DNA of 64,000 nucleotides from Ruminococcus flavefaciens (GTDB lineage Bacteria > Bacillota > Clostridia > Oscillospirales > Ruminococcaceae), in NCBI GenBank assembly GCA_902777125.1, contig CACYSQ010000001.1, forward strand, positions 216,744-280,743, written 5' to 3'. A program made the translations under genes and the position numbers. The notes beneath the pieces are model-generated. The model saw only the letters and a list, made by a program, of their open reading frames with translations, was not told where the DNA came from and ran no database searches. Below, piece by piece: positions 1 through 64,000 of the stretch. The first letter of the stretch is position 1. Each line of letters begins with the position of its first letter.

Positions 1-2352
1 GCACTTCCTCGTCTCAAGGAGTGGACCGGCATCGTTACCGTTTGCAGCAGGCTCCGTGAGCTCGGTATCGGCAACGTCGCGGACGCTTACCTCGCGGGAA
101 GCGTTCCCACAGACGAGCTTATCCGTGCATTCGACTGCGACCTCGGAAGGGCTCTCGTTACAGACGTTATATCCCATAGCAGCGAGCTTTCACGCTTTCA
201 GGGGACTCTCTTTGAGGACACCATCAGACGCTTCGGCGAGACCCTTGACAAGTTCAGCAGCCTGACCATGCAGGAGCTTGTGGCTGAGCTCTCAGCGAAG
301 GTGCCTGCCGCAGGAACGGCTGCCGGAAGCTCGGAGATAGGCATTCTACAGAAGGCGATAAAGAGCAACGGCCGCATGATGTCCATACGCAAGCTCTTTG
401 ACAGCATACCCAATCTTCTCAGGAGAATGTGTCCGGTAATGCTCATGAGCCCGATATCCGTGGCTCAGTACATCGACCCGGCTTACCCGAAATTCGACCT
501 CGTCATATTCGATGAGGCTTCACAGCTCCCGACCTGCGAGGCTGTAGGCGCGATCGCAAGAGGCGAGAACGTCATAGTTGTCGGCGACCCGAAGCAGCTC
601 CCTCCGACGAGCTTCTTCAGCTCCAATCAGGTGGACGAGGAGAACTACGAAAAGGAGGACCTCGAAAGCGTTCTGGACGACTGCCTTGCACTCTCCATGC
701 CGCAGAAGCATCTGCTCTGGCACTACCGTTCGCGCCACGAGAGCCTCATAGCATACAGCAATATCAAGTATTACGACGGCAAGCTCTTCACGTTCCCGTC
801 GCCTGACGATCAGGTTTCGGAGGTAAGCTGGGTACACGTTGAGGGCTACTACGACAAGGGCTCGACCAAGACCAACAAGGCTGAGGCAAAGGCTATAGTT
901 GACGAGATATCGCGCAGACTCCGCGATCCCGAGCTGAGAAAGCTCAGCATCGGCGTTGTAACGTTCAGTATGCCGCAGCAGAACCTCGTTGACGATATGC
1001 TCATGGACGCCTTCCGGAACGAGCCGGAGCTGGAGACCTTTGCAAACGAGCAGTATGAGCCTATCCTCATCAAGAACCTTGAAAATGTACAGGGCGATGA
1101 GCGTGACGTCATCATGTTCTCTATCGGCTACGGTCCGGACAAGGAGGGCAAGGTCTCGATGAACTTCGGTCCCCTCAACCGCGACGGCGGCTGGAGACGT
1201 CTGAATGTAGCGATATCGCGTTCAAAGTGTCAGATGATAGTATTCTCGACCATTTCGCCCGATCAGATCGACCTTTCGAGAACACGGTCTGACGGTGTTG
1301 AGGGACTTAAAGGCTTCCTCGAATTTGCCGCAAAGGGCAGGAGCGCACTTGCGGTACGCGGAGGTTCTTCCGCTGCGAGCAACGGCTTCGGCGAGGCAGT
1401 TGCCGCAGAGCTCGAAAAGATCGGCTACAAGGCAAAGTGCAGCGTAGGCTGTTCGGACTACAAGATCGACGTTGCGGTCTGCGACCCGGACGATCCCGAG
1501 AGGTATATCCTCGCGATAAACTGCGGAAGTATGTCGTCCTATATCAACGGCACTGCAAGCGACAGAACGCTCTCGCAGCCGTCTGTTCTGAAGGGGCTCG
1601 GCTGGAAGACCATGAACGTCTATATCCTCGACTGGCTCGATAACCGCGAGCGCGTTATCGGCAGGATAAAGGACGAGATCGAAAAGGCTGTCAAGGCAAA
1701 GCGAGATCCCGGAAGCGTTCCGGCTGAACCGGCAAAGCCTAAGCAGGAGCTTGTTTTTGAGCAGGAGCAGCCCGTTCAGCTCGCCGACCTGTGCGATAAG
1801 TACACGAGCTTCGCGGTGAAGTCCTACGGAGTTTCCGAGAACTTCAACGATGCAAACAGCGCAAAGATAGTCAAGTGCGTAAGCGATGTCCTGAAAGCGG
1901 AGGCGCCTGTCAGCAGGAACGTTCTTGCGAAGAAGGTCTTCGCCTGCTGGGGCATCACAAGACCCGGTGCGGCTATGAAAAAGACCCTCGATGCAGCTAT
2001 CGGGAAGGCTCCGCACGGCACTACCTTCATGGGCGAGGCTGAGTTCCTCTGGGCGCCGGAACAGGTGCCTGAGAGCTATGACACCTGCCGTACCGTATAT
2101 GCGGACGGCGAAAAGCGCGATATCGCGGATATCCCTCCGCAGGAGCTCGCTGCCGGCATAAAGCGTCTCATGGCGCGTCAGATCGCTATGCAGCGCGAGG
2201 ACCTTCTCCGCGAGACCTCCCGTCTCTTTGGCTATACAAGAATGACACCGGCTGTTGAAACGGCAATGTCACTTGGCATCAGGGAGGCTAAGAGCCGCGG
2301 CTTCATAGCCTTTGGCGAGGACGGAAAAGTTACATTTGTGGAAAAGCAGTAA
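1..2352 (+). CDS. Large superfamily 1 helicase with nuclease-like domain (3' part)
   Basis: The frame is open from base 1, so the start and the Walker A motif lie outside the window; 783 codons are visible. Helicase motif II (DEASQ) and motif III (GDPKQLPPT) lie near bases 510-615, a motif V region (NLENVQGDERDV) near 1075 and motif VI (RRLNVAISRSK) near 1195, which together are the second half of an AAA_11/AAA_12 helicase core. Next comes a segment resembling the REase_MTES_1575 domain (bases 1380-1660, motif VGCSDYKIDVAV), then a helical C-terminus like DUF3320. This order is typical of the large DUF4011/DUF3320 helicases. In the nuclease-like part the usual IECDG motif reads INCGS, so cleavage activity is doubtful. 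The substrate cannot be told from sequence; defence or repair roles are inference. Confidence 0.85.
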   Translation, partial: ALPRLKEWTGIVTVCSRLRELGIGNVADAYLAGSVPTDELIRAFDCDLGRALVTDVISHSSELSRFQGTLFEDTIRRFGETLDKFSSLTMQELVAELSAKVPAAGTAAGSSEIGILQKAIKSNGRMMSIRKLFDSIPNLLRRMCPVMLMSPISVAQYIDPAYPKFDLVIFDEASQLPTCEAVGAIARGENVIVVGDPKQLPPTSFFSSNQVDEENYEKEDLESVLDDCLALSMPQKHLLWHYRSRHESLIAYSNIKYYDGKLFTFPSPDDQVSEVSWVHVEGYYDKGSTKTNKAEAKAIVDEISRRLRDPELRKLSIGVVTFSMPQQNLVDDMLMDAFRNEPELETFANEQYEPILIKNLENVQGDERDVIMFSIGYGPDKEGKVSMNFGPLNRDGGWRRLNVAISRSKCQMIVFSTISPDQIDLSRTRSDGVEGLKGFLEFAAKGRSALAVRGGSSAASNGFGEAVAAELEKIGYKAKCSVGCSDYKIDVAVCDPDDPERYILAINCGSMSSYINGTASDRTLSQPSVLKGLGWKTMNVYILDWLDNRERVIGRIKDEIEKAVKAKRDPGSVPAEPAKPKQELVFEQEQPVQLADLCDKYTSFAVKSYGVSENFNDANSAKIVKCVSDVLKAEAPVSRNVLAKKVFACWGITRPGAAMKKTLDAAIGKAPHGTTFMGEAEFLWAPEQVPESYDTCRTVYADGEKRDIADIPPQELAAGIKRLMARQIAMQREDLLRETSRLFGYTRMTPAVETAMSLGIREAKSRGFIAFGEDGKVTFVEKQ

Positions 2353-2372
2353 TACTGTACGGAGGCATAAAA

Positions 2373-3722
2373 TTGAAACGCTTACAGATACTCATAGGAA
2401 AAATAATAGTGAAAATGCTGAGGCTGCTGCACCGGAACGCAGGCAATCTTCCGGGCATAATCCTCTGGCACATATCGCGTCACAAGGCAGTCTCGATGTT
2501 CAGGGTGGACTGTCCCATAATCGCGATAACCGGTACGAACGGCAAGACCTCGGTCACGAACTGCATCGCGCAGCTCTTTGAAAAAAGCGGCAAGAAGATC
2601 ATCACCAACCGCGAGGGCAATAACCTCGATACCGGCATATGCTCACTCCTGCTGCGTCACTGCGACATGAAGGGCAGGGTCAAGGCTGATATGCTGATAC
2701 TCGAAACGGACGAATCACACGTTCCGGTGGTGTATTCGCAGCTCAAGCTCGATACGCTCATCGTGCTCGATTTCTTCCGCGACCAGCTCGACCGCAACGG
2801 CGAGATGGAGACCCTTATCCAGAAGATAAACGGCTTCTGCAAGACCTTTGACGGCAATCTTATCCTCAACGGCGACGACCCGAACACTGCCCGTCTCGGC
2901 AGGGCTAATCCGGATAACAGGAACGTGAAATACTTCCACGCGGAGAGGTACGCCTTTGCGACCGACAAGATATTCGAGGCTTCGGAGGGACGCTTCTGTC
3001 CCTTCTGCGGCGAGCCGTTGGAGTATGAATACTACCAGTATTCGCACATCGGAAAGTTCCGCTGTCCCAAGTGCGGCTTCGGCGACTATGAGCCGTACAT
3101 CACAGCGAGCGGTATCGACCTCGAAAAGCCGGTCTTTACCGCGGACGGTCACACCTATTCGCCGAAGCTCAACAGCATCTACAACGTCTACAACATGACC
3201 GCTGTGGCTGCCTGCGCTAAGCTCTACGGCATCGAACAGAGGATAACGGACAGCGTTATTTCCAAATATACCGTCAAAAACGGACGCATGGAGAACTTCA
3301 TGCTCGGCGACCGCAAGGCTACTCTCAACCTCGCAAAGAATCCTGTCGGCGCGAATATGACACTCCGCGTCATGAACGAGATGAAGGGCGAAAAGGAACT
3401 CCTTTTCGTTCTCAACGACAACATTGCGGACGGTCTTGACGTTTCGTGGATATGGGACATCAATTTCAGCATATTCGAGCGTGTGACGAGGGTAGTGACC
3501 TCGGGAACGCGAGCCTACGACATCGCGGTAAGGATAAAGTGCTCGGGCTATGACCCGGCGAAGATAGTTGTCCGTCCCGACCTCGACGAGGCTGTCGCGG
3601 AGCTTGCCTCGACTGAGGGAAGGAAGTTCGTGATCGCAAATTATACGGCAGTCCAGCCCACAAGGGCGGCGCTGAAGCGCTATGCGGCTAAGCACGGAGG
3701 TGAGAGCAATGAAAACGCTTAA
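2373..3722 (+). CDS. murT: Lipid II isoglutaminyl synthase, MurT subunit
   Basis: MurT is the Mur-ligase-like subunit that, with GatD, amidates the D-Glu alpha-carboxyl of lipid II using glutamine and ATP. The 449-residue protein shows the ATP loop ITGTNGKTSVTN (residues 52-63), a four-cysteine zinc insert (CPFCGEPLEY ... CPKCGF, about residues 209-234) typical of MurT, and a DUF1727-type C-terminus. I chose the TTG start at 2373 because GGAGG sits seven bases upstream and the helicase ends 20 bases earlier. The gatD start lies inside the last 14 bases, so the two subunits are translationally coupled. Confidence 0.95.
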   Translation: MKRLQILIGKIIVKMLRLLHRNAGNLPGIILWHISRHKAVSMFRVDCPIIAITGTNGKTSVTNCIAQLFEKSGKKIITNREGNNLDTGICSLLLRHCDMKGRVKADMLILETDESHVPVVYSQLKLDTLIVLDFFRDQLDRNGEMETLIQKINGFCKTFDGNLILNGDDPNTARLGRANPDNRNVKYFHAERYAFATDKIFEASEGRFCPFCGEPLEYEYYQYSHIGKFRCPKCGFGDYEPYITASGIDLEKPVFTADGHTYSPKLNSIYNVYNMTAVAACAKLYGIEQRITDSVISKYTVKNGRMENFMLGDRKATLNLAKNPVGANMTLRVMNEMKGEKELLFVLNDNIADGLDVSWIWDINFSIFERVTRVVTSGTRAYDIAVRIKCSGYDPAKIVVRPDLDEAVAELASTEGRKFVIANYTAVQPTRAALKRYAAKHGGESNENA

Positions 3723-4452
3723 AATACTTCATATGTATGCGGATATGCTCGACCTCTACGGCGACGGCGGCAATATGGAGATAATGAAGTACCGTTGCGG
3801 AAAGCGTGGTATAGAGTGCATCGTGGACAAGTATTCCATTGATTCGGAAATGCCGGATTTCTCCGCATATGACCTCATCTACATCGGCGGCGGCGCTGAC
3901 CTCGAACAGCAGCACATCTCCGCTGACCTTATGAAGTGCCGCGAGGGCATCGTTAAGGCTTATGAGGCTGGAACTTTCCTGTTCCTCATCTGCGGAGGCT
4001 ATCAGCTCATGGGCAAATACTACCGTGACGCTGACGGCAACGAGATAAAGGGACTGGGACTTTTCGACTATTTCACGGTCGCTCCCTCGAGCCGGAAGCT
4101 CCGCTGTATCGGCAACATCGTGATAAGTGCCGATATCGGCGGAAAAGCGGTCAAGATAGTCGGCTTCGAGAACCACGGTGGTCAGACGCAGGGCGTTAAG
4201 ACACCGTTCGGCAGGGTGCTCTACGGCAACGGCAACTGTGCCAAGAGCAAGTGCGAGGGCTACTTCGAGAAGAACGTCATCGCTACCTATCTGCACGGAC
4301 CTTGCCTGTCGAAGAACCCGGAGGTCGCGGACTATATGATAAGCTACTGCGTGAACAGGGGAGAGGCAGAGCCGGTGAAGCTTGCCGCCATTGACGACGA
4401 GCTTGAAAAGCAGTGCCGGAAGGTCATGCTGGACAGGCTTTTGAAAAAGTGA
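3709..4452 (+). CDS. gatD: Lipid II isoglutaminyl synthase, glutaminase subunit GatD
   Basis: This class I glutamine amidotransferase supplies ammonia to MurT. The 247-residue protein has the nucleophile elbow LFLICGGYQLMG with Cys95 and a catalytic His in ATYLHGPC near residue 195, at the expected positions. It starts at ATG 3709 behind GGAGGTGA; an upstream in-frame ATG at 3682 has no ribosome site. It overlaps murT by 14 bases. D-Glu amidation is common in Gram-positive cell walls and affects cross-linking and lysozyme sensitivity. Confidence 0.95.
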   Translation: MKTLKILHMYADMLDLYGDGGNMEIMKYRCGKRGIECIVDKYSIDSEMPDFSAYDLIYIGGGADLEQQHISADLMKCREGIVKAYEAGTFLFLICGGYQLMGKYYRDADGNEIKGLGLFDYFTVAPSSRKLRCIGNIVISADIGGKAVKIVGFENHGGQTQGVKTPFGRVLYGNGNCAKSKCEGYFEKNVIATYLHGPCLSKNPEVADYMISYCVNRGEAEPVKLAAIDDELEKQCRKVMLDRLLKK

Positions 4453-4465
4453 TTGTAAAGCAGAG

Positions 4466-4486
4466 GGCGTACATTGTGCGCCTTTT
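4466..4486 (+). terminator. Hairpin after gatD
   Basis: GGCGTAC and GTGCGCC pair around ATT, followed by TTTT. It probably ends the murT-gatD transcript. The arms resemble other GGGCGCAC/GTGCGCCC palindromes in this window. Confidence 0.6.
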
Positions 4487-4509
4487 CTGTAAACGCAACA
4501 GACGGTTGC

Positions 4510-4537
4510 TTGCAATCTGTCCGCTTTGTGCTATAAT
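4510..4537 (+). promoter_or_regulatory. Promoter of the HTH/zinc-ribbon gene
   Basis: TTGCAA (4510-4515) and TATAAT (4532-4537) are 16 bases apart, just before the ribosome site of the next gene. Confidence 0.55.
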
Positions 4538-4570
4538 AAAATCAGAAAATCTACAGCAGAGGTGATAGCT

Positions 4571-5329
4571 ATGGAGACTAAAAACATTATACTTGAACTC
4601 AGAAACAGACACGGTATGTCGCAGGAGGAACTTGCCGGAAAGGTATTCGTTACCCGTCAGGCAGTTTCGCGCTGGGAGACCGGCGAGACCCTTCCCAACA
4701 CGGAAACGCTGAAGCTACTTTCGGGAATTTTCGATGTCTCGATAAATACGCTTCTCGGCTCGCCGCGGAAGCTGATATGCCAGTGCTGCGGAATGCCCCT
4801 CGACGATGCGACGACCAGTAAGGAGCCGAACGGTTCGTTCAATGAGGACTACTGCAAATGGTGCTATGCGGACGGAAATTACACCTATCACGATATGGAC
4901 GACCTCATCAATGTCTGCGTTAAGCACATGGCAGGACAGGGCTTTACCGAGGAGCAGGCGCGCACCTATATGGAGCAGACGCTTCCGGAGCTTGGCTACT
5001 GGAAGCAGCACAAGGAGCTCGAGGACGGCGGAAAATTCGAGGAATTCAAGGCGCAGCTCATTGACGAGCTGAACGCGCTCAATGTCAAGGGTATGCCGAA
5101 GGTCGAAAAGCTCAACGCCCTTGTGGGAGCTTACGTCAACCTCGCATATCCGATGCCGAACGGAGCAAATGTGAAATTTCTCGATGACAATGCGACTTAC
5201 CTCGGAAATCAGCTTGAAGGCGAGGACGGACGCTGTTTCGGAGTGCTTGCGAATGCGGACTTCCTGCTTGTGAGCACCTACGGAAAGGACTGTGCAGACC
5301 CTCAGCTCATCGTTTACAGAAAAAGATGA
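4571..5329 (+). CDS. XRE-family regulator with zinc-ribbon domain
   Basis: The 252-residue protein begins with a classic helix-turn-helix of the XRE/Cro type (residues 5-60; core QEELAGKVFVTRQAVSRWE). A putative zinc-ribbon follows (ICQCCGMPLDD ... DYCKWCYADG, about residues 74-105) and resembles Zn_ribbon_2 (PF12674). The rest is a soluble region of unknown fold. Such HTH/zinc-ribbon proteins are common in clostridia and lack known targets. The start is ATG 4571 with AGAGGTGA upstream. The gene has its own promoter and is flanked by hairpins, so it appears monocistronic. Confidence 0.85.
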   Translation: METKNIILELRNRHGMSQEELAGKVFVTRQAVSRWETGETLPNTETLKLLSGIFDVSINTLLGSPRKLICQCCGMPLDDATTSKEPNGSFNEDYCKWCYADGNYTYHDMDDLINVCVKHMAGQGFTEEQARTYMEQTLPELGYWKQHKELEDGGKFEEFKAQLIDELNALNVKGMPKVEKLNALVGAYVNLAYPMPNGANVKFLDDNATYLGNQLEGEDGRCFGVLANADFLLVSTYGKDCADPQLIVYRKR

Positions 5330-5336
5330 CATTCAG

Positions 5337-5356
5337 CGGACAGCTTCGGCTGTCCG
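5337..5356 (+). terminator. Hairpin after the HTH/zinc-ribbon gene
   Basis: CGGACAGC-TTCG-GCTGTCCG is an eight-pair stem with a UUCG tetraloop. The U tract is poor (TTTGTC), so termination may be incomplete before the flippase gene. Confidence 0.5.
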
Positions 5357-5408
5357 TTTGTCATTTTCGCCGGACTTTCCTCATATAATCAACGGGGAGG
5401 GGAGACAA

Positions 5409-6935
5409 GTGATAAAAAGCAAGATAGTCCGCGATACAGCCCTGCTGACCGCGATGCAGCTCTTTCTCGACACGGCGGCGCTGCTCCTGAACGTATTCAT
5501 GACCCGCAGCCTCGGAACAGAGGCGATGGGCATTCTCACGCTTACCGGAACGTTCCTCGGGCTTGCCGGGATAGTCTCCAACGGCAACGCCTATCTCTGC
5601 ACGAGCCGCCTTATCTCGGAGGAGCTCGGAAAGCCCGGTTCTGCGCCGGAAAAGGTGCTTTCCCACGGGATAAAGCTCTGCCTGATGCTGAGCGTGTGTA
5701 CATCGGCAGTTATAGTGGGCTTTGCGGGAACATTCAGCCGGCGCTTTTTCGGTGGGGCCGACCTTACCGGCTGCATAAGACTGATGCCGGCAGCTCTCAT
5801 GACGGGAGCGGTCGCCGCCTGTCTCAAGGGCTGGTTCAATGCGTGCCGGAGGTCGCCGGTGACGGCGGCAGGGGACATACTCGAATTCACGGTGAGGTGT
5901 GCGGTGATAGTTGCGATGACGCTCTCGGCAAATTCTCCGGACAGCGGAGAGGTCTGCGGCATAATGATAGCGGGCATAATCTCGGGGAACGCTGCCTCGC
6001 TCTTGTTCCTCAGCATAGTCTATTTCCGGAAGCGTCCGCGGCGGGACGGCAGGTGCTCGCTGACGTTCCGGAGGTACACCTCGCTTGCCCTCCCGATAAT
6101 GGGCGGCGGCATACTCACGGCAGTTCTCAGCAGCACGAACGATGCGCTGATACCGGTATGTCTGCGGCAGTACGGCGATTCGGCAGGGAAGGCACTGAGT
6201 CTTTTCGGCATATTCGAGTCGATAGTGATACCGGCGCTGTTTTTTCCCTCGGTAATACTCTGCTCGATGTCGGGGATAATCGTGAGCGAGACCGCGAGGG
6301 CTGCCGCTGCCGGCAACAGGGAGCGTATAAGGGGGCTTTCCGCGAAGCTCACGGAGTACACGCTGCTTTATGCGATATTTGCGGCGGCAGTCCTGATGCG
6401 GTTCGGCGGACTTACCGGGAGGCTCATGGGCGGCGGAGAGCTTGCAGGGGACATGATAACGGCAGTCGCACCGGTAGTGCCGTTCATATACATGGAGATA
6501 GTGCTGGAGGCGATGATAAAGGGCATGGGAATGCAGGGCTTCTCGTCGCTGAACTACCTCGGGGAGTACGCCGTGAGGATATCGGTGGTGCTGGTGGCAG
6601 TGCCGAGGCTCGGCTTCTGGGGGATAGCGGCATCTTACTACGCGAGCAATGTCATGGGGAACGTCCTGCGCTTCGTGAAGCTCTCGCGCACAGCCGGAAC
6701 GCCGTTCCGACCCTTCCGGAGCATTGTTTTTCCGGCAGCTTATGCCTTCCTGACAATGGGGACAGCGGAGCTTGTGACGCGGCTTATCTTCGGGGGAACG
6801 GGGAGCGTTCCGGGGGCAGTTTTCATGGCGGTACTGTGGGGAACGGGCTATGCGCTGGTGTTCCGTTTGCTGCGGAACGGTGCAGCGGAAACGTCCGGCA
6901 GGCACAGTGTCAGGGAACTATGCACAAAGAACTAA
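5409..6935 (+). CDS. Polysaccharide flippase, SpoVB/MATE-like (MOP superfamily)
   Basis: The 508-residue protein is almost entirely hydrophobic, with about 12-14 membrane segments, and fits the polysaccharide-transport branch of the MOP superfamily. The N-terminal half carries TSRLISEELGKPG, reminiscent of the SpoVB family. Such proteins flip lipid-linked cell-wall or surface-polymer precursors. I chose GTG 5409 because GGGGAGGGGAGA lies directly upstream; the frame extends further upstream into the hairpin region but with no ribosome site. The specific cargo cannot be told; nearby murT-gatD makes a cell-wall role reasonable. Confidence 0.8.
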   Translation: MIKSKIVRDTALLTAMQLFLDTAALLLNVFMTRSLGTEAMGILTLTGTFLGLAGIVSNGNAYLCTSRLISEELGKPGSAPEKVLSHGIKLCLMLSVCTSAVIVGFAGTFSRRFFGGADLTGCIRLMPAALMTGAVAACLKGWFNACRRSPVTAAGDILEFTVRCAVIVAMTLSANSPDSGEVCGIMIAGIISGNAASLLFLSIVYFRKRPRRDGRCSLTFRRYTSLALPIMGGGILTAVLSSTNDALIPVCLRQYGDSAGKALSLFGIFESIVIPALFFPSVILCSMSGIIVSETARAAAAGNRERIRGLSAKLTEYTLLYAIFAAAVLMRFGGLTGRLMGGGELAGDMITAVAPVVPFIYMEIVLEAMIKGMGMQGFSSLNYLGEYAVRISVVLVAVPRLGFWGIAASYYASNVMGNVLRFVKLSRTAGTPFRPFRSIVFPAAYAFLTMGTAELVTRLIFGGTGSVPGAVFMAVLWGTGYALVFRLLRNGAAETSGRHSVRELCTKN

Positions 6936-7029
6936 AAACTTAGAACTAAAACAACGTATCACATTTGTGGAATATCCACAAAAAATCATGTGGCAAGTAA
7001 TGTGATGTGTAGAAAATATTAGGCTGCTA

Positions 7030-7058
7030 TTGAAATTTATACAAATATAGTTTATAAT
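7030..7058 (+). promoter_or_regulatory. Promoter of the EF-G-like gene
   Basis: TTGAAA (7030-7035), a 17-base spacer and TATAAT (7053-7058), followed 50 bases later by AGAGGAG and the ATG. Upstream, TTTGTGG-AATAT-CCACAAA (6964-6982) is a small AT-rich hairpin, perhaps the end of the flippase transcript. Confidence 0.75.
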
Positions 7059-7108
7059 GTTTCTATGCAGTTTATGCTGCTATCTACTATTCCAGAGGAG
7101 AAATCATT

Positions 7109-9190
7109 ATGAAAGAATACGATGTCACAAGAATTAAAAATATTGCACTTGCCGGACACAACGGTTCAGGTAAGACCTCTCTCGCTGAGGCTATCCTTTT
7201 CAAGGCAGGAGCTGCCGACCGTCTCGGAAAGACTGCTGACGGTACAACAGTATGCGACTATGATCCCGAGGAGGTAAAGAGACAGATCTCTATCGGAACA
7301 TCTCTTGCTTCCTTTGAATATAATGACTATAAGTTCAATATTCTCGATACACCCGGTCTCTTCGATTTCGCAGCGGAAATGATCGAGGGCGTCCGTGCGG
7401 CTGATACCGTTCTCATCACAGTTTCAGCAAAATCCGGCGTTAAGGTCGGCGCAAGAAAGGCTTATTCCGAGGCTGTAAAGCAGGGCAAATCCAAGATGTT
7501 CGTCATCACCAAGATCGACGACAAGGACGCTAACTTCTTCAATGTCCTCACAGAACTCAAGACCGTTTTCGGTCCTACCGTTTGCCCTGTTGTAGTACCT
7601 GTCGTAAGCCACGGACAGATCGTTGAGTACGTCAACCTCATTGAGATGAAGGCTTACAAGTACGATGCCAAGGGCAATGCTATCGAGACCGAGATGCCTA
7701 CAGCTGAGATCTCCGAGAAGTTCGAGTACCGTGTTGACGGACTTGTTGCAGCCGTTTCTGAGGCTGTTGCAGAGACATCTGACGAGCTCATGGAGAAGTT
7801 CTTCGAGGGCGAGCCCTTCACTCAGAAGGAGCTCATCGACGGTATCCACGACGGTATGAACCGCGGTATCATCACACCTGTTGTATGCACCTCTGCAACT
7901 GAGCTTGCAGGTATAGATATGCTGCTCAAGGAGTTTGAGCTGCTTCTCCCGAACCCGTCCGAGGTCTACGCTGCCGAGGCTTACACTCCTGCAAAGGACG
8001 TAGTTGAGGTAAAGTGCGACAAGAGCGAGCCCATGTCGGCATATGTGTTCAAGACCATCGCTGACCCGTTTGTCGGAAAAATGTCCATGATAAGGGTAAT
8101 GTCGGGCAGACTCAACGCCAACAGCGACGTTGTCAATGCAACTACCGGTTCAACAGAAAAGATCGGCAAGCTCTTCACCCTCTGCGGAAAAAAGCAGTCC
8201 GATGCTGCCGGAGCCAATGCGGGCGATATCGTGGTAGCCTCCAAGATCGGCGCTAACACAGGCAATACTCTCACCGATAATTCAAGGATAATCGAATTCG
8301 CAGCTATGGAGTTCCCGCGTCCCTGCTATTCAATGGCAGTAAAGGCTAAGGCTCAGGGCGACGAGGCAAAGATATCCTCCGGAATACAGAGACTTCTCGA
8401 GGAAGACCCCACTCTCTCCTACGTTCAGGACGAGAACACCAAGGAGCAGATACTCAGCGGTCTCGGCGAACAGCACATCGAGGTAGCCGCTGCCAAGCTC
8501 AAGGCTAAATTCGGCGTAGATGCCGACCTCACAGTGCCTAAGATAGCCTACAAGGAGACTATCCGCAAGAAGGTCAAGGTCGAGGGCAAGCACAAGAAGC
8601 AGTCCGGCGGTCACGGACAGTACGGTCATGTATGGATCGAATTCGAGCCCTGCGTAAGCGATACGCTCGTATTCGAGGAGAAGGTATTCGGCGGAGCTGT
8701 TCCGAAGAACTACTTTCCGGCTGTACAGAAGGGACTGGAGGAATCCGTAAAGAAGGGCGTTCTCGCAGGCTGTCCTGTAGTTGGACTGAAGGCTATCCTC
8801 GTTGACGGTTCATACCACCCTGTTGATTCATCGGAAATGGCGTTCAAGACCGCTGCTTCCATAGCTTACAAGGAAGGTCTTCGTCAGGCTGACCCCGTAA
8901 TGCTCGAGCCCATCGGCGAGCTGAAGGTAACTGCTCCCGATGACAATACCGGCGATATCATGGGCGAGCTGAACAAGCGCCGCGGCAGAGTTCTCGGCAT
9001 GGAGCCTGTTGAGCACGGCATCACCCTGATACAGGCAGAGGTCCCGATGCGTGAGATGCATGATTTTGCGATGTACCTCCGTCAGACCACAAGAGGCATG
9101 GGCAGCTTCACATTTGACTTCATAAGATACGAGCAGCTTCCGGCGAACCTCCTCACAGAGGTCATCTCCGCAGCAGGTTCAGAAGAATAA
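7109..9190 (+). CDS. Elongation factor G-like translational GTPase
   Basis: This 693-residue protein has the EF-G domain order. The GTPase domain shows G1 GHNGSGKTSL (residues 17-26) and G3 DTPGLFDF (near 86). G4 reads TKIDD where most EF-Gs have NKMD. Domain IV contains the conserved GGHGQYGHVWIEFEP-type segment (near residue 504), and the C-terminus ends with domain V. Start residues and the GKTADGTTVCDYDPEE segment match the second EF-G type (FusA2-like) of Firmicutes better than the main EF-G of the str operon. It is preceded by its own promoter and followed by a terminator, away from ribosomal protein genes, which supports a paralogue with a special or stress role. Confidence 0.9.
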   Translation: MKEYDVTRIKNIALAGHNGSGKTSLAEAILFKAGAADRLGKTADGTTVCDYDPEEVKRQISIGTSLASFEYNDYKFNILDTPGLFDFAAEMIEGVRAADTVLITVSAKSGVKVGARKAYSEAVKQGKSKMFVITKIDDKDANFFNVLTELKTVFGPTVCPVVVPVVSHGQIVEYVNLIEMKAYKYDAKGNAIETEMPTAEISEKFEYRVDGLVAAVSEAVAETSDELMEKFFEGEPFTQKELIDGIHDGMNRGIITPVVCTSATELAGIDMLLKEFELLLPNPSEVYAAEAYTPAKDVVEVKCDKSEPMSAYVFKTIADPFVGKMSMIRVMSGRLNANSDVVNATTGSTEKIGKLFTLCGKKQSDAAGANAGDIVVASKIGANTGNTLTDNSRIIEFAAMEFPRPCYSMAVKAKAQGDEAKISSGIQRLLEEDPTLSYVQDENTKEQILSGLGEQHIEVAAAKLKAKFGVDADLTVPKIAYKETIRKKVKVEGKHKKQSGGHGQYGHVWIEFEPCVSDTLVFEEKVFGGAVPKNYFPAVQKGLEESVKKGVLAGCPVVGLKAILVDGSYHPVDSSEMAFKTAASIAYKEGLRQADPVMLEPIGELKVTAPDDNTGDIMGELNKRRGRVLGMEPVEHGITLIQAEVPMREMHDFAMYLRQTTRGMGSFTFDFIRYEQLPANLLTEVISAAGSEE

Positions 9191-9201
9191 TAAAGCATAT
9201 C

Positions 9202-9237
9202 CAGCACTGCCGGGAACTTCCGGCGGTGCTGATTTTT
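9202..9237 (+). terminator. Terminator of the EF-G-like gene
   Basis: CAGCACTGCCGG and CCGGCGGTGCTG form a long GC-rich stem, followed by TTTTT. Confidence 0.85.
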
Positions 9238-9309
9238 CCCTGTGACGCGCGGTTTGAGGCGCCATGCTAACGGCTTCTAAAAAATTCTGAAATTTTTTTC
9301 AAAAAAGGG

Positions 9310-9338
9310 TTGACAAATCACAAACTTCGTGATATAAT
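9310..9338 (+). promoter_or_regulatory. Promoter of the tRNA cluster
   Basis: Perfect TTGACA (9310-9315), 17-base spacer, perfect TATAAT (9333-9338), about 40 bases before tRNA-Val. Confidence 0.9.
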
Positions 9339-9380
9339 ATATAAGTCGTCAGGCGTTACTGATGACTGAAAGAAAGGCGT

Positions 9381-9456
9381 GGGGGTTTAGCTCAGCTGGG
9401 AGAGCATCTGCCTTACAAGCAGAGGGTCATAGGTTCGAGCCCTATAGTCCCCACCA
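9381..9456 (+). tRNA. tRNA-Val (anticodon TAC)
   Basis: Acceptor GGGGGTT pairs with AGTCCCC; the D arm GCTC/GAGC, the anticodon stem TCTGC/GCAGA with loop CTTACAA, and the T loop TTCGAGC are all present. The anticodon is TAC and CCA is encoded (9454-9456). Confidence 0.97.
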
Positions 9457-9502
9457 ATTCTTTGGCCTCGTAGTTCAGAATCTGTTCGGGGTCGCCAGTT
9501 AT

Positions 9503-9578
9503 GCGGATTTAGCTCATCTGGTAGAGCGCCACCTTGCCAAGGTGGAGGTAGCGAGTTCGAGCCTCGTAATCCGCTCCA
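9503..9578 (+). tRNA. tRNA-Gly (anticodon GCC)
   Basis: Acceptor GCGGATT pairs with AATCCGC; the anticodon stem CCACC/GGTGG encloses TTGCCAA, giving anticodon GCC. CCA is encoded. It lies 46 bases after tRNA-Val in the same transcript. Confidence 0.97.
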
Positions 9579-9583
9579 GAATC

Positions 9584-9657
9584 GGCGCTATAGCCAAGTG
9601 GTAAGGCGTGGGTCTGCAACACCCTGATCCCCAGTTCAAATCTGGGTGGCGCCTCCA
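9584..9657 (+). tRNA. tRNA-Cys (anticodon GCA)
   Basis: Acceptor GGCGCTA pairs with TGGCGCC; the anticodon loop CTGCAAC gives GCA. CCA is encoded. It begins five bases after the CCA of tRNA-Gly. Confidence 0.95.
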
Positions 9658-9660
9658 TAT

Positions 9661-9681
9661 GCCCTGCATGAAATGCGGGGC
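9661..9681 (+). terminator. Hairpin ending the tRNA transcript
   Basis: GCCCTGCAT-GAA-ATGCGGGGC is a nine-pair stem four bases after tRNA-Cys. The following tract (TATATTTATA) is AT-rich but not pure T. Confidence 0.65.
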
Positions 9682-9758
9682 TATATTTATACTCTGACGT
9701 TTAAGGACTATCCCGGGACTGCTTCGGCGGTCTCTTTTTTTTCAGAAGGGAGGCAGGC

Positions 9759-10553
9759 ATGAGGATCAACCGCATAAGGCTCAACTGCCGGCGCGAAAGG
9801 GCTTTCCCCGCTGAGCTCGGCGCACTTTGCTCGTTCTATTATTTCAGGACGCCCGTTACGGTAAATGTTCACGGCAGCGAGACTGCTTCACGCGGAGGCG
9901 CCGCGATAGTGCTCTCCGGCGGCTCAAGATGCGGCTTTTCACCGGTAAACGGCGGGAGCCTCAGCTACGACTGCGTCACCTTCCGCATGAATACTGCCGA
10001 GAAACAGTACATCAATGACCTCGGCGTACCCTTCGGCGAGCTGATAGCCGTCAGGGACGATTACGTCATCTCGAACATTCTCAGGTGCATGAAGTCGCAG
10101 TCAACTGACGACCTGCCCAATAACAGCGAATTCATGGAGCTTTCGCTGAGGCTCATAATGCTTGCGCTAAGCGACCTTGTCTCAGGGGAGACTGACGTTC
10201 CTGAACGCCGGACTCCGCGGTATGCCGAGCTGAAAGCTATCCGCGAGGCTATCTACGATGACCCGGCAGGTGACTGGAATTCGACTATAATGGCGGAGGA
10301 TATGGGCATAAGCCGTGCCTATTTCCACAGGATATACTTTGAAGCCTTCGGCGTGACCTGCCGTCAGGACGTTATCGAGAGCAGGCTGATGTGCGCCTCC
10401 GACCTGCTGAAAAATACCGGTCTCTCGGTCAGTGCCGTTGCCGAAAGGTGCGGCTACGAGAGCGAATCCTACTTCATGCGGCAGTTCAAGCAGCACAAGG
10501 GCTGCACTCCGAGCGAATACCGCAGCATTGCCGAAAGGAAGGAGCAACTCTGA
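9759..10553 (+). CDS. AraC-family transcriptional regulator
   Basis: The 264-residue protein has an N-terminal region that may be a cupin-like sensor (about residues 1-140) and a C-terminal double helix-turn-helix of the AraC/XylS type (residues 160-258), with the signature VSAVAERCGYESESYFMRQFKQ. The start ATG 9759 follows AAGGGAGG. The stop overlaps the ATG of the pyridoxamine kinase by one base, so both are made from one mRNA. The effector is unknown; the coupling hints at a link to vitamin B6 supply. Confidence 0.9.
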   Translation: MRINRIRLNCRRERAFPAELGALCSFYYFRTPVTVNVHGSETASRGGAAIVLSGGSRCGFSPVNGGSLSYDCVTFRMNTAEKQYINDLGVPFGELIAVRDDYVISNILRCMKSQSTDDLPNNSEFMELSLRLIMLALSDLVSGETDVPERRTPRYAELKAIREAIYDDPAGDWNSTIMAEDMGISRAYFHRIYFEAFGVTCRQDVIESRLMCASDLLKNTGLSVSAVAERCGYESESYFMRQFKQHKGCTPSEYRSIAERKEQL

Positions 10554-11395
10554 TGAAAAGAGTAGTAACAATACAGGATATATCGTGCTTCGGAAAGTGC
10601 TCGCTGACCGTTGCGCTGCCGATAATCTCCGCAATGGGCATAGAGACCGCAGTCATACCGACGGCTGTGCTGTCGACTCACACCGGAAGCGGCTTCAGCG
10701 GCTACACCTTCCGCGACCTCACAAGCGATATCCCCGATATTTCGCGTCACTGGCAGAGCCTCGGACTGAAATTCGATGCGATGTATACAGGCTACCTCGG
10801 TTCGATTGAGCAGGTGCAGATAGTCTCGGACTTCTTCGATACGTTTTCGACCGGGAGCAATTTCAGGGTAGTTGACCCTGTTCTCGGTGATGCCGGAAAG
10901 CTCTACGCGGGCTTCACGCCGGATTTTGTCCGGGAGATGCGCCGCCTTTGCCGCAAGGCTGACTACATCATACCCAACATGACGGAGGCTTCGTTCCTCC
11001 TTGATATGCCCTACACCGAGGACTACGATCAGGCATATGTTGAGGATATCCTGCGGCGTCTGGCAGACCTCGGCTGTCCCACACCGCTGCTCACGGGAGT
11101 GCATTTCGACAGTGCCTCACAGGGCGCAGCCGCCTATGATTCAGCAAGCGACACCTTCTGCTATTCCTTCGGGGAGAGCTTCGACCGCACCGTTCACGGC
11201 ACAGGCGATATCTTCGCGAGCGTTTTTACCGGAGCCGTTGCCCTCGGGAAGTCCCTTGACCGTGCGCTTGATATGTGCGTGGGATTCACGCATGACTGCA
11301 TAGAGGCAACGATACCGGAATTTGACCGCACATGGTACGGTACCTGCTTCGAGACCTGTCTCGGCAGTCTCGCAGCACAGTGTGCTGAAAACTGA
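10553..11395 (+). CDS. Pyridoxamine/pyridoxal kinase (PdxK/PdxY type)
   Basis: This ribokinase-fold enzyme phosphorylates pyridoxal-type B6 vitamers with ATP to feed the PLP pool. The 280-residue protein shows the N-terminal IQDISCFGKCSLTVALP typical of clostridial pyridoxamine kinases, VVDPVLGD (about residues 108-115), the NMTEASFLL segment and the anion-hole/catalytic region HGTGDIFASVF with the base Asp (near residue 218). ATG 10553 overlaps the stop of the AraC gene; GGAG is upstream within that gene. Confidence 0.92.
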   Translation: MKRVVTIQDISCFGKCSLTVALPIISAMGIETAVIPTAVLSTHTGSGFSGYTFRDLTSDIPDISRHWQSLGLKFDAMYTGYLGSIEQVQIVSDFFDTFSTGSNFRVVDPVLGDAGKLYAGFTPDFVREMRRLCRKADYIIPNMTEASFLLDMPYTEDYDQAYVEDILRRLADLGCPTPLLTGVHFDSASQGAAAYDSASDTFCYSFGESFDRTVHGTGDIFASVFTGAVALGKSLDRALDMCVGFTHDCIEATIPEFDRTWYGTCFETCLGSLAAQCAEN

Positions 11396-11403
11396 ATTTG
11401 CAT

Positions 11404-11425
11404 GGAACGGCGTCCTCGCCGTTCC
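11404..11425 (+). repeat. Palindrome after the kinase gene
   Basis: GGAACGGC-GTCCTC-GCCGTTCC is a perfect eight-pair hairpin just past the stop. A related element (GCAGGGAATGCC ... GGCGTTCCTGC) follows the gene ending at 23240. It may act as a terminator or RNA stabiliser. Confidence 0.6.
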
Positions 11426-11531
11426 TGCGGTATTATCCGTGCGGACCGCTTTTGCGGGATTGTGACAAATCACAAGTATTTTCCGGTTAGCGGCAAAAAT
11501 CTGCCAAGAGATACAAAATTCGCAAAACTGC

Positions 11532-11558
11532 TTGACAAAATCCCGGCTACGGTATAAT
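11532..11558 (+). promoter_or_regulatory. Promoter of glnN
   Basis: TTGACA (11532-11537) and TATAAT (11553-11558) with a short 15-base spacer. A second TATAAT lies at 11562-11567. Transcription would give a leader of roughly 120 bases before the ATG. Confidence 0.65.
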
Positions 11559-11580
11559 ATATATAATGTAACAGAATATA

Positions 11581-11632
11581 TTGAAACAATGGCGTTTCGA
11601 TTGTAATTCACAGGACAGAGCAAATTCTGTCC
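11581..11632 (+). promoter_or_regulatory. glnN leader with two hexaloop hairpins (ANTAR-like candidate)
   Basis: Two adjacent seven-pair stems each close a six-base loop. Hairpin 1 is TTGAAAC-AATGGC-GTTTCGA (11581-11600). Hairpin 2 is GGACAGA-GCAAAT-TCTGTCC (11613-11632). Twin hexaloop hairpins are the known target layout of ANTAR antiterminators, which often control nitrogen genes. Loop 1 has the expected A at position 1 and G at position 4; loop 2 does not. A T-rich run (11653-11659) follows, but I see no convincing terminator stem. Confidence 0.4.
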
Positions 11633-11691
11633 CTTTTGCAGTCGGAGCCTTATTTTTTTCTCCCTTGCGGAGATCGTCAGGAGGATATACT

Positions 11692-13797
11692 ATGTCAGAA
11701 ACATCGACCCCCAAGAACGTTGCCGATTTCTTCGGCTGCAATGTCTTCAACGACAAGGTGATGCGCGAAAGGCTTCCCAAGGACGTTTACAGAGCTGTCC
11801 GCAATACAAAAAAGCTCGGCTGTCCGCTTGCACCCGAGATCGCAGGAGCCGTTGCACACGCAATGAAGGAATGGGCTATCGAAAAGGGCGCTACACATTA
11901 TACACACTGGTTCCAGCCCATGACAGGCGTTACTGCCGAGAAGCACGATGCCTTCCTCAATCCCGCTGAAAGAGGCGGTATTCTCCTCGAATTTTCGGGC
12001 AAGGAGCTCGTCAAGGGCGAGGCTGACGCTTCATCGTTCCCGTCCGGCGGACTTCGTTCCACCTTCGAGGCAAGAGGCTATACCGCGTGGGACCCCACCT
12101 CCAACGCCTTCGTCAAGGACGGCTCGCTCTATATCCCGACAGCCTTCACCTCCTACACAGGCGAGACCCTCGACAAGAAAACTCCGCTTCTCCGCTCAAT
12201 GGAGGTCCTCAGCGAGCAGGCACTCCGTATACTGCGCCTTTTCGGCAATACAAGAGCTACAAGAGTCATCACGACAGTAGGTCCCGAGCAGGAATACTTC
12301 CTCGTTGACAAGAAGTATTACGATGCGCGTGAGGACCTCGTCATAACCGGACGCACCCTTTTTGGTGCAAAGCCTCCCAAGGGTCAGGAACTCGAGGATC
12401 ACTACTACGGCAACATAAAGCAGAGGGTATCCGACTACATGAAGGACCTCGACGAGGAGCTCTGGAAGCTCGGCGTTTATGCCAAGACCAAGCACAACGA
12501 GGTAGCTCCCGCACAGCATGAGCTTGCCCCTGTTTTCACCAATACCAATATCGCAGCCGACCACAATCAGCTCACTATGGAGATAATGAAGAAGGTCGCT
12601 GTCAAGCACGGTCTGTACTGTCTCCTCCACGAAAAGCCCTTTGCAGGCGTGAACGGCTCAGGCAAGCACAACAACTGGTCGATGTCCTCCAACGACGGTC
12701 AGAACCTCCTCGATCCCGGCGACTGTCCGCAGGATAACCTCCAGTTCCTCACATTCCTCTGCGCTATCATCAAGGGCGTTCACGAGTACGCACCGCTTCT
12801 GAGACTTTCCGCAGCTTCCGCCGGAAACGACCACCGTCTCGGCGCAAATGAAGCTCCGCCTGCAATAGTATCAATGTTCATCGGAACAGAGCTTCAGGGC
12901 GTTATCGACGCACTCGAGGTCGGCGAGAAGTACCGTTCCACCGACGACAAGACCTTCGAGATAGGCGTGGACGTTCTCCCGGATTTCCCCAAGGACACCA
13001 CTGACCGCAACCGTACATCTCCGTTTGCGTTTACCGGGAACAAGTTCGAGTTCCGTATGCTCGGCTCGGCTGATTCGATTTCGTGTACCAATACTATCAT
13101 CAATACGATCGTTGCGGAGGAACTCTGCCAGATAGCTGACGAGCTCGAGGGTTCGGCTGACTTCACCAATGACCTGAAAAAGCTCCTTGCGAAGATAATA
13201 ACTGAGCACAAGGCTATAATCTACAACGGCAACGGCTATTCCGAGGAGTGGCTGGAGGAAGCCGTAAACGTGAGACACCTCCCGAACCTTGTTTCGACTG
13301 TTGATGCTCTCCCGGAGTACATCACTCCCAAGAGCGTGGCGCTGTTCGAGAAGTTCAAGGTTTACACAGAGGCTGAGCTGAAAGCGCGTACAGAGGTTCT
13401 TCTCGAAAACTACAGCAAGGTGCTGAACATCGAGGCTCTGACCATGCTCGAGATCGTCAAGAGGGACATTATCCCGGCTTGTCTTAAATATACTAAGGAG
13501 ATATGCGATACCGGTGCTTCCAAGCAGGCAATGGGCATCGACAGCGGACTTGAAAAGGAGCTCGCAGGAAAGCTCTCTGACCTCACAAAGGGCATTTACC
13601 GCGAAACAGCGCTTCTTGAGGAGAAGGTCATCGCTGCTCAGGACAAGGAGAACGGACTTCCCATGGCACGTTTCTACCGCGACGAGGTATTCGCGCAGAT
13701 GCAGACTCTCCGTGCTATCGTGGACGAGACCGAGACCAATTTCAGCGAGGAATACTGGCCTCTGCCGTCTTATACGAAGCTTCTCTTTACCGTTTGA
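11692..13797 (+). CDS. glnN: Glutamine synthetase type III
   Basis: This enzyme makes glutamine from glutamate, ammonia and ATP. At 701 residues it has the usual length of the GSIII (GlnN) family, common in Bacteroides and Ruminococcus. Diagnostic segments are THYTHWFQPMTG (about residues 68-79), the substrate region KHNEVAPAQHELAPVF and GVNGSGKHNNWS in the catalytic core, and an extended C-terminal region. The start ATG 11692 has AGGAGG upstream. It is transcribed alone, behind its own promoter and structured leader, and ends at a strong terminator. Nitrogen-dependent control is inferred from the leader. Confidence 0.97.
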   Translation: MSETSTPKNVADFFGCNVFNDKVMRERLPKDVYRAVRNTKKLGCPLAPEIAGAVAHAMKEWAIEKGATHYTHWFQPMTGVTAEKHDAFLNPAERGGILLEFSGKELVKGEADASSFPSGGLRSTFEARGYTAWDPTSNAFVKDGSLYIPTAFTSYTGETLDKKTPLLRSMEVLSEQALRILRLFGNTRATRVITTVGPEQEYFLVDKKYYDAREDLVITGRTLFGAKPPKGQELEDHYYGNIKQRVSDYMKDLDEELWKLGVYAKTKHNEVAPAQHELAPVFTNTNIAADHNQLTMEIMKKVAVKHGLYCLLHEKPFAGVNGSGKHNNWSMSSNDGQNLLDPGDCPQDNLQFLTFLCAIIKGVHEYAPLLRLSAASAGNDHRLGANEAPPAIVSMFIGTELQGVIDALEVGEKYRSTDDKTFEIGVDVLPDFPKDTTDRNRTSPFAFTGNKFEFRMLGSADSISCTNTIINTIVAEELCQIADELEGSADFTNDLKKLLAKIITEHKAIIYNGNGYSEEWLEEAVNVRHLPNLVSTVDALPEYITPKSVALFEKFKVYTEAELKARTEVLLENYSKVLNIEALTMLEIVKRDIIPACLKYTKEICDTGASKQAMGIDSGLEKELAGKLSDLTKGIYRETALLEEKVIAAQDKENGLPMARFYRDEVFAQMQTLRAIVDETETNFSEEYWPLPSYTKLLFTV

Positions 13798-13836
13798 GCA
13801 GGGAACGCTGTTCCCGGCGTATATCCGTAAAAAAAT

Positions 13837-13862
13837 GGCGTCCGAATGGACGCCGTTTTTTA
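13837..13862 (+). terminator. Terminator of glnN
   Basis: GGCGTCC-GAAT-GGACGCC followed by a G and seven T's; A-rich on the other side. Confidence 0.9.
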
Positions 13863-13883
13863 TGATATTGGATCAAAGCGTAG

Positions 13884-13902
13884 GGGCGCACATCGTGCGC
13901 CC
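13884..13902. repeat. Palindrome GGGCGCAC-ATC-GTGCGCCC
   Basis: A perfect eight-pair palindrome preceded by GTAGG. The same arms occur at 34731-34751, and similar GTAGGGGC-type palindromes occur in several other intergenic gaps. Confidence 0.7.
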
Positions 13903-14028
13903 TTTATTGTTGCTATATTTGTTTTATTAGCGAAGCCGGTAAACTGCCGTGTGCGAACGGAGACTTCCGGTTTGTTAAGCGTGAGCGAGCTTGCGAGCGG
14001 CAACGTGGATAGCGCAGCCTTCGGCTGC

Positions 14029-15828
14029 TTATTGTACCTGTGCCTTCGGGGTATCGAGCCTTGAGAAGTATTCGTCCGCATATACCCTGTATTCGTGGCG
14101 GAAGTCCTCGTCGTTCTCCTTTACATCGTGGAGATAGGCGTGGATATTCGTCTTTTCGTCGGTCTGGATAAGACAGCCCGCAATGTTCGAGCAGTGGTCG
14201 GAAATGCGTTCGAGGTTGGTGAGGACGTCCTGGAAGATATATCCCAGCTCGACCGTACATTCGTCGTTCTGGAGACGGCGGATATGGCGGTTTTTCAGCT
14301 CGGTGCTGAGGTTGTCCACGACCTCCTCGAGAGGCTCGACCTTATGCGCTGTGGCAAGGTCGTTGGCATTGTAGGCATCGAACGCACGGTTGATATTCTC
14401 AGCGATAGCGTCTGTGATGACCTGTATCTCGTTGAGACATTCCTCCGAGAAGCTTATGTCCTTGTCGTGCATTTCCTGTGCGGATTCAACGAGGTTGACC
14501 GCATGGTCTGAGATACGCTCGAAGTTGCCGACGCAGTGCATCATCTTGGAAACGCTTCGGCTGTCCGCACCGGTAACTGAGCTTTTTGATATCTTGACGA
14601 GGAAGCTGTTGAGCTTGTCCTCGAAGCTGTCGATTATGTCCTCATTCTTGATGATCGTCTCAGCGGTCTCGGCATCGTATTTTTTGATGATATCGAGTGC
14701 TAAGAGAATGGTCTCGCGGGTGAGCTGTGACATCTCCAGAGTAGCTCCCTTGCAGGCCTGAACGGCAACGCTGGGGGTCTTGAGGAGGATAGCATCGAGC
14801 TCGGGGATAGCGTGTTTATGGCTTTCTTTCTGTTCGTTCTCGTCGTCCTTGATGATAAAGCGTGAGAGCCTGACAAGGAGAGATGAGAAAGGAATGAGCA
14901 TGAAGGTTATCACAAGGTTGAATATCGTGTGCATAACGGCTATGCCTATAGCATTCGATGTTTTGTCGAACAGTCCGAGCTGTATGATATGCTGGAGGAA
15001 TAGCACTACAGGAAGAAGCACAAGCGTTCCTATCACCTTGATGGAAATATGTATGCAGGCAACGCGCTTGGCGTTTTTCTTAACGCCGATACTGGATATG
15101 AGCGCAGTAACGCAGGTTCCGATGTTCAGACCCATTACTATCGGGAGAGCCATACCGACTGTGAGACCGCCTGTGCGCGAGAAAGCCTGTAGGATACCGA
15201 TAGAAGCAGCTGAGCTCTGTACGATACCGGTGAATCCGGCACCGACGAGAACGCCGATGAGGGGGTTCTTGAAGGCAGTGAGCGCTTCCTGGAACTTAGG
15301 AGATTCAGCCAGCGGCTCAACAGCGCCCGACATGAGCGTCATACCGGTCATGAGGACCGAGAAGCCCACAAGGATGCGTCCAATGTCCTTTTTCTTGTTT
15401 TTCTTTGCTATCATAATGAACATCACGCCCACAAGCGCCACAAGTGGCGAGAAGGAGGTGGGCTTGAGCATTTTTATGAAGAAGTTGTTGCCCTCAACTC
15501 CGGCAAGGCTGAGTATCCACGCGGTGAGAGTGGTGCCAATATCAGCGCCGAAGCAAACTCCGACGGTCTGGTCGAGGGTCATGATGCCGGAATTAACGAG
15601 TCCCACAAGCATAACGGTCATAGCCGAAGATGACTGTATGGCGATGGTTATGCCGGTTCCGAGAAGTATGCTTTTGAATTTGTTTGAGGTCATTTTTTTC
15701 AGGGCGACCTCAAGCTTGCCGCCGGTGAGTTTTTCGAGTCCGGTGGACATGACGTTCATGCCGTAGAGGAAGAAAGCGAGTCCTCCGAGCATGGTAAAGA
15801 TGTTGAAGATCGTAAATTTATCGTCCAT
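14029..15828 (-). CDS. Na/Pi cotransporter family protein with PhoU-like domain
   Basis: The 599-residue protein carries two Na/Pi-cotransporter repeats in its membrane half (about residues 1-320), each with the QSSSA-type signature (AIQSSSAMTVMLVG and IVQSSAASIGILQAF). A soluble PhoU-like helical domain follows (about residues 340-560; KMMHCVGNFERISDHAVNLVE and LTNLERISDHCSNIAG). Such proteins move or sense phosphate at the membrane. The start at 15828 has AGGAG upstream; an earlier in-frame Met lacks one. It stands alone on this strand with its own promoter. Confidence 0.92.
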   Translation of the reverse strand: MDDKFTIFNIFTMLGGLAFFLYGMNVMSTGLEKLTGGKLEVALKKMTSNKFKSILLGTGITIAIQSSSAMTVMLVGLVNSGIMTLDQTVGVCFGADIGTTLTAWILSLAGVEGNNFFIKMLKPTSFSPLVALVGVMFIMIAKKNKKKDIGRILVGFSVLMTGMTLMSGAVEPLAESPKFQEALTAFKNPLIGVLVGAGFTGIVQSSAASIGILQAFSRTGGLTVGMALPIVMGLNIGTCVTALISSIGVKKNAKRVACIHISIKVIGTLVLLPVVLFLQHIIQLGLFDKTSNAIGIAVMHTIFNLVITFMLIPFSSLLVRLSRFIIKDDENEQKESHKHAIPELDAILLKTPSVAVQACKGATLEMSQLTRETILLALDIIKKYDAETAETIIKNEDIIDSFEDKLNSFLVKISKSSVTGADSRSVSKMMHCVGNFERISDHAVNLVESAQEMHDKDISFSEECLNEIQVITDAIAENINRAFDAYNANDLATAHKVEPLEEVVDNLSTELKNRHIRRLQNDECTVELGYIFQDVLTNLERISDHCSNIAGCLIQTDEKTNIHAYLHDVKENDEDFRHEYRVYADEYFSRLDTPKAQVQ

Positions 15829-15900
15829 TTTATTCTCCTGTATCTGCCCTGCACCGTGCAGAGCTATAATATTTCCCAATTCTTTTTATCTCCATAGACT

Positions 15901-15928
15901 ATTATAGCGTAAAAAACGGAAGAGTCAA
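15901..15928 (-). promoter_or_regulatory. Promoter of the Na/Pi cotransporter gene
   Basis: On the minus strand TTGACT (15928-15923), 16 bases, TATAAT (15906-15901). The gap 15829-16152 holds this and the divergent promoter of the next gene; nothing else was recognised there. Confidence 0.7.
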
Positions 15929-16091
15929 GGGCTTCGGGAAATATTTAACGTGGATTTTACAAAGCTGATATTTTCTTAACAAGCTGTGAGCATTTGTTGG
16001 TCCATAGTGCTCAGAGCATGGCTTAGTCAGTGCAGGGACGGTCGCTTTGGTACTCGGGGTCCGGCAGCGTATTAAAACAGGTGTATCCCTG

Positions 16092-16120
16092 TTGCATTTT
16101 TTCCGGCGATGTGATATAAT
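16092..16120 (+). promoter_or_regulatory. Promoter of the glycosyltransferase gene
   Basis: TTGCAT (16092-16097), 17-base spacer, TATAAT (16115-16120), then AAAGGAGG at 16137-16144. Confidence 0.75.
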
Positions 16121-16152
16121 ATAACCATTGATGTGCAAAGGAGGCGGCGGTC

Positions 16153-17157
16153 ACGGAAAAACCGGCAGTTCTGTATATGGTCATACCCTGTTATAACGAG
16201 GAGGAAGTGCTCGGCGAGACTTCCGCGCGTCTCAGGGAAAAATACGTCCAGCTCACCGAAAAGGGGCTGATTTCAAGAGCAAGCAGGATAGTCTTCGTAA
16301 ACGACGGCTCCGAGGACTCGACATGGGACATCATAACCCGTCTGCACAGCGAAGAACCCGGCTTTTTCTCGGGCATAGACCTCGCCCATAACAGCGGTCA
16401 CCAGAATGCCGTCCTCGCCGGACTGATGTCCGTGATGGATATATGTGATGCCGCGATAACTATGGACGCCGACCTTCAGGACGATGTTGAAGCGATCGAC
16501 GAGATGCTCGAACGCTTCCATGAGGGCAATCAGGTGGTCTACGGTGTCCGCAGCGCCCGCAAAAAGGACAGCTTCTTCAAGAAGTTCACAGCCGAGAGCT
16601 TCTACAAGTTCATGAGGCTCATGGGCGCAGAGGTGGTCTACAATCACGCGGACTTCCGTCTTATGAGCAAAAGGGTGCTGAAAGAGCTCTCGGGCTTCAA
16701 GGAGGTCAACCTTTTCCTCCGCGGAATGGTCCCGCTCATCGGCTTCAAGAGCTGCTCGGTCTACTACGAACGCAAGGAACGTGCCGCAGGCGAGAGCAAG
16801 TACCCCCTCCGGAAGATGATATCCTTTGCAGTGAACGGGATAACCTCGTTCAGCACAAAGCCGCTGAAATTCATAACCATGCTTGGATTTTTTATGTCAG
16901 TCATGAGCGTATTCGCGTTCATATGGGCATTTGTGGCTAAATTCTGTGGCTTTGCGGAGCTTGGCTGGTCGAGCCTCCTGTGCTCGATATGGCTCATCGG
17001 CGGCTTGCAGCTTTTCTGTCTGGGCATAATCGGCGAATATATCGGCAAGATCTACGCTGAGGTCAAGCACCGTCCGCGGTTCATAGTGGCGGACTTCCTC
17101 AACGACCTCGGAACGGAATTCATAAACACTCCCGGTGAAGATGAAAAAAGGACGTGA
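16153..17157 (+). CDS. Glycosyltransferase family 2, GtrB/DPM1-like
   Basis: This membrane-anchored GT2 enzyme most likely moves a sugar onto undecaprenyl phosphate. The catalytic domain begins YMVIPCYNEEEVL, has the nucleotide-sugar motif TMDADLQDD (near residue 105) and ends in two membrane helices (about residues 235-260 and 270-295), as in GtrB proteins. Start choice is unusual. AAGGAGG (16138-16144) points to the ACG codon at 16153, giving 334 residues. The first ATG (16177) is 32 bases from the ribosome site and would trim the N-terminal residues that precede the first strand. The stop lies inside the terminator. Confidence 0.85.
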   Translation, partial: TEKPAVLYMVIPCYNEEEVLGETSARLREKYVQLTEKGLISRASRIVFVNDGSEDSTWDIITRLHSEEPGFFSGIDLAHNSGHQNAVLAGLMSVMDICDAAITMDADLQDDVEAIDEMLERFHEGNQVVYGVRSARKKDSFFKKFTAESFYKFMRLMGAEVVYNHADFRLMSKRVLKELSGFKEVNLFLRGMVPLIGFKSCSVYYERKERAAGESKYPLRKMISFAVNGITSFSTKPLKFITMLGFFMSVMSVFAFIWAFVAKFCGFAELGWSSLLCSIWLIGGLQLFCLGIIGEYIGKIYAEVKHRPRFIVADFLNDLGTEFINTPGEDEKRT

Positions 17158-17176
17158 GCATTCACGTCCTTTTTCA
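17143..17176. terminator. Bidirectional terminator between glycosyltransferase and HAD genes
   Basis: AAAAAAGGACGTGA-GCAT-TCACGTCCTTTTT can end both convergent transcripts; it covers the stop codon of the glycosyltransferase. Confidence 0.9.
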
Positions 17177-17178
17177 TT

Positions 17179-17967
17179 TTATATCAGTCCGAAGTGCCGG
17201 AGAGCATTTTCGATGCCGTCCTCCTCGATAGGTGTTGTTATGTACGAAACATAGGGGTAAAGGCACTCCGCACCGCCCATTGCGATGCTGTTCGGTACAG
17301 CCTCAAGCATCGGGAGATCGTTCATGCTGTCACCTATCGCGTAGGCGTTTTCACGCGGTATGCCGTACATCTCAAGCACTTTCCCGATAGCGGTAGCCTT
17401 TGTGCAGCCAAGCGGGACGTTCTCATAGAAGCCGTTCCCGCGGTCGATAATGGAGAAGTGCTTGCCGACCTCTTTGCGGAAAAGCTCAAAGTCCGAGTCC
17501 TCATTGACCCATATCACGAACTTGTCAAAGATGAAAGCCTCGTCCTCGACCCTGCGGCTTATGTCGATGCCGTCCTCGACGAAGTTCCTGAGAAAATCCC
17601 GGAGGTCGTCCGTAACAGGAGCCTTGTCATCGAAGAAGTAGCCGTCGGTATGCTCATAGACCGGCGTTACATTGCATTTCCGCATGAGTGCGGCTATTTC
17701 GCGGCAGAAGGGCTGTTCGAGGGTGCTGCGGAAGACGAGTTTTCCCTCGCATTCAATGTATGTTCCGCAGCCGCAGATGATGCCGTCGAAGCCGACCGCT
17801 CTGACAGCCGGACTGATATTGAACGCGGTCCTTCCGGAGTTGATAAAGGTGAGGTTCCCGAGCTCACGGGTCCGCTTTATGGCTCTTGCCGCACTTTCGG
17901 GGAGGAACCTCCTCGCGTCCTCGGTTATGAGAGTACCGTCGATGTCGAAAAAAATGATAGACCGCAT
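17179..17967 (-). CDS. HAD-superfamily phosphatase, Cof type (IIB)
   Basis: The 262-residue protein has all HAD motifs: motif I FFDIDGTLI at the N-terminus, motif II FINSGRT, a C2-type cap (about residues 85-185), and the C-terminal motif III/IV region KATAIGKVLEMYG ... AYAIGDSMNDLPML. Cof-type members dephosphorylate sugar phosphates or cofactors; the substrate here is unknown. The start at 17967 follows AAGGAG. It shares a terminator with the glycosyltransferase on the other strand. Confidence 0.9.
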   Translation of the reverse strand: MRSIIFFDIDGTLITEDARRFLPESAARAIKRTRELGNLTFINSGRTAFNISPAVRAVGFDGIICGCGTYIECEGKLVFRSTLEQPFCREIAALMRKCNVTPVYEHTDGYFFDDKAPVTDDLRDFLRNFVEDGIDISRRVEDEAFIFDKFVIWVNEDSDFELFRKEVGKHFSIIDRGNGFYENVPLGCTKATAIGKVLEMYGIPRENAYAIGDSMNDLPMLEAVPNSIAMGGAECLYPYVSYITTPIEEDGIENALRHFGLI

Positions 17968-18093
17968 ATAAATGCTCCTTTTTGGAATATTCGGGCAGGG
18001 AACGGCGGAGTGCGGTTCCTGCAAAGGTAATGGCTAAATATACAAAACTGGTAGGCGCAGATTGTGGGTTGTGCTGAAAGTATAGCCGGGATA

Positions 18094-18122
18094 TTGAAAA
18101 AAACACGGAATTATGCTACAAT
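18094..18122 (+). promoter_or_regulatory. Promoter of the flavodoxin gene
   Basis: TTGAAA (18094-18099), 17-base spacer, TACAAT (18117-18122). Confidence 0.7.
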
Positions 18123-18154
18123 ATATGTATAAGACGCACAAGGGAGGCAACATA

Positions 18155-18637
18155 ATGAATACATTGGTAGCATATTTTTCAGCAAGCGGAGTTACTGCCG
18201 CTGCCGCAAAGAACCTCGCTGAGGCAGCCGGGGCAGACCTCTACGAGATAAAGCCTGCCGTGCCCTATACCGATGCCGATCTTGACTGGAGAGACCGTAA
18301 GAGCCGCAGCAGCATGGAGATGCGCGATCTTATCTCGCGTCCGGCGATATCCGACAGAGAGACCGATCTTTCCGGCTATGATACGATATTTCTCGGCTTC
18401 CCGATATGGTGGTACGTCGCACCGACCATAATCAATACCTTCCTTGAAAGCAGGGATTTTTCCGGGAAGAAAATAATCGTTTTTGCGACCTCCGGCGGAA
18501 GTGATCTCGAAAAAAGCGCCGAAAACCTCCGTGAAAGCGCACCGGGCGCCGAGATAATCAAGGGCCGCATGATGAACGGCAGTCCCTCCGTATCCGAACT
18601 CGCGGACTGGGTCAAAGAAATAAAAGCTAAGAGCTAA
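18155..18637 (+). CDS. Flavodoxin family protein
   Basis: The 160-residue single-domain protein has an FMN phosphate loop of the form YFSASGVTAAAA at its N-terminus and the GFPIWWYVAPT segment (about residues 85-95) that stacks on the flavin ring, as in the Flavodoxin_4 group. It probably serves as an FMN-dependent electron carrier or small oxidoreductase. ATG 18155 follows AGGGAGG. It has its own promoter and no linked partner, so its redox partner is unknown. Confidence 0.9.
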   Translation: MNTLVAYFSASGVTAAAAKNLAEAAGADLYEIKPAVPYTDADLDWRDRKSRSSMEMRDLISRPAISDRETDLSGYDTIFLGFPIWWYVAPTIINTFLESRDFSGKKIIVFATSGGSDLEKSAENLRESAPGAEIIKGRMMNGSPSVSELADWVKEIKAKS

Positions 18638-18645
18638 GATCATAG

Positions 18646-18666
18646 GGGACGGATACTATCCGTCCC
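18646..18666. repeat. Palindrome GGGACGGATA-C-TATCCGTCCC
   Basis: A perfect ten-pair palindrome flanked by TAG and CTACA, so the outer ends match the TAGGGG ... CCCTACA repeats seen elsewhere in this window. Confidence 0.7.
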
Positions 18667-18692
18667 TACAATGCTCTCTGATCCGGAAAAAT

Positions 18693-18718
18693 AGCTCCCC
18701 TTTATAAAGAGGGGAGCT
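18693..18718. terminator. Bidirectional terminator between flavodoxin and lysS
   Basis: AGCTCCCCT and AGGGGAGCT pair, with A's on the left and TTTT on the right, so it can serve both converging transcripts. Confidence 0.8.
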
Positions 18719-18738
18719 TTTCTGCGTTATATTGAGGT

Positions 18739-20355
18739 TTATTCCTCGCCGTCCTCCTTGCCGGGACGTCCGCTGTTTGCAGGCAGGGACTTCATCGTCG
18801 GGAAGAGAAGCACATCTCTGATAGACGGGCTGTTTGTGAGGAGCATTACAAGACGGTCGATACCGTAGCCGATACCGCCTGTCGGAGGCATACCGATCTC
18901 GAGAGCACGGAGGAAGTCCTCGTCTGTGCGGTTAGCTTCCTCATCGCCCTGGCTGAGAGCTTCTTCCTGAGCCTTGAAGCGTTCGCGCTGGTCGATCGGG
19001 TCGTTGAGCTCGGAGTAGGCATTGCACATCTCGCGTCCGGTGATGAAGAGCTCGAAACGCTCAACGTAATCGGGAGCATCGGGCTTTTTCTTGGTAAGCG
19101 GAGAGATCTCGATCGGGTGATCCATGATGAAGGTAGGCTGAATGAGGTGTTCCTCGACGAAAGCCTCGAAGAAGAGGTTGAGGATATCGCCGCGCTTGTG
19201 GCGGTCTTCGTAATCGACGCCCTTTTCGTCAGCTATTTTACGCGCTTCCTCGAGGGTAGTGATCTGTGCGAAGTCAACTCCGGAGTATTTCTTTACAGCC
19301 TCGATCATGGTGAGCCTCTCGAAGGGCTTGCCGAGGTCTATCATGTACTCGCCGTAGGGAACGCAGGTCGTTCCGCATACCTCCTGAGCAACATGGCGGA
19401 ACATATCCTCTGTGAGGTCCATCATGCCGTGGTAATCGGTGTAAGCCTGATAGAGCTCCATGAGGGTGAATTCGGGGTTATGACGGGTATCAACGCCCTC
19501 ATTGCGGAAAACTCTGCCTATCTCGTAAACTCTCTCGAGACCGCCTACGATAAGGCGCTTGAGGTAGAGCTCGAGGCTTATACGGAGCTTTACGTCCTCA
19601 TCGAGAGCATTGTAATGTGTCTCAAAAGGCCTTGCAGCAGCACCGCCGGCATTTGAGACGAGCATGGGAGTCTCGACCTCCATGAAGCCGTGGTCATCGA
19701 GGTAGCGTCTGATAGAGGCGATTATCTTCGAGCGCTTAACGAAGGTGTCCCTGACCTCGGGATTGATGATGAGGTCAACATAGCGCTGACGGTAGCGTGT
19801 ATCGGTATCCTTCAGACCGTGCCACTTCTCGGGGAGGGGCAGGAGCGACTTCGAGAGGAGCTTTATGCTCTTTGCGTGAACGGATATCTCGCCCTTTCTT
19901 GTTCTGAAAACGAAGCCCTCGACACCGATGATGTCGCCGATATCCCACTTCTTCTTGAACTCCCTGAAAAGCTCTGCACCAACGTCGTTGGAACGGATAT
20001 ACACCTGTATACGGTCGCTTGCGTCACGGAGGTCGATGAAGTTCGCCTTGCCCATATCGCGCCAGCTCATGATACGTCCGGCGATGCTCACGGTATTCTC
20101 GTGGAGAGCCTCAAGGGCAGCGTTCTGCTTTTCCTCGTCACCGCCGCACTCAGCGATGATCTCAGCCTCTTTAGCCTCATAATCGGCTTTGAGCTGTGCA
20201 GCTCTGCCGGTAACGTCGAACTTTGTCACCTCAAAGGGATCGCAGCCGCCTTCACGGAGGGCAGCGAGCTTATCCATTCTGTCCTTCTTTAAGATATTGA
20301 TATCCTGCTCGGGCTGTTCCTGAGCCTGAACGGGAGTTGACTGATTTTCGCTCAT
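18739..20355 (-). CDS. lysS: Lysyl-tRNA synthetase (class II)
   Basis: This 538-residue enzyme charges tRNA-Lys. It has an OB-fold anticodon-binding domain (about residues 65-170) and a class II catalytic core with motif 2 FRNEGVDTRHNPEFT and motif 3 GIGYGIDRLVMLLT near the C-terminus. An acidic, Gln-rich N-terminal extension of about 40 residues precedes the core. It starts at 20355, 21 bases after the greA stop, and is probably cotranscribed with greA, an order often seen in Firmicutes. Confidence 0.98.
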   Translation of the reverse strand: MSENQSTPVQAQEQPEQDINILKKDRMDKLAALREGGCDPFEVTKFDVTGRAAQLKADYEAKEAEIIAECGGDEEKQNAALEALHENTVSIAGRIMSWRDMGKANFIDLRDASDRIQVYIRSNDVGAELFREFKKKWDIGDIIGVEGFVFRTRKGEISVHAKSIKLLSKSLLPLPEKWHGLKDTDTRYRQRYVDLIINPEVRDTFVKRSKIIASIRRYLDDHGFMEVETPMLVSNAGGAAARPFETHYNALDEDVKLRISLELYLKRLIVGGLERVYEIGRVFRNEGVDTRHNPEFTLMELYQAYTDYHGMMDLTEDMFRHVAQEVCGTTCVPYGEYMIDLGKPFERLTMIEAVKKYSGVDFAQITTLEEARKIADEKGVDYEDRHKRGDILNLFFEAFVEEHLIQPTFIMDHPIEISPLTKKKPDAPDYVERFELFITGREMCNAYSELNDPIDQRERFKAQEEALSQGDEEANRTDEDFLRALEIGMPPTGGIGYGIDRLVMLLTNSPSIRDVLLFPTMKSLPANSGRPGKEDGEE

Positions 20356-20376
20356 TGTATACGTCCTTTCGGGAAA

Positions 20377-20847
20377 TTACTTGGATATTTCGAGCACCTC
20401 GAAGCGGAGCTCGCCGGCGGGAGCGTCAACGATGAAGATATCGCCGACCTTCTTCTTCATGGAAGCCTTGCCGATAGGTGATTCATCGGAGATCTTGCCC
20501 TCCTTGACGTTGGCGTGGTTGGTGCCGACGATGGTGAAGGTCTGAACCTTGCCTGTATCGAGACGCTTAATGGTTATCTTTGAGCTCATGCCGACCTCAT
20601 CGACAGAGATATTGGAATCATCGACTATCTCGGCGTTGTCTATAGTGAACTGCAGCTCCTTGATCTGAGCTTCGAGGATAGCCTGTTCGTTCTTAGCCTC
20701 ATCGTACTCGGCGTTTTCGGAAAGGTCTCCGTATGAACGCGCAACTTTAAGTCTTTCAGCGACCTCCTTACGTTTATTGATCTTGAGGTCATCGAGTTCA
20801 GCAACGAGCTTTTCGTAGCTGTCTCTGGACATTTTTTTAGCTGCCAT
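20377..20847 (-). CDS. greA: Transcription elongation factor GreA
   Basis: GreA rescues backtracked RNA polymerase by stimulating transcript cleavage. The 156-residue protein has the N-terminal coiled coil with the acidic tip ARSYGDLSENAEYDEAK and the C-terminal FKBP-like domain (SPIGKASMKKKVGD). The start at 20847 has AGGAG upstream; another in-frame Met three codons earlier lacks spacing to it. It is the first gene of greA-lysS. Confidence 0.98.
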   Translation of the reverse strand: MAAKKMSRDSYEKLVAELDDLKINKRKEVAERLKVARSYGDLSENAEYDEAKNEQAILEAQIKELQFTIDNAEIVDDSNISVDEVGMSSKITIKRLDTGKVQTFTIVGTNHANVKEGKISDESPIGKASMKKKVGDIFIVDAPAGELRFEVLEISK

Positions 20848-20990
20848 AATAAACACTCCTTATTTAGTTGTTAGCTGTTAGTTATCAGTGCTTAGTTGTG
20901 GTGTATGCCTTTTGCAGACGAATAAAACAACTGCCGCTATCTTAACTATGCACTATGCACTAAGAACCTGTAACTAATTACATACAATTC

Positions 20991-21019
20991 ATTATAATAC
21001 ATTCCGCTGAAAAAGTCAA
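20991..21019 (-). promoter_or_regulatory. Promoter of greA-lysS
   Basis: Minus strand TTGACT (21019-21014), 17 bases, TATAAT (20996-20991). The rest of the 20848-21139 gap has imperfect TTAGTT/AACTAA repeats and no gene that I can support. Confidence 0.8.
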
Positions 21020-21139
21020 GCATTTTAGTGCGGCTGTTCAGTGGAGGAGCGCGGTGCAAGCCTCCGCGGACGTATCGGCAGTCCGCGGTGAGTTCTAAAA
21101 ACGGGATCTCCGCATAGAATAGACAGGGAGGCGATATAT

Positions 21140-21838
21140 ATGGACAGAAATGAGCTGGAGCGATACAGGCAGGAAATGATGAAGCTCTACGGAAGGAGCA
21201 CCTCTAAGGGCGAAGAGCCTGACGTTCCTGATGAAAAAGAACCGGAGGCGGAGCCTCTGCCCGACGACTCAGCGTATGCACCGCACTCGGACAATGACAC
21301 GGAGCAGTCCGGCGTTGAGGAGGACTACAACAGCCGCTATCCTGACCCCGATCTATCGGGGCTCATGGATGATGCTGCCGAACCGGACAATGAACCTCCG
21401 GAGTATGTGTCGGAGGAGAGCCTCGGCAGCTCCAAGGGCTATATTCTGGTGAATGTGAGGTCAGGCGATGAAGCGAACGCTATCGGAGGAGCTTCCGTCA
21501 TGGTGACGGCGACAGTCGCGGGAAAGCGTATGCTCATAGCCTCGGGACTTACCAATGCGAGCGGTACGACCGAGCCTTTCGAGGTGCCCGTGCCTGCACC
21601 GGGACTGTCGCAGTCGCCCTCGCCGGATAAGCGTCCCTACAATCTCTTCGATGTAAGCGTTACCGCGAAGGGCTATTTCAACGCAAGAAGCGTGGACGTT
21701 CCGGTATTTTCGGGGATAACCTCGGTGCAGAATTTCAGCATGATACCTGTCCCGGCGTTCATGGCAGAAAAGGACGAGACACTGACCTATTACAATCAGG
21801 AGCCTGATTTCGGTCAGCCTCAGAGGGAGGGCGAATGA
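21140..21838 (+). CDS. Hypothetical protein with C-terminal Ig-like domain
   Basis: The 232-residue protein has a charged, acidic, disordered N-terminal half (residues 1-95, rich in Pro, Glu and Asp) and a C-terminal domain (about 97-210) that looks like a carboxypeptidase-regulatory or Cna-B-type beta sandwich: GYILVNVRSGDEANAIGG ... VTAKGYFNARS ... IPVP. There is no signal peptide or membrane segment. ATG 21140 follows AGGGAGG. The next gene starts one base after its stop, so it works with the SpoIID/peptidoglycan-binding protein. I do not recognise a named family. Confidence 0.75.
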   Translation: MDRNELERYRQEMMKLYGRSTSKGEEPDVPDEKEPEAEPLPDDSAYAPHSDNDTEQSGVEEDYNSRYPDPDLSGLMDDAAEPDNEPPEYVSEESLGSSKGYILVNVRSGDEANAIGGASVMVTATVAGKRMLIASGLTNASGTTEPFEVPVPAPGLSQSPSPDKRPYNLFDVSVTAKGYFNARSVDVPVFSGITSVQNFSMIPVPAFMAEKDETLTYYNQEPDFGQPQREGE

Positions 21839-21839
21839 T

Positions 21840-23240
21840 ATGCTCAGCGGAACTCCCTTCATACCCGAGACCATAACCGTTCACCTCGGAACGCCCGATT
21901 CCGATGCGCCGAACGTCACGGTTGACTTTGCAGCCTACATCAAGAACGTGGCATCGAGCGAGATCTTCCCGACATGGAACGAAAATGCTCTCCGGGCGAA
22001 TATCTACGCGATAACGAGCTTTGCACTGAACAGGATATACACCGAATGGTACAGGTCAAGAGGCTACGATTTCGACATCACGGCATCGACCCAGTACGAT
22101 CAGAAATTCATCAACGGAAGGGAATACTTCCAGAACATAAGCTACCTCGTTGACGAGCTTTACAATGATTACGTCATAAGAAACGGAACGGTCGAGCCGC
22201 TTTTCACCTCGTTCTGCAACGGAACTACCGTGACCTGCGAGGGGCTTTCGCAGTGGGGAACGGTCTCGCTCGCGAACGAGGGCTTCACACCGTATGAGAT
22301 ACTGCAATACTACTACGGCGACGATATCAGCATCGTGAAGAATGCGCCTGTGAGGTCAGCGATGCCCTCATATCCCGGTATAGAGCTGAAAGCCGGTTCA
22401 GCCGGGAACGATGTGCGTTCCCTCCAGATATACCTCAACCGCATCTCGCGCAATTACCCTGCGATACCGAAGATACCGGCAGCGGACGGCATTTTCGATG
22501 CCGCAACGGAGGCTGCCGTGAGGAAATTCCAGGAGGTATTCGGCATGAAGGTCACTGGAGTGGTGGGGAGTGCCGTCTGGTACAGGATAGCCTACATCTA
22601 CACCAGCGTAAAGCGCATAGCAGAGCTGAATTCCGAGGGTGTCCGCTATGAGGAGATAGAGAACCGCTTCACGGAGGATCTGAAAATAGGTATGCAGAGC
22701 ATCGAGGTGAGTATGCTGCAATACTATCTCGCGGTGATCGGGGCGTATTACGAGGCTGTCGAGCCTGTTGAGATAACGGGCTACTTCGGGGAAAAGACCG
22801 AGCGCTCGGTGAAGTCGTTCCAGAGGGTGTTCGGACTTCCGCAGACAGGGGAGGTGGACCGTGCAACGCGGAACGACCTCTACAGGGCTTATCAGGGCAT
22901 AGCGGAGTCGGTCCCGCCGCAGTATACCGAGGTCGCACTCTATCCGGGAACGGTCCTCCGGGAGGGCGCAACAGGGGAGCCGGTAAAGATAATACAGGAA
23001 TATCTCACGCTGATAAACAAGACCTACAGCAATATCCCGGCGGTGAACAATACGGGCTACTTCGGACCGATAACAAAGCAGTCCGTTACGGCGTTCCAGC
23101 GGCAGTTCGGCATAGACCCGTCAGGGATAGTGGGAGCGGTGACATGGGATAAGATAGCGGGAGTGTATTCCGACCTGAGATATGGCTTTGACAAGCGTCC
23201 CTATCAGAATCCGGGCTATACCATAACAGCTTCACAGTGA
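21840..23240 (+). CDS. SpoIID-like protein with three peptidoglycan-binding domains
   Basis: The 466-residue protein starts with a region (about residues 20-165) like the SpoIID/LytB fold: ALRANIYAITSFALNR, then SFCNGTTVTCEGLSQWG. Three PG_binding_1 domains follow (about 187-245, 285-345 and 378-445), each with the G-YFG/F-D ... V-FQ ... G signature (for example TGYFGEKTERSVKSFQRVFG). No export signal is visible. It is coupled to the upstream Ig-like gene and sits next to another peptidoglycan-binding gene, suggesting a small spore-cortex or cell-wall module. Catalysis by the SpoIID-like part is not established. Confidence 0.8.
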   Translation: MLSGTPFIPETITVHLGTPDSDAPNVTVDFAAYIKNVASSEIFPTWNENALRANIYAITSFALNRIYTEWYRSRGYDFDITASTQYDQKFINGREYFQNISYLVDELYNDYVIRNGTVEPLFTSFCNGTTVTCEGLSQWGTVSLANEGFTPYEILQYYYGDDISIVKNAPVRSAMPSYPGIELKAGSAGNDVRSLQIYLNRISRNYPAIPKIPAADGIFDAATEAAVRKFQEVFGMKVTGVVGSAVWYRIAYIYTSVKRIAELNSEGVRYEEIENRFTEDLKIGMQSIEVSMLQYYLAVIGAYYEAVEPVEITGYFGEKTERSVKSFQRVFGLPQTGEVDRATRNDLYRAYQGIAESVPPQYTEVALYPGTVLREGATGEPVKIIQEYLTLINKTYSNIPAVNNTGYFGPITKQSVTAFQRQFGIDPSGIVGAVTWDKIAGVYSDLRYGFDKRPYQNPGYTITASQ

Positions 23241-23245
23241 TCATT

Positions 23246-23274
23246 GCAGGGAATGCCGTCTTTGGCGTTCCTGC
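23246..23274 (+). repeat. Palindrome after the SpoIID-like gene
   Basis: GCAGGGAATGCC-GTCTTT-GGCGTTCCTGC lies five bases past the stop; it is related to the 11404-11425 element. Confidence 0.6.
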
Positions 23275-23283
23275 GAAATAAAT

Positions 23284-23340
23284 GAATAGTGAAGAAAGAA
23301 TAGTGAATAATGAATAATCATGGTATCGCCTTACGGCGAT
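23284..23340. repeat. AT-rich element ending in TATCGCCTTACGGCGAT
   Basis: GAATAGTGAA-type short repeats are followed by GTATCGCCTTACGGCGAT (23323-23340). The same 18 bases recur at 56108-56125 inside a larger inverted-repeat element, so this is probably a fragment of the same family. Confidence 0.65.
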
Positions 23341-23429
23341 GGATTTAAAATGTATTTTCAGTTGATTATCCTTGATACGTTCGCGACATCGGATACCACA
23401 ATTATGAATTGATAAAGAGGAGGAGGAAC

Positions 23430-23951
23430 ATGGCATATACAGACGCACAGCGAAGACAGCATATCATGGAGATACAGCGCTATCTCTACGCTATTTCGCT
23501 GTTCAACAACAGGATACCGCAGGTCATACCTGACGGCAGCTACGGAGGCGATACCGCACTTGCGGTGAGGGCATTCCAGAGGGAATACGGGCTCCCCGAG
23601 ACCGGCAATACTGACCCTGCCACATGGAACAGGATAGTCCGGGTGTACAGGAGCTACCTCGACGCTGCACCTGCGCCCTACAATGTCTTTCCGTCGGCGG
23701 TATATGTGTCGAAAAGCGGCGACAAGGGACAGCTCGTCTACATCATTCAGGCTATGCTCAACGATATCGGCGGCAAGTACGACAATGCGCCCTGCGTGGA
23801 CATCTGCGGCAGCTTCGATGCGCTTACCGAGGAGGCGGTCAGGGCTTTCCAGCAGAGGTCCGGACTTCCGCAGACAGGGAAGGTGGACAGTCCCACATGG
23901 AATATGCTCGTGAGGTGCTGTGAGCACATAGACAGCACCCTTCCCACATGA
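23430..23951 (+). CDS. Small protein with two peptidoglycan-binding domains
   Basis: The 173-residue protein consists of two PG_binding_1 domains (about residues 10-75 and 90-165), each with the typical GSYGGDTALAVRAFQREYGL and GSFDALTEEAVRAFQQRSGL pattern and a closing W. There is no signal peptide. ATG 23430 has AGGAGGAGG upstream; an in-frame ATG seven codons earlier overlaps that site. It lies 190 bases after the SpoIID-like gene and probably belongs to the same cell-wall group. Confidence 0.85.
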   Translation: MAYTDAQRRQHIMEIQRYLYAISLFNNRIPQVIPDGSYGGDTALAVRAFQREYGLPETGNTDPATWNRIVRVYRSYLDAAPAPYNVFPSAVYVSKSGDKGQLVYIIQAMLNDIGGKYDNAPCVDICGSFDALTEEAVRAFQQRSGLPQTGKVDSPTWNMLVRCCEHIDSTLPT

Positions 23952-23991
23952 ATTGACTAAAGGTCAATTTCTCCCGAAACAGAGGGATTTG

Positions 23992-24027
23992 CCGGAGCTT
24001 GCGAAATCTTTCGCGCTCCGGTTTTTT
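23992..24027 (+). terminator. Terminator after the peptidoglycan-binding gene
   Basis: CCGGAGC and GCTCCGG close an inner GCGAAA/TTTCGC stem, followed by TTTTTT. Confidence 0.9.
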
Positions 24028-24073
24028 CTGCTGTAAAAAATGGAGATTATATGAATTTTTTTGGACTAATCTA

Positions 24074-24102
24074 TTGACATATTCGACGAAATAATATATA
24101 AT
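24074..24102 (+). promoter_or_regulatory. Promoter of the dockerin esterase gene
   Basis: TTGACA (24074-24079), 17 bases, TATAAT (24097-24102). Confidence 0.85.
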
Positions 24103-24137
24103 AAGATAAATATTTGTGTCCGGAAGGAGGCAGCGGC

Positions 24138-25424
24138 ATGAGAAAAAGAACATGGTTCACTTTTGCAGCCCTCATTCTTGCTGCGGCAGCCCTCGGTGCG
24201 ACCGCTCATGCTTCCGGAAACAGGTATACTGAGAAGGACCTTGTCTCCATGAGAAATTCCCTTCTCGGAAAAGCACCGCTGACCGAGGGTCAGGATGTGA
24301 ACGGTGACGGTCACGTTGATGTTTTCGATATGATTAGAATGAGACGGGGGCTGATCCTCACGGGAGATTTTTCTGTTAAATCATGCCCTGTTACAGAAGA
24401 TCATGTGAAATATACGGGCAGAAATTACTATAATAACGGTACTGTTTGGCTCGTCCAGAGCGGCTCTGCGATAGAGTTCAGCGTTGAGGCGAGGTCGGCG
24501 GAGATCACTCTCCGGGGCGAGATGGGTATGTCCGGCAGCAAGGATATGCGCCCGAGATACGCAGTTGTCGTTGACGGCGAGATAGTTCGCGATGATGTCC
24601 TGAACAGCACTGAGGAAACAGTCGAACTGTTCAGCGGCGAGGAGGTGCGATGCGCCTCCGTCAAGGTCATACACCTCTCAGAGGCAGCCAACGGTGCGGT
24701 GGGAGTTTCCGCGGTAACGGCGGACTGCTGCACAGATGAGCCGGTCACTCCGGCTGAGGAGAAAAAGCTCAGGATAGAGTTCATCGGCGATTCGATAACC
24801 TGCGGCTACGGAGTCGATGCTCCCTCGCAGTACGAGAGCTTCAGGACCACGACCGAGAATTTCATGAAGTCCTACGCCTACCTTGCAGCGGAAATGCTCG
24901 GTGCGGATTACAGTGCGGTGTGCTACAGCGGCTACGGTATTATTTCCGGATACACGCCCGACGGCACTAAAAATGCCGCAAACCTCGTTCCGGCGTACTA
25001 TGAGTGCTACGGCAGGGATTATCCCGCAAAATGGGACTTCTCCGCAAAGCTGAACGACGTCGTCATCATAAACCTCGGCACGAACGATTCCACATATATC
25101 GACAGAGATCCCGATTCAAGAGGTGCCGAATTCATAAAGGCTTACAGCGAATTCCTCACGACAGTGAGAAAAAATAACCCCGATGCCCATATCATCTGCA
25201 CCCTCGGTATCATGGGTGCGAGCAGCGAATACAAGATGATAGAGCAGGCGATAGCTGAATATAGGCAAGCTTCGGGCGACAGCAGGATATACTGCTATCA
25301 GGCGCCTGTTCAGGTCTCCGCGGACGGCTACGGTGCAGACTGGCACCCCTCGGCTGCCACTCAGGAGAAAAATGCCGGTATACTGGCGGAAAAGATACGT
25401 CAGGTGCTCGGCAGCGATAATTGA
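24138..25424 (+). CDS. Dockerin-bearing carbohydrate esterase, family CE2-like
   Basis: This secreted 428-residue enzyme probably removes acetyl groups from plant polysaccharides. A signal peptide ends near AHA-SG (residue 25). A dockerin follows directly (about residues 30-74), with a calcium-loop repeat DVNGDGHVDVFDMIRMRR; the first repeat is reduced. Then come a CE2-type beta-sandwich (about 85-212) and an SGNH hydrolase domain with nucleophile Ser219 in FIGDSITCGYG, NLGTNDS, and the catalytic Asp401/His403 in DWHPS. The dockerin implies docking to a cohesin, as in ruminococcal cellulosomes, but no cohesin lies in this window. ATG 24138 follows AAGGAGG. Confidence 0.9.
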   Translation: MRKRTWFTFAALILAAAALGATAHASGNRYTEKDLVSMRNSLLGKAPLTEGQDVNGDGHVDVFDMIRMRRGLILTGDFSVKSCPVTEDHVKYTGRNYYNNGTVWLVQSGSAIEFSVEARSAEITLRGEMGMSGSKDMRPRYAVVVDGEIVRDDVLNSTEETVELFSGEEVRCASVKVIHLSEAANGAVGVSAVTADCCTDEPVTPAEEKKLRIEFIGDSITCGYGVDAPSQYESFRTTTENFMKSYAYLAAEMLGADYSAVCYSGYGIISGYTPDGTKNAANLVPAYYECYGRDYPAKWDFSAKLNDVVIINLGTNDSTYIDRDPDSRGAEFIKAYSEFLTTVRKNNPDAHIICTLGIMGASSEYKMIEQAIAEYRQASGDSRIYCYQAPVQVSADGYGADWHPSAATQEKNAGILAEKIRQVLGSDN

Positions 25425-25471
25425 TACTTACCGTCAGGGACGGTATATATAAAGGAATGGAGGGAAAAGCT

Positions 25472-26299
25472 ATGTTCTGTAAAAAATGCGGCAAGCCCCT
25501 TGCGGACGGAGCAAGGTTCTGTCCGGGCTGCGGTACTCAGCAGCAGCCGCAGACAAACTATGGCGCACCGCCGCCGGTCAATCCCCAGCCTCAGCCGAAT
25601 TACGGCGCCCCTCAGGGCTATCCGCAGGCAAACTACGGGGCTCCCCAGCCTAGGTACGATTCACCGCCGCCGTATAATTACGGCAGACCTTCCGGCGGTC
25701 CGGGAGGAAGTCCGGGAGGCGCGTCAGATAATGCGAAAAATCTTATCCTGCTGACGGTCATTCTCGTGACGATAGGTCTCCTCATCGCAGGCATCTTCAA
25801 GGGTACTATGCTCAATATGGAGAGGCACGTTTACAAGGAAGACAGACGCAGCAGATATAGTGATGATTATACTAAAATCTATATACCGGGCACAATGGAT
25901 AACTCGTACTTTGCTATCATAAAGAACGATGGCTTCAGCGGTTTTTCAGATCAACTTGACAAAGAAGCCAAGGGTATGGAGGCATCAACAGCTTATACTG
26001 CACTCGGTATCGGTGCGATAATGGTAGTTCTGATGATAATTGCAGCTATACTCGGTCTCACCGGCAATTGCCGTACAGCAGGTATGCTTGCTGCTGTATC
26101 AGCTTTCATTTCGGCGCTGCCTCATATCATGTACATAATTCATGTGATATATTTAAAATCGAAGGATTGCGGAAGGATAAGCTTATCTTTCGTTCCTATG
26201 GGTATGATAGCGGCGGCTGTCATCATCGGTACTTTCTGTATAGTAGCAGCTAAGTCCATGAAGCAGACAACAGCCCCGGCGGCTGGAAATTGGAGGTGA
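25472..26299 (+). CDS. Zinc-ribbon membrane protein, tandem family member 1
   Basis: The 275-residue protein starts with CKKCGKPLADGARFCPGC, a CxxC-x10-CxxC zinc ribbon, then a Pro/Gln/Tyr/Gly-rich linker with repeated NYGAP (residues 24-88). Membrane helix 1 (about 95-118) is followed by an outside loop containing NDGFSGF, then helices 2 and 3 and a final helix near 245-265. The GFS motif and an IHVIYLKSK segment match the other members, but it is one of the more divergent. ATG 25472 has GGAGGG upstream. It opens a run of seven same-strand genes. No function is known. Confidence 0.85.
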   Translation: MFCKKCGKPLADGARFCPGCGTQQQPQTNYGAPPPVNPQPQPNYGAPQGYPQANYGAPQPRYDSPPPYNYGRPSGGPGGSPGGASDNAKNLILLTVILVTIGLLIAGIFKGTMLNMERHVYKEDRRSRYSDDYTKIYIPGTMDNSYFAIIKNDGFSGFSDQLDKEAKGMEASTAYTALGIGAIMVVLMIIAAILGLTGNCRTAGMLAAVSAFISALPHIMYIIHVIYLKSKDCGRISLSFVPMGMIAAAVIIGTFCIVAAKSMKQTTAPAAGNWR

Positions 26300-26304
26300 C
26301 GGCG

Positions 26305-26961
26305 ATGATTTGCAGCAGATGTGGTACAAATGTACCGAATGGTTCACCTGTTTGTCCGAGATGCGGCAATGCAATGGCTTATCAGCAGCCGCAGAATTAC
26401 GGTCAGCCCGCAGGCTACGGCGGTTATCCGCAGCCGGCATATGCTCCGCCTCCGGCAGCCTACAGAAGACCGAAGGCAGCTCCAAATGACAGCCCTCTTT
26501 CGTTCGTTCCGCTGTTTATGTTGATCATAGCGGTTTTTTCGTCACTCGGGATCTTCGCTATGCCTATTTGTAAATATGATCATGTGGATACTTGTCTCAA
26601 TATGTATCTTTCAGAATTTATCAGGGTCGGCGGCGATGAAATCGAATGTAAGTTCTTAAAGACTATGCTGATAGTCGGGCTTGTTGTAATAGGCATTACG
26701 GTTATCCTTGCGATAATCGCGGCAGTAATGGCAGGCAAGAGAAATGCTCCGGCGGCACTTAATGTGTGTGCAATAGCGCTTTTCCTGAATGCAGCAGCCT
26801 ATATCGCTAATTTTGCACTGTTCCTTCACACTAACGGTGACGACCATGACGACGAGGCTGATATGGCAGCCGCACCTATCGTCATGATACTGCTTTGCAT
26901 CGGTATGGCAATGCTTTCACTTTATGCAGCCCGTCTCGCAAAGCGCGAGGCAAATTCCTAA
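26305..26961 (+). CDS. Zinc-ribbon membrane protein, tandem family member 2
   Basis: The 218-residue protein has the ribbon CSRCGTNVPNGSPVCPRC (C-x2-C-x10-C-x2-C), a Tyr/Gln/Pro/Gly linker (residues 22-60) and four predicted membrane helices (about 65-87, 118-142, 148-175 and 188-210). The loop between helices 3 and 4 is acidic (HTNGDDHDDEAD). It starts five bases after member 1, with GGAGGTGA overlapping the end of that gene, so they are cotranscribed. It lacks the GF(T/S)KF loop motif. Confidence 0.85.
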   Translation: MICSRCGTNVPNGSPVCPRCGNAMAYQQPQNYGQPAGYGGYPQPAYAPPPAAYRRPKAAPNDSPLSFVPLFMLIIAVFSSLGIFAMPICKYDHVDTCLNMYLSEFIRVGGDEIECKFLKTMLIVGLVVIGITVILAIIAAVMAGKRNAPAALNVCAIALFLNAAAYIANFALFLHTNGDDHDDEADMAAAPIVMILLCIGMAMLSLYAARLAKREANS

Positions 26962-27095
26962 CCCCGCTTTTACGGTTCGTCAGAGCCGTGGATATAGCCG
27001 GCACCGGCAGGCTTCCAGCCGGTACATAAGCAATAAACCAAAATAATATTGAGACCGGCGGACAAGTCGGCTCAAAGAAAAGTGAGGAAAAAATT

Positions 27096-27809
27096 ATGGT
27101 ATGTAAGAATTGTGGACAGAATATCCCGGACGGTTCAAACACTTGTCCTTCATGCGGTGCAGCTCAGAATGCAGCTCCCGCTCAGAACGCAGCTCAGAAC
27201 TTCGGAAACGCAGTTAACAGCGGCATCAGCAGCATTGACAAGAACCTCCCGACAGTAAATATTGCCGGCAGAACAGTCAAGCTCAGCGTTATGAGCCTTG
27301 CTCCCGCTCTCATGATACTCTTCCTTATCATTGGTATGATAGGCGTATTCAGCTTCAATACAGCAAAGGTAAAGATGAAGATCACAGCAGGCAGCTATGG
27401 TTCTGCTTCTCATACAGAAAGATATTCGCTTTCCGACCTCGACAGCGATTCTCTCGATGAGATGGATGCAGGCTTTACAAAGTTTATCAAAGTAGTTAAC
27501 GTTATCGCTATCATCGCTTCTATCGGCGCTCTCGGTCTCTGCGGCTATATGACATACAAGAACGATACTGTAAAGGCTGTTCTTGCAGTAGGTCTCTCCG
27601 GTGCTATCCTTGCTCTGGCTTACTTACTTGATATAATCAACGGCTTCTACATAAAGGGCAAGTTCAAGGACATGTCAGAAGGTCTCTACAAGGTTTCCGG
27701 CGGTGCTTCCTTCGGCGGTATATTCTGGTTCATCATCATGGGCGCAATCGCTTTCGGCGCTTACACTATCTCCAACAAGGTAAAGGCTTCTCAGTCTGCT
27801 AAGGTTTGA
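27096..27809 (+). CDS. Zinc-ribbon membrane protein, tandem family member 3
   Basis: The 237-residue protein has the ribbon CKNCGQNIPDGSNTCPSC, a short Ala/Asn/Gln linker, a basic segment (GRTVKLSVMSLAP) before helix 1, the outside-loop motif DAGFTKF, the helix 3 exit INGFYIKGKF, the pre-helix 4 motif SGGASFGGIFWF, and helix 4. It is the clearest sibling of members 4 and 5, sharing LFLIIGMIGVFSF at helix 1. The start has GTGAGGAA upstream. The 134-base gap before it holds no gene. Confidence 0.85.
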   Translation: MVCKNCGQNIPDGSNTCPSCGAAQNAAPAQNAAQNFGNAVNSGISSIDKNLPTVNIAGRTVKLSVMSLAPALMILFLIIGMIGVFSFNTAKVKMKITAGSYGSASHTERYSLSDLDSDSLDEMDAGFTKFIKVVNVIAIIASIGALGLCGYMTYKNDTVKAVLAVGLSGAILALAYLLDIINGFYIKGKFKDMSEGLYKVSGGASFGGIFWFIIMGAIAFGAYTISNKVKASQSAKV

Positions 27810-27842
27810 TCTCTCTGAATTACCTTACATGAGGTGATAGAA

Positions 27843-28580
27843 ATGGTATGTAAAAACTGCAATTCACTCATGCCGGACGGTCTCGACAATTGCCCTAAAT
27901 GCGGAGCTGCTGTCAATCAGCAGCCTGAGGGATACGATCCCTTCGCTCAGAATACTCCTGCACAGCAGTATTACAATGCTCCCGCAGGAAGCGGCTCGAT
28001 AAACATCGGCGGCAAGGTCTACAGGCTTTCCTATCAGATGATACTTCCGGCAGTAATGGTGCTGTTCATCATCATCGGTATGTTCGGCGCATTCTCTTTC
28101 AAGACCGCAAAGTTAAAGTTCAAGACCACATGGGGCGGCAGCTCGGTAACGAGCGATGCCGTTAAATACAAGTTCTCGGACTGCACTGATGCAGACCTCG
28201 GCTTCTCGAAGTTTGCCAACGGCGTCTGCATTCTCTGCGATGTCGCAGCGGCAGCCGGACTTATCTACGTTGGATATACCCTTATGACGACCAAAAACGG
28301 TGTCAACGGTCTTAGAGCTATGGTCATACCGACAACGGCTATGCTGATATCGTTCATGTTCGTTATCTTCAATGCGTTCTATATCAAGGGCAAGATGAAT
28401 TCCATGCTCGGATTCAGCGATTCGGTAAAAGCAAAGGGCGGACCAACATTTATAACATGGTTCTTCTTTGCAGTGTTTGTTGCTTCAACAGCAGCCTGCC
28501 GCAAATTTGCCGAGCAGGTATCGGCGCGTAATCTTGCAGAAGCAGGACGCAGCGGAGGAAGCGGCAGCTACCGTTTATAA
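27843..28580 (+). CDS. Zinc-ribbon membrane protein, tandem family member 4
   Basis: The 245-residue protein has the ribbon CKNCNSLMPDGLDNCPKC, a Gln/Ala/Pro linker, a GGKVYRLSYQMILPA lead into helix 1 (LFIIIGMFGAFSF), the outside motif DLGFSKF, FNAFYIKGKM after helix 3, and KAKGGPTFITWFFF before helix 4. Sequence agreement with member 3 runs the full length, showing tandem duplication. ATG 27843 follows GAGGTGATA and lies 33 bases after member 3. Confidence 0.85.
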   Translation: MVCKNCNSLMPDGLDNCPKCGAAVNQQPEGYDPFAQNTPAQQYYNAPAGSGSINIGGKVYRLSYQMILPAVMVLFIIIGMFGAFSFKTAKLKFKTTWGGSSVTSDAVKYKFSDCTDADLGFSKFANGVCILCDVAAAAGLIYVGYTLMTTKNGVNGLRAMVIPTTAMLISFMFVIFNAFYIKGKMNSMLGFSDSVKAKGGPTFITWFFFAVFVASTAACRKFAEQVSARNLAEAGRSGGSGSYRL

Positions 28581-28603
28581 TTCTCAGAAAGGACGACATA
28601 ATT

Positions 28604-29479
28604 ATGTTTTGCAGATATTGCGGTACAAAGGTGCCTGACGGCTCTGCAAACTGTCCGGGCTGCGGAAAAGCCGTTGCCAATAAAGCACCGGCTTCTTCTG
28701 CTAACCCGTTCGCACAGAATCCCCAGCCTTTTAACAGCGCACAGAATTCTCCTTATCCGCAGAATACTCAGCCTTTTAACGGCACACAGAATTCACCCTA
28801 TCCGCAGAATGCTCCCGGACCGCAGGGCTATCCCCAGAATTATAATTACGGCGCACCAATGGGAGGAGCAGGCTTCGGTCCCGGCATGAATAATTTCGGC
28901 GGCGGACTTCCCTCGTTCAGGATAGGCAGAAGGACGATACAGCTCTCCGTTGGTCTGCTGCTCGTTCCGGTAATGATAATCTTCCTCATCATAGGAATGG
29001 TTGGCATCAACACCTTTGACACTGTAAAGCTGAAGGAAAAGGAATGGGGAGAAACAGTATCTATAAAGTTCAGTCTCTCCGACATTGATTTTGATGCTGA
29101 TGATTTTTTCCTTACCATGGTCGTTAAGATTCTTGCTATCATATGTATCTTCGGAACCATCGCCGTGCTTCTGCTTGGCATATACAAATTCATCAGGGCT
29201 GATGTAGAGAGTGCAGTGAAAATGGTCGGAGTTGCCGGTATTATCATGGCGATAGGCTATATGTTTACTATCATCAACGGCTTCTACATGAAGGGCGTAT
29301 TCAATGATGAAGGCGGTTCTAAAATCAAGGGCGGTGCTTCCATTACAGCATGGATATGGTTCCTGCTAATGGCTGCTGTCGCATTCGGAGCTTTCATTGT
29401 CTCTTCACAGGAGGAGCAGAAGCTCGCAATGAAGGCGGCTGAGGGTGAGAGAAATTCACGCTTCGGCAGCACATATTAA
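28604..29479 (+). CDS. Zinc-ribbon membrane protein, tandem family member 5
   Basis: The 291-residue protein has the ribbon CRYCGTKVPDGSANCPGC and a long linker (residues 24-100) with two copies of an FN(S/G)(A/T)QNSPYPQN repeat. The lead RRTIQLSVGLLLVP is followed by helix 1 (IFLIIGMVGINTF), a loop rich in Asp without a clear GF motif, INGFYMKGVF after helix 3, and KIKGGASITAWIWF before helix 4. It starts 23 bases after member 4 with GAAAGGA upstream, so the genes form one operon. Confidence 0.85.
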   Translation: MFCRYCGTKVPDGSANCPGCGKAVANKAPASSANPFAQNPQPFNSAQNSPYPQNTQPFNGTQNSPYPQNAPGPQGYPQNYNYGAPMGGAGFGPGMNNFGGGLPSFRIGRRTIQLSVGLLLVPVMIIFLIIGMVGINTFDTVKLKEKEWGETVSIKFSLSDIDFDADDFFLTMVVKILAIICIFGTIAVLLLGIYKFIRADVESAVKMVGVAGIIMAIGYMFTIINGFYMKGVFNDEGGSKIKGGASITAWIWFLLMAAVAFGAFIVSSQEEQKLAMKAAEGERNSRFGSTY

Positions 29480-29486
29480 TTAATGT

Positions 29487-29520
29487 TTCAAAGCGCGTAA
29501 GCGCAAAAAAATAAGAAAAA
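29487..29520 (+). other. Small GC hairpin between members 5 and 6
   Basis: GCGC-GTAA-GCGC followed by AAAAAAA lies past the stop of member 5. It is too short for a confident terminator on this strand. Confidence 0.3.
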
Positions 29521-29535
29521 GAGAGGTAATAGACT

Positions 29536-30441
29536 ATGTTTTGCACTAATTGTGGAAAAAGTATCCCCGATAATTCTGTAAACTGCCCGCTCTGCGGCGC
29601 AGCTACAGGCGCAGCTCCGGCACCTGCTCAGAACGCAGCTCCTGCCCCTGCTCCTGCTCCGACAGCAGCTCCTATGGGTGCTCCTGCTGCTCCTGCCGGT
29701 GCAGCTCCCCAGAATCTCTACGCTGCTCCTGCCGGCGCATACGGCCCCAGAAGCTCATTCAGCTTCAAGAGCCTTTTCGATGTTGAGAAGTTCGCTTTCA
29801 TTCCTGTTATCCTTATCGGCATCGTTATCACACTCATGATCTGGATGCACAGCCTTGACCTTGTCAACTGGAAGGTCAAGGGCTCAAGCATGGAGAGATC
29901 CAAGAGCACATATGATGCCTGCCTTGAGGGCTATGACACAGGCTTCACTTCCTTCATGAAGTTCTTCGGCGTTCTCACTGAGATCGGTGCATTTGCCGGC
30001 GTTATCATCGCTCTGCTCTATCTCAACAAGAACAACCTCAAGGCTGTCAAGTTCCTTGGCATCTCCATAATCTCAATGTGTGTCTCCTACATTTTCCTCT
30101 TTATCTACGGTCTCCACGTTATGGGCGAGATCAAGGACGGCAAGGGTATGGGTACCTCTGTCAAGACAAAGGGCGGCGTTACCGTTTCTATCATTCTTCT
30201 TATGATATTCACTCTTATCCTTGTTGTTTACTGGCTCTTTGCAGCTAAGATCATCAAGGTCGGCAACAGACCCAACTTCAACAACGGCTTCGGCTACGGT
30301 GCTCCCCAGCAGTTCGGCGGCGCTCCCCAGCAGCAGTTTGGTGCTCCTCAGAACTTCGGTGCTCCCCAGCAGCAGTTCGGTGCTCCTCAGAATACCGGTG
30401 CTCCCCAGAACTTCGGAACACCTCAGAATCCCGGTCAGTAA
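29536..30441 (+). CDS. Zinc-ribbon membrane protein, tandem family member 6
   Basis: The 301-residue protein has the ribbon CTNCGKSIPDNSVNCPLC, an Ala/Pro linker, helix 1 near residues 90-108, the outside motif DTGFTSF, IYGLHVMGEI after helix 3, KTKGGVTVSIILL before helix 4, and then a cytoplasmic tail made of repeated (F/N)GAPQ(Q) units (about residues 254-301). It is the only member with the low-complexity region at both ends. The ribosome site is GAGAGGTAA. It starts 56 bases after member 5. Confidence 0.85.
   Translation: MFCTNCGKSIPDNSVNCPLCGAATGAAPAPAQNAAPAPAPAPTAAPMGAPAAPAGAAPQNLYAAPAGAYGPRSSFSFKSLFDVEKFAFIPVILIGIVITLMIWMHSLDLVNWKVKGSSMERSKSTYDACLEGYDTGFTSFMKFFGVLTEIGAFAGVIIALLYLNKNNLKAVKFLGISIISMCVSYIFLFIYGLHVMGEIKDGKGMGTSVKTKGGVTVSIILLMIFTLILVVYWLFAAKIIKVGNRPNFNNGFGYGAPQQFGGAPQQQFGAPQNFGAPQQQFGAPQNTGAPQNFGTPQNPGQ
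30297..30438 (+). repeat. In-gene tandem repeat encoding GAPQ units
   Basis: GGTGCTCCCCAG/GGTGCTCCTCAG-type units recur about nine times at the 3' end of family member 6. Alternating unit lengths suggest growth by slippage or unequal exchange. Confidence 0.75.
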
Positions 30442-30461
30442 GAACCGGTCAGGAGTGAATC

Positions 30462-30959
30462 ATGAAAGCATCAATAAAGACTATTTTCCTTTCGGCGATA
30501 GTTGCAGTTCTTGTTGTATGCTTCTTCAAAATTGAGTTCATGAAGTTTGAGGCTCTCGGAAGTACCGAAGGTATCACTCTCAGCGAGGCCTGCAAGAATT
30601 CCGAATGGGAAGATATGGGCGAAAAAAAGGTCAGCAACGGCTTCTCAAAGTTTACAAGAGTTGTCGGCTTTATAGCAGCAGGTATCTCGATACTCTGCGT
30701 GATAGAGGCTCTTACTGAGGCTGACGACAAGAAGTCTACAGGCGCGATATGCGTTGCTGCCGGTGCAATGACGGCTGCTTACGGCTGCCTCACCGCAAAC
30801 GCTTTTATCCTCGGCAAGAATCTGAAAAATGCTCTCGAGGATTATTTAGGGCCGCTGGCATCGGTATTGAAGACCAGTCCGACGCCAACGTGCTACATAA
30901 TGCTTGTTTTAGCAGCAGGACTTCTGATTTTCACCTATAAGGATTCAAAGTCATACTAA
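30462..30959 (+). CDS. Small membrane protein, tandem family member 7 without zinc ribbon
   Basis: The 165-residue protein lacks the zinc ribbon and linker but has the same membrane layout: helix 1 (IFLSAIVAVLVVCFF), an outside loop ending NGFSKF, two helices, ANAFILGK after helix 3, and a last helix (YIMLVLAAGLLIFTY). The GFSKF motif and spacing place it in the family as a ribbon-less member. It begins 20 bases after member 6 with AGGAGTG upstream, and is followed by the vWA protein gene 89 bases later. Confidence 0.8.
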   Translation: MKASIKTIFLSAIVAVLVVCFFKIEFMKFEALGSTEGITLSEACKNSEWEDMGEKKVSNGFSKFTRVVGFIAAGISILCVIEALTEADDKKSTGAICVAAGAMTAAYGCLTANAFILGKNLKNALEDYLGPLASVLKTSPTPTCYIMLVLAAGLLIFTYKDSKSY

Positions 30960-31048
30960 ACTATAAGCCGAATATCAATTTTCGGGCAGCTCTGTTGATA
31001 ACGGCGGCTGCCCGCTTTTCTTTATTTTTTACCGGAAGGTGATGAACA

Positions 31049-34000
31049 ATGAGCAAGACCGGAAAGGTCACTGAAAAAGCCGCAAAGCGCGGCGGACTTC
31101 GTCTTCTCACATGGGTTATGATCGGAGTTATCGCCGTTACCACCTTTGTGGACATATTCTGCATATACAACCTTTTCAGCAGAAAGCCCTCCGATGTTCT
31201 TGCGGCGGACAATATGTCCCCCGTTGAGAAGGAGATAACGGAAGAGGCAAAGTCGGAGAAGATGAAGGCTGATGCTGTAAAGGCAAAGGGTGCAGTCTCT
31301 TACCGTTCCGCCGGATTGAAGGGAAATTCCGAGATCATAATCACTGACAGCTCGACTGCTCTTGAAGCGATAGAGTCTGTTTCGGACGAGCTCGGCATCG
31401 ACTCCCCGAGAGAGGAGTACACATACAAGAGGTATGATGAGGGCGGAGATTTCGATACCTATACCTTTCAGCAGACCAAGGAGGGTATCAATGTTGTCGG
31501 CTATGAGCTGAAGGTCAATGCCGGAAAAAGCGGCGAGATGATAAGCATTGTCGGAAACCATATCGACCTCTCAAATGCCGATACAACTTACCGTCTCTCT
31601 GACGGCGAGGCTGAAAGCTACGCCAAAAAGCGCATGAAGTCCGATTTTGAGGCTGACCCTGACGACTATCTGCTCCGTTCAGCCGGAAGATACATCACCA
31701 TTGACGAAAACGGTGATCCTCACGCTGCTTATGCTTATACGATCTCTGACCCTGTTACAAGAAATGTTGTCTATACCGTTTATGTTGATGCGGAGACAGG
31801 CAAGATAATAGAGTCAACGAACGAAAGCAGCAGTCAGCGTCCGAATTTCAGCACGGGCTACAGACGCAAAAACGAATATCTCTACGATGATATCCGCAAT
31901 ATCTACATTTTTGACAATTTCTCCGAGGACAGCGGCTTCGCACAGGCTACCGACATGAGCGTTGCGGCAAAGAAGCTCCTCGAACAGACCGTCAAGGCTT
32001 ACGATTTCTTTGACGACAACTACACAAGACATCTCAGCGGGTACTATCTCACGCTGTACAATGCCTCCGACCGTCAGCGCGGCTATCTCCGCAATGTGAT
32101 GATAGCAGACGAGCTGACTGTACGCTACTACGACGAAAACGGCGACGGATTTGCAGATCAGGCTTCAACCGCAGCGCTTTCGGACAATATTTCCCTCAAC
32201 AACATAAGCAAGGAATATGTAAAGGCTATCCTGCCTTATTCAATAACAGGCAATTCCGTGTTCTATATTGGTCTTTCAGACCTCTTTGCCGAGCTTATCG
32301 AGGACTATTCCGACGGCAGCTTCGATAATTCCTGCGATTGGATATCGGCTCCGGATCACAATGGCAATTCAAGGAATATAGCCGATCCTGCTGCTTCCGG
32401 CAACGCTGTTGGTATCGCGGATACAGCCGGCAGGACCTTCGGTCTTTCTTCCGATGAGCAGAACCACGACAGTACAGTGATCTCGCATACGGCTTACCGC
32501 ATGGTCAATGGCGTCGGCAATTTCGAGGCTCTTACCACTGAGCAGGTTTCCTACCTCTACTATATCTCGCTCACAGCAATGCCTGAGCGCATGACCTATG
32601 AGCAGTTCTGCGACATCATCATCACGAGTGCGATCGAGATGAACAGGACCTCCGCTAACGGCAAAAGAGGAAAGATCGCTCTTACAGACAGCCAGCTCAT
32701 GTGCGTGATAGCGGCATTTGACGAATCAGGTATCAGTACGTCCGGTGTCTGCCGCAGCATTCAGAAGGCCTACACAAACACGGCTGAATTCACGGTCTAT
32801 GACCACTCCTACGATACCTACTCCAACTATCACCTTACCGTTGTAAGGGTGAGCGATGGAACAAAGGTCATCGACAAGGACTGCACCTCCGAGAAATTTA
32901 CCCTCGAGGGCATCGACCCCGGTATCTACAGGATCTATGTTTCCGACAACAATAATCAGGGAATAACCTACTGCACCGGTGATATCCTCGTCGGCGGCGG
33001 AAGCTCCGAGGGCTATCTCACATCTGACAGGATATTCACGAAATTCGGTTCGTTACAGCGCTCAGTAGCCCTTGTTCTCGATGTTTCGGGAAGTATGGAC
33101 GGCGAGCCTATGAGGGAGACCAAGAGAGCTGCGGTCAAGTTCATTGACTACGTTCTCAGAGAGAACCCGACTATCGACATAAGCCTTATAACCTATTCAA
33201 ACAGCGCAACAACGAAAATGCTCTCAAGCAGCAATAGAGATGAGCTCGTTAATGCTGTCAACAGGCTCTCTGCTTACGGCGGCACTAATATGTACTCCGG
33301 TCTTGAGAGCGGTGAGGCTGCCCTTAAAACCTCGGCAGGTCAGAGGAAGCTCATGTTCGTGATGAGCGACGGCTTCCCGAATGACGGTCCTGTCGGCGAT
33401 GACGGCACTATCCCCAGTGCTATCAGGAAAAAGGCGGATCAGATCAAGGACAGCGGTGTCATCATCTACTCGCTCGGCTTCTTCCACGATTTCAGCGGTG
33501 CAAACGAGACAGTCTCAGATGCACAGCGCCTCATGAACAATATTGCTTCGCCGAGCTGTTCCTTCAATATCAAGGATACGAAGGAGCTTGAATTTGCTTT
33601 CGATGAACTCGCAGACAGCGTTGGCGGCAGCAGCAGCATCGTTGTAAGGATAGCCTGCCCCGTAGACGTTACAGTCAAGTGCGGCGGCGAGACTCTCAGC
33701 TCTGACCCCGATCAGCGCAGCACAAGAACCTCCTTCGGTTCACTTTCCTTTGAGGGTGACAACGACGAGATAAAGGTTCTCCGTCTCAACAACGAGCAGA
33801 ACTATGAGCTCTGTATCAACGGTACAGGCGAGGGCGAGATGGATTACTCCATAAGCTTCGCAAATGACGATGGCGACTATACCGACGTCCGTACCTTCAA
33901 GAGCGTACCGATAAGCTCTGATACGATAATTTCCACCAATACAAGGTCGTCCGGAAAGACCGAGCTGAACGTTGATACAGACGGTGACGGAAAGTTCGAC

Positions 34001-34723
34001 AAGACCTATGTTGCCGGCAAGAATGAGACTGCCAAGGAAAAGGGCAGGACCCTGAAGATAGTTCTCTGGATACTTGCAGCAGTTATATTTACCGGACTTC
34101 TTGCGGCTGAGCTCTATGTTGCCCACAGACGCAGCCAGAAGAACAAGGCCTGCGGAAAGTGCGGTGCTCCTATAGGTCCGGAGATGAAGTTCTGCCGTAC
34201 CTGCGGTGCGGAGGTGCATATCGTTCCGGTATGGTTCCCCGAGAGACCCAAGCGCGAGAAGCAGAAGCCTATCGTTATTACCGCAAAGCTCGTTACTATG
34301 GGCATCTGCCTGCTTATCACACTCAGCGTGGTAACGATATACCGTTCCGCAGCTTCGACCGTTTTCGACAAGATATGCGATCAGGAGCTTGTATCTGCGA
34401 AGATGCTCTACGACAGCGGCGTTGAGGATTCCGATGTTCAGAAGAAGTACCTCTCCATGCTGACAGAGCGCTACCTCAAGAAGGTGGAGAGCAAGCGCAA
34501 GGCTGGAGATTTCTCTGACGATGCGGCAAATTCCATCTACACAACTGTATTCGATATGGATATGGGCGATGCTTCCGACCTCGCGGAGGATTACCTCAGG
34601 GCGCAGGGCATTACACCTGTCCGCACTCCCAAGAAGGAGAAGAAGCAGGCTGCTACCGAGGAACAGCAGGGCTATGATCCGTATCAGGACTACGAGAATT
34701 ACTACAATTACTTCGGATATTGA
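31049..34723 (+). CDS. Membrane protein: degenerate M4 peptidase, vWA domain and zinc ribbon
   Basis: This 1224-residue protein starts with a membrane helix (about 19-43), then a propeptide-like FTP/PepSY region (about 103-255) and a thermolysin-like (M4) region (about 268-577). Where M4 enzymes have HExxH it reads KEYVK (near residue 388), and the NExxSD segment reads FYIGLSD, so the zinc site is lost. A Cna-B/PEGA-like strand region follows, then a vWA domain (about 668-850) with an intact MIDAS start DVSGS (Asp678). Helix 2 (about 1002-1024), the ribbon CGKCGAPIGPEMKFCRTC (about 1034-1051), helix 3 (about 1081-1100) and a Tyr-rich tail (YDPYQDYENYYNYFGY) complete it. The ribbon spacing equals that of the six upstream genes, which ties it to that cluster. 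The role is unknown. Confidence 0.85.
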   Translation: MSKTGKVTEKAAKRGGLRLLTWVMIGVIAVTTFVDIFCIYNLFSRKPSDVLAADNMSPVEKEITEEAKSEKMKADAVKAKGAVSYRSAGLKGNSEIIITDSSTALEAIESVSDELGIDSPREEYTYKRYDEGGDFDTYTFQQTKEGINVVGYELKVNAGKSGEMISIVGNHIDLSNADTTYRLSDGEAESYAKKRMKSDFEADPDDYLLRSAGRYITIDENGDPHAAYAYTISDPVTRNVVYTVYVDAETGKIIESTNESSSQRPNFSTGYRRKNEYLYDDIRNIYIFDNFSEDSGFAQATDMSVAAKKLLEQTVKAYDFFDDNYTRHLSGYYLTLYNASDRQRGYLRNVMIADELTVRYYDENGDGFADQASTAALSDNISLNNISKEYVKAILPYSITGNSVFYIGLSDLFAELIEDYSDGSFDNSCDWISAPDHNGNSRNIADPAASGNAVGIADTAGRTFGLSSDEQNHDSTVISHTAYRMVNGVGNFEALTTEQVSYLYYISLTAMPERMTYEQFCDIIITSAIEMNRTSANGKRGKIALTDSQLMCVIAAFDESGISTSGVCRSIQKAYTNTAEFTVYDHSYDTYSNYHLTVVRVSDGTKVIDKDCTSEKFTLEGIDPGIYRIYVSDNNNQGITYCTGDILVGGGSSEGYLTSDRIFTKFGSLQRSVALVLDVSGSMDGEPMRETKRAAVKFIDYVLRENPTIDISLITYSNSATTKMLSSSNRDELVNAVNRLSAYGGTNMYSGLESGEAALKTSAGQRKLMFVMSDGFPNDGPVGDDGTIPSAIRKKADQIKDSGVIIYSLGFFHDFSGANETVSDAQRLMNNIASPSCSFNIKDTKELEFAFDELADSVGGSSSIVVRIACPVDVTVKCGGETLSSDPDQRSTRTSFGSLSFEGDNDEIKVLRLNNEQNYELCINGTGEGEMDYSISFANDDGDYTDVRTFKSVPISSDTIISTNTRSSGKTELNVDTDGDGKFDKTYVAGKNETAKEKGRTLKIVLWILAAVIFTGLLAAELYVAHRRSQKNKACGKCGAPIGPEMKFCRTCGAEVHIVPVWFPERPKREKQKPIVITAKLVTMGICLLITLSVVTIYRSAASTVFDKICDQELVSAKMLYDSGVEDSDVQKKYLSMLTERYLKKVESKRKAGDFSDDAANSIYTTVFDMDMGDASDLAEDYLRAQGITPVRTPKKEKKQAATEEQQGYDPYQDYENYYNYFGY

Positions 34724-34730
34724 TAAAAAG

Positions 34731-34751
34731 GGGCGCACTTAACGTGCGCCC
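34731..34751 (+). terminator. Palindrome GGGCGCAC-TTAAC-GTGCGCCC after the vWA gene
   Basis: Eight-pair stem directly after the stop, followed by TGACTTTT. It may end the cluster transcript and also belongs to the GGGCGCAC repeat family (compare 13884-13902). Confidence 0.6.
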
Positions 34752-34774
34752 TGACTTTTAAATGGAGGTGTAAA

Positions 34775-35830
34775 ATGCCTTTTACTATTATCAGAAACGA
34801 TATAACCAAGGTCAGGGCTGACGCTATCGTGAATGCCGCAAACAGCTCGCTTCTCGGCGGCGGAGGCGTTGACGGCGCAATACACTATGCGGCAGGTACC
34901 GGTCTGCTTGAAGAATGCAGGAAGCTCGGCGGCTGCAAGACCGGCGATGCCAAGCTCACAAAGGGCTACAAGCTCGACTGCAAGTACATAATCCACACGG
35001 TAGGTCCGGTATGGCATGGCGGCAGCAGGGGAGAGGAGGAGCTTCTCCGTTCATGCTACAGGCGTTCGCTCGAACTTGCAAAGGAAAACGGCTGCGAGAG
35101 CATTGCCTTTCCGCTGATATCCTCGGGCGTCTACGGCTATCCCAAGGACAAGGCGCTTGACGCGGCAGTTTCGGAGTTCAGGACATTCCTTGCCGGGAAC
35201 GAAATGGACATAACCCTCGTCATTTTCGACAGGGACGCCTTTGAGGTGAGCTCGGGCATAGTCGGCGAGATAAGGCAGTACATAAGCGATGCCTATGCAA
35301 AGGCTCATGACGACAGCGACAGGAAAAGGCTTGTTCAGGCTTCGTACATGGGCTCTGCAATGGCTTCGAGACCGGCAGAAAAGCCCTCCGGGATAAAGGG
35401 ACTGTTCCACCGCAAGACATTGGACGAATGTGCTAACGCGCTGGAGGAGTATTACTGTGAGGAGAGCATCGAGGATATCCTCCGCGAGAGGGACGAGTCC
35501 TTTTCGCAGGCGCTTCTAAGGCTCATCGACGAAAAGGGCATGACCGATGTTGAGACCTACAAGAAGGCAAATATCGACCGCAAGCTCTTCTCGAAGATAA
35601 GGAGCGACAGCGGCTATAAGCCGAAAAAACAGACCGTTCTCGCTTTTGCGATAGCCCTTGAGCTTGACCTCAGCGAAACGGAGAAGCTTCTCGAAAGGGC
35701 AGGCTATGCGCTTTCCGGGAGCATCAAGTTCGACCTGATAGTCCGCTACTTTATCGAGCGGCATAACTACGATATCTTCGAGATAAACGAAACGCTTTTC
35801 GCGTTCGACCAGTCCTTGATAGGAGCTTGA
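34775..35830 (+). CDS. Macro-domain protein with C-terminal helical domain
   Basis: The 351-residue protein has an N-terminal macro domain (residues 1-165): [27 protein letters not shown], then [13 protein letters not shown], the ADP-ribose binding pattern of the MacroD/YmdB type. It could hydrolyse or bind ADP-ribose or O-acetyl-ADP-ribose. The C-terminal part (about 205-351) is an all-helical domain ([19 protein letters not shown] ... [19 protein letters not shown]) that resembles a helix-turn-helix-like module found fused to varied proteins in gut clostridia. GGAGGTG precedes the ATG. It lies 50 bases past the vWA gene and could share its transcript. Confidence 0.85.
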
Positions 35831-35855
35831 CCCATACGGCACAGCTACACGAAAA

Positions 35856-35883
35856 AATCCGGAAGCATTTTTGCTTCCGGATT
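35856..35883. terminator. Bidirectional terminator between macro-domain gene and luxS
   Basis: AATCCGGAAGC-ATTTTT-GCTTCCGGATT, with A's before and an AT-rich tract after, suits both converging genes. Confidence 0.85.
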
Positions 35884-35913
35884 ATTATGTTATTGGAAAT
35901 GGTGTTTTCGATA

Positions 35914-36438
35914 TTAAGAATCGAAGAAGCTGCGGCCGTCATCGGTAACGAGCCTGTCGGACTTGGGATACTCGAAAATAGCGTCGTTGTTTGCATTTTC
36001 GGTAAGGTAGTCCGCGAATTTACGCGCATACCACTTTGCGAAAACGAGGTTGTGCATAAGGCAGTTGCCGCAGTTTACCGGTGAAGTGCCGGGAACCTCG
36101 TCGGTATCCTCCACAGACCTGAAAGCTCTGGTGAGGAGGTCACAGATATCCTTCGGGGCACGGTTTCCTTTCAGGATAAGGTAAAAACCGGTCAGACAGC
36201 CCATAGGTCCCCAGTAGATGATCTGATCCTTCCAGTCGGGATCGTTTCTGAGGAAAGTAGCGATGATGTGCTCAAGCGAGTGCATTGCAGCGGTGTCAAC
36301 GGGAGGCTCTATGTTAGGGCGAGTCAACCTTATGTCGTAGGTCGTTATCTTCTGCTCACCAACGGTATCGACACGGCTTGTGAAGATGCCGGGGATAATT
36401 TTAGTGTGGTCAACGGAAAAGCTTGATATAAGATCCAT
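35914..36438 (-). CDS. luxS: S-ribosylhomocysteine lyase LuxS
   Basis: LuxS splits S-ribosylhomocysteine into homocysteine and the autoinducer-2 precursor. The 174-residue protein has the metal ligands His53 and His57 in HSLEH, Cys126 in GNCLMHN, and the active-site Cys81 in PMGCLTGFY. The start at 36438 has AAGGAG upstream; the frame continues far upstream without a ribosome site. It is monocistronic with its own promoter; no pfs/mtnN gene lies beside it. Confidence 0.97.
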   Translation of the reverse strand: MDLISSFSVDHTKIIPGIFTSRVDTVGEQKITTYDIRLTRPNIEPPVDTAAMHSLEHIIATFLRNDPDWKDQIIYWGPMGCLTGFYLILKGNRAPKDICDLLTRAFRSVEDTDEVPGTSPVNCGNCLMHNLVFAKWYARKFADYLTENANNDAIFEYPKSDRLVTDDGRSFFDS

Positions 36439-36478
36439 AGTTGAATCTCCTTTCAGATTGATTGCATTTGGTAATAGT

Positions 36479-36507
36479 ATTATAGCATAACGCATCTGCC
36501 GTGTCAA
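36479..36507 (-). promoter_or_regulatory. Promoter of luxS
   Basis: Minus strand TTGACA (36507-36502), 17 bases, TATAAT (36484-36479): a perfect consensus. Confidence 0.9.
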
Positions 36508-36610
36508 TAGGAAAGGCGAAAGTTTTCCGATTTTTACTATAGGTTTATTAGGAATAGACTCCTGCAAATGTCGCTTTGAAAGCGACCATAGCGCTGCCGT
36601 TTGGGTGTAT

Positions 36611-36624
36611 ACTGTAATTACAGT
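36611..36624 (+). promoter_or_regulatory. Operator-like palindrome ACTGTAATTACAGT
   Basis: A perfect 14-base palindrome that overlaps a possible -10 (TATACT, 36608-36613) before the vWA gene at 36677. Another inverted repeat GTCGCTTTGAAAGCGAC lies at 36569-36585. No convincing -35 was found. Confidence 0.4.
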
Positions 36625-36676
36625 AAGGGAAACGAAGAGAGTTCCCGATAAACCAAGACCAAACGGAGGTATTATT

Positions 36677-37375
36677 ATGAAAAAGAATTTAACTGAGCTC
36701 GTATTCATTCTCGACGAAAGCGGATCTATGGCAGGTCTCACAGCGGATACTATCGGCGGCTTCAATTCCCTCATCGACAAGCAGAAGAATGAGGAGGGCG
36801 AGGCTTTCGTAACAACGGTTTTCTTCAGCAACGAGTCCAAGACCGTTCACGACAGGCTTCCCGTTGGGGAGGTGCCTAAACTCACCAATAAGGAGTACGT
36901 TCCCTCGGGCTGCACAGCACTTCTCGATGCAGTAGGCGACACTATCCGCCATATCGCCGATATCCACAAGTACGCCCGCGAGGAGGACAGACCTGAGAAG
37001 ACCCTGTTCGTCATCACCACAGACGGCATGGAGAATGCAAGCCGGAGGTTCACTCAGCGCGAGATCAAGAAGATGATAACAAAGGAGCAGGAGGAATACG
37101 GCTGGGAGTTCCTGTTCCTCGGTGCGAACATCGACGCTGCTGAAACAGCGGATTCAATGGGCATTCGCGCTGAAAATGCGGTTGAGTACCACTCCGACTG
37201 CGAGGGTACGAACGTACTCTATGAGGCAGTCGGCTGTGCGGTAAGCAGCATGAGGTCCGCGAAGTGCGTAGGCAAGGCGTGGAGGAAATCCGTTGAGGCT
37301 GATAACGAAAGACGCAGCAGCGAAAATGCTCCTGCTAAGGAAAAGAAGGGACGCTTCGGCATATTCGGCAAATAA
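36677..37375 (+). CDS. Cytosolic von Willebrand A domain protein
   Basis: The 232-residue protein is a single vWA domain (residues 5-195) with the complete MIDAS pattern: DESGSM near residue 14, SGCTAL near 83 and TTDGMENAS near 118. The C-terminus is a short basic tail (KEKKGRFGIFGK). No signal or membrane segment is present, so it is likely soluble and resembles the TerY-like vWA proteins. The start is ATG 36677 with GGAGG upstream. It is not part of the long cluster but lies 2 kb from it. Its partner is unknown. Confidence 0.85.
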   Translation: MKKNLTELVFILDESGSMAGLTADTIGGFNSLIDKQKNEEGEAFVTTVFFSNESKTVHDRLPVGEVPKLTNKEYVPSGCTALLDAVGDTIRHIADIHKYAREEDRPEKTLFVITTDGMENASRRFTQREIKKMITKEQEEYGWEFLFLGANIDAAETADSMGIRAENAVEYHSDCEGTNVLYEAVGCAVSSMRSAKCVGKAWRKSVEADNERRSSENAPAKEKKGRFGIFGK

Positions 37376-37413
37376 GCTGCCGGAAAATCCACGGAATGAC
37401 TTTATAACAAATT

Positions 37414-37449
37414 CAGCGCTGCCTTAAAAAGCAGCGCTGATCCTTTTTG
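37414..37449 (+). terminator. Terminator of the vWA gene
   Basis: CAGCGCTGC-CTTAAAAA-GCAGCGCTG followed by ATCCTTTTT. Confidence 0.8.
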
Positions 37450-37524
37450 AAAAAATAGGCTTAAAACAGGGGAGTGCGGCTGTCCGTTCAATGGGACGGC
37501 GCCATGTCCCCGAATGTGTAAGCA

Positions 37525-39183
37525 TTACTTGCCGTTCACATATTTTTTCATGAATTCCTCGAAGACCAGAGGCTTGGAGTAATAATAGCCCTGATAGCTT
37601 CCGACGTTATAGTCTCTGAGGATATCTCTCATTTCGCTCGTTTCGACTCCCTCCGCGCAGATATCGGCGGAAAAAGCGCCTGCGAGGTTCGATATGCACA
37701 TAACGGTCTTCTGATCGACCGAGCTCTTGGTGATATCCTTGACATATTCGCGGTCAACCTTGATAGTATCAACATCGAGAACACGCAGGACTCCGATCGA
37801 CGAGAAGCCGGTACCGAAATCGTCCAGTGCGACCTTGATGCCGTTGTCCTTTATCAGCGAGAACATTGATTTCAGCAGCTCGATATCGAGAAGACGGCAG
37901 CGTTCCGTGAGCTCAAGACAGAGGTTTTTCGCCGGAAAACCGATATTCTCGATCATCTGGAACAAATTCGTCAGGAAGCTCTTGTGCTGGAGCTGGGCGT
38001 AGGAGATATTGACATTCACGATGAAATCGGGGTATTTTTCGATGATACGCTTGCCGTCGGTCATAGCACGGTAGAGTATCCAGTTGCCGAGTTTGGGGAA
38101 AATAGCGTCCTGTTCGAGCACAGGAATGAACTCATTCGGCGGAACCATGCCGTACTCATCGTTTTTCCAGCGGAGGAGGGCTTCCATTCCGCGGAGCTGT
38201 TCGTTTTCGGCATTTATTATCGGCTGGTAGCACAGGAAAAATCCGCGGCAGCCCTCGGTAACGGCGCTGCGAATGGTGTTTATTTTTTCGATATAATGGC
38301 GGCTGTCGTCATTGATGTTGTTCTTGAAAACGTAGAGCTCGCCGAGCTTGCGTTCACGCGATTCGTGGTAGGCATATTTGAGGCATGAAACGATAGTATC
38401 GGTCGAGAGGCTGAAATTATCGAGGGTTATCATGCCGCCGCTTATGGTGAGGATTATCTTCTCGCCCTCGACGTAGAAGCTCTGAGTTACCATGAGCTTG
38501 ACCTTGCGGTAGCATTCCTCGAGCTCTTCCGGGGACAGCTCAGTGGTAACGACAGCGAATTTCGGCCCGTCTATCTTGTAGACCGAGCATTTCTCGCCGA
38601 ACATACGGATAAGGACGTTCGAGAGCTCGCGGAGGACGGTATTTCCGAAGTTATAGCCGTACATATCATTTATCTCGGAGAAGCCGTTGGAGCCGAGGAA
38701 GATAATGCTGCTGACCTGTTTTTTCCAGCAGATCACCTTAACATCGTCGATGAAGCCGTACATACTCCGGAGACCGGTGACGGTATCGGTATAGCTGAGC
38801 TGACCGTGATTGCGGATAGAGCCGCCGAAGAATTCGGGCTCATCGTTCTCATTTTTCATGATGACGCCCTTGCAGGTGCAGACGACGTAGTTGCCGCTGC
38901 AAGATTTTGCACGGTACTGCATCAGGTGGGAGTCGCTCTCGCCGTTGAAAATAGCCTTTATGCTTTCGGCATAAACCTCGCGGTCGTCCGGGTGGATATG
39001 CTCCTCCCAGGTCTCGGCGGCATTGTCCATGTATTCTCCGGGCAGCCCGAAGTAATCCACAGCCGACTTTGACCAGCGTGAACAGCCTGTTACCATATCA
39101 GTTAGAAAGACATAATTTCCGTCGGAAAGCACGGTCAGTGCATCGAAATAGCTGTCGAGTCTGGCGCGTCTGTTCTCGTTCAT
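37525..39183 (-). CDS. PAS-GGDEF-EAL protein, probable c-di-GMP phosphodiesterase
   Basis: The 552-residue protein has a PAS domain (about residues 15-125), a GGDEF domain (about 135-290) and an EAL domain (about 305-545). The GGDEF signature reads DGPKF, so cyclase activity is unlikely. The EAL domain keeps MEALLRW, the NVNIS and LELTER motifs, LDDFGTGFSS, IKVDREYV and AEGVET, so hydrolysis of c-di-GMP to pGpG is likely. There is no membrane segment. I prefer ATG 39183 (AAGGGGTGG upstream) over the GTG three codons earlier. It has its own promoter. Confidence 0.9.
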   Translation of the reverse strand: MNENRRARLDSYFDALTVLSDGNYVFLTDMVTGCSRWSKSAVDYFGLPGEYMDNAAETWEEHIHPDDREVYAESIKAIFNGESDSHLMQYRAKSCSGNYVVCTCKGVIMKNENDEPEFFGGSIRNHGQLSYTDTVTGLRSMYGFIDDVKVICWKKQVSSIIFLGSNGFSEINDMYGYNFGNTVLRELSNVLIRMFGEKCSVYKIDGPKFAVVTTELSPEELEECYRKVKLMVTQSFYVEGEKIILTISGGMITLDNFSLSTDTIVSCLKYAYHESRERKLGELYVFKNNINDDSRHYIEKINTIRSAVTEGCRGFFLCYQPIINAENEQLRGMEALLRWKNDEYGMVPPNEFIPVLEQDAIFPKLGNWILYRAMTDGKRIIEKYPDFIVNVNISYAQLQHKSFLTNLFQMIENIGFPAKNLCLELTERCRLLDIELLKSMFSLIKDNGIKVALDDFGTGFSSIGVLRVLDVDTIKVDREYVKDITKSSVDQKTVMCISNLAGAFSADICAEGVETSEMRDILRDYNVGSYQGYYYSKPLVFEEFMKKYVNGK

Positions 39184-39222
39184 ATCTACCACCCCTTATC
39201 AAGCGAAGTTTTACCTGTAATT

Positions 39223-39251
39223 ATTTTACCATGCAAAATTGGCCCTGTCAA
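39223..39251 (-). promoter_or_regulatory. Promoter of the PAS-GGDEF-EAL gene
   Basis: Minus strand TTGACA (39251-39246), 17 bases, TAAAAT (39228-39223). The gap 39184-39610 contains this promoter, the suf control region and no further gene that I can support. Confidence 0.8.
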
Positions 39252-39441
39252 TGTTTTGCCCTATATTTTACTGTTTGCATAAAGAGTATGGAATTATTTT
39301 AGCACATTTGCCGCAAAGCAGCGTTCTGCCATTAGATAAAACTATTTGTTTCATTCACAGTTTTTACATTAATTATCCTGCGTGAACGTTCATGCGAACC
39401 GGTTGTAAGGCTCCCGGAGACTATGAAAAAAATCACTGTTT

Positions 39442-39509
39442 TGTTGCATATGCAACAGATTTTTTGTGGCGTATTGGTGTATAATATTAATGTTATGTTG
39501 TTATCAACA
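39442..39509 (+). promoter_or_regulatory. suf control region: two TGTTG ... CAACA palindromes around a -10
   Basis: TGTTGCATATGCAACA (39442-39457) is a perfect 16-base palindrome. TATAAT lies at 39480-39485, and a second palindrome TGTTG-TTAT-CAACA (39496-39509) overlaps the expected transcription start. Both sites share TGTTG/CAACA arms, so one dimeric regulator could bind both and block the promoter. The regulator is unknown; an iron- or cluster-sensing one would make sense. Confidence 0.6.
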
Positions 39510-39610
39510 GCCGCAGCATGATAAGAGCGTACAGCACAATTCGTGAACGCTGCTTTCTGCTGTGACCGCCTGAAAAGGCGATCCCCCGATAAAATTTATG
39601 AGGTGCAATA

Positions 39611-40339
39611 ATGCTTGAACTGAAAAATATAACCTTCACTTCCGGTTCGGACGACGGAAATGTTGAGATAATCCGTGACATAAGCCTTACCGTGGGCGAC
39701 GGCAGATTTGTCGTCGTGACCGGTCCGAACGGCGGCGGAAAGTCCACTCTCGCAAAAATAATCGCCGGTATCGTACCCTGTACTTCCGGACAGATAATCC
39801 TCGACGGCACTGATATCACGGACAAGTCCATAACCGAACGCGCCCGTCTTGGCGTGGGATTTGCCTTCCAGCAGCCGGTCCGCTTCAAGGGACTTACCGT
39901 TCTTGATCTTCTCAGGATAGCCGCAGGCAGGGAGCTGACTGTCGCACAGGCCTGCGAGTACCTCTCGGAGGTCGGACTGTGCGCGAAGGACTACATCAAC
40001 CGTGAGGTGAACGCTTCTCTTTCTGGCGGTGAGCTGAAGCGTATCGAAATAGCGACCGTCCTTGCCCGCGATGTGAAGCTTGCTCTTTTTGACGAGCCGG
40101 AAGCCGGCATCGACCTCTGGAGCTTCAGCAACCTTATCCGCATTTTCGAGAATATGCGTAAAAAGGACAGCGGACGTTCCGTTATCGTGATATCGCATCA
40201 GGAGCGTATCCTCAATATTGCCGATGAGATAATCGTTATCGCGGATGGCAAGGTCATCAGACAGGGTGCTAAGGACGATGTCCTCCCCGAGATAACCGGT
40301 ACAGACTATTCAACTAAGGTCTGTCAGAAAATGGCTTGA
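39611..40339 (+). CDS. sufC: Fe-S cluster assembly ATPase SufC (SmsC-like)
   Basis: This 242-residue ABC-type ATPase drives the SUF scaffold. Walker A is GPNGGGKST (near residue 38), the Q-loop FAFQQP, the ABC signature LSGGELKR and Walker B LALFDEPEAGIDLW, with the SHQ switch near residue 196. ATG 39611 follows GAGGTG. It overlaps functionally with the next gene, which starts 11 bases later. No sufS, sufU or sufE follows, so the pair resembles the minimal two-gene SUF type called SMS. Confidence 0.93.
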   Translation: MLELKNITFTSGSDDGNVEIIRDISLTVGDGRFVVVTGPNGGGKSTLAKIIAGIVPCTSGQIILDGTDITDKSITERARLGVGFAFQQPVRFKGLTVLDLLRIAAGRELTVAQACEYLSEVGLCAKDYINREVNASLSGGELKRIEIATVLARDVKLALFDEPEAGIDLWSFSNLIRIFENMRKKDSGRSVIVISHQERILNIADEIIVIADGKVIRQGAKDDVLPEITGTDYSTKVCQKMA

Positions 40340-40350
40340 GGAGGCACAGC

Positions 40351-41277
40351 ATGAAACAGCTCGACACAGTTCAGAAAAGACTTATCGAGGAGGTCGCAGG
40401 TCTCCACGATATCCCGGAGGGAGCCTACAACTTCCGCGCAAACGGCGAGTCCGTCGGCAGACAGACTACCGCAAACATCGACATACAGACCAAAACTGAC
40501 GTAAGCGGTATCGACATTTTCATCAAGCCCGGTACAAAACATGAGAGCATACACATTCCGGTAGTTCTCAGCGAGAGCGGCATAAAGGAGACCGTTTACA
40601 ACGATTTCCATGTCGGTGAGGACTGCGATGTTCTCATCGTAGCCGGCTGCGGAATAGACAACTGCGGCAATCAGGACTCCGAGCACGATGGTATCCACCG
40701 CTTTTTCATCGGAAAAAACTCGAAAGTGCGCTACGTTGAGAAGCACTACGGCTCCGGCGACGGCTCAGGAAAGCGTATCCTTGACCCTACCACGGAGGTC
40801 TACATGGACGAGGACAGCTCCATGGAAATGGAAATGGTTCAGATAAAGGGCGTTGACTCCACTCAGCGCACAACCCTTGCCGAGCTTAAAGCCGGCGCAA
40901 AGCTTGTGGTCCGCGAAAGGCTCATGACCCACGGTCAGCAGAACGCATACAGCGTCTACAAGGTCTCGCTCAACGGCGAAGCTTCAAGTGCGGACGTTGT
41001 TTCGAGGTCGGTCGCAAGGGACGATTCCTACCAGAAGTTCGATGCCTGTATCGTCGGAAATGCCGCCTGTACAGGTCATACCGAGTGCGATTCGATAATC
41101 ATGGACAACGGCAGGATACTCGCGGTGCCGTCGCTTGAAGCAAACAATATCGACGCAGCACTGGTTCACGAGGCAGCTATCGGAAAGATAGCCGGCGAGC
41201 AGCTCATCAAGCTCATGACGCTTGGACTTACCGAAGCCGAAGCCGAGGAGCAGATAATCAACGGATTTTTGAAATAA
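40351..41277 (+). CDS. SufB/SufD-family Fe-S scaffold (SmsB-like)
   Basis: The 308-residue protein has the SufBD core of parallel beta-helix (about residues 80-260) and ends with the helix pair that contacts SufC (VHEAAIGKIAGEQLIKLMTLG ... EAEEQIINGFLK). SufB proteins normally exceed 450 residues and SufD about 400; this one lacks the long N-terminal part, matching the short SmsB type. ATG 40351 has GAGGAGG upstream. With sufC it forms a complete two-gene unit. Cysteines at CIVGNAACTGHTECDS could hold the cluster. Confidence 0.88.
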   Translation: MKQLDTVQKRLIEEVAGLHDIPEGAYNFRANGESVGRQTTANIDIQTKTDVSGIDIFIKPGTKHESIHIPVVLSESGIKETVYNDFHVGEDCDVLIVAGCGIDNCGNQDSEHDGIHRFFIGKNSKVRYVEKHYGSGDGSGKRILDPTTEVYMDEDSSMEMEMVQIKGVDSTQRTTLAELKAGAKLVVRERLMTHGQQNAYSVYKVSLNGEASSADVVSRSVARDDSYQKFDACIVGNAACTGHTECDSIIMDNGRILAVPSLEANNIDAALVHEAAIGKIAGEQLIKLMTLGLTEAEAEEQIINGFLK

Positions 41278-41280
41278 GCA

Positions 41281-41495
41281 AGACCGTTGTGCTTGTATGG
41301 TATAAAAATAACCGGAAGCTTTAACGGTGGTACTCATACGGCAGTTTTTACAAGAATTTATTGGGTGGGAACCTTTCTGAGGAAAGGTTCCCGCTCACGG
41401 CGGCGGTCCCCTCTGTCAGCTACGCTGACATCTCCCCGCACTGTGGGGAGTCACCCCAGCCCCCTTTCCAAAGACTTTATTATGGTTTTTTTTCT
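41281..41495. other. Gene-free stretch with GC hairpins
   Basis: No supported gene. It contains GGGAACCTTTC-TGAG-GAAAGGTTCCC (41367-41392), an 11-pair stem, and CTCCCC-GCACTGT-GGGGAG near 41430-41449. The composition looks like a dispersed intergenic repeat, and the first hairpin may end the suf transcript. Confidence 0.5.
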
Positions 41496-41565
41496 TGACG
41501 GTACAAGGTTCAACACCAAAACAAAAAGCGCTACTTTTTTTAGTAGCGCTAATTTTGTACCGTCA
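41496..41565. repeat. Nested inverted repeat
   Basis: Outer arms TGACGGTACAA (41496-41506) and TTGTACCGTCA (41555-41565) match perfectly. Inside them AGCGCTACT (41527-41535) and AGTAGCGCT (41542-41550) form a second hairpin with a T loop. It may be a small mobile-element remnant or an RNA structure; a transcript from either side ends in an A/T-rich tract. Confidence 0.7.
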
Positions 41566-41678
41566 CGAAAAAAACTAAAGATAAGGCTCTGGATAGAGTT
41601 TGAAAGCACCTTCTTCAAAATGGCTTACCCAATTAAGTCTAACAAACACTGCCGGACAAGTACCGCAGATATGGCCTG

Positions 41679-42374
41679 TTATCTTATGATATTGCGGATA
41701 TTCTGCATACGCTTATCCCATTCGGCGCTCTGATCGGCACAGACCTTCATCTCGCCGGAGAGAAATCTCAGCTGAGCTGCCGAAAGGTCCTTTTTGTAGC
41801 GGAGTTTATGCTCAAGGCTTGCCCAGAAGTCCATAGCAATAGTTCTGAGCTGCACCTCGACCTTTATCGGACGCTTCTCATGCTCGAGGAATATCGGCAC
41901 CTCGATTATGAGGTGGAGGCTCCGGTAGCCGTTCGGCTTGGGTGCACGGATATAGTCCTTTTTGGCGATAAGTCTTATGTCGTCCTGAGCAAGGAAGCAG
42001 TCGGCGAGGTGGTAGATGTCCTGAATGAACGAGCAGACCACTCTCACACCGGCGATATCGCTGATATTCTCCTCTATAGCCTCGAGGGTATGCGAAATTT
42101 TCTTCGCCTGTATCTTCTTGTAGAGACTGCCGTAGCTTTTGATCCTTGATTGTATGAATTCTATGGGATTGCTCTCGCCCTTGAGCGAGAACTGTTCATT
42201 GAGCACCTTGAATTTGGTCTCTATCTCCATTATCGCACATTTATAGTACATTATAAACTGCTCAAGCGGCAGCATATTTTTTCCGATAGCCTCCAAAAAC
42301 TCGCTCTCGGTCATATCAGAATGCACGGCTTCCTTTATTAAAGGCTGGTCGTGTCTGAGAGTTAATTCTTCCAT
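41679..42374 (-). CDS. Small alarmone synthetase (RelQ-like, GTP pyrophosphokinase)
   Basis: The 231-residue protein has only the RelA/SpoT synthetase domain (about residues 60-205), with no HD hydrolase, TGS or ACT part. Signature segments are the G-loop region (IQSRIKSYGSLYKKI), DIAGVRVVCSF, KPNGYRSLHLIIEVP and VEVQLRTIAMDFWASLEHKLRYK. It should make (p)ppGpp or pGpp from ATP and GDP/GTP, most like YjbM/RelQ of Firmicutes. ATG 42374 has only a weak AAGGA upstream. It stands alone on this strand, 160 bases downstream of a MATE gene. Confidence 0.92.
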   Translation of the reverse strand: MEELTLRHDQPLIKEAVHSDMTESEFLEAIGKNMLPLEQFIMYYKCAIMEIETKFKVLNEQFSLKGESNPIEFIQSRIKSYGSLYKKIQAKKISHTLEAIEENISDIAGVRVVCSFIQDIYHLADCFLAQDDIRLIAKKDYIRAPKPNGYRSLHLIIEVPIFLEHEKRPIKVEVQLRTIAMDFWASLEHKLRYKKDLSAAQLRFLSGEMKVCADQSAEWDKRMQNIRNIIR

Positions 42375-42533
42375 TGTCTATTTCAGATCCTTCTATATCA
42401 AAAGCCGAATATGCTTGTGTCATCTTGCTGCCGGAGGCAAATCAGAAAAGCCTCAGCACTATGATTATACCATAATTGTATAAGAACGTCAAACCTTTTC
42501 GGGACGTTATTTGTGAACATTCTGCAAACTTTT

Positions 42534-43913
42534 TCAGGCGGAGGCTTCCTCTGCCTCAGTTTCTGCCGTCTGCTCACGGGTAATGTTCCGCAGCCACCTG
42601 AACTTCATGTAGTGCCGGTAGACCGCAGGCAGCTTGACGAATTCATCGAGGGTGAGTATCGCCGCGACCGCGATAACAGGGAGTTTCAGCACGAATGCGC
42701 CGAGAAGTCCGAGCGGTACGACGACTGCCCACAGGGTTATGACATCGCATATCATGCCGAAGCGCGTGTCACCGCCTGCCGGGAAAATACCCACTATGAC
42801 CGTGGAATTGAGTGAATTTCCGATGATGTAGTAAGCTGCAAGGAACATCATGTATTTGAGGTAATGCTGTGCCTGACCGTTGAGCTTGACAACGTTCAGG
42901 ACAATGGGTGTGCAGGCGAGTATCACAAGACCGGAGGCTGCACCGATGAATATGGAGAAGCGCACGAAGCTTCCGCCGGCTTTTTTCGCCTTTTCGAGCT
43001 CATTCCTGCCGAGCATACCGCCGGTTATGATTCCGACGCCGGAGGCTATTCCCCAGCAGAGGCTTGCGATCATGCTCCGGACGATGCTTGCGATAGAATT
43101 AGCCGCAGTCGCATCACTGCCGAGGTGTCCCATAATGACGGAATACATGGCAACTCCGCAGCCCCAGCCGAGCTGATTTATCAGTATCGGGAGGGCGTAC
43201 TTCCAGTAGTCGCTGTGGAGGACGCGGCTGCCGTGGAGCATCATGCTGAGCCTGAGCACGGGACATTTTCCGCGCATAACGGCTGATGCGACCATGATAG
43301 CCTCGAATACTCTCGATATGACGGTAGCGAGAGCGGCTCCGGCGATACCCATTTTCGGGAATATACCGATGCCAAAGATGAGCAGGTAGTTGAGAATGAT
43401 GTTGAGAACGACCGATGATGAGCCGATGAGAGAGCTCAGACCTGCCCTTCCGCAAATCTTCATAATGCCGAAATAAGCCTGTGTGAAGCCTGTCAGGACA
43501 TATGAGAGCGCGACCGTCCGGAGGTAATCCGCACCGGCTTCAATGAGCTTGCTGTCGGAGGTAAAGATGTGCATGATCTGCTCCGGGAAAACCAGTGCAG
43601 ACAGCGTGAAAAAAGCTCCGACGAGCAGCGAATACCTCATAGTGACGGCGAGGACCTCCTCGACCGAACGTTTATCCCTTTTTCCCCAGTACTGAGCTGC
43701 AAGGACATTGCAGCCGAACACGAATGCGCCGTAAAACAGGCTGAACACGAAAGCGACCTGTCCCGCGAGGGACGAAGCTGCGAGGGAATCCTGATCGAGG
43801 AAACCGAGCATGAACGCATCGCTTGCCGAGACCAGTGAAGCCATGAGGAACTGGAAGGCAATAGGAGCGACTATCGTGAACAATTCGCGGTATATCTTTT
43901 TTTTGTCGAACAT
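42534..43913 (-). CDS. MATE-family efflux transporter
   Basis: The 459-residue protein has 12 predicted membrane helices in two halves. It matches the MATE family (IVAPIAFQFLMASLVSASDAFMLG near the N-terminus; the NVLAAQYWGKRD loop after helix 2; FTQAYFGIMKICG; a matching second half). It exports cationic drugs or metabolites using Na+ or H+. The start at 43913 has a weak ribosome site (AGATGTG). Its sequence is clearly different from the second MATE at 48728. Confidence 0.92.
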   Translation of the reverse strand: MFDKKKIYRELFTIVAPIAFQFLMASLVSASDAFMLGFLDQDSLAASSLAGQVAFVFSLFYGAFVFGCNVLAAQYWGKRDKRSVEEVLAVTMRYSLLVGAFFTLSALVFPEQIMHIFTSDSKLIEAGADYLRTVALSYVLTGFTQAYFGIMKICGRAGLSSLIGSSSVVLNIILNYLLIFGIGIFPKMGIAGAALATVISRVFEAIMVASAVMRGKCPVLRLSMMLHGSRVLHSDYWKYALPILINQLGWGCGVAMYSVIMGHLGSDATAANSIASIVRSMIASLCWGIASGVGIITGGMLGRNELEKAKKAGGSFVRFSIFIGAASGLVILACTPIVLNVVKLNGQAQHYLKYMMFLAAYYIIGNSLNSTVIVGIFPAGGDTRFGMICDVITLWAVVVPLGLLGAFVLKLPVIAVAAILTLDEFVKLPAVYRHYMKFRWLRNITREQTAETEAEEASA

Positions 43914-44039
43914 TATTTCACATCTTTCGTAAGGTTCTGAAAACAGTATACCATGCGAAAGATGTGAAAGCAAGTGAAATATTGCGGACATTAAGGCGAT
44001 AAGTGCTAAAAAGCGTGAACGCCTTATCTGTTTTTGCTG

Positions 44040-46049
44040 TTATTGTTCATCGGAAGCGAACTGGCTTTCGTGGCGTGTGAAGAAGTCGGTCCTCGGGGGG
44101 AGGAACTTCAGCTTATGACCGCTGCCGGTGAAGTATGTGAGCGGTTCGAGGATAGTATCCCACGACCATATCCTGTCATCGGCCTCGAGGTACTCGCGGA
44201 GCTTTTCGGTTCCGAACGGAGCCATAGGGTGAAGGAGAACGCCTGCGATACGGATAATGTAGAACAGGTTCGCGAGAGCCTGTTTCAGGGCTTCCTTGTC
44301 AGGGTATTCGCCTGTCAGAGCCTTAGCCATGTACTTGCTGCCGTTTCGGATATAGCTGTCGAGGACGTAGGTACACTGGTGGAACGCGAACTTGGACATA
44401 TGCCTCTCGTATTCGAGGACAGCCTTTTTCGCATCGGCGAGAAACTGTTCCTCCGGTGCATTATCAGGCATAATGCCGTCGAGCTCCTTCTGCGCGGTAT
44501 AGAAAGCCGTGCGTATCATACGGTTGTAGACGTTGGAGAGCAGGAGACCGTCCTTGACAACGGGGTCGGCGTCGTCGGGCTTTGCATCGGGATTGTAGGG
44601 CTTCGGCATGAAGCTTACCGAACGCTGTCCGAGACCGAGACCGAGCCAGTGCATACGGAGCTGCTCGGGAGTATAGTGCTCGAGGAGGTCGTCTGCCATA
44701 GGCGGCTTGACTGCACCTGAGCTCGAAGCCTTCTTGTCGAGGAACAGAATGTGGTGGTTAGCCACGATGACCGGCATCTGCAATTCACCCTCGGGCGGAT
44801 CAGCGGTCTTTTCGGCAGCTTCCTGCTGTGCCATCCACATTGCAGGCTCAGCAATGCCATAGAAGTAGATGTTGTCCTGACCGATGAACTGGTAAACGCC
44901 GGAGTCCTTGCTGCACCAGTAATTCTTCCATTCACTGCGGTCTCTGCCTATCTTTTCGAGGTAGGTCTGAGTGAACGAGATAGGTGCCCAGAGGGATTCA
45001 GGCCATACCCATACGGTAAGACCCTCCTCGCCGTCCATGACGGGTGCAGGTACGCCCCATTCGATGTTTCCGGTGAGGCGGAACGGAACGAGCGTCTTGC
45101 CGGTACGGTAGCGTATGCCGTTCTGAGTGAGTATGCGGCAGGCGTCATCGCAGTCGGAGAGAGTGGTGAACTGTATCGTGAACGAGGGCTTCTTGGGCTC
45201 CTCGAGGTACTCATGTGCCGGCATGGTATCGCGGAGGCTCATGTACTTCTCCTCGAATTCCCTCTTGACGTAGATAACCGGCGGCTTGAGGAATTCGTCG
45301 ATGGTCTTCCACACAACGGGACGGATATCCTTGCGCTTTTTCAGCTCCTCTATCCATTCCTTCATGAGCTGCTCGTAGTCGCGGAGCTTGAAGTACCAGT
45401 TTGTGACAGGTCTCATCGAGGGCTTCTCGCCTGTGAGGGTACTTACCGGATCGACCAGATTTTCGGGCATATACTGATGTCCGAGGTCGCATTCGTCAGC
45501 GTAGCCCTTCTCGGAGGTGCAGCCTTCAACGGGACATTTTCCGACGACCTGTCTGCCGTTGAGGAACATACCTGCCTTTTCGTCGTAGAACTGCATCGTG
45601 GAGATCTTGCTGAGCTGTCCCTTTTTGTAGAGGGAGCTTATGAACCAGTCAGTGACCTCGGCGTGAATCTCCTTTGAGCGTCCGAGACCGGAAGCTGCAA
45701 AGATATTGGGGGAGATTCCGTAGGCATCGAGGGTAGCCTGCTGCTTGTCGTGATTGCGCTGAACGAAGTCCTCGAGGGAGCCCTCAAATTCGCCCCTCTC
45801 GACCTTGAGACGCCAGCCCTCGGCGATAGGGGAGCCGTAGCAGTCGGTGCCGCCGACAAATACAACATTGTCCTTGCCTATCCTGTCGCGCATAAATCTT
45901 GCGAACGTATCGGCGAAAACGAACATTCCGCCTACATGACCGAAGTGGAGCTCCTTGTTACCGTAGGGCATACCTCCGGTGATAACGCATCTTTTCGGGA
46001 ATACCGGACGCGGTATCTCGAAGTTCTTTTTATCCTTATTGTCTGACAT
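44040..46049 (-). CDS. metG: Methionyl-tRNA synthetase with altered KMSKS motif
   Basis: This class I enzyme charges tRNA-Met. The 669-residue protein has the HIGH motif as HFGH (ELHFGHVGG, near residue 36), a zinc knuckle (GKCPVEGCTSEKGYADEC, about 171-190) and the class I core with WVWPESLWAP. The KMSKS loop reads KASSS in FLDKKASSSGAVKP (near residue 447), so the second lysine is missing. A helical anticodon-binding region follows; there is no C-terminal tRNA-binding OB domain. The start at 46049 has AGAGG upstream. It lies 79 bases after gltX with a palindrome between. Confidence 0.92.
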   Translation of the reverse strand: MSDNKDKKNFEIPRPVFPKRCVITGGMPYGNKELHFGHVGGMFVFADTFARFMRDRIGKDNVVFVGGTDCYGSPIAEGWRLKVERGEFEGSLEDFVQRNHDKQQATLDAYGISPNIFAASGLGRSKEIHAEVTDWFISSLYKKGQLSKISTMQFYDEKAGMFLNGRQVVGKCPVEGCTSEKGYADECDLGHQYMPENLVDPVSTLTGEKPSMRPVTNWYFKLRDYEQLMKEWIEELKKRKDIRPVVWKTIDEFLKPPVIYVKREFEEKYMSLRDTMPAHEYLEEPKKPSFTIQFTTLSDCDDACRILTQNGIRYRTGKTLVPFRLTGNIEWGVPAPVMDGEEGLTVWVWPESLWAPISFTQTYLEKIGRDRSEWKNYWCSKDSGVYQFIGQDNIYFYGIAEPAMWMAQQEAAEKTADPPEGELQMPVIVANHHILFLDKKASSSGAVKPPMADDLLEHYTPEQLRMHWLGLGLGQRSVSFMPKPYNPDAKPDDADPVVKDGLLLSNVYNRMIRTAFYTAQKELDGIMPDNAPEEQFLADAKKAVLEYERHMSKFAFHQCTYVLDSYIRNGSKYMAKALTGEYPDKEALKQALANLFYIIRIAGVLLHPMAPFGTEKLREYLEADDRIWSWDTILEPLTYFTGSGHKLKFLPPRTDFFTRHESQFASDEQ

Positions 46050-46083
46050 TTTATTTTCCTCTTTTTTCATTGATTTTTCGGGT

Positions 46084-46109
46084 GGGACGTCGAGGACGCC
46101 GTCCCCTAC
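46084..46109. repeat. Palindrome GGGACG ... CGTCCC between gltX and metG
   Basis: GGGACG (46084-46089) pairs with CGTCCC (46100-46105), followed by CTAC, as in the other GGGACG/CGTCCCCTAC elements of this window. Confidence 0.6.
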
Positions 46110-46127
46110 TGATTACATATCGCCGGT

Positions 46128-47762
46128 TCAGGCAAAAGCCTGAAGTCTTCTGCGGACGATGTCCTCGCCGAGAACGTGGCTTACCTCCCAGATATCGGGA
46201 GCATTTGCGTGACCTGTGAGGGCAATTCTCAGCATATTTGTGATGTGGACGATGCTGCCCCTGTAGAGCTCGGGGTTCTTCTTGAAATCCTTCGGCTTGA
46301 CTGCAAAGCCCATTTTCTCGGTTATAGCCTTGACCTTGTCGAACCATGCAGCGGAATCGTCGCTGTGGTCGTAGGTCGAAAGGTACTCGGCGAAGAACTC
46401 CTTGACGGTCGCCTCATCGCACTCCTCGGGCATCGGGTCGCTCACCTTGAAGGTCTCGTCGTAGTAGAAGCTCATGAAGTCGCAGGACTGCTTCCATGTT
46501 TCGAGGTCCTTACGCGGCTTTGCGGCATTCCTGCCGACATTGAGAGCCGCAAGTGTACGCTCGGGGTACTTCCTTATGAGCTCGGCGAAATCGTTCCTGT
46601 ACTCATCGCACCATGCGAGCCATTCCTCGCGGATTTTCTCGGCGGGCATCTTTCCGATGACGTTCTTGGAAATGTCGCGGAGCTTGTCCAGATCGACGAG
46701 AGCGCCTGAAATGGACATCTTCGAGAGGGAATAGGGGAACTCGCGGTAATCTGCATCAGGGTTGGCAATGCGCCACTCCTCGTAGTTGGAGTTGAGAACG
46801 GTCAGGAGGAACTCCCAGATAGCATCGGGACTGATACCCTCCTGCTGGTAGTAAGAGAGTGCGAGCTCAGGGTCTTTTCTCTTGGAGAGCTTGCGCTTGC
46901 CGGTGCCTTCGAGCTTCATGAGGGTAGCGGTATGGCAGTAAACGGGCTGTTTCCAGCCGAGTGCATTGAACAGCTCAACGTGCATCGGGAGGGACGAGAG
47001 CCATTCCTCGCCGCGGATAACGTGGGTCGAACGCATGAGGTGGTCGTCTATGACATGGGCGAAGTGGTAGGTGGGGATACCGTCGCTTTTGAGGAGGACG
47101 AAGTCCATATTATTGCGCGGCATCTCGACCTTTCCGCGGATAGCGTCCTCAACGGAGATGTATTCGTCGGTCTCAACGCCCTTGTAGCGGAGCACCCATT
47201 CCTTGCCCTCAGCGATGAGAGCCTTGGTCTCCTCGGGAGTGATATCGCGGTATTTGGCGTATTTACCGTAAACGCCGGGGTTCTCCTTAGCGGCAGTCTG
47301 CTGCTCGCGGAGAGCGTCTATCTCCTCGGCAGTGAGGAAGCAGGGGTAAGCAAGTCCGCGCTGCACGAGATGCTTTGCGAAGACATGGTAGATGTCCTTT
47401 CTCTGTCTCTGACGGTAGGGACCGTAGCTGCCGTTGTCGCCGTCGGAAACGGCACCCTCGTCGAAGTGGACGCCGAAATAGTTCATGGCGTTGATGACGG
47501 TCTCGACTGCACCCTCGACCTCGCGCTTATTGTCAGTGTCCTCGATACGGAGGTAGAAAACACCGCCGGACTGGTGGGCGATACGCTCACCTATCAGCGC
47601 ATTATAGAGGTTTCCGAGGTGAACGAAGCCTGTCGGGCTCGGACCTATACGGGTAACACAGGCACCCTCCGGGAGGCTGCGCTCGGGGAAGCGCTTCTCC
47701 ATATCCTCCGGAGAGGCGGTAACATCGGGGAAAAGAATATCAGCAAGCTGAAGATTATCCAT
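46128..47762 (-). CDS. gltX: Glutamyl-tRNA synthetase
   Basis: This class I enzyme charges tRNA-Glu. The 544-residue protein has the first signature RIGPSPTGFVHLGNL (HLGN for HIGH, near residue 45), YLRIEDTDNKRE, the KLSKR loop (near 302) and a helical C-terminal anticodon-binding region. The start at 47762 follows AAAGGTG; a GTG two codons earlier is possible. It has a perfect promoter and is probably cotranscribed with metG. Confidence 0.97.
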   Translation of the reverse strand: MDNLQLADILFPDVTASPEDMEKRFPERSLPEGACVTRIGPSPTGFVHLGNLYNALIGERIAHQSGGVFYLRIEDTDNKREVEGAVETVINAMNYFGVHFDEGAVSDGDNGSYGPYRQRQRKDIYHVFAKHLVQRGLAYPCFLTAEEIDALREQQTAAKENPGVYGKYAKYRDITPEETKALIAEGKEWVLRYKGVETDEYISVEDAIRGKVEMPRNNMDFVLLKSDGIPTYHFAHVIDDHLMRSTHVIRGEEWLSSLPMHVELFNALGWKQPVYCHTATLMKLEGTGKRKLSKRKDPELALSYYQQEGISPDAIWEFLLTVLNSNYEEWRIANPDADYREFPYSLSKMSISGALVDLDKLRDISKNVIGKMPAEKIREEWLAWCDEYRNDFAELIRKYPERTLAALNVGRNAAKPRKDLETWKQSCDFMSFYYDETFKVSDPMPEECDEATVKEFFAEYLSTYDHSDDSAAWFDKVKAITEKMGFAVKPKDFKKNPELYRGSIVHITNMLRIALTGHANAPDIWEVSHVLGEDIVRRRLQAFA

Positions 47763-47873
47763 AAACACACACCTTTCGATTTAGATGCAAAAAAATAAGG
47801 TGCAGGGGAGCAGATCTGAGATCTGCATATCTGCAAGGGCATATGAACAGAGTATAACGAATGCCTTCAATCC

Positions 47874-47902
47874 ATTATATCACATAGATCGAGGATTGTC
47901 AA
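47874..47902 (-). promoter_or_regulatory. Promoter of gltX-metG
   Basis: Minus strand TTGACA (47902-47897), 17 bases, TATAAT (47879-47874). No T-box leader was recognised in the roughly 100-base leader. Confidence 0.9.
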
Positions 47903-47926
47903 ATATTAAAGTTTGTCCGGCGCGGC

Positions 47927-47955
47927 TTGACAAGGAGACATTGTTGATGTATAAT
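47927..47955 (+). promoter_or_regulatory. Promoter of plsY and the MATE gene
   Basis: TTGACA (47927-47932), 17 bases, TATAAT (47950-47955). It is divergent from the gltX promoter; the -35 boxes are 24 bases apart. Confidence 0.85.
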
Positions 47956-48014
47956 CAATTGAGAAAATCCGCCCGCCGGGTTCTTATCCGAATGTAGCTG
48001 CATATACTTTATCA

Positions 48015-48683
48015 GTGCATTATGAACAGGAAAGCGGGTGGCTTGCTACGGAATATCTGTATATCGTGCTTATTGGCTATTTTCTGGGGAATATCAATCC
48101 TTCGTACATCATAGCGCGTATGCGCGGCTTTGATATCCGCAGCCGGGGCTCAGGCAATGCCGGTGCTTCAAACGCTGTCATCACGATGGGCAAGGGCGTC
48201 GGGCTTTTTTCGGCGCTTTTTGATATTTTCAAGGCGGCTTTTGCCTATATGGCTGCGGAGGCTCTGTTCCCGGACATAAGCATATCCGGTCTCCTTTCGG
48301 CAAGCAGCTGCGTGACGGGACATATCTTCCCGGTCTTCATGCGGTTCCGCGGAGGAAAGGGGCTTGCCTGCCTCGGCGGAATGATACTTGCGTACAGTCC
48401 GCAGGTATTTTTCGCGATGCTGACGGCAGAGCTGATGATCGCGGTCCTGCTTGATTATATCTGTATCGTACCGATAACCGGCTCTGTGATATTCACGGCA
48501 GTCTACGCCTTTACTGCGGGAAATGTCCCGGGAACGCTGATACTTGCCGGGATATCGCTCGTTATCCTCTTCAAGCATATACAGAACCTTGAACGCATAC
48601 GCAACGGCACGGAGATACATCTCAGCTTCCTCTGGCACAGGGACGAGGAGCTTGAACGTGTCCGCGGCAAGGACGGACAGTGA
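48015..48683 (+). CDS. plsY: Glycerol-3-phosphate acyltransferase, PlsY family
   Basis: This membrane enzyme moves an acyl chain from acyl phosphate to glycerol-3-phosphate, starting phospholipid synthesis. The 222-residue protein has YFLGNINPSYIIAR, SRGSGNAGASNA (motif 1), HIFPVFMRFRGGKG (motif 2) and HIQNLERIRNGTE (motif 3), with about five membrane helices. Start choice is weak: GTG 48015 has no ribosome site, and no better in-frame start lies nearer than GTG 48066, which sits inside the first helix. A second plsY copy elsewhere is possible. Confidence 0.88.
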   Translation: MHYEQESGWLATEYLYIVLIGYFLGNINPSYIIARMRGFDIRSRGSGNAGASNAVITMGKGVGLFSALFDIFKAAFAYMAAEALFPDISISGLLSASSCVTGHIFPVFMRFRGGKGLACLGGMILAYSPQVFFAMLTAELMIAVLLDYICIVPITGSVIFTAVYAFTAGNVPGTLILAGISLVILFKHIQNLERIRNGTEIHLSFLWHRDEELERVRGKDGQ

Positions 48684-48727
48684 CCAAATGATCCGTTATT
48701 TCCAGCTTCTAAGAAAGAAGGATATTA

Positions 48728-50107
48728 TTGCAAAAAACAAGGCAAAACGGCAGGACTGACCTCTGTGAAGGTCCTCTGCTGAAAAACATACTGACGTATA
48801 CGATACCAATAATACTTACCGGCATATTGCAGCTTCTCTTCAATGCTGCCGATCTCGTTGTTGTGGGACAGTACTGCGGAGATCTCTCCGTTGCTGCCGT
48901 CGGCGCTACCGGAGCACTCATAAACCTCATGATAAACCTGTTCATCGGGCTTTCGGTCGGAGCAGGCGTTACCGTTGCACACAATCTCGGTGCAGGCAAG
49001 GAGGAGGCTGTCCGACGGACGGTACACACTGCTATCCCGGCTGCCCTGATAAGCGGTATTTTCCTGACCGTGATAGGCGTGACCTTCTCGCACACATTCC
49101 TGAAGCTCATGGATACTCCCGATGAGGTCATAGGTCTCGCATCGGAGTATATGCGGATCTATTTCTGCGGCATAACGGCAAGTATGCTCTATAACTTCGG
49201 CGCTGCGATACTGAGAGCTGCCGGCGATACGAAAAGTCCGCTGTATTACCTCACTGCCGCCGGAATAGTAAACATTGCGCTGAACATAGTCTTTGTCCGC
49301 GTGTTCAATATGAACGTTGCCGGAGTCGCACTTGCAACTGCGGTCTCGCAGACGCTTTCCGCCGGAATGGTCATCATCAACCTCATGCGGCGTACTGACT
49401 GCTGCCGGCTCTCACTCCGGAAAATGCACATCTACCGCCGTCAGCTCAGCAGAATACTCAGCATAGGCTTTCCCGCAGGAGTTCAGGGCTCGCTTTTCTC
49501 GGTATCGAACGTCATTATACAGACCTCAGTCAATTCGTTCGGCTCGGTCGTGGTTTCCGGAAACTCCGCCGCTGCCAACATTGAGGGCTTCGTCTACACG
49601 ACCATGAACTCCTTCCAGCAGACAGCTCTCAACTTCACCGGACAGAACTACGGTGCCGGTAAATTCGACCGTATAAAGCGTACCGCTGCAATATGCCTGA
49701 TATCAGTTTTCGTCGCCGGACTTGCAGCAGGCTGCACGGTCTACGCCTTCGGAAGACAGCTCCTCTCGTTCTATATCCCCGGCTCGGACGAGTCCATAAA
49801 GTACGGCATGATAAGGCTCGCCTACATCTGCATACCTTACTTCCTATGCGGACTCATGGACGTTGCCACGGGACTTATACGCGGTCTCGGCTCGTCACTC
49901 CTGCCGATGATAATAACCGTTGTAGGCGTCTGCGGAATGCGTATCTGCTGGATATATACCGTGTTCAGGTCGGAGAGGTATCACTCGGTGCAAAGCCTGT
50001 ACATTTCCTACGCGATATCGTGGACGCTGACCTTCCTCACCGAGCTTGCGGTGTTCATCGTGCTCTACCGGAAGATGACACGGCGGAGACAGATGATGAG
50101 AAGGTGA
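48728..50107 (+). CDS. MATE-family efflux transporter
   Basis: The 459-residue protein has about 12 membrane helices and the MATE pattern (TIPIILTGILQLLFNAADLVVVG, HNLGAGKEE after helix 2, TALNFTGQNYGAG in the second half). It belongs to the DinF/NorM-like clostridial MATE proteins. The TTG start at 48728 follows GAAGGAT. It is 44 bases after plsY and shares its promoter. Confidence 0.92.
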   Translation: MQKTRQNGRTDLCEGPLLKNILTYTIPIILTGILQLLFNAADLVVVGQYCGDLSVAAVGATGALINLMINLFIGLSVGAGVTVAHNLGAGKEEAVRRTVHTAIPAALISGIFLTVIGVTFSHTFLKLMDTPDEVIGLASEYMRIYFCGITASMLYNFGAAILRAAGDTKSPLYYLTAAGIVNIALNIVFVRVFNMNVAGVALATAVSQTLSAGMVIINLMRRTDCCRLSLRKMHIYRRQLSRILSIGFPAGVQGSLFSVSNVIIQTSVNSFGSVVVSGNSAAANIEGFVYTTMNSFQQTALNFTGQNYGAGKFDRIKRTAAICLISVFVAGLAAGCTVYAFGRQLLSFYIPGSDESIKYGMIRLAYICIPYFLCGLMDVATGLIRGLGSSLLPMIITVVGVCGMRICWIYTVFRSERYHSVQSLYISYAISWTLTFLTELAVFIVLYRKMTRRRQMMRR

Positions 50108-50217
50108 ATGCCCGAAAAGCAAATATTTACCGATTATTAACAAATCCGGCGCTTTATAGTGCTATAATAGAATTGACCCGGCAAGGGTCAGATTACAGGA
50201 TCTAAGGACGTGTTGAT

Positions 50218-50621
50218 ATGACAAAAAGATTTATTGCACTTGCACTTTCACTCGTCTGCACCGCCGCATTGGCTTCATGTGGGGACAGCAGTGATTCGTC
50301 AAAATGGACGATTATTTTGGTTCGGCAATAAAGAATGACGGGACTCTTTATATGTGGGGATTGGGCGCATATGGTGAACTCGGACAAGAAGAAGAAAAGA
50401 GGAAGAAAAGTGAACAGGAAAAGGGAAAAAACGCAACAGAAAGCTATTCTCCTGTAAAGGTATTGGATAATATCGAAGCTGTTTCATTTGGATCGCATCA
50501 TGTGGTAGCATTGACGAAGGACGGAAATATATATACATGGGGAGATAACGATGAAGGGCAGTTAGGTGACGGAACAGATAATTCAAGCTATACTCCCGTC
50601 AAAGTCAATATCCCTCAATAA
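50218..50621 (+). pseudogene. Remnant of an RCC1-repeat lipoprotein gene
   Basis: ATG 50218, with TAAGGA upstream, opens a lipoprotein signal peptide (MTKRFIALALSLVCTAALAS then Cys). After about 30 residues the frame runs into a stop (50329-50331). In another frame, from about 50304, RCC1-type repeats follow (SAIKNDGTLYMWGLGAYGELG and ALTKDGNIYTWGDNDEGQLGDGT) up to 50621. Intact RCC1 proteins have about seven repeats; here two remain. A frameshift near 50300 and loss of most repeats explain this. Sequencing error at the junction is the alternative. Confidence 0.7.
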
Positions 50622-50630
50622 TAATTCTAA

Positions 50631-50662
50631 GACCGCCCACGGAAAACGGGCGGTCGCTTTTT
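50631..50662 (+). terminator. Terminator after the RCC1 remnant
   Basis: GACCGCCC and GGGCGGTC pair, followed by GCTTTTT. Confidence 0.85.
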
Positions 50663-50710
50663 CCCGGAGTTATGTGGGGGGATTTCTCAACAATTTTTAC
50701 AAAACGGCTA

Positions 50711-50739
50711 TTGACAACCGGACAGATATGTGCTATAGT
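50711..50739 (+). promoter_or_regulatory. Promoter of the phosphonate operon
   Basis: TTGACA (50711-50716), 17 bases, TATAGT (50734-50739), giving a leader of about 70 bases. Confidence 0.8.
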
Positions 50740-50759
50740 ATATTTGTTCCAAATTCAGA

Positions 50760-50795
50760 GGCACAGCCTGTATTCTGAACAGGACTGTGCCTTTT
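50760..50795 (+). promoter_or_regulatory. Terminator-like hairpin in the phosphonate operon leader
   Basis: GGCACAG-CCTG ... CAGG-A-CTGTGCC forms an 11-pair stem with one bulged A, followed by TTTT. It lies between the promoter and the first gene, so it could attenuate the operon. Confidence 0.6.
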
Positions 50796-50815
50796 CTGCA
50801 TCAAGGAGGCTTTTT

Positions 50816-51706
50816 ATGAGCATCACACGCAAACAGTTCGACATTCTCGATGTTCTCGCAGCCCAGTCCGAGCCGCTCACACAGCGCCAGCTCGAGGAAA
50901 AAACGGGCTATTCTCTCGGCACTATCAACCGCACTGTCAAGGAACTCTCGGAGCTCGGCTTCGTTTCCGAGGGCAGCATAACTCCGGCAGGTCTCACTGC
51001 CCTTGAACCCTACCGCGTAAAGCGAGCCGTGTTCATTGCGGCAGGCTTCGGCAGCAGACTTGTTCCCGTAACGCTGAATACTCCTAAGCCGCTCGTAAGG
51101 GTGAACGGCAAGCGCCTCATCGACGGCCTTATAGACGCGGTACTTGCGGCAGGCATCGACGAGATATACATTGTCAGAGGCTACCTCGCAGAGCAGTTCG
51201 ACCAGCTCCTCTACAAGTACCCGATGATAAAATTCATAGAAAATCCGGCGTTCAACGAGGCGAACAACATCTCCTCGGCGATGTGTGCGAGGTATCTTCT
51301 CAGCAATGCCTACGTTCTCGAGGCTGATCTCCTCATAAAGAACCCGCTCATCATAAAGAAGTACAACTACACCTCGAACTTCCTCGGCATCATGAAGGAC
51401 CGCACTGACGACTGGTGCCTCATGCTCCGCGACGGCTTCATCTGCGAGGAAAAGGTCGGCGGTCTGAACTGTCACCAGATGGTCGGAATATCCTACTGGA
51501 ACGAGGCTGACGGCAGAAAGCTTTCCGACCACATCAAGCAGGCTTACGATATGCCCGGCGGCAAGGAGTTCTACTGGGAACAGGTGCCGCTGAAGGTGTT
51601 CAAGAACGAATACAAGGTAGCCGTCCGCGACTGTCAGGACGAGGATATCGTGGAGATAGACACCTTCCGCGAGCTCAAGGCTATCGACAAATCCTATGAC
51701 GTTTAA
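50816..51706 (+). CDS. Winged-helix/nucleotidyltransferase fusion (PntC/LicC-like)
   Basis: The 296-residue protein joins an N-terminal winged helix-turn-helix (residues 1-62; EPLTQRQLEEKTGYSLGTIN) to a nucleotidyltransferase of the LicC/PntC type (about 66-290), with AVFIAAGFGSRLVPVT and TPKPLVRVNGK for nucleotide binding, and LEADLLIKN for metal. Placed first in the AEP gene set, it is likely the CTP:2-aminoethylphosphonate cytidylyltransferase that makes CMP-AEP. The winged helix may give autoregulation. ATG 50816 follows AAGGAGG. The AEP transaminase starts 11 bases after it. Confidence 0.85.
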   Translation: MSITRKQFDILDVLAAQSEPLTQRQLEEKTGYSLGTINRTVKELSELGFVSEGSITPAGLTALEPYRVKRAVFIAAGFGSRLVPVTLNTPKPLVRVNGKRLIDGLIDAVLAAGIDEIYIVRGYLAEQFDQLLYKYPMIKFIENPAFNEANNISSAMCARYLLSNAYVLEADLLIKNPLIIKKYNYTSNFLGIMKDRTDDWCLMLRDGFICEEKVGGLNCHQMVGISYWNEADGRKLSDHIKQAYDMPGGKEFYWEQVPLKVFKNEYKVAVRDCQDEDIVEIDTFRELKAIDKSYDV

Positions 51707-51717
51707 GGAGGCTCATT

Positions 51718-52851
51718 ATGGAAGCTATAAAGAGAAACATACTGCTCAATCCCGGTCCCTCGACAACTACCGATACCGTAAAGTACGCTCAGGTCGTACC
51801 GGATATATGTCCGCGTGAAAAGGACTTCGGCGGTCTCATGAAGGGACTCCGCGAGGACCTCGTAAAGATCGTTCACGGCGACCTCGACAAGTACACCTCC
51901 GTGCTTTTCTGCGGTTCAGGCACTATCAATATCGACGTCTGCATAAACTCACTCCTGCCTGAGGGCAAGAAGGTGCTCGTTGTGGACAACGGCGCTTACA
52001 GCACAAGAGCCGTTGAGGTCTGCCAGTTCTACGGACTGCCGCACATCGACCTCAAATTTCCCGTTGACGAGCGTCCCGACCTCGCAGTTGTTGAAAAGAC
52101 GCTGAAAGAAAATCCGGACATCGCACTCGTTCACACCACCCACAACGAGACCGGCACTGGTATACTCAACCCTATCCGTGAGATAGGCGCTCTCGCCCAC
52201 AAGTACGGCGCTGTGTTCACGGTCGATACCACTTCGACCTACGCTATGCGTCCTATCGACATCGAAAAGGACAACATCGACTTCTGCATGGCTTCCGCTC
52301 AGAAGGGTCTCATGGCTTTCACGGGACTTTCCTTCGTAGTCGGAAACAGAGCGATCATCGAGAAGTCAAAGGACTACCCCAAGCGCTCATACTACTGCAA
52401 TCTGTGGCTCCAGTACGACTTCTTTGAGCGTACCGGCGAGATGCACTTCACTCCGCCTGTTCAGACTATCTACTCCACCATTCAGGCTCTCAAGGAATAC
52501 TGGGCTGAGGGCGAGGAAGCCAAGTGGGCGCGTCACACAAGAGTGTTCAACGCTATCAACAGGGGACTGGACGAGCTCGGCTTCCGTCAGGTGATAAAGC
52601 CTGAGTGGAGAGCAGGACTGGTTTCCTCCGCTATCTATCCGGACGATCCCAACTGGAGCTTCGAGGCGGTTCACGACTATTGCTACGAACGCGGCTTCAC
52701 TATCTATCCCGGAAAGATATCCACCACGAATACGTTCAGATTATGCGCTCTCGGAGCTATCGACGAGGCTGATATAGCGGACTTCTTCAAGGTATTCCGC
52801 GAGGCGCTTGAAAAGAACAATATTGCTGTACCCGTAAAATACAACGATTGA
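51718..52851 (+). CDS. 2-aminoethylphosphonate transaminase (PhnW-like)
   Basis: This 377-residue class V PLP enzyme converts phosphonoacetaldehyde to 2-aminoethylphosphonate, most likely in the biosynthetic direction here. It has LLNPGPSTTTDTVK at the N-terminus, CGSGTINIDVCIN, HNETGTGILNPI, VDTTSTYAM and the PLP lysine in SAQKGLMAFTGLSFVVG (near residue 195). AAGGAGG precedes ATG. It sits between the nucleotidyltransferase and the PEP mutase genes, with a repeat element after it. Confidence 0.92.
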   Translation: MEAIKRNILLNPGPSTTTDTVKYAQVVPDICPREKDFGGLMKGLREDLVKIVHGDLDKYTSVLFCGSGTINIDVCINSLLPEGKKVLVVDNGAYSTRAVEVCQFYGLPHIDLKFPVDERPDLAVVEKTLKENPDIALVHTTHNETGTGILNPIREIGALAHKYGAVFTVDTTSTYAMRPIDIEKDNIDFCMASAQKGLMAFTGLSFVVGNRAIIEKSKDYPKRSYYCNLWLQYDFFERTGEMHFTPPVQTIYSTIQALKEYWAEGEEAKWARHTRVFNAINRGLDELGFRQVIKPEWRAGLVSSAIYPDDPNWSFEAVHDYCYERGFTIYPGKISTTNTFRLCALGAIDEADIADFFKVFREALEKNNIAVPVKYND

Positions 52852-52872
52852 TAAAGTTAATAGAACTAACAG

Positions 52873-52962
52873 TGTAGGGGCGGGCGTCCTCTCCCGCCCT
52901 CCAAAAAGCCGAACAGCAAAGCACCGGGAGGGTGAGGGACGCCGAGGGCGGCGTCCCCTACA
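52873..52962. repeat. Palindromic element with GTGTAGGGGC / TCCCCTACA ends
   Basis: About 90 bases, bounded by TGTAGGGGC and GTCCCCTACA, with internal GGGCGTC/GACGCC arms. It sits inside the phosphonate operon between the transaminase and the PEP mutase genes and belongs to the TAGGGG repeat family. Confidence 0.7.
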
Positions 52963-52997
52963 GGATCAACAACTAAACAAGGAGAATTGGAAGAATA

Positions 52998-54293
52998 ATG
53001 AAAACCGTTTACACCTGCTTCTGCACGGATATTATCCATGAGGGGCATCTGAATATCATCAATAACGCAAGAAAATACGGCAGAGTCGTTGTCGGCGCAC
53101 TCTGCGACAATGAACTCATTCGCTTCAATAAGTTCCCGACAAAGACACTCGATGAACGCATAAAGCTCTATCAGGGACTCGAAGGCGTTGACGAGGTCAT
53201 CGTCCAGAACGACACCATGTACAACGACGTTATCGACACTCTCAAGCCCGACTACATCGTTCACGGCGACAACTGGAAGGAGGGCGCTGAGTCCTCTATC
53301 AGGGCGAATGTCATAAAGCGCATGGCTGAATACGGCGGCGAGGTCATTGACGTTCCCTACACCTACAATCCTGCCGTGAAGAAGATAGACCGTCAGCTCA
53401 AGGAGAAGCTCGCGATGCCGGAATACCGCAGAAAGCGTCTCCGTCAGCTCATCGACATCTGTCCTATCGTCAAGACTATCGAGGCTCACAGCGGTCTCAC
53501 GGGCCTCATTGCTGAAAAAACCGTTGTCGAGCACGAGGGCAAGCTCGACCAGTTCGATGCGATGTGGGTGAGCTCCCTCTGCGACTCCACCGCAAAGGGC
53601 AAGCCCGATATCGAGCTCGTTGACATGACCTCACGCTTCCGCACTATCGACGATATCATGGAGGTCACTACCAAGCCTATCATATTCGACGGCGATACGG
53701 GCGGACTTACCGAGCATTTCGTTTACACGGTGCGTTCCCTCGAAAGAATGGGCGTCAGCGCTATCATCATCGAGGACAAGAAGGGTCTGAAAAAGAACTC
53801 CCTTTTCGGCACCGAGGTCAAGCAGACACAGGCTACTATCGAGGAAATGAGCGCTAAAATTGCTGCCGGCAAGGAGGCTCAGCTCACGGACGACTTCATG
53901 ATAATCGCCCGCATCGAGAGCCTTATCCTCGAACAGGGCATGGAGGACGCTCTCGCAAGAGCCTTCGCGTTCGTCAAGGCGGGTGCGGACGGCATCATGA
54001 TACACAGCCGCAAGAAGGACCCGGCTGAGATAGTTGAGTTCTGCGACAAATTCCGCGAAAAGGACCAGAAAACACCTATCGTCGTTGTGCCCTCGTCGTT
54101 CAACACCATAACCGAGGACGAGCTCGCAGCTCACGGCGTGAACATCGTTATCTACGCAAATCAGCTCACAAGAAGCGCTTTCCCGGCAATGCAGAAAACT
54201 GCCGAGGACATTCTCCGCTACCACCGCGCAAAGGAAGTTGACGACAGGCTCATGCCTATCAAGGAGATAATCACGCTAATCGACGAGCTTTAA
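52998..54293 (+). CDS. Phosphoenolpyruvate mutase with N-terminal cytidylyltransferase domain
   Basis: PEP mutase makes the C-P bond by rearranging PEP to phosphonopyruvate. Of 431 residues, the N-terminal part (about 1-135) is a TagD/RfaE-like cytidylyltransferase with the HxGH motif (IIHEGHLN, near residue 14). The mutase barrel (about 150-430) has DGDTGG and the hallmark EDKKGLKKNSLFG (near residue 256). PEP mutases fused to a cytidylyltransferase are known from other phosphonate gene sets. GGAGAA precedes the ATG. The decarboxylase follows 10 bases later, which pulls the equilibrium forward. Confidence 0.95.
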   Translation: MKTVYTCFCTDIIHEGHLNIINNARKYGRVVVGALCDNELIRFNKFPTKTLDERIKLYQGLEGVDEVIVQNDTMYNDVIDTLKPDYIVHGDNWKEGAESSIRANVIKRMAEYGGEVIDVPYTYNPAVKKIDRQLKEKLAMPEYRRKRLRQLIDICPIVKTIEAHSGLTGLIAEKTVVEHEGKLDQFDAMWVSSLCDSTAKGKPDIELVDMTSRFRTIDDIMEVTTKPIIFDGDTGGLTEHFVYTVRSLERMGVSAIIIEDKKGLKKNSLFGTEVKQTQATIEEMSAKIAAGKEAQLTDDFMIIARIESLILEQGMEDALARAFAFVKAGADGIMIHSRKKDPAEIVEFCDKFREKDQKTPIVVVPSSFNTITEDELAAHGVNIVIYANQLTRSAFPAMQKTAEDILRYHRAKEVDDRLMPIKEIITLIDEL

Positions 54294-54303
54294 GGAGAAG
54301 AAT

Positions 54304-55425
54304 ATGAAAGTTGAAAAATTAGTCGAGCTCATCGGCGCTGACTTCTACACGGGCGTTCCCGACAGTCAGCTCAAGGCTCTCTGCAACTACCTGATAAACA
54401 CCTACGGCATCGACAAGAGCCACCACATCATCGCCGCTAACGAGGGCAACTGCACTGCTCTTGCGGCAGGCTACCACCTCGCGACAGGCAAGGTCCCGGT
54501 CGTATATATGCAGAATTCCGGCGAGGGCAATATCATCAACCCCGTTGCATCGCTGCTCAACGACAAGGTCTACGCGATACCGATGCTGTTCATCGTGGGC
54601 TGGAGAGGCGAACCGGGTATCCATGACGAGCCCCAGCACATCTATCAGGGCGAGGTAACTGTCAAGCTCCTCGAGGATATGGACATCGAGGTCTTCGTTA
54701 TCGGAAAGGACACCTCCGATGACGAGGTGAAGACTGCAATGGAGAGGTTCCGCGGAGTTTTCGCTCAGGGAAAGCAGGCTGCCTTCGTTATCCGAAAGGG
54801 TGCTCTCAGCTACGACGAAAAGGTCGTATACTCCAACTCCAACACCATGGTGCGCGAGGAGATAATCCGGCATATCGCGGCGGCTGCTGGTGAGGACCCG
54901 ATAGTTTCCACGACCGGCAAGGCGAGCCGTGAGCTCTTCGAGATACGCGAGGCGAACGGTCAGTCCCACAAGTACGATTTCCTCACGGTAGGCTCAATGG
55001 GACACAGCTCCTCTATCGCACTCGGTATCGCTCTCAACAAGCCTGAGCAGCGGATATGGTGCATCGACGGTGACGGCGCTGTTCTCATGCACATGGGAAG
55101 CATGGCTGTTCTCGGAGCTAATGCGCCGAAGAACCTTATCCACATCGTCATCAACAACGGCGCACATGAGACAGTCGGCGGAATGCCCACTGTTGCGGCA
55201 GATATCGACCTCGTTGCGGTCGCAAAGGGCTGCGGCTATCCGAACGCCGTCAGTGCGGACAGCTTTGAGGCTCTCGACCGTAAGCTTGAAGCTGCAAAGG
55301 CACGGAACGAGCTCTCGCTCATTGAGGTGAAGTGCTCTATCGGTGCGCGTGACGACCTCGGACGTCCCACTACTACTGCTCTCGAAAACAAGCAGAACTT
55401 CATGGCATATCTGAAAGAACTCTGA
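54304..55425 (+). CDS. Phosphonopyruvate decarboxylase
   Basis: This thiamine-diphosphate enzyme converts phosphonopyruvate to phosphonoacetaldehyde. The 373-residue protein has the N-terminal pyrimidine domain (DFYTGVPDSQLKALCNYL; glutamate in AANEGNCTALAAGYHLATG) and the C-terminal ThDP domain with GDGA in IDGDGAVLMHMGSM and the NNGAHETVGG segment. It ends the four-gene phosphonate set. AAGGAG precedes the ATG. Two copies of a GGACCGCATTTTGCGGTCC hairpin follow. Confidence 0.95.
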   Translation: MKVEKLVELIGADFYTGVPDSQLKALCNYLINTYGIDKSHHIIAANEGNCTALAAGYHLATGKVPVVYMQNSGEGNIINPVASLLNDKVYAIPMLFIVGWRGEPGIHDEPQHIYQGEVTVKLLEDMDIEVFVIGKDTSDDEVKTAMERFRGVFAQGKQAAFVIRKGALSYDEKVVYSNSNTMVREEIIRHIAAAAGEDPIVSTTGKASRELFEIREANGQSHKYDFLTVGSMGHSSSIALGIALNKPEQRIWCIDGDGAVLMHMGSMAVLGANAPKNLIHIVINNGAHETVGGMPTVAADIDLVAVAKGCGYPNAVSADSFEALDRKLEAAKARNELSLIEVKCSIGARDDLGRPTTTALENKQNFMAYLKEL

Positions 55426-55435
55426 TACCTAAGAA

Positions 55436-55455
55436 GGGACCGCATTTTGCGGTCC
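55436..55455 (+). terminator. Hairpin after the decarboxylase gene, copy 1
   Basis: GGGACCGC-ATTTT-GCGGTCC; the same hairpin recurs at 55609-55632. A poor T tract follows this copy. Confidence 0.6.
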
Positions 55456-55497
55456 TAAGTTTGTCGAAAAAGTCGAATCAAACGTGTACAGCAACAC

Positions 55498-55569
55498 GGG
55501 CGCTCGGAAAGCGCCCCTACAATTCGGTTATATACCATCGTTTCGTGTAGGGGCGAGTTCCGCTCGCCC
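55498..55569. repeat. Two facing TAGGGG palindromes
   Basis: GGGCGCTCGGAAAGCGCCCCTACA (55498-55522) and TGTAGGGGCGAGTTCCGCTCGCCC (55546-55569) lie head to head about 24 bases apart, each with its own hairpin. They fit the dispersed TAGGGGC family. Confidence 0.7.
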
Positions 55570-55608
55570 GCAATCTCATGATTAATTTTTAGGTTTTTTG
55601 ACACTCTG

Positions 55609-55632
55609 GGGACCGCATTTTGCGGTCCTTTT
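55609..55632 (+). terminator. Hairpin copy 2 with T tract
   Basis: GGGACCGC-ATTTT-GCGGTCC followed by TTTTT, the functional terminator of the phosphonate operon. Confidence 0.8.
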
Positions 55633-55691
55633 TGCTGCCGTGTCATTGCGCAGGTCTGCGGCATATAATGGAGGGAAAGGAGCTGGTCGGG

Positions 55692-56042
55692 GTGGAAACA
55701 GCAATTCTCATACCTCTTGCGGTACTCGTCATAATAGCCGTTCTGGAGGTGATATGCCTTGTCTCCGGGAAACGCGGGTGCGAACGGACGCCGCTGACTG
55801 TTGCTGTTCCGGTGTTTTCAGACAGCGAGGCTCTCGCGAACGCCCTCGCAAGAGTGCGGGACACTATCCTCCGCGGACGCTGTACTATCGACAGGATCAT
55901 ACTCATAGACTACGGTGCAGATGAGGCTTCCGCGGAGCTTTGCGGGGAGTTCTGCCGGGACTTCCGGGAGGCGCTGTTCATCAAGCCGGAGGACGCGAGA
56001 AATATTTTTGCGGAAATATTTGCAATTTCCGCAGAAATGTAG
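55692..56042 (+). CDS. Small membrane-anchored hypothetical protein
   Basis: The 116-residue protein starts with a membrane helix (ETAILIPLAVLVIIAVLEVI, residues 2-21), followed by a soluble domain of alternating strands and helices (LTVAVPVF, RCTIDRIILIDYG). GTG 55692 follows AAAGGAG; an ATG 24 bases upstream lacks a ribosome site. It lies between the phosphonate operon terminator and recD2 and has no identified partner. I do not recognise the family. Confidence 0.6.
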   Translation: METAILIPLAVLVIIAVLEVICLVSGKRGCERTPLTVAVPVFSDSEALANALARVRDTILRGRCTIDRIILIDYGADEASAELCGEFCRDFREALFIKPEDARNIFAEIFAISAEM

Positions 56043-56079
56043 TATAATAAAAAAAGTTGCAGATTATCAATGCGTAATT

Positions 56080-56196
56080 AATTGAGAATGGTGAATTGAG
56101 AATTAAGGTATCGCCTTACGGCGATATTAATTCAAATCCGTCTGCCGTAAGGCAGACACAGCAATTCTACATTCTCAATTCTGAATTCTCAATTTG
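56080..56196. repeat. MITE-like element with AATTGAGAAT ends
   Basis: Left-end repeats of AATTGAGAAT (56090-56103) are mirrored at the right by ATTCTCAATT copies (56171-56194). Inside are GTATCGCCTTACGGCGAT (56108-56125) and TCTGCCGTAAGGCAGA (56141-56156). The core recurs at 23323-23340. No transposase is encoded, so it would move in trans. Confidence 0.7.
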
Positions 56197-56220
56197 AATA
56201 CAAAAACAGGGGTGAAATGC

Positions 56221-58500
56221 TTGGAAAACGAGCTGCTGCACATCGAGGGTACGGTCGAGAATGTGCTGTTCAGAAATGCCGAAAACGGCTATACTGTTAT
56301 CGACCTTGACGCCGGCGGTGAGCTTATCACCGTGGTCGGCGAGCTCGGCGAGGTCGAGGAGGGCGAGGGTCTTATCCTCGAGGGCAGCTATGTCACCCAC
56401 AGGAAGTTCGGGACTCAGTTCCGGGCGGAATACTGCGAGAGAAAGCTTCCGGATACGGTCGTCAACATCGAGAAGTACCTCGCCTCCGGAGCAATAAAGG
56501 GCATAGGTCCCGGACTTGCAAAAAAGATTGTCAACACCTTCGGCGCACAGACTCTCGATATCATGGAGAACGACCCCATGCGTCTCAGCGAGATAAAGGG
56601 CATCTCCCGCGTGAAATGCGAGGAGATCGCCGATGAGGCGAGGAAGCTCTTCACTCTCCGCTGCATTCTCGCGTTCCTTTCGCAGTACGGCATCAGGTCG
56701 CAGTACGCGATGCGTGTCTACCGGAAGTACAGCGGCGATGCAATGGCGCTTATCCGCATGAACCCCTACATAATGTGCGGCGAGACTATCGAGCTCGATT
56801 TCAGGAAGGCTGACGAGATAGCTGCTGACCTCCATATCAGCAGGAATGACAGCAAGCGTGTCATTGCCGGTATGCAGTACATACTCAGGGCTAATACGAC
56901 CCTCGGACACTCCTGTCTTCCGCTTGAAACGCTGCTCACAAAGGCTTCAAACGCTCTCGGCGTGAGCGAGCAGGACTTCTACGCTTCATACAATGCAGCC
57001 CTCGACGACAACGAGCTGTTCGAGTACGTCAAGAATGAACGCGAATACGTCTATCTTCCGGACTATTTCTACGCGGAACAGTTCATTGCCGACAGGATAC
57101 ATATTCTCAGGGACTTCTCCTCGCCGGAGGATTTCGATTACGATGACCTCATCGACATCGAGGAGGAGGAACACAATATCCGCTATGAGACCCTGCAAAG
57201 GCAGGCTATCACTACCGCTATATCACGCGGTCTGATGATACTCACGGGCGGTCCCGGCACAGGTAAGACCACTACCCTGAACGCTATTATCTCCCTGTTC
57301 GAGAAACGCGGCAGCCGTGTACTGCTTGCCGCTCCGACCGGACGAGCTGCAAAGCGTATGTCCGACCTCACAGGTCAGGAGGCTAAGACAATTCACCGTC
57401 TGCTCGAGGTGGTCTACGATTCCGGCGGACGCACGGTTTTCGCGCATAACGAGAACAATCCGCTTGAATGCGACGTTCTTGTGGTGGACGAGATGTCGAT
57501 GGTGGACGTTATCCTTTTCGAGAAGCTGCTCCGTGCGGTAAGGCTCGGCTGTAAGCTCGTAATGGTAGGGGACAGCGACCAGCTCCCATCAGTAGGTGCG
57601 GGAAACCTCCTCGGCGACCTCATCGCAAGCGGCATCGTCCCGACGATAAGGCTCAGCGAGATATTCCGTCAGGCAAGACAGAGCTGCATCATCACCAACG
57701 CGCACAGGATAGTTTCCGGGGAATACCCCGACCTCACACGCAAGGACAACGATTTCTTCTTCTTCAAGCGCGATGACCCTGAGAAGTCTCTCCGGCTCGT
57801 TGCAGACCTCGTCAGGACAAGGCTCCCGAAGGCTTACGGCTATTCTCCCACGGAGGACATACAGGTGCTCACGCCGTCAAGGAAGGGCACACTCGGCGCT
57901 GTCGAGCTGAACAAGGTGCTCCAGCAGGAGCTAAACCCTCCCGCTGCCGGAAAATCGGAGTACAAGAGCTTCATCTACACCTTCCGCGAGGGCGACAAGG
58001 TCATGCAGACCCGCAATAACTACGACATTGTCTGGAGCAGGGACCGTGAACAGGGTACCGGCATCTACAACGGCGATATCGGCACCATAAAAAAGATAAG
58101 TCCGGCAGCTATGACTGCCGTGATAGAATTTGACGGCAGAACTGCGAGCTATCCGTTCGACCTGCTGTCACAGATAGAGCTTGCCTATGCGATAACAGTG
58201 CATAAAAGTCAGGGCTGCGAGTTCGAGGCGGTAATAATCCCGGTAATGGAGGGCTTCGAGAAGCTATCCTACCGCAATCTGCTGTATACCGCAGTCACCC
58301 GTGCAAAAAAGCTGCTCATACTCATAGGCTCGGAGGAAAAGATAAACGCTATGGTGGACAACAACAAGCGTACAAAGAGATACACCTGCCTGAGAGATAT
58401 GCTGACAGCGGGCGTTAAAACAAAGGCTTCACAGTCGGAAAAACCCGGTCTGCTCGAAGTCCTCGGAATGATAGAAGGAAAGGAAGGCAATAATGGCTAA
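56221..58500 (+). CDS. recD2: ATP-dependent RecD-like DNA helicase RecD2
   Basis: This SF1B 5'-3' helicase acts in DNA repair without RecBC. The 759-residue protein has an N-terminal OB region (EGTVENVLFRNAENGYTVI), a helix-hairpin-helix segment (GIGPGLAKKIVNTFG), motif I GGPGTGKTTT (near residue 342), motif II VVDEMSMVD, and the C-terminal motif VI TAVTRAKKLLILIG preceded by ITVHKSQGCEF. The TTG start at 56221 follows AGGGGTGA, and the product then begins ENELLHIEGTVE as in other RecD2 proteins. The mreB-like gene overlaps its end by eight bases. Confidence 0.95.
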   Translation: MENELLHIEGTVENVLFRNAENGYTVIDLDAGGELITVVGELGEVEEGEGLILEGSYVTHRKFGTQFRAEYCERKLPDTVVNIEKYLASGAIKGIGPGLAKKIVNTFGAQTLDIMENDPMRLSEIKGISRVKCEEIADEARKLFTLRCILAFLSQYGIRSQYAMRVYRKYSGDAMALIRMNPYIMCGETIELDFRKADEIAADLHISRNDSKRVIAGMQYILRANTTLGHSCLPLETLLTKASNALGVSEQDFYASYNAALDDNELFEYVKNEREYVYLPDYFYAEQFIADRIHILRDFSSPEDFDYDDLIDIEEEEHNIRYETLQRQAITTAISRGLMILTGGPGTGKTTTLNAIISLFEKRGSRVLLAAPTGRAAKRMSDLTGQEAKTIHRLLEVVYDSGGRTVFAHNENNPLECDVLVVDEMSMVDVILFEKLLRAVRLGCKLVMVGDSDQLPSVGAGNLLGDLIASGIVPTIRLSEIFRQARQSCIITNAHRIVSGEYPDLTRKDNDFFFFKRDDPEKSLRLVADLVRTRLPKAYGYSPTEDIQVLTPSRKGTLGAVELNKVLQQELNPPAAGKSEYKSFIYTFREGDKVMQTRNNYDIVWSRDREQGTGIYNGDIGTIKKISPAAMTAVIEFDGRTASYPFDLLSQIELAYAITVHKSQGCEFEAVIIPVMEGFEKLSYRNLLYTAVTRAKKLLILIGSEEKINAMVDNNKRTKRYTCLRDMLTAGVKTKASQSEKPGLLEVLGMIEGKEGNNG

Positions 58501-59512
58501 TACAGATATAGGTATCGACCTCGGTACATCAAATATCGTTATGACTATGGGAAACAAGGGCGTGGTCCTGAGCGAGCCCTCGGTCATAGCCTACAACATC
58601 AGAACGGAGAGAGTTCTCGCGGTCGGAAAGGAAGCCTACGAGATGATAGGCAGAAATCCGGAGTATATCGCGGTAGTGCGTCCCATAAGCGAGGGCGTCA
58701 TCTCGGACGATGACCTCGCCCACAGCATGATAAGGGAGTTTATCCTCAAGGTAACGGGACACCAGCTCATAAAGCCGCGCATCGTCATCTGCATACCCTC
58801 GTTCATCACGGATATCGAGAGCCGTGCAGTCGTTGACGCCGCAAAGAGTGCCGGCTCGCGGCAGGTCTACCTCATACAGGAGCCTATCGCTGCCATGATA
58901 GGCGCCGGCGTTAACATCACAAAGGCAAAGGGTCACATGATAGTCGATATCGGCGGCGGTACTACTGACGTCGCTATCGTTTCCATGAACGGCGTTGTCA
59001 CCTCACACACCATAAAGATCGCCGGAAACGCTATCGACCGTTCTATCATGAAGTATATGCAGAACAAGTTCAAGCTCCTGATAGGGGAGAGGACTGCCGA
59101 AAAGGTCAAAATGGAGCTCTGCAACCTCTACGACCCCAGCGAGGAAATGACCTACATGGTCAAGGGAAGAAGCCTCCTGAAAGGTCTTCCGGCACAGGTC
59201 CTCCTCAGCGAGACCGAGCTTTTCGAGGCTATCGAGGACGATGCCTTCGCTATCATGGAGGCGATACGAAAGGTCCTCGAGGACGCTCCGCCTGAGCTTG
59301 TCGGCGATATCTACGATAACGGCCTGCTCATGACCGGCGGAGGTGCGCTGCTCGGAGGCTTCCCGCAGCTCATCAAGCGTACCCTCGGCATAAACTGCAA
59401 CATCGCAAAGGACTCCATAAACTGCGTCGCAAAGGGCACGGGCATGGCCTTCGGCAGAATGACCACTCTCCTCGACGGCTTCGAGTCCGCTACTGTTTAC
59501 AAGTACAGATGA
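58493..59512 (+). CDS. Rod-shape protein of the MreB/Mbl family
   Basis: This bacterial actin homologue would form filaments under the membrane that guide cell-wall growth. The 339-residue protein has the phosphate 1 motif GIDLGTSNIVM, the phosphate 2 motif VDIGGGTTDVAIV (near residue 152) and the adenosine motif LMTGGGALLGGF near 284. It lacks mreC/mreD next to it and is coupled to recD2 by an eight-base overlap, so it is likely an extra MreB/Mbl-type paralogue. GGAAGG precedes the ATG. Confidence 0.92.
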   Translation: MANTDIGIDLGTSNIVMTMGNKGVVLSEPSVIAYNIRTERVLAVGKEAYEMIGRNPEYIAVVRPISEGVISDDDLAHSMIREFILKVTGHQLIKPRIVICIPSFITDIESRAVVDAAKSAGSRQVYLIQEPIAAMIGAGVNITKAKGHMIVDIGGGTTDVAIVSMNGVVTSHTIKIAGNAIDRSIMKYMQNKFKLLIGERTAEKVKMELCNLYDPSEEMTYMVKGRSLLKGLPAQVLLSETELFEAIEDDAFAIMEAIRKVLEDAPPELVGDIYDNGLLMTGGGALLGGFPQLIKRTLGINCNIAKDSINCVAKGTGMAFGRMTTLLDGFESATVYKYR

Positions 59513-59540
59513 CAAAACTGCCTCAAAGATCTGGCTGCAC

Positions 59541-59569
59541 TTGACTAATTACGAAATTTGGGGTATAAT
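59541..59569 (+). promoter_or_regulatory. Promoter of the Mrp-type ATPase gene
   Basis: TTGACT (59541-59546), 17 bases, TATAAT (59564-59569). Confidence 0.85.
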
Positions 59570-59609
59570 AGAATTATTCTATAACTAAACTAAGGAGTGT
59601 TTTAATAAA

Positions 59610-60431
59610 ATGAGCGAATGTACACACGACTGCTCAAGCTGCGGAAGCGACTGCTCCAGCAGAAAAGAGCCGCAGAGCTTCCTCGAAAAGCCCAATCAGA
59701 TGAGCAATATCGGCAAGGTCATCGGAGTTGTCAGCGGAAAGGGCGGCGTTGGCAAGACCCTTGTATCCTCAATGCTGGCAGTTACTATGCAGAGAGCCGG
59801 CAAAAATGTCGGTATCCTCGATGCTGATATAACAGGACCTTCCGTTCCGAAGGCTTTCGGAGTTCACGAAAAGGCTGATGCCTGCGAGTTCGGCATAATC
59901 CCGGTAAAGAGCAAAATGGGCATCGACGTTATGTCCGTCAACCTCCTCCTCGAAAACGAGAGCGACCCTGTCGTATGGAGAGGTCCTGTTATCGCAGGCG
60001 TTGTAAAGCAGTTCTGGACCGATGTTATCTGGAAGGACATCGACTGTCTCGTAGTTGATATGCCTCCGGGAACAGGCGACGTTCCGCTTACCGTGTTCCA
60101 GTCCCTCCCTGTGAACGGCATCGTTATCGTTACGTCACCGCAGGAGCTCGTTTCCATGATAGTAGAGAAAGCCGTTAAAATGGCTAAGCTCATGAATATC
60201 CCGATACTCGGAATAATCGAGAATATGAGCTACTACGAATGTCCCGACTGCGGAAAGCGTCACAGCATCTACGGTGAGAGCCATATCGAGGAGATCGCCG
60301 CACAGTATGATATACCGGTCCTTGCAAAGCTGCCGGTCTGCACCGATCTTGCAAAGCACTGCGACCAGGGTACTATCGAGCTCTTCGAGGGCGACTGGCT
60401 CAACGAGGCTGCTGAAAAGATAATGGAATAA
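59610..60431 (+). CDS. Mrp/NBP35-type Fe-S carrier ATPase
   Basis: This P-loop ATPase carries or inserts Fe-S clusters. The 273-residue protein has a Cys-rich N-terminus (CTHDCSSCGSDCSS, NBP35-like), the deviant Walker A GVVSGKGGVGKT (near residue 44), DADITGPSVPK, Walker B VVDMPPGTGD, and a C-terminal CxxC (YECPDCGK, near residue 212) that holds a bridging cluster in the dimer. TAAGGAG precedes the ATG. It may cooperate with the SufC/SufB pair at 39.6 kb. Confidence 0.93.
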   Translation: MSECTHDCSSCGSDCSSRKEPQSFLEKPNQMSNIGKVIGVVSGKGGVGKTLVSSMLAVTMQRAGKNVGILDADITGPSVPKAFGVHEKADACEFGIIPVKSKMGIDVMSVNLLLENESDPVVWRGPVIAGVVKQFWTDVIWKDIDCLVVDMPPGTGDVPLTVFQSLPVNGIVIVTSPQELVSMIVEKAVKMAKLMNIPILGIIENMSYYECPDCGKRHSIYGESHIEEIAAQYDIPVLAKLPVCTDLAKHCDQGTIELFEGDWLNEAAEKIME

Positions 60432-60448
60432 GCGTATTTTTGTATAAG

Positions 60449-60476
60449 AAAAGGACGTCCGGAGACGTCCTTTTTT
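60449..60476. terminator. Bidirectional terminator after the Mrp gene
   Basis: AAAAGGACGTC-CGGA-GACGTCCTTTTTT serves both converging genes. Confidence 0.9.
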
Positions 60477-60488
60477 ATTTAGCAGATG

Positions 60489-61070
60489 TTATTCCTCAAA
60501 GCTGAATTTGATGTGCTTGTCGTATTTCTCGTTGAGTACAAATTCATCGCCCTTTTTATCGTAAAGGCGCATACGAACGATCTCGGCGCCTCCGAAAACA
60601 TCGCACTTGACCTTCAGACCGGCACCTGCACTTCCGTTGAATAAGGCGAGGAAGCGTTTCCCGTTTTCATCAGCCTTGCTTCCGCGGAGACCTATAAAAT
60701 GCAGTCCCTTGGGCTCGCGGTCTACCTCTTCGCCGTCAACCAGAAGAACAGACGTCATCTTATTTACAGCCTCGACCTTATGGCCGCCGAACTCCGCAGA
60801 GTAGGTCTTGGTCTTGGAGTCGTACTCGGTCTCGAGGGGAGTACCGATTATGCAGTAGCATACGCCTGCTGTGAAGGAACCGCCTGCGCCGGATATCACC
60901 ACAAAGCATTTCTCGTCTGTTTCCGGAAGGTCAAAGAGAAACTCCGAGGACATACGTATACCGGGCTTGCTCTCTGCAACGAGCTTGCCGTCCAGGTATA
61001 CCTTCTCGGTAGAAGTGCTGTTCTCAACGCTGATCTCGTGACCTTTCCAATCACCCTTAAAAAGTTTCAT
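60489..61070 (-). CDS. Conserved hypothetical protein, soluble and beta-rich
   Basis: The 193-residue protein begins MKLFKGDWKGHEISVENST and is made mostly of predicted strands with short turns (KVYLDGKLVAES, FVVISGAGGSFTAG, VLLVDGEEV, KVKCDVFGG). There is no signal peptide, membrane segment or known motif. It has its own perfect promoter and shares a terminator with the Mrp gene. GAGGGAA precedes the ATG at 61070. I do not recognise the family. Confidence 0.75.
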   Translation of the reverse strand: MKLFKGDWKGHEISVENSTSTEKVYLDGKLVAESKPGIRMSSEFLFDLPETDEKCFVVISGAGGSFTAGVCYCIIGTPLETEYDSKTKTYSAEFGGHKVEAVNKMTSVLLVDGEEVDREPKGLHFIGLRGSKADENGKRFLALFNGSAGAGLKVKCDVFGGAEIVRMRLYDKKGDEFVLNEKYDKHIKFSFEE

Positions 61071-61136
61071 TCCAATTCCCTCTTTTCATGATGTTATGTA
61101 CAGCTCCGGCTGGATAAGCCTTTGCGGCACGGATAA

Positions 61137-61165
61137 ATTATAACACAATATCCAAATACTGTCAA
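61137..61165 (-). promoter_or_regulatory. Promoter of the beta-rich hypothetical gene
   Basis: Minus strand TTGACA (61165-61160), 17 bases, TATAAT (61142-61137). Confidence 0.85.
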
Positions 61166-61219
61166 TACTTTTTGTGATATTTGTTGCCTTTCCCAGACTT
61201 TGTCCCTGTAAATTTAAAG

Positions 61220-61248
61220 TTGACTTTTTCGATGTAAAGTGGTATAAT
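61220..61248 (+). promoter_or_regulatory. Promoter of aroB
   Basis: TTGACT (61220-61225), 17 bases, TATAAT (61243-61248). Confidence 0.85.
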
Positions 61249-61294
61249 AAATGCAGAAAACCGGCAGTGAAAACCTGCCAAAAAGGAGTTAACC

Positions 61295-62401
61295 ATGATA
61301 TTCAACTGCGAACTCAGAAAAGTTGTTGACGATACATACGAGATCGAGATAGGACATAAGCTCGGCGAAAAGCTCATTTCCGACCTCAGAAACGGTCTTA
61401 CCGGCAAGAATAAATTCGCCGTTGTGACCGACTCGAACGTCGAAGGGCTCTATGCCCGGGATATCCTCGCGGCTCTCAGGGAAGCCGGCTTCAGGGCGGA
61501 GATCTTCGTGATACCTGCCGGCGAAAAGAGCAAGACCCGTGCGATGAAGGAGTTCGTTGAGGACGCCATGCTCGAAAAGGGCTTCCGCCGCGACTGCGCC
61601 GTTATCGCGGTCGGCGGAGGCGTTGTTACCGACCTCGCAGGCTTTGTTGCGGGAACGTTCGGCAGGGGAGTGCCCTTCGTGAACTACGCTACGACCCTCC
61701 TCGCAGCCGCGGACGCCTCAGTCGGCGGAAAAACTGCCGTGGATACGCCTCTTGCGACAAACCTCATCGGCATCTTCAATCAGCCGGCAAAGGTCTACAT
61801 AGACATCGACACATGGAGCACTCTCCCGCGCCGTCAGACCGCGAGCGGTCTTGCTGAAACGATAAAGCACGGCTGTCTCGGGGACAGGGAGCTCTTTGAG
61901 TACCTCGAAGCCAACGTCGAGAAGGTCTTCTCCGGCGATACTGATGCCTGCACCTATATCGCGGAACGCAACTGTGCCGTGAAGTACAGCGTCGTCATGA
62001 AGGACGAGCGCGAGAGCGGTCTCCGCGAGGTGCTCAACCTCGGACATACAGTCGGCAGAGCTATCGAGACCGTTTCGGATTACAGGCTGCTCCACGGCGA
62101 AGCTGTCGCGATAGGTCTTGCGGCACAGGCTCGTCTCGGCGAGAAATACGGCTATATCTCGCGCGAGAACCGTGAGCGCCTTGAAGCACTCCTGAAACGT
62201 GCCGAGCTGCCCTGCCTTATCCCGGATTATATCGACAGGGAAGCCCTTGTGAAGAAGCTCTACACCGATAAAAAGGTGCGCGACGGCAAGCTCCGCTTTG
62301 TGTTCCAGAACGAGATAGGGGCAATAATGCAGTTCGGCGGAAACAGCTTCGCAAAGCCTGTCGCGGAGAACGAGATAGCTGAGATAATCGCACAGATGTA
62401 A
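61295..62401 (+). CDS. aroB: 3-dehydroquinate synthase
   Basis: AroB converts DAHP to 3-dehydroquinate in the shikimate pathway, using NAD and a divalent metal. The 368-residue protein has the NAD-binding GGGVVTDLAGFVAGTFGRG (about residues 108-126), TTLLAAADASVGGKTAVD, the metal ligand region GLAETIKHG (near 188) and the His pair in LNLGHTVGRAIE ... LLHGEAVAIG. AAGGAG precedes the ATG. It is monocistronic here, apart from the other aro genes. Confidence 0.97.
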   Translation: MIFNCELRKVVDDTYEIEIGHKLGEKLISDLRNGLTGKNKFAVVTDSNVEGLYARDILAALREAGFRAEIFVIPAGEKSKTRAMKEFVEDAMLEKGFRRDCAVIAVGGGVVTDLAGFVAGTFGRGVPFVNYATTLLAAADASVGGKTAVDTPLATNLIGIFNQPAKVYIDIDTWSTLPRRQTASGLAETIKHGCLGDRELFEYLEANVEKVFSGDTDACTYIAERNCAVKYSVVMKDERESGLREVLNLGHTVGRAIETVSDYRLLHGEAVAIGLAAQARLGEKYGYISRENRERLEALLKRAELPCLIPDYIDREALVKKLYTDKKVRDGKLRFVFQNEIGAIMQFGGNSFAKPVAENEIAEIIAQM

Positions 62402-62418
62402 ATTTGCACATTGCTGAA

Positions 62419-62453
62419 ACAGGCGTACCTTACAAAGTGGACGCCTGTTTTTT
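62419..62453 (+). terminator. Terminator of aroB
   Basis: ACAGGCGT and ACGCCTGT pair, followed by TTTTT. Confidence 0.85.
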
Positions 62454-62483
62454 GTGCATAAGTACAAAATGCAGCGGCAAGGA

Positions 62484-62512
62484 TTGACAGAAGCGCCGAT
62501 ATATGGTGAAAT
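62484..62512 (+). promoter_or_regulatory. Possible promoter of the short peptide gene
   Basis: TTGACA (62484-62489), 17 bases, then TGAAAT (62507-62512), a weak -10. Confidence 0.45.
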
Positions 62513-62541
62513 TTGTTTATCCTAAAAAGGAGGACGGGGCT

Positions 62542-62634
62542 ATGAGAAAACATTTAGTTAATATATATACTAAAAAGAATTACTCTGCCCTGCCGACAAT
62601 TTCATATGGTAATAAAGCGTATTTCGCAGGATAA
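62542..62634 (+). CDS. 30-residue peptide
   Basis: ATG 62542 has a perfect AAGGAGG eight bases upstream (62527-62533), a possible promoter before it, and a terminator that begins inside its 3' end. The 30 codons give a basic peptide starting MRKHLVNIYTKKNY and ending SYGNKAYFAG. There is no signal peptide; Ser, Thr and Tyr are frequent. It may be a leaderless signal or antimicrobial peptide, or a leader for the next gene. I recognise no family; the case rests on the ribosome site and layout. Confidence 0.5.
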   Translation: MRKHLVNIYTKKNYSALPTISYGNKAYFAG

Positions 62635-62660
62635 CTATGTCCTGTGAGGTGCGCTTTTTA
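62613..62660 (+). terminator. Hairpin overlapping the end of the peptide gene
   Basis: AAAGCG and GCAGGA pair with TCCTGT and CGCTTT around TAACTATG, with mismatches, followed by a T-rich tract. It would end most transcripts before the next small gene and includes the peptide's stop codon. Confidence 0.6.
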
Positions 62661-62682
62661 TTTATTTTAAGGAGGAAAGAAA

Positions 62683-62913
62683 ATGAAAAAGTCTTTAAAG
62701 AACTTGACTGCTTTGACATTATCTTCGGCTCTTGCGGTGGGCATAATAACTGCAAGCCTCGGACCGGGAAAGCTCTCTGACAAAACTCTTATTACGGCAA
62801 AGGCGAACAGCATCAGAAGCGAATTTGACCCTGAGGACGTTATCACTACCTCCAATTTTACAAATGGCAATGATGCCGGTGATGTTGGCGGCAGCGGCGA
62901 TATCAAATTCTAA
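62683..62913 (+). CDS. Small secreted or membrane-attached peptide, 76 residues
   Basis: AAGGAGGAAAG precedes ATG 62683. The product begins MKKSLKNLTALTLSSALAVG, a signal-peptide-like basic and hydrophobic start (about residues 1-28, possibly cut near TAKA at 41). The mature part is acidic and rich in Asn, Asp and Gly (SNFTNGNDAGDVGGSGDIKF). It follows the 30-residue peptide gene and is followed by its own hairpin. I recognise no family; a secreted peptide or signal precursor is inference. Confidence 0.65.
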   Translation: MKKSLKNLTALTLSSALAVGIITASLGPGKLSDKTLITAKANSIRSEFDPEDVITTSNFTNGNDAGDVGGSGDIKF

Positions 62914-62963
62914 AACAAAGGCGGCGGGCTCTCCGGAAACAGGCCTCGAATAATAACGATAAC

Positions 62964-62995
62964 AGGCAGTCCTTATGGACTGCCTGCTGCTTTTG
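62964..62995 (+). terminator. Hairpin after the small secreted peptide gene
   Basis: CAGGCAGTCC-TTAT-GGACTGCCTG followed by CTGCTTTT. Confidence 0.75.
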
Positions 62996-63027
62996 ATGCC
63001 AGCTTTTGCTCCTGCCTCTGCTCTTAT

Positions 63028-63627
63028 TCACTGCCTGCCCTGCAATATATCCTGATAAAGAAGCCCTTCATCAGTGCTGTACCATACAAGCCTGCCTGTC
63101 CTGTACATCGGCAGATAGAGCTGCAATGCCCATTCCGGATACTGCCGGAAGATCATAACGCTGTTGTCCGAAACATACGCCACGAACGATATATAGCTCT
63201 CCTTTGTCATCGGGTGCCCGGAGGTTATGTACCACTCGCCCCCGATATCCTCGGCTTTCAGCCTCTCGTTTTCCTCAGCCTGCCGCGGTTCAAGCGGAGC
63301 GAGCCTGTTCCCGCAGCAGCTCACCGTCGCCTCCGACGAAGCCGCGATGATGTTGCCGCACTCCCGGCATACATAAAATCTCATTTTCTTCATATTACCC
63401 TTCTCCGTTTCGTTTTTGTCGATCTCACCTGCGAGCAGGACACTGATGTCCGTCCCGAATACCTCGGATAGTGCCGTGAGCAGCGAAATGTCCGGATAAC
63501 CGCTCCCGCATTCCCACTTCGAGACCGCCTTGTCGCTGACGTTTATGCGTTCGGCAAGCTGCTTCTGCGTAAGTCCGAGCCTTGTTCTGAATTTCCGGAT
63601 AAGCTCGCCTGTCCTGACCTGATCCAT
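63028..63627 (-). CDS. XRE regulator fused to a degenerate superoxide-reductase-like domain
   Basis: The 199-residue protein has an XRE helix-turn-helix (residues 6-62; LTQKQLAERINVSDKAVSKWE), then a rubredoxin/desulfoferrodoxin-like knuckle (YVCRECGNIIA ... CCGNRL, about 84-107), then a region like the superoxide reductase core: GHPMTKESYISFVAYV. In active enzymes this reads HPM...EHYI; here the second His is Ser, and the C-terminal CNxHGLW is replaced by YSTDEGLL, so catalysis is unlikely. It may sense metal or redox state. The start at 63627 follows GGGAGGTGATAG. Confidence 0.82.
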   Translation of the reverse strand: MDQVRTGELIRKFRTRLGLTQKQLAERINVSDKAVSKWECGSGYPDISLLTALSEVFGTDISVLLAGEIDKNETEKGNMKKMRFYVCRECGNIIAASSEATVSCCGNRLAPLEPRQAEENERLKAEDIGGEWYITSGHPMTKESYISFVAYVSDNSVMIFRQYPEWALQLYLPMYRTGRLVWYSTDEGLLYQDILQGRQ

Positions 63628-63771
63628 TCTATCACCTCCCTGCGTTGCTGACCGCTTTTTCCGGTCAATTCCATTATAACCACCCCGGAAGCTTTAGTCA
63701 ATCCACGCTTGGTAGAATTCGCCGGTCCCTCACGAACGTTTGGTTAAAACATAAATTTTTCTTTCAAGGTA

Positions 63772-63800
63772 TTGACATTGTACCTCCGGTCTGATATAAT
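63772..63800 (+). promoter_or_regulatory. Promoter of tRNA-Trp
   Basis: TTGACA (63772-63777), 17 bases, TATAAT (63795-63800). Confidence 0.9.
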
Positions 63801-63820
63801 ATTATTGTTGCAAAACAAAT

Positions 63821-63896
63821 AGGGGTATAGCTCAGTTGGTAGAGCAGCGGTCTCCAAAACCGCGTGCCGAGGGTTCAAGTCCTTCTGCCCCTGCCA
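63821..63896 (+). tRNA. tRNA-Trp (anticodon CCA)
   Basis: Acceptor AGGGGTA pairs with TGCCCCT; the anticodon stem GCGGT/ACCGC encloses CTCCAAA, giving CCA. The T loop TTCAAGT is present and CCA is encoded (63894-63896). Confidence 0.97.
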
Positions 63897-63901
63897 AAAA
63901 T

Positions 63902-63926
63902 TGCCGTAAACTCGCCGTTTACGGCA
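63902..63926 (+). terminator. Terminator of tRNA-Trp
   Basis: TGCCGTAAAC-TCGCC-GTTTACGGCA, then TTTG. Confidence 0.75.
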
Positions 63927-63934
63927 TTTGCCAT

Positions 63935-64000
63935 TTATGAACGGCTGTTCATTTCTAACACTTTTCTAACACTTGGATATTTTGTGCGTCCTGTGCGGAA
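63935..64000 (-). other. Possible 3' end of a minus-strand gene entering the window
   Basis: Two minus-strand frames are open to the window edge, ending at 63935 (21 codons) or near 63957. TGTTAGAAA is repeated here. A tRNA 3' end followed by a converging gene is the usual layout of an integrase gene, but too little sequence is present to decide. Confidence 0.2.

Follow-up and report, generated by a model that had tools for sequence, protein, structure and literature searches.

A tandem array of zinc-ribbon tetraspan genes with a predicted claudin-like core beside the gene of a vWA protein with a degenerate thermolysin-like domain in Ruminococcus flavefaciens

In a stretch of 64,000 nucleotides from Ruminococcus flavefaciens (the window), small membrane protein genes lie in a row between an esterase gene and the gene of a very large protein, which raises the questions of whether the small proteins are one family, what fold they adopt and whether they act together with their large neighbour. 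The original prediction described seven consecutive same-strand genes (m1 to m7) for small membrane proteins, six of them with a zinc ribbon, a linker and about four helices, followed by the gene of a 1224-residue vWA/zinc-ribbon protein (the giant), and the open reading frames, the four transmembrane (TM) helices predicted by hydropathy for every small protein and the Pfam VWA match of the giant agree with this description (Table 1). The array starts 47 bp after the end of the esterase gene, whose product has an N-terminal hydrophobic segment and is matched in Pfam by CE2_N (1.1e-11) and Lipase_GDSL_2 (3e-15); a short dockerin-like segment is matched by Dockerin_1 below the cut-off, and AxeC2 (1.4e-33) is also below its cut-off. 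The earlier description did not mention the esterase gene, nor that part of the giant resembles thermolysin or that the small proteins may have a claudin-like fold. A macro-domain gene at 34775-35830 was left out of the locus because none was seen beside the giant gene of the related genome G250, as judged from ORF starts only. Rfam models matched only four tRNAs in the window, and the structured gap between m2 and m3 had no Rfam match.

Table 1. Features of the locus, with positions in the window
Feature	Position	Strand	Basis
CE2-type GDSL acetylesterase gene, conserved left neighbour of the array	24138..25424	+	synteny
Sigma-70-like promoter TTGACA-17-TATAAT upstream of the esterase gene	24074..24102	+	pattern match only
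m1: zinc ribbon, P/Q/N/G/Y-rich linker, 4 TM	25472..26299	+	Pfam, hydropathy
m2: zinc ribbon, linker, 4 TM	26305..26961	+	Pfam, hydropathy
m3: zinc ribbon, linker, 4 TM; modelled with claudin-like fold	27096..27809	+	Pfam, hydropathy, AlphaFold2/Foldseek
m4: zinc ribbon, linker, 4 TM	27843..28580	+	hydropathy; ribbon by motif
m5: zinc ribbon, long linker, 4 TM	28604..29479	+	Pfam, hydropathy
m6: zinc ribbon, linker, 4 TM, C-terminal GAPQQ repeats	29536..30441	+	Pfam, hydropathy
m7: 4 TM without ribbon	30462..30959	+	hydropathy, profile comparison
Terminator-like hairpin between array and giant	30983..31014, then T-rich tract to 31030	+	stability vs shuffles
Giant, 1224 aa	31049..34723	+	Pfam, profile, alignment
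Place of thermolysin HExxH in giant, here KEYVK (residues 388-392)	32210..32224	+	nine-giant alignment, eleven-giant motif scan
Giant vWA domain with DxSGS MIDAS motif	33041..33622	+	PF00092 7.1e-20
Giant zinc ribbon, predicted cytoplasmic loop TM2-TM3	34145..34216	+	PF13240; four Cys invariant in nine giants

All six frames of the window were scanned, and among ORFs of at least 80 aa the exact spacing CxxC-x10-CxxC occurs in seven, those of m1 to m6 and the giant, as had been described before, and not in m7. Pfam Zn_Ribbon_1 recognises the ribbon in m1-m3, m5, m6 and the giant, so that equal spacing alone is not unusual, and 43 places in the genome match Zn_Ribbon_1 at E <= 0.1. PF13240 exceeded its cut-off in the protein scan for m1, m3 and m6, stayed below it for m2, m5 and the giant (7.1e-5) and had no match in m4; in the genome search m1, m2, m3, m5, m6 and the giant were over the cut-off and m4 was not among them. 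The ribbon of m4 is assigned by motif, with a DZR match in Pfam at 0.0074 only. In the linkers of m1-m6, the residues P, Q, A, N, G and Y together make up 57-92%. The shared motifs of the first description were present when the sequences were read by eye. The loop-1 motif appears as GFTKF in m3, GFSKF in m4 and m7, GFTSF in m6 and GFSGF in m1, with GFxxF absent from m2 and m5, the second motif as NGFYIKG in m3, NGFYMKG in m5 and the variant NAFYIKG in m4, and the third as KVSGGAS in m3, KAKGGPT in m4, KIKGGAS in m5 and KTKGGVT in m6.

When 60 relatives were searched with m3, 22 genomes had matches, but many of these matches spanned hardly more than the ribbon, and therefore ribbon-free profiles were used afterwards. 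Compared with class-preserving shuffles, the ribbon-free cores of m3-m6 reached z of 9.7-29.5 in their six pairs, and the other 15 core pairs gave weak or no similarity (z -0.3 to 6.5). Profile comparison, which had been proposed as a check of relatedness, joined both the m1/m2 type (prob 97.3) and the m7 type (97.4) to the m3-m6 type, with reversed controls of 0.5-0.8, and gave just 23.7 (control 0.4) between the m7 and m1/m2 types. Within a set of 33 cores, bridging relatives were the single tetraspan of G148, matching m1 at E 1e-9 and m2 at 6e-11, and that of G206, matching m6 at 4e-13; G250_6, the m7 orthologue (1e-33), itself matched m3 at 1e-6. Judged by these comparisons, m1-m7 are one paralogous family and the array is real and more than chance. 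Identity to the G250 orthologues is, over the core, 51% for m1, 56% for m2, 75% for m3 and 71% for m6, and 42% for the ribbon-less m7, and the five orthologue pairs are kept with dN/dS of 0.16-0.24. Loop 1 was considered as a fast-evolving ligand surface and rejected, since its change clearly exceeds that of the TM segments only in m3 among the five pairs.

For the four-helix core of 22 members, no model that scored above its cut-off was seen among the best 25 of 102 Pfam and the best 25 of 40 NCBIfam families. DUF4293 (PF14126) weakly matches the core of m2 (residues 70-206, E 0.0046, 17.6 bits), a match that stays below the 27-bit cut-off and concerns one member only, and its model has no ribbon.

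The fold of the core was approached through an AlphaFold2 model of m3 (pLDDT 73, pTM 0.63, alignment of 8 sequences), with helices at residues 65-86, 126-154, 158-193 and 206-236, strands at 88-96, 105-111 and 198-204, and block pLDDT of 61-67 at residues 91-130, much of the length of loop 1. Foldseek returned 255 PDB matches at E <= 10 and none at E <= 0.001 (best E 2.7e-3), and the best 50 of the 255 are by title claudins, TARPs or AMPA receptor-TARP complexes, a Cav1.1 complex and GARLH4 complexes. For this one moderate model the match probabilities are 0.97-1.00 and the TM-scores 0.34-0.48 by query, with TMt up to 0.60. Hydropathy and model both give four TM helices with the termini inside, the sidedness resting on charges read by eye only. 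The motifs noted earlier sit at the outer membrane face of the model, where GFxKF marks the start of TM2, FYxKG the end of TM3, and KxxGG is part of the loop-2 strand preceding TM4.

With the claudin superfamily (claudins, TARPs, Cav gamma, LHFPL/GARLH) the array members share four predicted TM helices with predicted inside termini, and m3, in its one model, may share the strands of loops 1 and 2. The members differ in being bacterial, in the N-terminal ribbon and linker, and in having no detectable sequence similarity. The claudin signature in loop 1 is W...GLW-C-C, and it was not seen by eye in 22 aligned tetraspan sequences. Claudins and TARPs were absent among the 48 PDB sequences matched to E 10 by the 22-member tetraspan alignment and among the 33 matched by alignment A8, and no claudin/TARP family appeared among the best 25 of 102 and the best 25 of 46 families in the Pfam comparisons. 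Claudins have a conserved W near the place of the TM1-end PW of a second array of the same genome, a PW that is invariant in all eight sequences of that group. A tetraspan core with claudin topology, in the order of the TM helices and the loop-1 and loop-2 strands, is supported by the one moderate model. To our knowledge, the claudin fold has been described only from eukaryotes, and bacterial arrays in which a zinc ribbon is joined to a claudin-like fold would, as predicted by this model, be the stronger novelty of the locus. If true, the origin of the fold would be pushed back to bacteria, and the arrays would provide a simple system for asking how such proteins assemble sideways.

The giant is predicted to consist of a TM segment, an FTP/PepSY region, an M4-like region, a strand-rich Ig-like part, the vWA domain, a beta domain, a TM segment, the ribbon, a further TM segment and a helical tail, where "Ig-like part" and "beta domain" are labels coined in this analysis. 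Its FTP match (3.3e-5) is above the Pfam cut-off and its PepSY, M4_C (3.6e-4) and ribbon matches are below theirs; M4_C is above the cut-off in the G250 giant (2.6e-6) and has no match at 0.01 in the G219 giant. A profile of nine giants matched pro-thermolysin (5a3y) at E 1.2e-30 over profile positions 120-589, and thermolysin was Foldseek match 49 of a poor model of the giant (pLDDT 54). The giant shares an FTP propeptide and M4 region with the M4 metallopeptidases, from which it is distinguished by the missing HExxH and by the vWA, ribbon and TM segments that follow. The top Foldseek matches of the poor model were the vWA pilus-tip adhesins PilB and SpaC, presumably via the vWA region, and Mfa5, which also matches in sequence over the vWA domain, was among the matches; in contrast to these proteins, the giant is not a pilin and is predicted to be membrane-anchored near both ends. 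The MIDAS is intact, with DVSGS, GGTN and MSDG aligned, and all 11 giants carry DxS(G/Y)SM.

The thermolysin-like active site is another matter. In the alignment of nine giants, the window giant has KEYVK in place of HExxH and YIGLSD in place of NEGxAD, and the motif scan found HExxH (HEYTH or HEYGH) in six of 11 giants (G162, G239, G244, G113, L115, L116) and not in the other five (window, G250, G275, G219, G071). As read from its sequence, the window giant is a pseudoprotease and not a protease, the active site being lost. The four array-bearing giants form one clade in the giant tree (100/100), and the coincidence of array and dead protease therefore counts as one event; G071 is a second HExxH loss, without an array, and a repeated trend linking array and dead protease was rejected, as it would consist of one branch plus this counter-example. 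Between the window and G250, the dead M4-like domain has dN/dS of 0.11 with dS of 2.08, near saturation, and seems constrained; between G275 and G219 constraint is not evident (dN/dS 0.31, dS 0.04), because the changes are very few.

These data bear on an origin in regulated proteolysis, in which an ancestral membrane protease, processing or controlling the tetraspans, would after the loss of its active site have become their pseudoprotease chaperone or trap, comparable in principle to the iRhom pseudoproteases. The loss of HExxH in all four array-bearing giants and its retention in six others would fit such an origin, as would the dN/dS of 0.11, whereas the single clade, the loss in G071 without an array and the higher ratio of the other dead pair speak against it, and tetraspans as substrates are a supposition; it is regarded as improbable.

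Whether the array and the giant belong together was approached through gene neighbourhoods. Scanning genome contigs with a single protein found no relative, and scanning with alignments did. Among 125 genomes of the genus, seven have a full-length giant and 14 an m3-m6 type match (E <= 0.01), both occurring in four, only the giant in three, only the small genes in 10 and neither in 108. In the four, the genes are always adjacent, so that the co-occurrence check proposed with the original prediction turned up the pairing also in G250, G275 and G219. The co-occurrence is enriched (Fisher p 0.003, kinship uncorrected), and p falls to 5e-5 when the six genomes with the strongest small-gene matches are counted, a threshold set once the matches were known and likewise uncorrected for kinship. 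Between the CE2 gene and the giant gene there are no small genes in G162 and G239 (the G239 contig ends inside its CE2 gene), one in G275, two in G219, six in G250 and seven in the window, and one of the two in G219 codes for a ribbon protein of 398 aa in which seven TM segments are predicted and whose halves match m1 and m2. The gene order of the window is kept in G250, where the ribbon-less m7 likewise adjoins the giant. In G162, G239 and G244 the giant has no adjacent small gene, and the surroundings differ in G244. With this series of 0, 0, 1, 2, 6 and 7 copies and with orthologues whose M4 domain bears the active-site motif or is dead, subunit number and catalytic loss are therefore directly studiable.

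CE2 genes are common, being found in 107 of the 125 genomes, and a ribbon tetraspan directly follows the CE2 gene in eight of the 30 best loci, to which G206 and G274 add two. In six of these ten genomes (G148, G171, G220, G252, G206 and G274) the esterase and a small gene occur without a full-length giant; several of the giant-less genomes are incomplete (G148 79%, G252 85%). Beyond the genus, 148 genomes of the family added two near-full-length giants, G071 and G113, which like L115 have no adjacent small gene, and L116 lies on a short contig that cannot tell. A 394-genome sample of the order gave, at E <= 1e-60, the window and three matches to the vWA part.

The promoter upstream of the esterase gene fits the consensus at 12 of 12 positions, with 24 promoter-like sites in the region against 13.9 expected, and the intergenic gaps from the esterase gene through m7 are 5-134 bp. 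The 96-nt stretch with the hairpin before the giant gene has z of -2.7, three of 200 shuffles being as stable, and hairpins were seen by eye at the same place in G250, G275 and G219. The locus may be read as one transcript from the esterase gene onward, with the giant gene partly separated by the hairpin and T-run at 30983-31030.

Tandem arrays of ribbon tetraspans are not confined to this locus. A second one in the source genome (L234, 9596-14001) comprises four ribbon-bearing genes and one without ribbon, and single copies are found on L234, L239 and L243; no vWA gene was seen beside any of them among the listed ORFs, judged by first residues only. The second-array group matched the window family with prob 99.4 when ribbons were included and 87 with cores alone (reversed controls 14 and 22), suggesting that the ribbon tetraspans are probably one larger family. 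As the profiles of both groups match and no vWA gene was seen beside the second array, the vWA protein would be the partner of some members at most.

Among proteins with the beta domain, the ribbon is internal in the 11 giants and N-terminal in L117, L121 and G572, and a ribbon-TM gene is next door in L117, L118, L121 and G054. In L120 the gene of a soluble ribbon protein follows at a distance of two genes, and no ribbon was found within three genes, contig permitting, in L119 (= G359), L122, L123, L176, G607, G288, G246, G218 and G272. From these sequences, the coupling of ribbon and vWA recurs and is not universal. In L121 (Atopobiaceae) a ribbon-4TM gene directly precedes an M4-vWA gene with HEMTH; the layout is the same, and the core of the ribbon-4TM protein was rejected as a family member at hhalign prob 0.2 (controls 0.4 and 2.9), with no detectable homology.

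The original prediction of one membrane complex stands in part, and neither of the two refuting conditions named with it, small genes never beside the vWA gene or members unrelated by profile, was borne out. Its favourable side is the array adjoining the giant in four of seven giant genomes, and its unfavourable side comprises the six loci without a giant, the three of seven giants without an adjacent array, the second array without a vWA gene and the hairpin. The proteins could instead be neighbours without joint function. In this reading the ribbon tetraspans would form a family found across the genus that readily duplicates in tandem, here by coincidence between an old esterase gene and a vWA gene, with each part acting by itself. 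The second array, matching the window family by profile and lacking a vWA gene, the six esterase-tetraspan loci without a giant and the hairpin fit mere neighbourhood, to which are opposed the order conserved between G250 and the window down to m7, the adjacency in four genomes, the ribbon of the giant itself and the enrichment given above. Mere neighbourhood is a serious possibility, though less likely than not. We tentatively prefer, by a narrow margin and at somewhat below even confidence, an envelope assembly of the tetraspans, the giant and the esterase; besides the co-location, the unity of the family, the fold of the m3 model, the apparent constraint on the dead M4-like domain and the recurrent coupling of ribbon and vWA speak for it.

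In such an envelope assembly, the ribbons would be cytoplasmic and would serve as shared docking tags, through which they may bind one another or a cytoplasmic partner common to all, and the tetraspans would be lateral membrane subunits of the claudin/TARP type. The giant may be a ligand-binding receptor whose MIDAS-bearing vWA domain binds a surface or polysaccharide ligand, with the dead protease domain retained as a scaffold for binding, and the esterase would act outside, next to the giant, on acetylated polysaccharide. Ribbon-tagged membrane proteins, of which the source genome has many, would thereby gain a candidate function.

The small, membrane-bound and divergent members, varying from 0 to 7 copies between related genomes, would also suit a self-protection array, in which variant immunity proteins would guard against bacteriocins or envelope-active toxins made by neighbours. 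None of the ten locus proteins matched PADLOC at E <= 0.01, however, no toxin or bacteriocin gene was noticed among the listed neighbours, and the five orthologue pairs are kept under the constraint given above, which leaves self-protection very improbable.

No named family or system matched in the libraries searched, in agreement with the earlier statement that none was known, and the literature, covered in part through titles and abstract openings with few subscription papers, gave no description of such a system or of a bacterial claudin-like family. Proteins of TcaA/YvbJ-type architecture have an N-terminal ribbon before one TM helix and extracellular domains. The array members likewise have a ribbon N-terminal to the membrane, and NF053815 (teico_TcaA) is matched by five of 22 of them (best E 0.0012); they differ in having four TM helices in place of one with extracellular domains. 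The archaeal ArnA-ArnB pair (8s05) also combines a ribbon protein with a vWA protein, and comparison with the giant profile pairs chain A with the vWA part (4.3e-10) and chain C with the ribbon part (0.0055). ArnA-ArnB is soluble and cytoplasmic, whereas in the giant the membrane is predicted to separate the vWA domain from the ribbon.

A bolder reading is a bacterial claudin-superfamily lineage with cytoplasmic ribbons, in which Ruminococcus arrays would supply variant subunits placed laterally around a vWA pseudoprotease receptor. Though rather unlikely, it would, if true, have a counterpart in animals, where claudin-fold gamma subunits and a vWA protein occur in one complex. In the Cav1.1 entry 5gjv, chain E is among the matches of the m3 model, and chain F (alpha-2/delta-1) is a weak match of the giant profile (E 0.0077).

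The giant membrane vWA proteins of the genus were compared pairwise, and their M4-like (thermolysin-like) region showed divergence out of step with the other regions of the same proteins. In the pair from G162 and G239, two genomes whose giant has no adjacent small gene, the M4-like region shared 58% identity with a dS of 1.25, while the vWA domain was 99% identical with a dS of 0.25. The reverse pattern was seen for the giants of G275 and G219, both encoded beside an array, as dS was 0.04 in the M4-like region and 0.54-1.59 in the seven other regions. The M4-like region has a history separate from the rest of the protein, which looks like cassette exchange by recombination.

Features compared or described, with their coordinates
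Feature	Location	Content
Giants compared pairwise	L080 4654-8328 vs L081 3982-7665; L078 vs L079	
Atopobiaceae locus	L121 9091-14689	In a row: ribbon-4TM gene, ribbon-TM-M4(HEMTH)-vWA-TM gene, ribbon-TM gene
G054 locus	L033 11196-13767	vWA-TM protein gene, then separate ribbon-TM gene
Second tandem array (ribbon, linker, four TM)	L234 9596-14001 = G000:C3:97595-102000	4 with ribbon, 1 without
Macro-domain gene and ORFs beyond, 3' of giant	Window 34775-37375	NF001664 over cut-off for macro-domain gene

The Atopobiaceae locus has the same layout as the window locus, and profile comparison of the cores detected no homology between its four-TM part and the window's four-TM family. The G054 gene pair resembles a split form of the giant's C-terminal part, with the N-terminal part of its vWA-TM protein presumably C-type lectin-like.

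In the second array of the window's genome, the first loop is acidic in several proteins, and PW at the end of TM1 is invariant in all eight aligned proteins. No adjoining vWA gene was noticed among the ORFs listed, as judged by first residues. Another ribbon-4TM group occurs within the genus (L038, L040, L044 and L051), in which the ribbon-4TM gene of L038 and L051 adjoins what we take to be a signal peptidase-like gene; the second array matched the profile of the L038/L040/L044 cores with a probability of 94 (control 1.6).

Downstream of the window's giant, the C-terminal part of the macro-domain gene product is unnamed, and one opposite-strand ORF is followed by a small gene (36677-37375) bearing DESGSM, which reads like a stand-alone vWA protein. 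Within the array, the m2-m3 gap (26962-27095) has no Rfam match and is strongly structured (z -4.35 over 26955-27096), and similar-looking elements are present in G250, another array-bearing genome.
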